A DNA stretch of 20,222 nucleotides from contig NW_003155237.1 in the NCBI RefSeq assembly GCF_000003605.2, forward strand, positions 722,538 through 742,759. Reading direction: 5' to 3'. Position numbers and translations under genes: made by a program. Below, piece by piece: positions 1 to 20,222 of this stretch; position 1 is the stretch's first letter, and each line of letters opens with the position of its first letter. The notes beneath the pieces were generated by a model, which saw only the letters and a list, made by a program, of their open reading frames with translations, made no database searches and was not told the DNA's origin. This stretch comes from Saccoglossus kowalevskii. Taxonomy: Eukaryota > Hemichordata > Enteropneusta > Harrimaniidae.

Positions 1-2183
1 ATATCAATTAAATATTAACTTCTATCGCTATTCCAAGGTTGTTCGGATATTTTGGGCAATTTAGTAACACATATACTGTGTAAAACCAGAGTTGTAAATA
101 CATGTACATCCCTACTGCGAGTGATTGCTCAGTGTTGTTCTTTGTACCGAAAGTAATCCGGAGAATAATATATACTAACATATCCAAACCGCGTTAAATA
201 TGAGATCCTGGCTAGTCCACAAAACTTAGCATCCCCTGTTTTTGAATCACACACGTAGTATTCACCTGGCGCTCTCCTTATTATAAGACAATATTTTAGG
301 ATGTTCTTTCCACGACTCACTGTAGCGGACATGAACACATACATGCATTGACGAAACTGATCAGACTCGTGAAAAATAGGAAAAAAGTTGAAGATGGATG
401 TCACTTAATTTGTATCTGAGATACTGAGAACCAGAACTGTCGGGACACCACTCTACTGCTACAACGGCTGAGGATTGTCACAAAACGGAGAAAATTCTGA
501 GCAAAGAAAACACAATCATAAGATTTGTAATGTTCACCGGACGAATTTGGCAGTGAAGCAGTACTTGGCCTTCAATCCGATAATTATAAACTTCTTCCAA
601 GAAGTTCTTGGCTTTCTCGAATTATGATATCCGCTCGCTGACTTCCATTGCATGAGTTTATTACAAGTGCCCTTTCAGTTCGTCCAATTTCATACAAGCT
701 ACCGACATTCTGACGTCACCTACCTTTCCGTAGTAGAGTACACATATAATAAGTGATCATGACATCCGATTTTCCGACGCGTTACCTGCAACCGCCAGTA
801 TTAATAGTTGCCTAAGCTCAACGCTTAAATTCATAATTCTATAATGTGCAATGTTGGTCTTTCTACGCAAATCAACACCGACTCAACCTCGTAAGACCAC
901 ACAGGTCGTACGATACTATAATTATCGAGATGAAAAAGGTGAGTAATATTATGTTTCGTTCGTTCCAACCAAACCAAACATAATTATGTAGGAACAGGGG
1001 CAAGTATACACCTGATACAATTATTGTCGGTGCCTTTTGTAAAGTTCAACAATTGTTTCACCATGTTACAATTTCAGAAATAATTATCTTAACAAGCTCG
1101 AAAGTTATCCATATGTCTCGTACATGACCTAACCCGATCCGAACATTTAGATATACCATGGTTCATAGCAAGTTTTAGGAAGATAGAGGTACACTAATTG
1201 TACACATGTTTGCGAACTTTTAATTCTAATTCAACGGTTTTTTTTTAACAAATTGCAATTACATATTCAATTATTCAATAAATATTCTAATTTGTGTTTC
1301 CCCGAGAGTGTGACTGGATGCCGATCAACAGACCTTCGGCAATAAAGCGCATATAAAATACCGTACTGTAAAATGCATCATAGCAACAGTGCAGTGTCTA
1401 TATTAATTATACCCAATTTCTTGTATAAGTATTTTCATAGAGTTCCACGGTATATTCAACGACATGCATCCTCGCCCTGTCGCTGGCTCTATGATTCAAC
1501 TTTTCACTCCAAATTATTGGTTAGTAACTCAGGTTTCAGGTCGGTGAGTTCTCATTATTAGTAAAAACGATAGGTGTCCGATTTCATGTATACTCACACC
1601 CTATTGGTTTTGTTCGTGTATACACCCTAGTTACGTGACGTCACGTTTATACCTAAGCACACAAAGACAATTTTATATTCCATGCAGACATTGCGACAAA
1701 AGTCAAACAAGGAAATAGAATTATTTCTTCTGTGACACATTTAGTATGCACAGTCTGTTAAGAAACCTTGACACTAACATATAAGGTTTAGTTCATTTTT
1801 TTAAAGCAACAATTACGGAAATGCGTAATTGTTATTTTAATTAAAATTTAAATATTATAAACGGTATGTGAAACAACTATACGTTCAATGCTAAAAATAG
1901 GTAAAAGCACTAGTAACATACCCGGAAATAAAAAAACCTACATGTGTTGACAGAACCATTAAACAAATTCAGCAAACTGTTACCAATAAATTAATGAGAA
2001 TGATATGAATACGTCTTAAATAAATTCTTTCACAATTTTGCAGCCAAATTCAAATTAATCAATCAATTATTCCACCCATCTTCTCTAGTTTCAATTTCAT
2101 AAGTTTAATGACTAAGGCATTACATAATAAGCATTTGTAATAATTTACTAAAACTAACGTCCAAATTGCCTATGCATTGTGTA
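1..2183. other. Non-coding, no gene recognised
   Basis: Short open frames only, the longest 91 codons (404-129, minus), with no recognisable domain and no supporting splice or promoter pattern. Two perfect CRE octamers occur, at 711-718 and 1636-1643, and one hairpin at 1808-1833. Confidence 0.6.
1808..1833. repeat. Perfect hairpin, 10-bp stem and 6-nt loop
   Basis: AACAATTACG, loop GAAATG, then CGTAATTGTT. It stands in AT-rich non-coding DNA with no neighbouring gene. Confidence 0.7.
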
Positions 2184-2343
2184 ATACTGTAACCTCAATA
2201 TAATGAATTTCCTGATATAATGAACACATAGCATGTCTCCCGCTCACAACAAACCCAGTGTGCTTCATTATAGTGAACATTTCACTATAACAAACTAATT
2301 GTATGTCCCCCCAAAGAGTTCGTTATAACGAGGCTACAGTGTA
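2184..2343. mobile_element. About 160-bp pogo/Tigger-like MITE
   Basis: The left end reads ACTGTAACCTCAATATAATG and the complement of the right end reads ACTGTAGCCTCGTTATAACG, about 16 of 20 positions matching, with TA nearby on each side. The ACTGTA(A/G)CCTC(G)TTATAACGAA style is typical of pogo/Tigger-type elements, as I recall that family. Inside, TATAATGAA, TATAGTGAA and CACTATAACAAA motifs recur in both orientations, so the whole element is built from related short palindromic pieces. There is no coding capacity. Confidence 0.6.
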
Positions 2344-3467
2344 CTAGTATATCATTTATTATCATGTGTCCGTACCATGTTTGTATTGTGTGATACACAC
2401 GAGTGTGTAATCAGATTGCAAACACACGCATTCCCATGCCTAAATTCTTTGTTGGCCCAGCACACGGTGTCCAACACCAACACTCTTTCATTAAGTGTGT
2501 TATTCAGACACTCCTACGTAATGAGAAATGTGGCTTCTAATTTTTTAGATGTTCTGCAAATCGTCACATTAATCATCACCATGGTTTTCGACTTCATACT
2601 TAACATTTTAAAACACCAACTTTATCTTCAAAGTTGGAATTATTACATCTAGATACAATTAATCGTTTTAACAATCGTTATCCAGATACACGCAGTTCCA
2701 TGAGAAGCAAAGTGCTACATAGGATCGAGTGAGAAAGGGGGGTGTTTAAGTGTAAATAAGGTGACCATATTTTGTTTCACTCAAACCAGCTTTTTCTTGT
2801 AATTATTTGTTCTTTCAGACATGTGTCCTGCTGCTTCTAATTAATTTATTCCTGTATGTGTACTTAAATATCACTTATCGAAAAGAAGATGCTTGGATTA
2901 ACCATGGAGGTAAAATCTCTTTTTACCTCCATGGATTATCTATCACATATACAAAATCGTTTGTTGGCCCCTGTGAATACTTGGAAATATTTTGTGTGCG
3001 GATACATTAAAATAGTAAGTACACTTATACTGTTTTTTTCTCAAGGAAACACTACGACAGGCTGGTTAACGCCCTGAAGTCAAACTATGAGGGTTCCGGG
3101 CACATAATAAATAATTATGACATTAAATAAAAGTCGCATATTAATTGTAATTATTATGTATACAATATGAGATTAACGGCGAGATCAAGAAAACAACACC
3201 GACACACAAGTACATGCACAGAAAACGTAATAGACCCACATCCTACCTGCAATTATTTCCCCACAATGCCGCGGCCACTCAAAGCAATTTCATCTGCGTT
3301 TCCTCATGATATGCTAACCCTGAAGTATAGGTGTACACGGAAACGAATTCTTATCACAATGGTACACTGTTCATGGGCTGTTGTTATTGTTACTTAGTAA
3401 AACGACCAGGAAGTAAACAAAATTCTCATGGATCGAAATGCATGATATGTGATAACATTCGTTTTGT
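2344..3467. other. Non-coding, no gene recognised
   Basis: Open frames of at most 91 codons without recognisable content. The hairpin at 2902-2934 is the only structure noted. Confidence 0.6.
2902..2934. repeat. Perfect hairpin, 14-bp stem and 5-nt loop
   Basis: CCATGGAGGTAAAA at 2902-2915 is followed by TCTCT and then its exact reverse complement at 2921-2934. No U-tract or gene context explains it; the flanks do not extend the pairing. Confidence 0.85.
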
Positions 3468-3652
3468 TACTGTAGAATACTTTATTTTTGCTATTTTTGC
3501 TGAAGGAATAATTCAGTGAAATTGAAATCAAGCGAATATACCGTTTTTCCTATATTTACATTCAACTCGTCAGCAATCAGTGAAAATAAAATCCATTCAA
3601 AAAGTCTATTCAGCGAAAATTAATTCCAGCTAAAATAAAGTATTTTACAGTA
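3468..3652. mobile_element. 181-bp MITE flanked by TA
   Basis: The left end reads CTGTAGAATACTTTATTTTT and the complement of the right end reads CTGTAAAATACTTTATTTTA, two mismatches in 20. TA dinucleotides at 3468-3469 and 3651-3652 bound the element, as expected of a TA target-site duplication (Tc1/mariner-like). The inner parts of the arms remain loosely complementary (GCTGAA-type motifs). It is non-coding and autonomous relatives cannot be judged from here. Confidence 0.7.
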
Positions 3653-3985
3653 TTTTGTGGCAGATATTGTTTCTAAGGTTGTTTTACATTTTCAATATAA
3701 CATACATATTTTATTTCCTTCTGCGAGTGGTTCACATATTTGCACTTTTAATGTGTACATACATGTTTATCATTTGTGTCACACGTGCCGGGATTTTCCC
3801 GCAAAATTTCATTTTATATGAGTGAACCTGTAGCTGCAAATCTCGACTTCGTGACATCCGGGTACCGTACAAACAAAATGTAACATTGTCTCGACAAAAT
3901 GTTCTGTAAAAAAGTAATGCGATTGATAACAAACGAACTTCTCTATTTCTTTCGCCCTCCATGCACTATCTTGAATTTAAGAAAT

Positions 3986-4049
3986 GATAAATAAATAAAA
4001 AAATATAAAAAAAAATAAATAAATAAATAAAAAAAATAAAAAAAAAAAT
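3986..4049. repeat. A-rich AAAT/AAAAAT microsatellite
   Basis: A 64-bp run of A with T about every fourth to ninth base. It could be a simple repeat or the decayed poly(A) tail of a plus-strand retroposed copy, but I recognise no SINE or LINE body upstream. Confidence 0.8.
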
Positions 4050-4835
4050 TGCACATAATGTGAAAAGGAAAGAAGACTCCTACAAATTCATCACGAAATA
4101 TCCCTTGTTATCTAGCTATGCTAGATTGGCCATTATATCTGATGAGGTGGCTAGGTTCAATCTGATTAAAATACATTCTATATTGTTGGTAGTACAAATA
4201 CAAAATTGTGATATACTTCATAAAATAATTATAACAAGTATAGAACAAATTAAAGGAAATATATAAAATTAAAAAAAAAATAAACACCGTACAATACACT
4301 AATTTAATTAGAACGTGTATAAGGTTGATAATTAGTAATCAATAATGTGCATATAGGAAATAAGAGTCACAATATTCAACACGCAGAAGTGATATGAAGA
4401 TATATGAATAAAATAATGCTAACCTGAATTGGAACCGAACTACCAATACTGTAAATAATTGCCCTTCTCACTCATTATTCGTGGGCAGAATGTGGGACTC
4501 TCCTCTATGCTGGCAACGTATCCGGCTCTCCTCCACTATTTTAGAATTTTAGATACTTCCGCGTGTCAAACAAGTACTTTGTGTACGTGATGACACGTCA
4601 GCTTTCAGAGCTGTTCAATAGAGGGTCCCGATTGTCCCAACATATACAATCTTATTTTTCTTCATTGTCAGTATAAATACCACATGATGGGGTGAGGTGA
4701 GGCGGGGTGTAATGTATGTTATTGAGCAAATCATTGCTCCTTGTACAGGCACAGTGAATAATGATAGCTTTATCACGGTGTCTGTACTATTACAGGTGTG
4801 CACAACCACAGTCAGCAGATATTTACTATATGGGG

Positions 4836-4873
4836 GCCGCCATCTTGAATACAGCATGAAACTATATAAATAG
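4836..4873 (-). promoter_or_regulatory. Possible orphan core promoter: TATA box plus YY1 site
   Basis: On the minus strand CTATTTATATAG (4873-4862) is followed about 15 nt later by CAAGATGGCGGC (4847-4836), a perfect YY1 site. YY1 sites often sit at or just after the start of transcription, which the TATA box would place near 4842. An 80-codon open frame follows (4857-4615), but it starts upstream of the predicted start and matches nothing I know, so no gene is called. Confidence 0.3.
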
Positions 4874-7477
4874 ACAAGTTATGAAACTAGTTTTTCAGAT
4901 TTCTACAAATCAGGAAAAAATACCAATCTTTCTCAGCCAAACGATCCGCTGGGGCAATATTAAGCCAACCGCTGACATAATTCGGTCAAATTTTTCGTTT
5001 TTGTATGGAAAAATCGCTTGCATAGGAACTAATTACACGAAGAACGTAAAACACTTTCCCGGGGTTCTTGAAACAAAAAACTTGCATTCCAACTCAGCAA
5101 CCAATCAGCTACGGCCTTACAGTTAGATGACAATTTCGGTTTCAAATACCTAAGTAAAGTGTTCTATGTTCGAAGCAGGGAAAAAGGATACTGCGCATAT
5201 TATGCTAATAAGTCGGAAGTGTAGACAAATAGTATCATTGGTTCTTACTGTAATTACGAAATTATCTATTTTCGGAGTGGAACTACATCACAGAATATTC
5301 TACCACCATTGTACCATGTATTTCCAGCGTCTGTCAGATATGTAGAAAGTAGTTAAATAGGCTTTTGATTGTTGGATTTATTTGAGAGAAAAGCTGTCAT
5401 CTGTAGAACAGGTGTCTTAACATTGATGGCAAATATTGATATGATATGTGCTGAGAAAGGTGTTGCTTCAGCTAAATATCAAAAATTAAATAGAGTGGAA
5501 CCCCAAAATTCACATACTGGATCTAGTGCATCAACAATTGGTCAGGGTATACGGTGTAAAAGAATACATTCATCAAACAAGTTCATGGTGGGTTCGTTAT
5601 TTTTATAAATAAGGATATCAGCCATCCGAAGTAGATATTTACCCAGTTGGGACTTCTGTAACTGTCTCATGCTACGACCATCTTGGAAAAAAAAACTCAT
5701 GTCAAATACACATGGCTGTGGAAGACCAATTAGATATGTAACTGACAACAATCGGCAGACATTGGAGTTCTGCTTATGACATCTTCATTTTCAACCTTAA
5801 TCAGACTTCTCATTACAGCAAATGTCTTGGTCAATGTTCTTCAATTGTTTTGCAATTGTTTTGCCACTTAGCTTGGTGTGTATGTTCTGCCTTATTTGTA
5901 ATGAATCATCGACATTCACTCGGTAATCAGCAATCAAGCCTGCTTCTCATCATCATCTTCAACAGCGAAAGAATTGTGCTTAAGAGGAAAGGCCTTAAAC
6001 TTCTTGAAGATCTGCGCTATTTATTTCTGACCAAGTTCCAGTCAGTGTTCTGGCGGACACTATTTGTGTCTTCCAGGACCACAAGGAAACATATGTTTAT
6101 TTTTAAGGTTAAGCTTCCAATTTTCGGTATTTTCAATCCTTATGAATATTCTATCATCGGATACAATATTCATGATCATAACCTATAACTTTCCTTGTCC
6201 TTCTTCAAATCATCTTCAAGATTCGGAAGAGATTATTCGGAAGAGGTTATGGGTATCCGTGCAAACTTAGTTTAATCCCCTACTTAATGCACACTGTAAA
6301 TGCCATTATTATATTCTTTCCCATATTCTATCAACTCAAACTGGAAATAACATACCCAGCTGCAGATAATTAAGTAAAAGTACAAGAACACAAAACAATC
6401 AACGACAACATAACAAAACAACTGTCAATTATCGCAGTCAGGGGTAAACTCACAAGTTCCGTGCGGTAATTTGATTGACTGGAGATTTTAATCCATGTTA
6501 CACTTGTTTTCTGTTGTCTTTTAAAAAAGGAGATCTGCATTTGATACAATGATGCGATTACTTTAAAACACCAATTTACCTGTCAACATTGAATTATGGG
6601 TTTTACCTGTTTGCCCGTAATTAATCTGGTTTAGAAAACCATCATAGGTAATGCGAGGTTTCTAAATAAAAATGTATCAATACTAAATTTCCTATACTTC
6701 AATCACACACTAGGTATATATTGATGATATATATAGATACATATATGATATTGTAATAAACAACTCTTAAAACATACGTAAAGTAAAATGCTTGACGTTA
6801 AATTCAGGAATACGCTCAAAAACATGTGTTCTAGGACTTTTATGGCTACAATTTTACCAGTTACCATGGTAACATAACTATTTTCATTTTGTTGGATGTT
6901 TGGTAAATCATTACCTACGTTTTGAAACCAAACAGGAAAGTAAGCATAAATATATAATGGTTTTAACAAAAATAGTTCTCATGTATTTTAACCCAAACTG
7001 CTAATTTACATTTGGTTGGAAAATCATATTTCCCCAAGGTTGATTTTGATTGATTTTTTTACAGCTTTCAGAACCCTGTATAAAGAGTTTAAAGTAAAAA
7101 AAAATGGTTGTTATACAAAAAGTCTGGGTACCGATGACTGACTAAGTATATCGACCTTACTTTAGGTCCTTTTTATTATTCAAGAAACGTTCCGAGTGCC
7201 TGTAGGTCTCGTGCCACCAATGGCTGTTGTTAACAATGGGTTTTCTTTCACTGTGTTTTATCTGAAACGCAATGCATGAGGGCGTACTCCAATTATGTCA
7301 GCTGTAAAAATTGTGTGTGTCGCTTTCAAGTTGTTTATTGACAAGTACCGGCGACCTGTGGATCTGAGCATCTCTCAATTATATTATACAATTCCAAACT
7401 GGCTGCGTTTCTGAGAATATTGAAGGTAGAAAAATGACAAATCTGTGTGTTTTGCTTACATCCATTTTGAGTTTGAG

Positions 7478-8143
7478 CTGACCAACGTTTTACTGTGGAC
7501 GCATGAATGAAAGGAACACACCGCCAGCAAACTTGCTAACGAATCGTCTGCGATGATGTATGGAGATCGTTATCAATTTGATACACTTTGGGCCACCTCA
7601 TTCTCAAAAGGAGGCAATGGTATTTACTTAGAGGGCGCACTTTCAAGTCGTTACTTCACGCTAAATTTTCGTATTTCCCCGTTTTGTGCTATTTTAAATG
7701 TAATAAATTCTAAAGTACAATTACAACACCTATTTTTTGCAAATAGTATTGTTTTGATAAAATTTGACCATGTATGAGAGTAGATACTAGTAGTCTCTTC
7801 CAGCATACGCTGATAGCATTTCCACAAAACGTGGTGCGGTGACTGCATAGAACTTTCTTGAATTTCTTTTCCCTGATTTAACCTGTTGATTGCAAATTAT
7901 GTACCAGTTTCAATTAATACTGAACTTAATTGCGGAATTTAATAATAACAATTATTACGGAAAATTCATATACCAATCATGTCCCTCTCTAAAAGTATCT
8001 TGGCCTCCTATTGAAAATGGGATGGCCTAATCAACGATCTCCAGACTCAAGTTTGAATCAACACAGGCGATTCGTTAGCAAGTTTGCTGACAATGTTGGT
8101 AATTAGGTGTTCCTTTCGTTCACGCAGCCACAGTGTTGGCCAG
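7478..8143. mobile_element. 666-bp foldback/MITE-like element with about 160-bp inverted arms
   Basis: The left arm (7478-7635) and right arm (7983-8143) are imperfect inverted repeats over about 160 bp. They include a 22-bp perfect core (7525-7546 against 8068-8089, centred on AGCAAACTTGCTAACG). Other matching blocks are CTG(A/G)CCAAC at the outer ends, GAAAGGAACAC, GGAGATCGTT and the inner-end AGAGGG. The AT-rich interior of about 350 bp has no protein I recognise. Family is unknown. TTACAT occurs near both sides (7456-7461 and 8151-8156) but at unequal distances, so it is not a secure target-site duplication. Confidence 0.7.
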
Positions 8144-8404
8144 AATTCTATTACATACATGTGGTTTCAACATATTAAAACAATATTTTGATCTTTGTAA
8201 CCCCTTTTCTTGGAGAAATTCACCCAAACGCTAGCATTGTCGTTTATGGAGGTCTAATTAATGGTGTGAGACCTGTATAAGTCAGGTGAGATCCCTGTCG
8301 CCGACGATGGCGCTTTAGCGATGAGAGGGGCCAAATGACAACCACGAGACGATTCGACCTATATTTGCGATTGAAACAATGACGCGACGACTTTAAAACG
8401 CAAT
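8144..8404. other. Intergenic stretch beyond the bZIP gene 3' end
   Basis: No gene seen. A 38-bp segment at 8371-8408 is about 80 percent identical to 6541-6578, a short dispersed repeat. Confidence 0.4.
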
Positions 8405-8416
8405 TTTATTTTTATT
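8405..8416 (-). terminator. Tandem AATAAA poly(A) signals
   Basis: The plus strand reads TTTATT twice in succession, i.e. two AATAAA hexamers on the minus strand about 620 nt after the stop codon. I saw no closer AATAAA on this strand after the stop. Confidence 0.5.
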
Positions 8417-8574
8417 TTCTCGTAAAAAAAAACACTATGCAAATATTCCAAATGTGAACATTAATAAAACTACCAATATACAAGTATCAGTGAAAGAAAT
8501 ATAACAATTGTGAACAAACACTCACAATCCAATGAAGTAAATAAATACATGTACTAATATGAAAATATACTATT

Positions 8575-8626
8575 TGAATGGAATGAAATGAAGTGGAATG
8601 CAATGGAATAGAATGCAATACAATGT
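8575..8626. repeat. Degenerate GAATG/GGAAT pentamer repeat in the 3' UTR
   Basis: About ten irregular pentamers (TGGAA, TGAAA, TGCAA, TAGAA) run in series. They would be transcribed as CATTC-type repeats in the bZIP mRNA. Confidence 0.7.
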
Positions 8627-9035
8627 AACACATGATGAACTCTCTCTTCAAGACACTTTGTTGTACACTTTAAATGAATATAACATTGTAGCGATGATAA
8701 TATAATTAAACTAAAATGATTTGCTTTGAGAGATGCAACCAATTAAGAAGATTAAAAAGCAAGCGTGGAATTGACCGATTTTTCTCGATGATAGACGATG
8801 ATAGACGATTAAGCCCAAACAGACTCGTATCGTTCATCTGTCATTCACAGCTTCATTTGATGGTCTGACATTTTCATTTGTAAATTGGAATACAGTAACA
8901 ACTAAAAATGTGAATGATTATGATTGTATCACAGTGTGGTTGAAATGATGGCATATTCGCACGTGGTTGAGAGTGGACCAATCACAACAGAAGCACATAT
9001 GAACCCATAATGCACCGTGACAAAAATCACACACT

Positions 9036-9353
9036 TCAATCTATTTCCAGTTCATCTCGAGAAGGCAGCAAAGAGAGGGTTCTGTTTTCTAACTCAAAGG
9101 CCAAGTTGCTGTCATGGTTACTATCGTGCGGAACATTGCGCAGTGATGCCGCAAGGTCTCGCTCATGCGATCTAGGCAAATCGTGGCTGTACTGGTCGGA
9201 TGATGTTGTCAATATTGTGAAAGTTGGCGGATAGCGGAGACCACAAGAAAGTGCATGCGACTGTAGGTAGAATTTTAAACGTTCCCTTTCTTCCTTGAGT
9301 GTGTCAATTTGTTCCAGCAATCCCTGTTTTTCCTCCTGTAATTTATCTGCTTC
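9036..9353 (-). CDS. ATF3/Fos-like bZIP factor, leucine zipper and C-terminal exon 3
   Basis: This last coding exon (105 codons plus TGA at 9038-9036) follows an acceptor TTTTCTCTCCAG|GAAGCAG. With the end of exon 2 it completes a leucine zipper. Counting from the second Leu of VLLEE, leucines fall at heptad positions 2, 9, 16, 23 and 30, and His at 37. The spacing matches ATF3 and Fos without gaps, as does the His-x3-Cys just after the zipper (HALSC here, HRPTC in ATF3). The segment LKEERERLKFYL resembles the Fos zipper end, so the family call lies between ATF3/JDP2 and Fos. The 65-residue tail after the zipper is rich in Ser, Asp and Leu with no domain I know. The zipper mediates dimerisation with Jun, ATF or Fos-type partners. 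It is the 3' part of the same minus-strand gene, followed by an AU-rich 3' UTR. Confidence 0.9.
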   Translation of the reverse strand, partial: EADKLQEEKQGLLEQIDTLKEERERLKFYLQSHALSCGLRYPPTFTILTTSSDQYSHDLPRSHERDLAASLRNVPHDSNHDSNLAFELENRTLSLLPSRDELEID

Positions 9354-11864
9354 CTGGAGAGAAAACAACAGCAAACAGTTATGAACATGTATACTACACG
9401 ACTTTTTTTTTTAAACGCCCTTTAGCGGCGAGGCTTTGCCAAACAAACTCTGATTTCATACAGCATGAATATAGGGGTTGTTTCCTGTCTGTTGGCTAGG
9501 AGGGGACTGAGTGATTGGCTACAGTGTTTTACCAGTACTGTCAATCTTTAATCCGATTTATCAGGTAAACCCGACTGTAGTTAACCAAATAACTAATAAT
9601 AGTCGCAACTTCCTCTATATAAACGTAATTAGTTTACCCTAATTATTCTCGTTTATTGGAATATCATATTTTAGGCCAATATTTGACACCTAATACTGAA
9701 TGGTTGCAGGGAAATGTAACATTAATCCCAGTATTTTCAGAGTTAAGATTTACTGTCATAATTGAAGAGTTTGTTGACGAGAGCGAGGCTGTGATATATG
9801 CAAATTTGCGCGCGACAAATAAACTGCATCTATGAGAATAACGCATGTTCTTCTGAGTCACGGTCTGGATTTTAGTTTTAACAATTACAAAATGATATTG
9901 TTTTCCAGAGTGAATGTGGAATTGATGACTACCCAAATGTTTATATTTACATACAAATATATTACTTTGGGGGCTTATTTATTGTTTTTAACACGACATT
10001 TAGAATTTATATTACTCTAATTGGAAGTACACTTTAAACAATTGATTGGTTGAATGAAAATATCAATCATCTGAAGATCGCATTTGCCAGTGGAATTCCT
10101 TGCGTGCACTTATGACGTCACACAGTGTGTCACGGCCGTTGCGTACATCTGATTAGATAATGAGATGTCACGTGCAATGTAATGTATCAAAGTAGAGCGA
10201 ATGACTCTGTCCCCATTCAGACTAACGACAGGATATTACGTTAAAAGGGACAAAACTTGGTCTACTTTCTTTATTTTTTCAAGCCATTATTTAATCAATC
10301 CTACTATCCCACACGTGGTACAGCCACGAAGCTAAAAAGTGCTTAGTCCCACGGTACAGCTGTCGGGGTATACGGCAAAGCCATGGATCACACTGTCGCT
10401 GGTACCTATCATCGTTGCAAGGAAATACTACTAGTACACGCACTAGATACTCGTGGCGCTTGACATCGAGTTGTGTTTAAGGGGATGAATATTTTTTGTG
10501 AGTAAGAACATGTATACGCCTACGGTCTTTGTATAGGCAGGAGAGACGCTAAATAAATTAAAAAATGCGCCATTTCAGATTAACCATGCTTCGTGGTTAT
10601 CGATATTAATTATTGATGGACATGAGTGTTCCGTGTGTAATCAAGGGTGGGCGGATTGACGTACGGAATGGTATCAAATACAATCATCTTGGGTGTTGTT
10701 TCTTTGGGAATCTCCGGTAGGAATGCTCAGATGTGTATACCCATGTCGTTTATAGAGTAATATTTTGTAATCTGCAAGGGGTAATTTCGAGGGTAATAAT
10801 TTATTTTATTTTTTTTCGTCAGTGGGCGCTTTTCGGTGATAAAAAGCGGGAAGTAGCATATGAAATCACTCAGTGATATAAACAAGTCGATCAATATTTT
10901 TATTAGAATTATTTTACTTTACTTCGTTTGCTGCATTTCAAATTACTCCCATACGGCCATAACCCACCAAATCAACACCGCCGAAATTGATAACCATGGA
11001 CCAAAGGCACAAACATCGTCAGCTGACTACTAGCGTTCTAAAAATAGTATATCATTGTGGTAAACAGAATCACATGGTACACGGCACGTTATGAGTCATG
11101 TCATTGAAATGTACAAGCCATTGTGCTGTTCAAATAACGCCCCCATGCGACAGTATAGCAAAACAGCCACCTACATGTATCTAAATTTAGCACCGTGGGA
11201 TTGCCCGAAGTCCTTTCGAATTGAAACGCTCTTTGTTTTTGCACATTATAGAGGGTTCGGCTAAAGTGTTTTAGTATACCCGTTAACAGATGCAGCTAGC
11301 TACAGTGACTCGAGCAAGAAAAGTACCGATGGTACGGAAATCAGAACAAAAATCTTCAAGTTGACACCCACACACTACCATTGAAAAGCACCACCTTAAA
11401 CTGAATTATCGCAGTGTTTGATTAAATTGGTGTCAAAATGAAAGTGTTATTCAATAACTTTGATTGTAAAGAGAGAATAACAACATACGCGCAGCTGATT
11501 GAAACATATGGTGAAGCACTAGACATTCAGGGCATTTTGTTTTTCGCAAACAGAGCCGTGGGTTCAGAGTTCGTCGTTGCATCAGCAGTGACTCATAGTC
11601 CCAGCACATGTTGGTTGCCTCGATACGTCAATGTAGCCTTATCGTCGAACCCCAAAAAAACCCAGATCTATGGTTTTTTGAACGTATTGATGTTTGCAGT
11701 GGGACTAATTGTAGGTATACAGAGATATTTCTGAGTACGTGACGGCTACTCACTATGTTTGCCAAAGATATCAATGGAATCAAACAGATGATATCACCGA
11801 ATACATATCCGGTACTTAGAACGGTGTTATGGCAGTAAAATATTTATTATCGTGCAAGTCTCAC
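9354..11864 (-). other. Intron between exons 2 and 3 (2511 nt)
   Basis: GT-AG intron on the minus strand, phase 0, donor GTGAGA and acceptor TTTTCTCTCCAG. Open frames inside it, including a 98-codon plus-strand one at 11438-11734, show no recognisable protein. It contains a perfect CRE (TGACGTCA) at 10113-10120. No repeat or RNA gene was recognised. Confidence 0.8.
10113..10120. promoter_or_regulatory. Perfect palindromic CRE in the intron
   Basis: TGACGTCA, the full cAMP-response element bound by CREB/ATF dimers, sits in the intron between exons 2 and 3. Whether it is used is unknown. Confidence 0.4.
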
Positions 11865-11972
11865 CTCTTCCAGTAAAACTTCCCTCTCTTTCTTCTTCTT
11901 GCGGCATTTCTCAGCAGCTTTTCTGTTCTTTTCTCGCCTCTGCCTCACGCGATCTCTCTCCTCTGGAGTCAA
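11865..11972 (-). CDS. ATF3/Fos-like bZIP factor, basic (DNA-binding) region exon 2
   Basis: This 108-nt exon of exactly 36 codons is bounded by an acceptor with a strong pyrimidine tract (TTTTCTTCTTGTTCGCAG) and a donor, GAAGAG|GTGAGA. Both ends are phase 0. It encodes the bZIP basic region: LTPEERDRVR, then QRREKNRKAAEKCR, then KKKKEREVLLEE. The DNA-contacting pattern N-x2-AA-x2-C-R of Fos, Jun and ATF3 is intact. Most Fos/ATF3 members have Ala at the position before KCR and a shorter lysine run, so AAEKCRKKKK is somewhat divergent. A short 108-nt basic-region exon is also what I recall for vertebrate fos-family genes, which supports common ancestry of the gene structure. The product should bind AP-1 or CRE sites in the nucleus as a dimer. 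Confidence 0.92.
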
Positions 11973-12061
11973 CTGCGAACAAGAAGAAAACAGTGAGATT
12001 TGACATGTTATGTCTCTCATATCGTTGCAATAAATCTTGAAATCAAGAGCGCGGTTAATAC

Positions 12062-12247
12062 CTCTTCTGGTTCTAAGACATTTTGCCAGTTTGGTGCGAT
12101 TAACGCAGGTGTGTTAGCATTGTCGTCGTCCATCACGGTTCCCAAATCGTATCTGGCAATCTTTTTCCTTGGCTCCTTCATATCATCATCAACTGATGAC
12201 GTGAGACCAACCACCCCAAAGTCAGAACTATACCGTTGTTGTTTCAT
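12062..12247 (-). CDS. ATF3/Fos-like bZIP factor, proximal alternative first coding exon (1b)
   Basis: This exon encodes 62 residues starting MKQQRYSSDF, with A at -3 of the ATG. It ends GAA-GAG|GTATTA in phase 0, only 89 nt before the basic-region exon. Its sequence is acidic in the middle (SSVDDD, MDDDN) with a basic patch (EPRKKIAR) and ends NVLEPEE, running directly into LTPEERDR of exon 2. That junction resembles the acidic TPEEE stretch just before the basic region in Fos proteins. I recognise no named domain. Promoter-like elements lie 50-180 nt upstream, so I treat it as an alternative first exon giving a 203-residue isoform. The alternative is an internal exon: a CCACAG lies just before the ATG and would read through in frame, but its pyrimidine tract is poor. 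Its open frame continues past the donor, as expected for an ordinary splice site. Confidence 0.75.
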
Positions 12248-12296
12248 CGTAGTCTGTGGAATCCCTTACGACGGAGCACTACTGAACCGGTCACGA

Positions 12297-12429
12297 GTGT
12301 ATGTACCAGGGACTTGTCTCTGCTCTTATAAATACCCTCGGTCATATTATAAAGTGGGGGCGCTGTCTGTAAGTTCATTGTGTAGGCGTCAGTGTGAATG
12401 AGTCACGGCCGCTGCTAAGCTATATATGG
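12297..12429 (-). promoter_or_regulatory. Candidate proximal promoter of exon 1b (CArG-like, AP-1, TGACG, TATA)
   Basis: Read 5' to 3' on the minus strand: CCATATATAG at 12429-12420, one base from a CArG/serum-response box, with a GGAA Ets core 10 nt upstream; a perfect AP-1 site (TGACTCA) at 12405-12399; a TGACG half-site at 12391-12387; TTTATAAT at about 12353-12346; and TATTTATA at 12334-12327. The ATG of exon 1b follows 80 nt after the second TATA box. The set and order recall the c-fos promoter (SRE, adjacent AP-1-like site, CRE, TATA). It suggests serum or stress induction and autoregulation by the encoded AP-1-class protein. The motifs are seen directly; their use is inferred. Confidence 0.55.
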
Positions 12430-13160
12430 CTTGTTTTTCCCGAGACCCGGCCCCGGTGTACCCACGCAAAGGGTCGTAGTAGTACATGTGTATTAGGGGG
12501 TTAGCACGTGCTGTTCTAGCTACGTTAACTGCTGTATTTCCAGCCGCCTACTCTGAACCAGTGGGAGGGACATATTATACGCTCGTCACGAAAAGCAGTG
12601 GACTCTATCTGTAGTTAGAAACCCAATTATTATAACACTGCTTTCGTTTCCATTGTGGTTAGAGGCCGGATATTATTTCACGCCATCTAAGATTTAGGTA
12701 TAATACCGTGGATGGAATACATCTAATATGGAATTCTAAGCCTCGGGTATTTTCCACATACAGGAACAACGAACCAGCGCACACAATAGTGAGTTCGAAT
12801 CACAAGAGACTTTCACTCCAATGTGGCACGTTGCGATTTCATCAGCCAGGGTATGTCCCGGTCTCCACTGACGACGAGTTCGACCTCGACAAACATCCAG
12901 GCCTCATGACACGGTCACTGAATCACAACCGTGTTTCTTCGTAGTCATGTAGTACATATTGTCGCTAAAGGCGGATTGATTTTAAAGTTTCGCTTTTCGC
13001 AATACTTTGAAATCACGAAGAGGAAGGTGTTTTGGCGAACACGAAAGATCTGGTGACGAATAGACACTATTGCAGTTTACTTATAATAAATATCAAGCTA
13101 TATAACATAGCTACGGATATATCAATAGAATATCAACAGTGGGCTTAATATAATAGTCTG

Positions 13161-13187
13161 TAATAATAATAATAATAATAATAATAC
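13161..13187. repeat. (TAA)n microsatellite
   Basis: About eight to nine uninterrupted TAA units inside repeat copy 1. Confidence 0.85.
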
Positions 13188-13891
13188 ATTTGCTAATTGA
13201 AATTACCTTTTCCTTTTTATCCTAACGTTAATGTTTATGCCAAATGAAACACAAATTCATGAAAAAACAAGTATTCTCCATCTAAGTAATTTTGTTATTT
13301 TTAGGGTATTCTTGTTAGCAAACAAAAAGCTAAAAAATCACCCGTTAACAGTTCCCCTACGTACGATTATAACTTTTATCTATATTGGGACATTACTCAC
13401 ATGGACTTTAAAAAGATGTATTCTCGTGTTATATTAATATCGAGTGATATATCGCAATTTGGGCTCTACTGGAATAATCATTTATTTTAATGAACAGCCC
13501 GAAGATGATCATTGTCGAATTGCATGCCTCAAAATGGAACTCTTAGCCTCCGGGATTTTTGCTTCATATACAATAGTGAATTATAAACAAAACTGAATGA
13601 AATCAAGATGACTTTCACGAGTCAGACGGCGAATTAATCGGCTAGGGAATTCCCCGGTCTCTGCAGAAAACCATCAGGATGGAGATACACTCTTATTCAT
13701 ACAAATCAGTAAAGAAATGTATCAATTTGAAATACCGTATTAAAAAATAAACAAATTTTTCAGATTACAAAACCACAAAACCAATAAAAAGTGACAATAA
13801 GATTAAGTAGATTATATCACTTTCACTTTACCATACAAGACAAAATCACTAACCAACAGACATCATACGAACTCATTAGAGTTATGGTAGA

Positions 13892-14024
13892 TTAAAGGGC
13901 GGCAGTCGTCGTGCCGCGTCCTCTTCGATATGGGACTCATAGCGACGTATACAACGCGTGTAAAATACATTGTTTATTTACATAAAATTCGAACACGCGC
14001 TGCGCGACGACCACCGCGCTTTAA
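13892..14024. mobile_element. 125-bp MITE with TTAA target-site duplication
   Basis: TTAA at 13892-13895 and at 14021-14024 flank a 125-bp segment with GC-rich inverted ends. The left end reads AGGGCGGCAGTCGTCGTGCC and the complement of the right end reads AGCGCGGTGGTCGTCGCGCA, about 15 of 20 positions matching. An inner inverted pair, CGCGTG and CACGCG, is also present. The related repeat copy 4 (about 15240-15285) lacks this segment, so it is an insertion into copy 2. The TTAA duplication suggests piggyBac-type mobilisation, although the ends do not begin with the usual piggyBac CCC. It has no coding capacity. Confidence 0.7.
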
Positions 14025-16722
14025 AATGTAAAGTTAATTAAAATATCTAGCTGTAATTGTCGTGTTTATGTTCATTTGTTGAAGGTAAAGTATCAGATAT
14101 ATATGTTTTACTTTCTCTGGTATAAGCGTTTAGTTTTATTTTCGGCAACTTGCAAACATGCTTTTACAGATAGGTGGAATTATAAGTTATAACTCTGTGT
14201 AAAACCACGTGTTTTCAATACCGTGCATGTAATATATAAATGCAATGGCCTCGGATACTTTCACCGCGGGATCACAAACCTGCACACACAATAGCGAATT
14301 GTAAACACAAGTGACTTTCACGTCACTTTCGATTTCATCATCTAGGGTATGTCCCTGTTTCCATGACGACGGGGTTGACGCTATTACATATTCAAATCCC
14401 ATCGCAGTTGCAATGCAATTGGGGCATATTGTCGTTAGTGGTGATCTTATTTTAAAGCTTCGCGTTTCGCAATACTTGAAATCAAGAAGTGACGGATGTT
14501 TATAAGAATCACAAGCACTAGTAATCAGGTGACAATTATAAGACTATGTTTCAGTTTGAAATGACAATATCCTGATAGTCTGACGTAAGTGAGCCATATA
14601 TACCCGGGGAGAACCAGGCAAACACCGATTCATGATAAAAAAAAACAAAAAACACTCCACCCAAGTAATTGTGGTACTTTTTAGGGATTCACATCTCCCA
14701 CACAGCACTTTAACAGCCTCATATGATGGTAGTCATGTGTATATTTGTGAAATGTTACTGATGTGCACGTTAAAAGTGACACATTCAGTGTTTTGCGACG
14801 TCTAGATTGAATAACACATAATTGTATAGCATAAACCTATTATATATCAACTGTATACTTTTATAGAAAATTCGTTTTTAATTTGTGTTTGTTTTATATC
14901 GATCAATCAGGACAATGGGTTAATATACGTATATGGGACGTTTTATTTCTACCACACCTTCAACGCGTAAAGGAAACCCTTTAGCCTTGGCGATTTCCGC
15001 TGCACACAATCAGGCAAACCCTTTGTAAAATACAATGAATTATGAAAAAAACTCAAGGTGACTTTCACGCAGCGTTGTTATCGGGTGTGGGGGTGGGGTG
15101 GTGCCCCGGTCTGCGGAGGTCTGTGGACATACCTAATTTACATTATTATGCATACAAATCATTCGACAGAAAATGAACACATTATTACAGATGAAGAAAC
15201 GGTTAATGACTAGATTATACAAAACAGAAACACTAACCAACCTACATTACACCAAATATATAACTATAAGCGTGCTTGAAATATCTAGTTGTTATTTTCT
15301 TTTTTTTTGGTTTTCATTTGTTAGGGGTATTGTATTGTATTTATTACATTATTCGAAATATGCGTTCAATTTTAATTTATGTTCGTCAACCTGCAGACAT
15401 ACTTTGGTGGATGGTCAAACCTTACGTTAACACGTGTTTAAACCCATCGTTTTATTTAGTATCGTGCCTCAAAAGCATTCTAACACATTTTGAGATATTA
15501 TCACACGTCACTGCCGCGTCGAACCCCATATAACAAATGATTTTCACTCGTGCTCCGAATTTATCATCTACTATCTTTCCCAGTTCCCAAGAAGACGTGA
15601 TTGAAAATCAGGTCATTAGATGGTGAATAAATCTTCAATTGCCATACGACCTCATGGTAGTGTCGTTTCTTTTTTCGCAATACTCCAAACTTGAGAGAAG
15701 ATACAGGTGCCGCTATCATGTACACTAGTAATTTAACTATTAGACGATTTTGCAATTTGAAAGGGCCATTTCCCGATAAACTGCATAGTAGGCAAACACC
15801 GATCCATGAAAAATAAATATCTGCTACCTAATTATGATTGGTACATTTAGGTGATTCTCGATCACCGTCACTTCAAAAAAAAGCACCCTTTAACCTCTAC
15901 AGTACTCACTTTGTTTGAATACCTGAATGTAGGACATCCCGTTTGAGTCACAGAAGTCATATACCACTTATCAACTTAGCCGTGGATTTCACAGAAGAAA
16001 TATATTTTTTTATATTAGGCCAAACACATATTACAATGTCATCAACGTGCATGGAAAGCTATGGTATGCTTCCCTCTTGAAATAACTATGATTGTACACC
16101 GTTGTGCTCCCACGAGAAAGACATCATTTATATATGCATGCCACCTCATGCCCTAGTTGTCATGGACACGGAGTGTCTTGCAGCCCGATCGCCAGAGCAA
16201 CCCCAACCCTTAAACAAGAAAAATCAAATATATTCCAAATATATTTATATATTCCAACTTCGTCCTCATTAGCTTTAGTGGAGGACTATATGCACATGTT
16301 TACCCCAACAAACAAACATTGCATTTATTATAAGCAATGAGCTCCTCGGTTTGCTAAAACTGCATGTCGACTTAGAAAAAATGTGCATGCACATTGTTGA
16401 TTATTTTACTGATTTGTTCTGAATTACAAGTTCTTGAGCCAACAAATATGTGTGTGTTTTGATGAGTAACTACTCATCTATGTGCCTGAAACAGTGTGCT
16501 TCTACAAGTCACCGTGAATACCGTGAATTTTCCGTGTATTCACCAAACAGATTTTGAAGGAAACTCCTGAAGAGGAAGATTGTCACCACACGGGAATACA
16601 CACTCACATGAGAATGAATAAAATTCCCAAGTGACTTTCACTCGTGTAATATTACACCATGATCATGGGTATGCCCCATGTTTCCATTGACGACGAGTTT
16701 GACCCGTACGCAAATGTAGGTC

Positions 16723-16751
16723 TCATTCACTCATTCACTCACTCACTCACT
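16723..16751. repeat. (CACT/CATT)n short tandem repeat
   Basis: Seven tetramers of TCAT or TCAC type following the GGTATGCCCC landmark in repeat copy 6. Confidence 0.75.
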
Positions 16752-17010
16752 GGTCACATACATGTAATGCAGTCTAGTGATTATTGTTGGATACGGCATT
16801 TTAAAGTTTCGTTACAGCAAATGCTTAAAACGCTGGTGGCAACCGTGCATGTAGTCCGGCGCGGGGCTAACACACTCGGGCGTAAAGTAATTTGAGGCAA
16901 ACAAAACATGTTTGGGAAATAAAAACACATCACCCACCAAAGAAATTTTATGTTTTTTAGGGGATTCTAGTCCTCCAACGCCCATTTTAAAGATTAAATC
17001 GTGAGCATGA

Positions 17011-18019
17011 TGTTGAAATTTCCCCACCTCTGACTGGCCACTCCGTCGCCCACAACATGAAGATCCTTTCTTCCTGGCAGCCGACATTGAATCCCCAAGT
17101 CGTGTCTCTGTTTTCCGCTAGAATATAATTCCCCCACCTATCCCCAGTAAGTATTGACCTTCATTGTCGATGTACGGCCGCGAGTTGCAGTCCACTGAAA
17201 ACTCAAACTGCGTCACAAATAAAACGTATTCAGTCCTGACTGGCTCAACATACGTACGTACGACGGATCACTATTATCATGTTGACAACCCCATAGGTAG
17301 TTTCGCTTTCGTTAACTCGAACAACCAATAAAAACACACTTCAATTATCGTTATACATGTTACAAGAGTCATGATTTGGCGCGTAATTTGGATATACGCG
17401 TGCTTGTTAGTCTTTTGAAGATTGTGACCTTTGTCACCCCTTTTCCAGGAATAAACGCTGTCATAAAGTACGTTCCACGAACTACATCTTTTAAAGTAGA
17501 CACTTAAAAATATACGATGCTGTTTTAAATCGGTTTGCTCTGTGTTCATCGTTAGTCGTTAGGACTGTCCGCCATATTGTGCCGATCACATGTTTTCACC
17601 TTAGACGCCAATGAGGAAGTATTAGCGCTAATATTATCGAACGCTAAATGTGCTGAATTTGTTTGGACTTTGCCATTGGGGTCAAACATTTGAAATTATG
17701 GGCCATGGCCGAAAGAGTGTGACAGGCGCAATTTTTTTGTCCCAGTTTCTTGTCTGTAAATATGAGCTTTCTTGATTTTTTCCTGCAACTGTTTGTACAA
17801 CACCTTTAATATGCATTTATTCTCTCGGTGTCCAGCTTGCAATTGGTCGACCTCTTATCAATTAGTTATGTTGGTCATATGAACATTTCTGTCATGATTT
17901 AACAAATAGAGCTTTAACAAAATAGCATTAGCATTGAAATAGTTTTAAATATGAGTTGAGCGTGTCGTGATTTAAATTGTGTGTGGAGTATCTTTAAGTT
18001 TGCGTAGCTTGGTACAATG
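17011..18019. other. Intronic stretch, no gene recognised
   Basis: Part of the intron after exon 1a. It holds a YY1-like CCGCCATATTG at about 17570 but no gene, and open frames of at most 91 codons with no recognisable content. Confidence 0.5.
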
Positions 18020-18212
18020 CAAGTTGATGTATTAAAGTTGGATGTCGTGTAATTAAAATCTATTTAAATTTGAAAGCGTGTGTTGTGTGTTGCAAGTTGG
18101 GTATGATGTAACTTAATGTGTGTACAGACTTATTTGAGTGATTTAATTAGTTGAATGTCACAGTGGTGTAATTAAAGCTAGATATGGTGTAATGAAAGTT
18201 GAAAATGTATGG
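18020..18212. repeat. Degenerate minisatellite, unit about 21 bp
   Basis: At least four variants of GTTGGATATGGTGTAATTAA follow one another or are spaced by short gaps: GTTGGATGTCGTGTAATTAA (about 18036), GTTGGGTATGATGTAACTTA (about 18096), GTTGAATGTCACAGTGGTGT (about 18151), and CTAGATATGGTGTAATGAAA (about 18179). It lies in the long intron about 170-360 nt downstream of exon 1a on the transcribed strand. Confidence 0.55.
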
Positions 18213-18214
<2 letters not shown>

Positions 18215-18250
<36 letters not shown>

Positions 18251-18252
18251 TG
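18215..18252. repeat. (TA)n microsatellite
   Basis: Near-perfect TA repeat of about 38 bp with one C interruption near the right end. Confidence 0.9.
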
Positions 18253-18383
18253 TTTATACTTAGATATATGATATTTTTAAAAGACAAGATGTATAAATAT
18301 CACATCTCTTGTACATTGTACAAGATTCGGTGAAATTGACTATTGCTTCGCAACCAAATAGAGGAAATAATTTCAAAACTTAC

Positions 18384-18596
18384 TTCAACGCATTTGCTCC
18401 TTTGTTCATGTACATTTAATTCCGGTAGTCCCAATGCGCATCTCTTCGACCGTATTTTGTTCCGTATCTCTTCTTTTAAAAATGCTGTTAATTTGATCGG
18501 TTCTCCTAGATGGTCATAGTTCGTCGTCACCGAGTTGGTGACTACGCACGATACCATGGAATAGCTTCCAAAGCCAGTCTTGGTATCTGAGTCCAT
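18384..18596 (-). CDS. ATF3/Fos-like bZIP factor, distal first coding exon (1a)
   Basis: This exon encodes 71 residues starting at an ATG whose complement ends at 18596. It ends at a consensus donor, GAA|GTAAGT, with the intron GT at 18383-18382, in phase 0. Residues 36-45 read KLTAFLKEEI, followed by a basic stretch. This resembles the N-terminal LTPFVKEELR motif of vertebrate ATF3, and the LKEE core also fits a SUMO-acceptor consensus (psi-K-x-E). It is therefore inferred to be the N-terminal regulatory segment of the bZIP factor encoded further left by exons 2 and 3. Spliced to them it gives 212 residues, against about 181 for human ATF3. Upstream, a possible acceptor (ATTACAG) lies 10 nt before the ATG and a TATAAGTA-like motif lies at about 18667-18674, so the true 5' end is unresolved: either a promoter close by or a separate non-coding exon further right. 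The N-terminal match is short, so the link to this gene rests on the motif, the strand, the order and the compatible phase. Confidence 0.75.
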
Positions 18597-19891
18597 TGTA
18601 AACTACTGTAATACCACAGTTATTTTTTTTCTGTTTATGAACATGTTGAAAATGAAACTAGTTACTTATACACGGCAGAAACAAATAAATACATATATAA
18701 TAACAGTATGACTGTTCATGGCTTTGGCACATTATTCCTCCATATTCACACTGTGCGCATTGGCATATATCACTATAAAGTTGACACATTACGTAATTCA
18801 TGTGTTGAGAGAAACCAAATGTGATGCAATGTTTGACATATGCCCTTATAGAGCAAATACTCCGAAAACACGCTCGAGTTTGTGTTACGTTTTTTGAAAA
18901 CGCTTAACACTAAATTCATTGAGTGTATATCGCTAAACACATTCATGTTCCTAACAATATATGAGAACACATACAAAAACGTAGGGGTATGAATTAACCT
19001 GTAAAACGCACCGTACCCTCACACCACTACTAAACGTATTTGTATGATATATAGTAGATAATATTTGGTAATCGTTGTCCTAGAAAAACTATTCGAAATA
19101 GCTAGACGTTTCGAGCAATGGCACTTCATCGATAGCATAGAAGAAAATGTAAAACGTATAACATAAAAACACGCTCAACAGCCATAAAATGGAATCAGCG
19201 TACTTAACGTATAGCGGGTTTCTGCTTGCCGTTGCAACTCGAATGTGTCCTTGAAGGATTTGGCAAGGCAATATTCAAGTTCGGGATAAATGACCAAGTA
19301 TTTCATATCCATCTGTTATTTATACTCTGGGCGTGCCTATTTTAGTGATAATTGACAGAAATACCAGGAATTGTAATTGTTTTCTGTCCGTATGGGAAAC
19401 TCCCAATTTTTCAGCCAATTGCAATCACTATCACTTAGTAAAATTTATGTATGGGGTGTGTATGTGTGGGTACCGCCGATATGGTGAGGATTTGGGACAG
19501 GGTGTTAGTTGTCTCTATCTTTTTCAGTAATACTATTGTTTCCATACGAAGAATTTTTTCTAAATTCACATTTTATTGGCGTTAATGGAAAGTTTATTCA
19601 ATAAATACATTCAGGCCAAGGTTAAATTCCTAGAAGCGATAAACGATTAGTTCTGCATAGAAAAATTTGGGAAATCAGGAAAACCCCCACGTTCTGCCAT
19701 GTTATGAATTCAGCCCAATTGTCATCACTGCCAAGTATTGATAATCAACCCACGTGTTTTGTGCTATGATCGCTCAAGATAAATTGTGTATCGGGACAAA
19801 TGGTTCACTGCTATCTAGAAAATAATTTGCATTTATGTGAATATCAATAAGACAATTTTTAATGTTATCATAGTTATCCTCGGGGGCGAGG
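18597..19891. other. Upstream flank of exon 1a, no coding gene recognised
   Basis: Short open frames only. It may contain a 5' UTR, an intron, or the promoter of exon 1a. A TATAAGTA-like motif lies near 18667-18674 on the minus strand. Confidence 0.4.
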
Positions 19892-20151
19892 TTACGTCAC
19901 AGACGTTCCACGTTGCTAAGACGCGCATCACTGTACGTGCATTTCTATGGGCTCTGTGCGCGATGCTGTGGAACGCCGGTCGAGCTGGTGAAAATTCGAG
20001 AAAACAATAGAGACATTAAGATGCGCATACGAGAACGGAACGAGAACGGATACGTCACTGCTTTGTGCTTGACCTCCGCGCGAACCAATGACGTCATCGG
20101 TTGCCTGGTCGTTCGGCAGTCGTTTTGAACGTGATCAAGGTGACTGACTCG
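19892..20151. promoter_or_regulatory. CRE/CCAAT-rich block, candidate distal promoter or enhancer
   Basis: Within 260 bp there is TTACGTCA (19892-19899), a TGACGTA-type CRE variant (minus strand, around 20050-20057), a perfect TGACGTCA (20089-20096) immediately beside CCAAT (20085-20089), and TGACTGACTC (20141-20150), which is AP-1-like. The block is visibly richer in G, C and CpG than its surroundings. It lies 1.3-1.55 kb upstream of exon 1a, so it could be the distal promoter of the minus-strand bZIP gene with a 5' non-coding exon. It could equally be the promoter of an unseen gene to the right. I saw no convincing TATA box or donor site to settle this. Confidence 0.5.
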
Positions 20152-20222
20152 TAGTTGATTTCCGAGAGCTTTTCTCGCTGTCAATTTTGAATAATTTTCA
20201 TTGACATTGATAAAACGTTTTA

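Follow-up and report, generated by a model that had tools for sequence, protein, structure and literature searches.

The genome of the hemichordate Saccoglossus kowalevskii contains a bZIP gene in which two separate open exons could each begin the protein, which raises the questions of whether both are first coding exons of one gene and whether that gene is of the ATF3 or the Fos type. The stretch that was analyzed, here called the window, comprises 20,222 nucleotides of contig NW_003155237.1 (positions 722,538 to 742,759). The features of the window gene, referred to as gene B, are listed in Table 1. The coordinates, phases, and splice dinucleotides of its exons were all verified, and every joint falls in phase 0. 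Exons 1a and 1b each have a GT donor in phase 0 and are each compatible with exon 2, so this part of the original prediction was borne out. The introns measure 6411 nt (1a to 2), 89 nt (1b to 2), and 2511 nt (2 to 3), and the donors match the consensus at 7/9 positions in exons 1a and 2 and at 5/9 in exon 1b. The joined proteins, which end in SRDELEID, matched the Pfam bZIP_1 model (PF00170; cut-off 27.6) with 38.6 bits for the 1a form and 38.3 bits for the 1b form. When the first exons were searched alone against Pfam, a single sub-threshold match was obtained for 1a (E 0.14) and nothing for 1b up to E 1. Scans of the window for tRNAs and for Rfam families (at gathering scores) gave zero matches.

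Table 1. Exons of gene B and candidate promoter elements, in window positions (a slash marks an exon boundary).
Feature	Position	Strand	Length	Description
Exon 1a	18384..18596	-	213 nt, 71 codons	ATF3-type N-terminus (by sequence likeness), motif LTAFLKEEI; phase-0 donor GTAAGT (GAA/GTAAGT)
Exon 1b	12062..12247	-	186 nt, 62 codons	Predicted alternative N-terminus, acidic; phase-0 donor GTATTA (GAG/GTATTA)
Exon 2	11865..11972	-	108 nt	Basic region; phase 0 on both sides; GTTCGCAG/TTG...GAG/GTGAGA
Exon 3	9036..9353	-	318 nt	Leucine zipper, H-x3-C end, long tail, stop TGA; CTCTCCAG/GAA...TGA
Possible TATA element of exon 1a	18665..18670	-		TATAAG; a common motif, with about 7 copies expected on each strand of the window
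Candidate TATA box of putative exon 1b promoter	12327..12334	-		TATTTATA; 80 nt upstream of the ATG of exon 1b
AP-1-type site	12399..12405	-		TGACTCA; upstream of the TATTTATA TATA-like box; 5 in the window against 2.81 expected

Gene B has close relatives beside it. At least six Fos/ATF3-type genes (A, B, C, D, E, and Fos) share one strand of a single contig, in a row spanning about 118 kb, and a further ATF3-type gene (gene F) is on another contig; weaker matches of the ATF3 query to other bZIP genes (C261, C3324, and C3458; E 0.04 to 1.6) were excluded from this group. In five of the six genes in which the basic exon was seen, it is 108 nt long with phase-0 introns on both sides. The row includes a clear Fos about 86 kb upstream of gene B and in the same orientation. 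The best matches of a genome search with FOS were at 827627-827746 and 827884-827991 on C4441, and the zipper exon of gene B was matched at E 0.25. Against c-FOS, the clear Fos scored 59.7 bits vs 36.5 bits for the 1b form of gene B. A Fos-type C-terminus ends in LLAL; that of the clear Fos ends in QNLIAL, and gene B has no C-terminus of this type. The window gene is not this genome's Fos. The bZIP had also been described as Fos-like, and the likeness is present, but a much clearer Fos lies elsewhere on the contig. No clear BATF orthologue was found in the genome among the nine matches listed, the best of which (E 0.009) was a 384-codon frame on another contig; Fos and gene E were also among the matches listed, at E 0.33 and 0.43. 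Gene B itself differs from BATF in one residue examined: it has Cys at basic-region position 19 (position taken from an alignment to FOS), not the Ser that serves as the BATF criterion in the part of the source available (PMC1479340).

As had been proposed, exon 1a is, judging from its likeness to other first exons, an ATF3-type N-terminus. It resembles the first exon of gene C (54.5% over 33 amino acids) and that of gene F, and neither score was reached in any of 2000 shuffles. The match to the human ATF3 N-terminus, which carries the motif LTPFVKEEL, was weaker than those to the paralogues, with 4 of 2000 shuffles reaching the score. In a whole-genome search with 1a, gene C was matched only at E 0.39 and gene F was absent from the matches listed. 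Non-coding open stretches as long as 1a were taken from the window, with overlaps, and 0.62% of these 649 equalled or exceeded its codon-usage score. We also scanned 85,358 readable bases for ATG-to-donor frames of 45-130 codons with a donor of at least 5/9; among the 76 candidates obtained, 1a ranked 12th, entered there with a shorter donor.

Exon 1a might instead be part of another gene of the row, such as downstream gene A or D, with gene B beginning at 1b only. It is on the same strand as these genes, its phase-0 end also suits the basic exon of gene A, no first coding exon of A or D was recognized among the best 25 of the 76 candidates, and positions 718720-722537 of the contig read N. 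However, the first basic exon reached downstream from 1a is exon 2 of gene B, 6.4 kb away, and 1a has its best match in the first exon of gene C, the sister of gene B. We regard this assignment as very improbable and keep 1a with gene B.

The N-terminus encoded by exon 1b matched nothing among the sequences compared, in agreement with the original prediction of an unrelated N-terminus. It is acidic, and comparisons with five further N-termini revealed no likeness, the scores being reached in 272 to 879 of 2000 shuffles. The motif of human ATF3 is not found in the 1b form, for which 659 of 2000 shuffles reached the score. A JDP2-type N-terminus, suggested by eye from N..A.IAP, was ruled out, since 272 of 2000 shuffles reached that score. 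The genome search gave no second match to 1b, although a fast-changing copy could escape such a search, and no 1b-like exon was found in 140 kb of the contig (66 kb of which is N) or beside gene C.

One explanation is that 1b is an open frame that arose by chance, with codons that happen to resemble coding usage, and that the gene consists of 1a-2-3 alone. Open frames of this length are common in the window, 1b is without a second match in the genome or a likeness to other N-termini, and its weak donor has the lowest score admitted in the candidate scan. Nevertheless, of 1034 non-coding open stretches of the window matched to it in length (again overlapping), 0.1% equalled or exceeded its codon-usage score, and 1b ranked sixth of the 76 candidates. 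Above it were a coiled-coil frame at 704 kb, exon 2 of gene B, exon 1 of gene C, and two frames, presumably exons of Fos, that lie immediately upstream of that gene, so that most higher-ranked candidates are exons of the gene row. A chance origin is thus unlikely.

If 1b is coding, it could still be an internal cassette exon, spliced in after 1a and before exon 2, in which case the gene would make a single protein with an extended N-terminus. An AG 6 nt before the 1b ATG preserves the frame, and the 1a-1b-2-3 join is open throughout. On the other hand, the acceptor that an internal exon including the ATG would need has only 8/17 pyrimidines, the lowest among 12 compared, and no alternative AG is available there, owing to a stop codon 18 nt ahead of the ATG. 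The TATA-like box before the ATG and the failure to find a 1b-like exon beside gene C or elsewhere also argue against a cassette, which we consider quite unlikely. TATA-like and AP-1 motifs are frequent enough in the window to arise by chance. Its coding-like codons, the TATA-like box 80 nt upstream, and an acceptor that is the poorest of the 12 make an alternative first exon a likelier role for 1b than a cassette. As originally proposed, 1a and 1b are best interpreted as two alternative first coding exons, with junctions that are predictions from the sequence.

We then considered whether gene B is placed with ATF3 or with Fos. Genes B and C were sisters in the trees (support 87/91, 89/94, and 88/81; bootstrap 87-89%); gene D, of which only the zipper is available, was in no tree, gene E was left out of two, and gene A was flagged as a long branch. 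A clade of B with ATF3/JDP2 was missing from the best tree and was not rejected (p-AU 0.476 and 0.186 in two analyses), nor was B alone with Fos (p-AU 0.0757 and 0.145). A branch of B, C, and Fos appeared in the best tree of one analysis with weak support (45/85) and had a p-AU of 0.223 in another. The zipper "a" positions of gene B (AKIRL) are nearer to those of human FOS (TKIKL) than to those of ATF3 (SNIKL). The second of these positions is K in B and C and N in A, D, E, F, and this genome's Fos; gene B does not have the Asn that is a trait of human ATF3/JDP2, perhaps not a defining one. The exon start of FOS is LSPEE, and that of gene B, LTPEE, resembles it. These similarities would suit gene B, with gene C, being a Fos paralogue and not an ATF3-type gene. 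This is nonetheless improbable, given a separate clear Fos with its own "a" set (TNIKL), the ATF3-type N-terminus of 1a, and the absence of a Fos-like C-terminus from gene B. The idea that gene B may help to place the divergence of ATF3 and Fos gains support from its neighboring genes and not from its own bZIP, for which the trees reject neither placement.

Human ATF3 has two promoters, and its alternative starts leave the protein largely unchanged. Gene B shares with human ATF3/JDP2 the H-x3-C past the zipper and, in 1a, a motif like that of ATF3; it differs from human ATF3 in the K at the second "a" position, in its long tail, and in an N-terminus that would change between starts. Among Fos genes, Drosophila kayak has several first exons, and the FOS-1A and FOS-1B products of Caenorhabditis elegans fos-1 differ at the N-terminus. 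These resemble gene B in that a single gene gives more than one protein form, whereas the N-terminus of gene B is of the ATF3 type and a clear Fos is among its neighbors. Vertebrates have a FOS-JDP2-BATF gene row, on chromosome 14 in humans, in which Fos and ATF3/JDP2-type genes are likewise close together on one strand; the present row differs in its at least six members, in the lack of a clear BATF, and in having one ATF3-type gene on another contig. In the parts of the sources available, fos-1 is stated to encode two isoforms (PMC3578760), and alternative first exons are reported for two genes other than kayak, with no statement there of several kayak first exons (PMC4610234). No paper on a Fos/JDP2/ATF3/BATF row was found among the titles in part of the listings of the open-licence literature; in the part of PMC6370703 available, only a table row labelled JDP2-BATF concerns this subject.

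Based on these results, gene B is probably a tandem-duplicated ATF3/JDP2-type bZIP gene in a Fos/ATF3 row, with two promoters giving two first coding exons for one shared bZIP. The promoters would lie about 6 kb apart, and both first exons would be spliced to the common bZIP exons. The distal exon 1a would provide the older ATF3-type N-terminus, and the proximal exon 1b a new acidic one from its own TATA-like box. Because their DNA-binding and dimerizing parts are identical, both forms should make AP-1/CRE-binding dimers, and they should differ in recruitment and in the timing of their production.

The Fos-plus-ATF3 row is of greater interest than the alternative N-termini, which are already known for Fos genes. 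That sister genes and a true Fos share one row points to an origin of Fos and ATF3 from neighboring copies. More tentatively, and with some doubt, the row may be the surviving descendant of an ancestral tandem array out of which Fos and ATF3/JDP2 split, with linkage as in vertebrate FOS/JDP2. Since the basic exon is bounded by phase-0 introns and of one length in most of these genes, upstream first exons could be captured by or swapped between neighbors, and 1b would have arisen recently from this modular arrangement. In animals, Fos and ATF3 act as immediate-early and stress regulators; to our knowledge, how they split is not settled. With several ATF3-type genes alongside a clear Fos in one row, an origin by tandem duplication becomes testable by gene order and intron phase across animals, and the window gene illustrates how an extra N-terminus could join a fixed DNA-binding domain.

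The exon coordinates originally predicted for the bZIP gene of the window, here gene B, were borne out for exons 1a, 1b, 2 and 3, and all of the joints are in phase 0 with GT/AG borders. The window corresponds to G000:C4441:722538-742759 in the 572-Mb genome, C4441 being the contig. The open protein comprises 212 aa via 1a and 203 aa via 1b, and the bZIP domain was above the Pfam cut-offs in both forms; the top solved-structure matches of the 1b form were BACH1 (37.3 bits) and c-FOS (36.5 bits).

Positions of gene B, its upstream motifs and its sister genes
Feature	Position	Strand	Remark
Gene B exon 1a	window 18384-18596	minus	first coding exon
Gene B exon 1b	window 12062-12247	minus	probable alternative first coding exon
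Gene B exon 2	window 11865-11972	minus	basic-region exon
Gene B exon 3	window 9036-9353	minus	zipper/tail exon
TATA-like box TATTTATA	window 12334	minus	upstream of 1b; motif not rare
AP-1-type site	window 12405	minus	upstream of 1b; motif not rare
Gene A	C4441:715249-715142; 713124 on	same as B	genome/contig search
Gene D	zipper C4441:718536 on	same as B	genome/contig search
Gene C	C4441:789387-789196, 786333-786226, 784827-784690	same as B	genome/contig search
Gene E	basic exon near C4441:809692-809597, zipper 808121	same as B	genome/contig search
Fos	C4441:827991-827884, 827743-827357	same as B	further frames upstream, near 829 and 830.7 kb
Gene F	contig C2442		off the row

We take exon 1a, on sequence similarity, to be an ATF3-type N-terminus, as had been predicted. 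In 140 kb of the contig (66 kb of it N), the sole other match at E < 0.1 was 789205-789303 (54.5% over 33 aa, E 1.9e-5), which belongs to gene C's first exon, and the first exon of gene F also matched (E 0.001 in 40 kb). None of 2000 shuffles reached the score of either gene, and 4 of 2000 reached that of the human ATF3 N-terminus. Searching the whole genome with 1a recovered the query and, at no better than E 0.39, the exon of gene C; gene F was absent from that listing. The codon-usage reference came from 1793 codons in six open frames matching bZIP, and it may raise the scores of exons 2 and 3 more than those of the N-termini. Exon 1a scored 0.067 bits per codon, which was reached by 0.62% of 649 overlapping open non-coding stretches, and, when 76 ATG-to-donor candidates from 85,358 readable bases were ranked, came 12th, there with a shorter donor. 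Upstream of 1a lies another open frame whose codon usage is coding-like (window 19931-20134, minus), at the window end adjoining an N stretch.

The score of exon 1b was 0.178 bits per codon, a level attained by 0.1% of 1034 overlapping open non-coding stretches, and the exon ranked sixth among the same candidates. Of the five ahead of it, one is a coiled-coil frame at 704 kb, two lie immediately upstream of Fos and are presumably Fos exons, and the others are exon 2 of gene B and exon 1 of gene C. The genome search found only 1b itself and no second copy. If 1b were internal and kept its ATG, the acceptor it would need has 8 of 17 pyrimidines, compared with 10 to 14 of 17 in 11 acceptors placed by homology, one of which, below gene E, is doubtful. 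The 1b donor is weak (5/9), which counts against the exon. Based on this anatomy, the best reading is that two promoters would give two N-termini on one bZIP; the DNA contacts and the dimer would be the same in both forms, and the 1a and 1b N-termini would set partners and timing. As proposed for gene B, C. elegans fos-1 has two isoforms, a precedent in a Fos gene (PMC3578760).

The gene at 827 kb of the contig matched c-FOS (59.7 bits), grouped with FOS and kayak (80/90, 14-row tree) and ends in LIAL; human FOS ends in LLAL. Based on these three features the 827-kb gene is a clear Fos, and gene B is therefore not this genome's Fos. We built three trees (17, 13 and 14 rows) with human and fly references, and B and C were sisters in all of them (87/91, 89/94 and 88/81). 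These two genes may still branch on the Fos side: B and C with Fos appeared in the best 13-row tree (45/85) and had a p-AU of 0.223 in the 14-row tree, and B joined to Fos had p-AU values of 0.0757 (13 rows) and 0.145 (14 rows). Grouping B with ATF3/JDP2, A, C and F gave p-AU values of 0.476 (13 rows) and 0.186 (14 rows). None of these placements was rejected, and the 73 alignment columns do not separate them. The zipper "a" residues of B (AKIRL) and C (TKIRL) are close to those of human FOS (TKIKL), whereas those of the genome's own Fos (TNIKL) are like those of ATF3 (SNIKL); in this genome the residues are therefore no guide to family.

Searches of the genome and contig placed A, D, B, C, E and Fos in a row on the same strand. 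With gene F on another contig, six of the seven genes assigned to the Fos/ATF3 group thus fall within ~118 kb, a count that excludes weaker bZIP matches elsewhere (C261, C3324 and C3458). The basic exon as read is 108 nt in A, B, C, F and Fos, and spans 34 codons in E; that of D was not seen, C4441:718720-722537 being N, and further row genes may be hidden in N stretches. Gene E (C4441:809597-809692) has Tyr at the basic-region place occupied by Cys in Fos/ATF3 and Ser in BATF (PMC1479340). About 270 nt below its zipper, a second zipper-like open frame (EIGELQKANSALRSKL..., C4441:807650-807847) is perhaps a further gene or a second zipper exon.

The window contains five AP-1-type sites (2.81 expected) and four exact CRE sites, TGACGTCA (711-718, 1636-1643, 10113-10120 and 20089-20096; 0.38 expected, four reached by 0 of 100 shuffles). 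Human ATF3 acts on its own promoter via a CRE-type site. CRE sites also occur in other stretches examined, including around the off-row gene F, so the excess may be genome-wide. Diverged direct copies pair 12702-12884 with 14217-14379 (72% identical) and 12955-13020 with 14425-14489 (82%), and look like a dispersed repeat. The 133 bases at 13892-14024, in intron 1, are 97.7% identical to a stretch at ~709.9 kb of the same contig and are, from this identity, probably a young repeat copy.

Alternative N-termini are already known in the Fos/ATF3 group. The Fos-plus-ATF3 row parallels the vertebrate FOS-JDP2-BATF gene row, and in the open-licence literature no paper on such a row was found by title among the matches listed. 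The main interest of gene B is the Fos-plus-ATF3 row around it, more than its proposed alternative N-termini.
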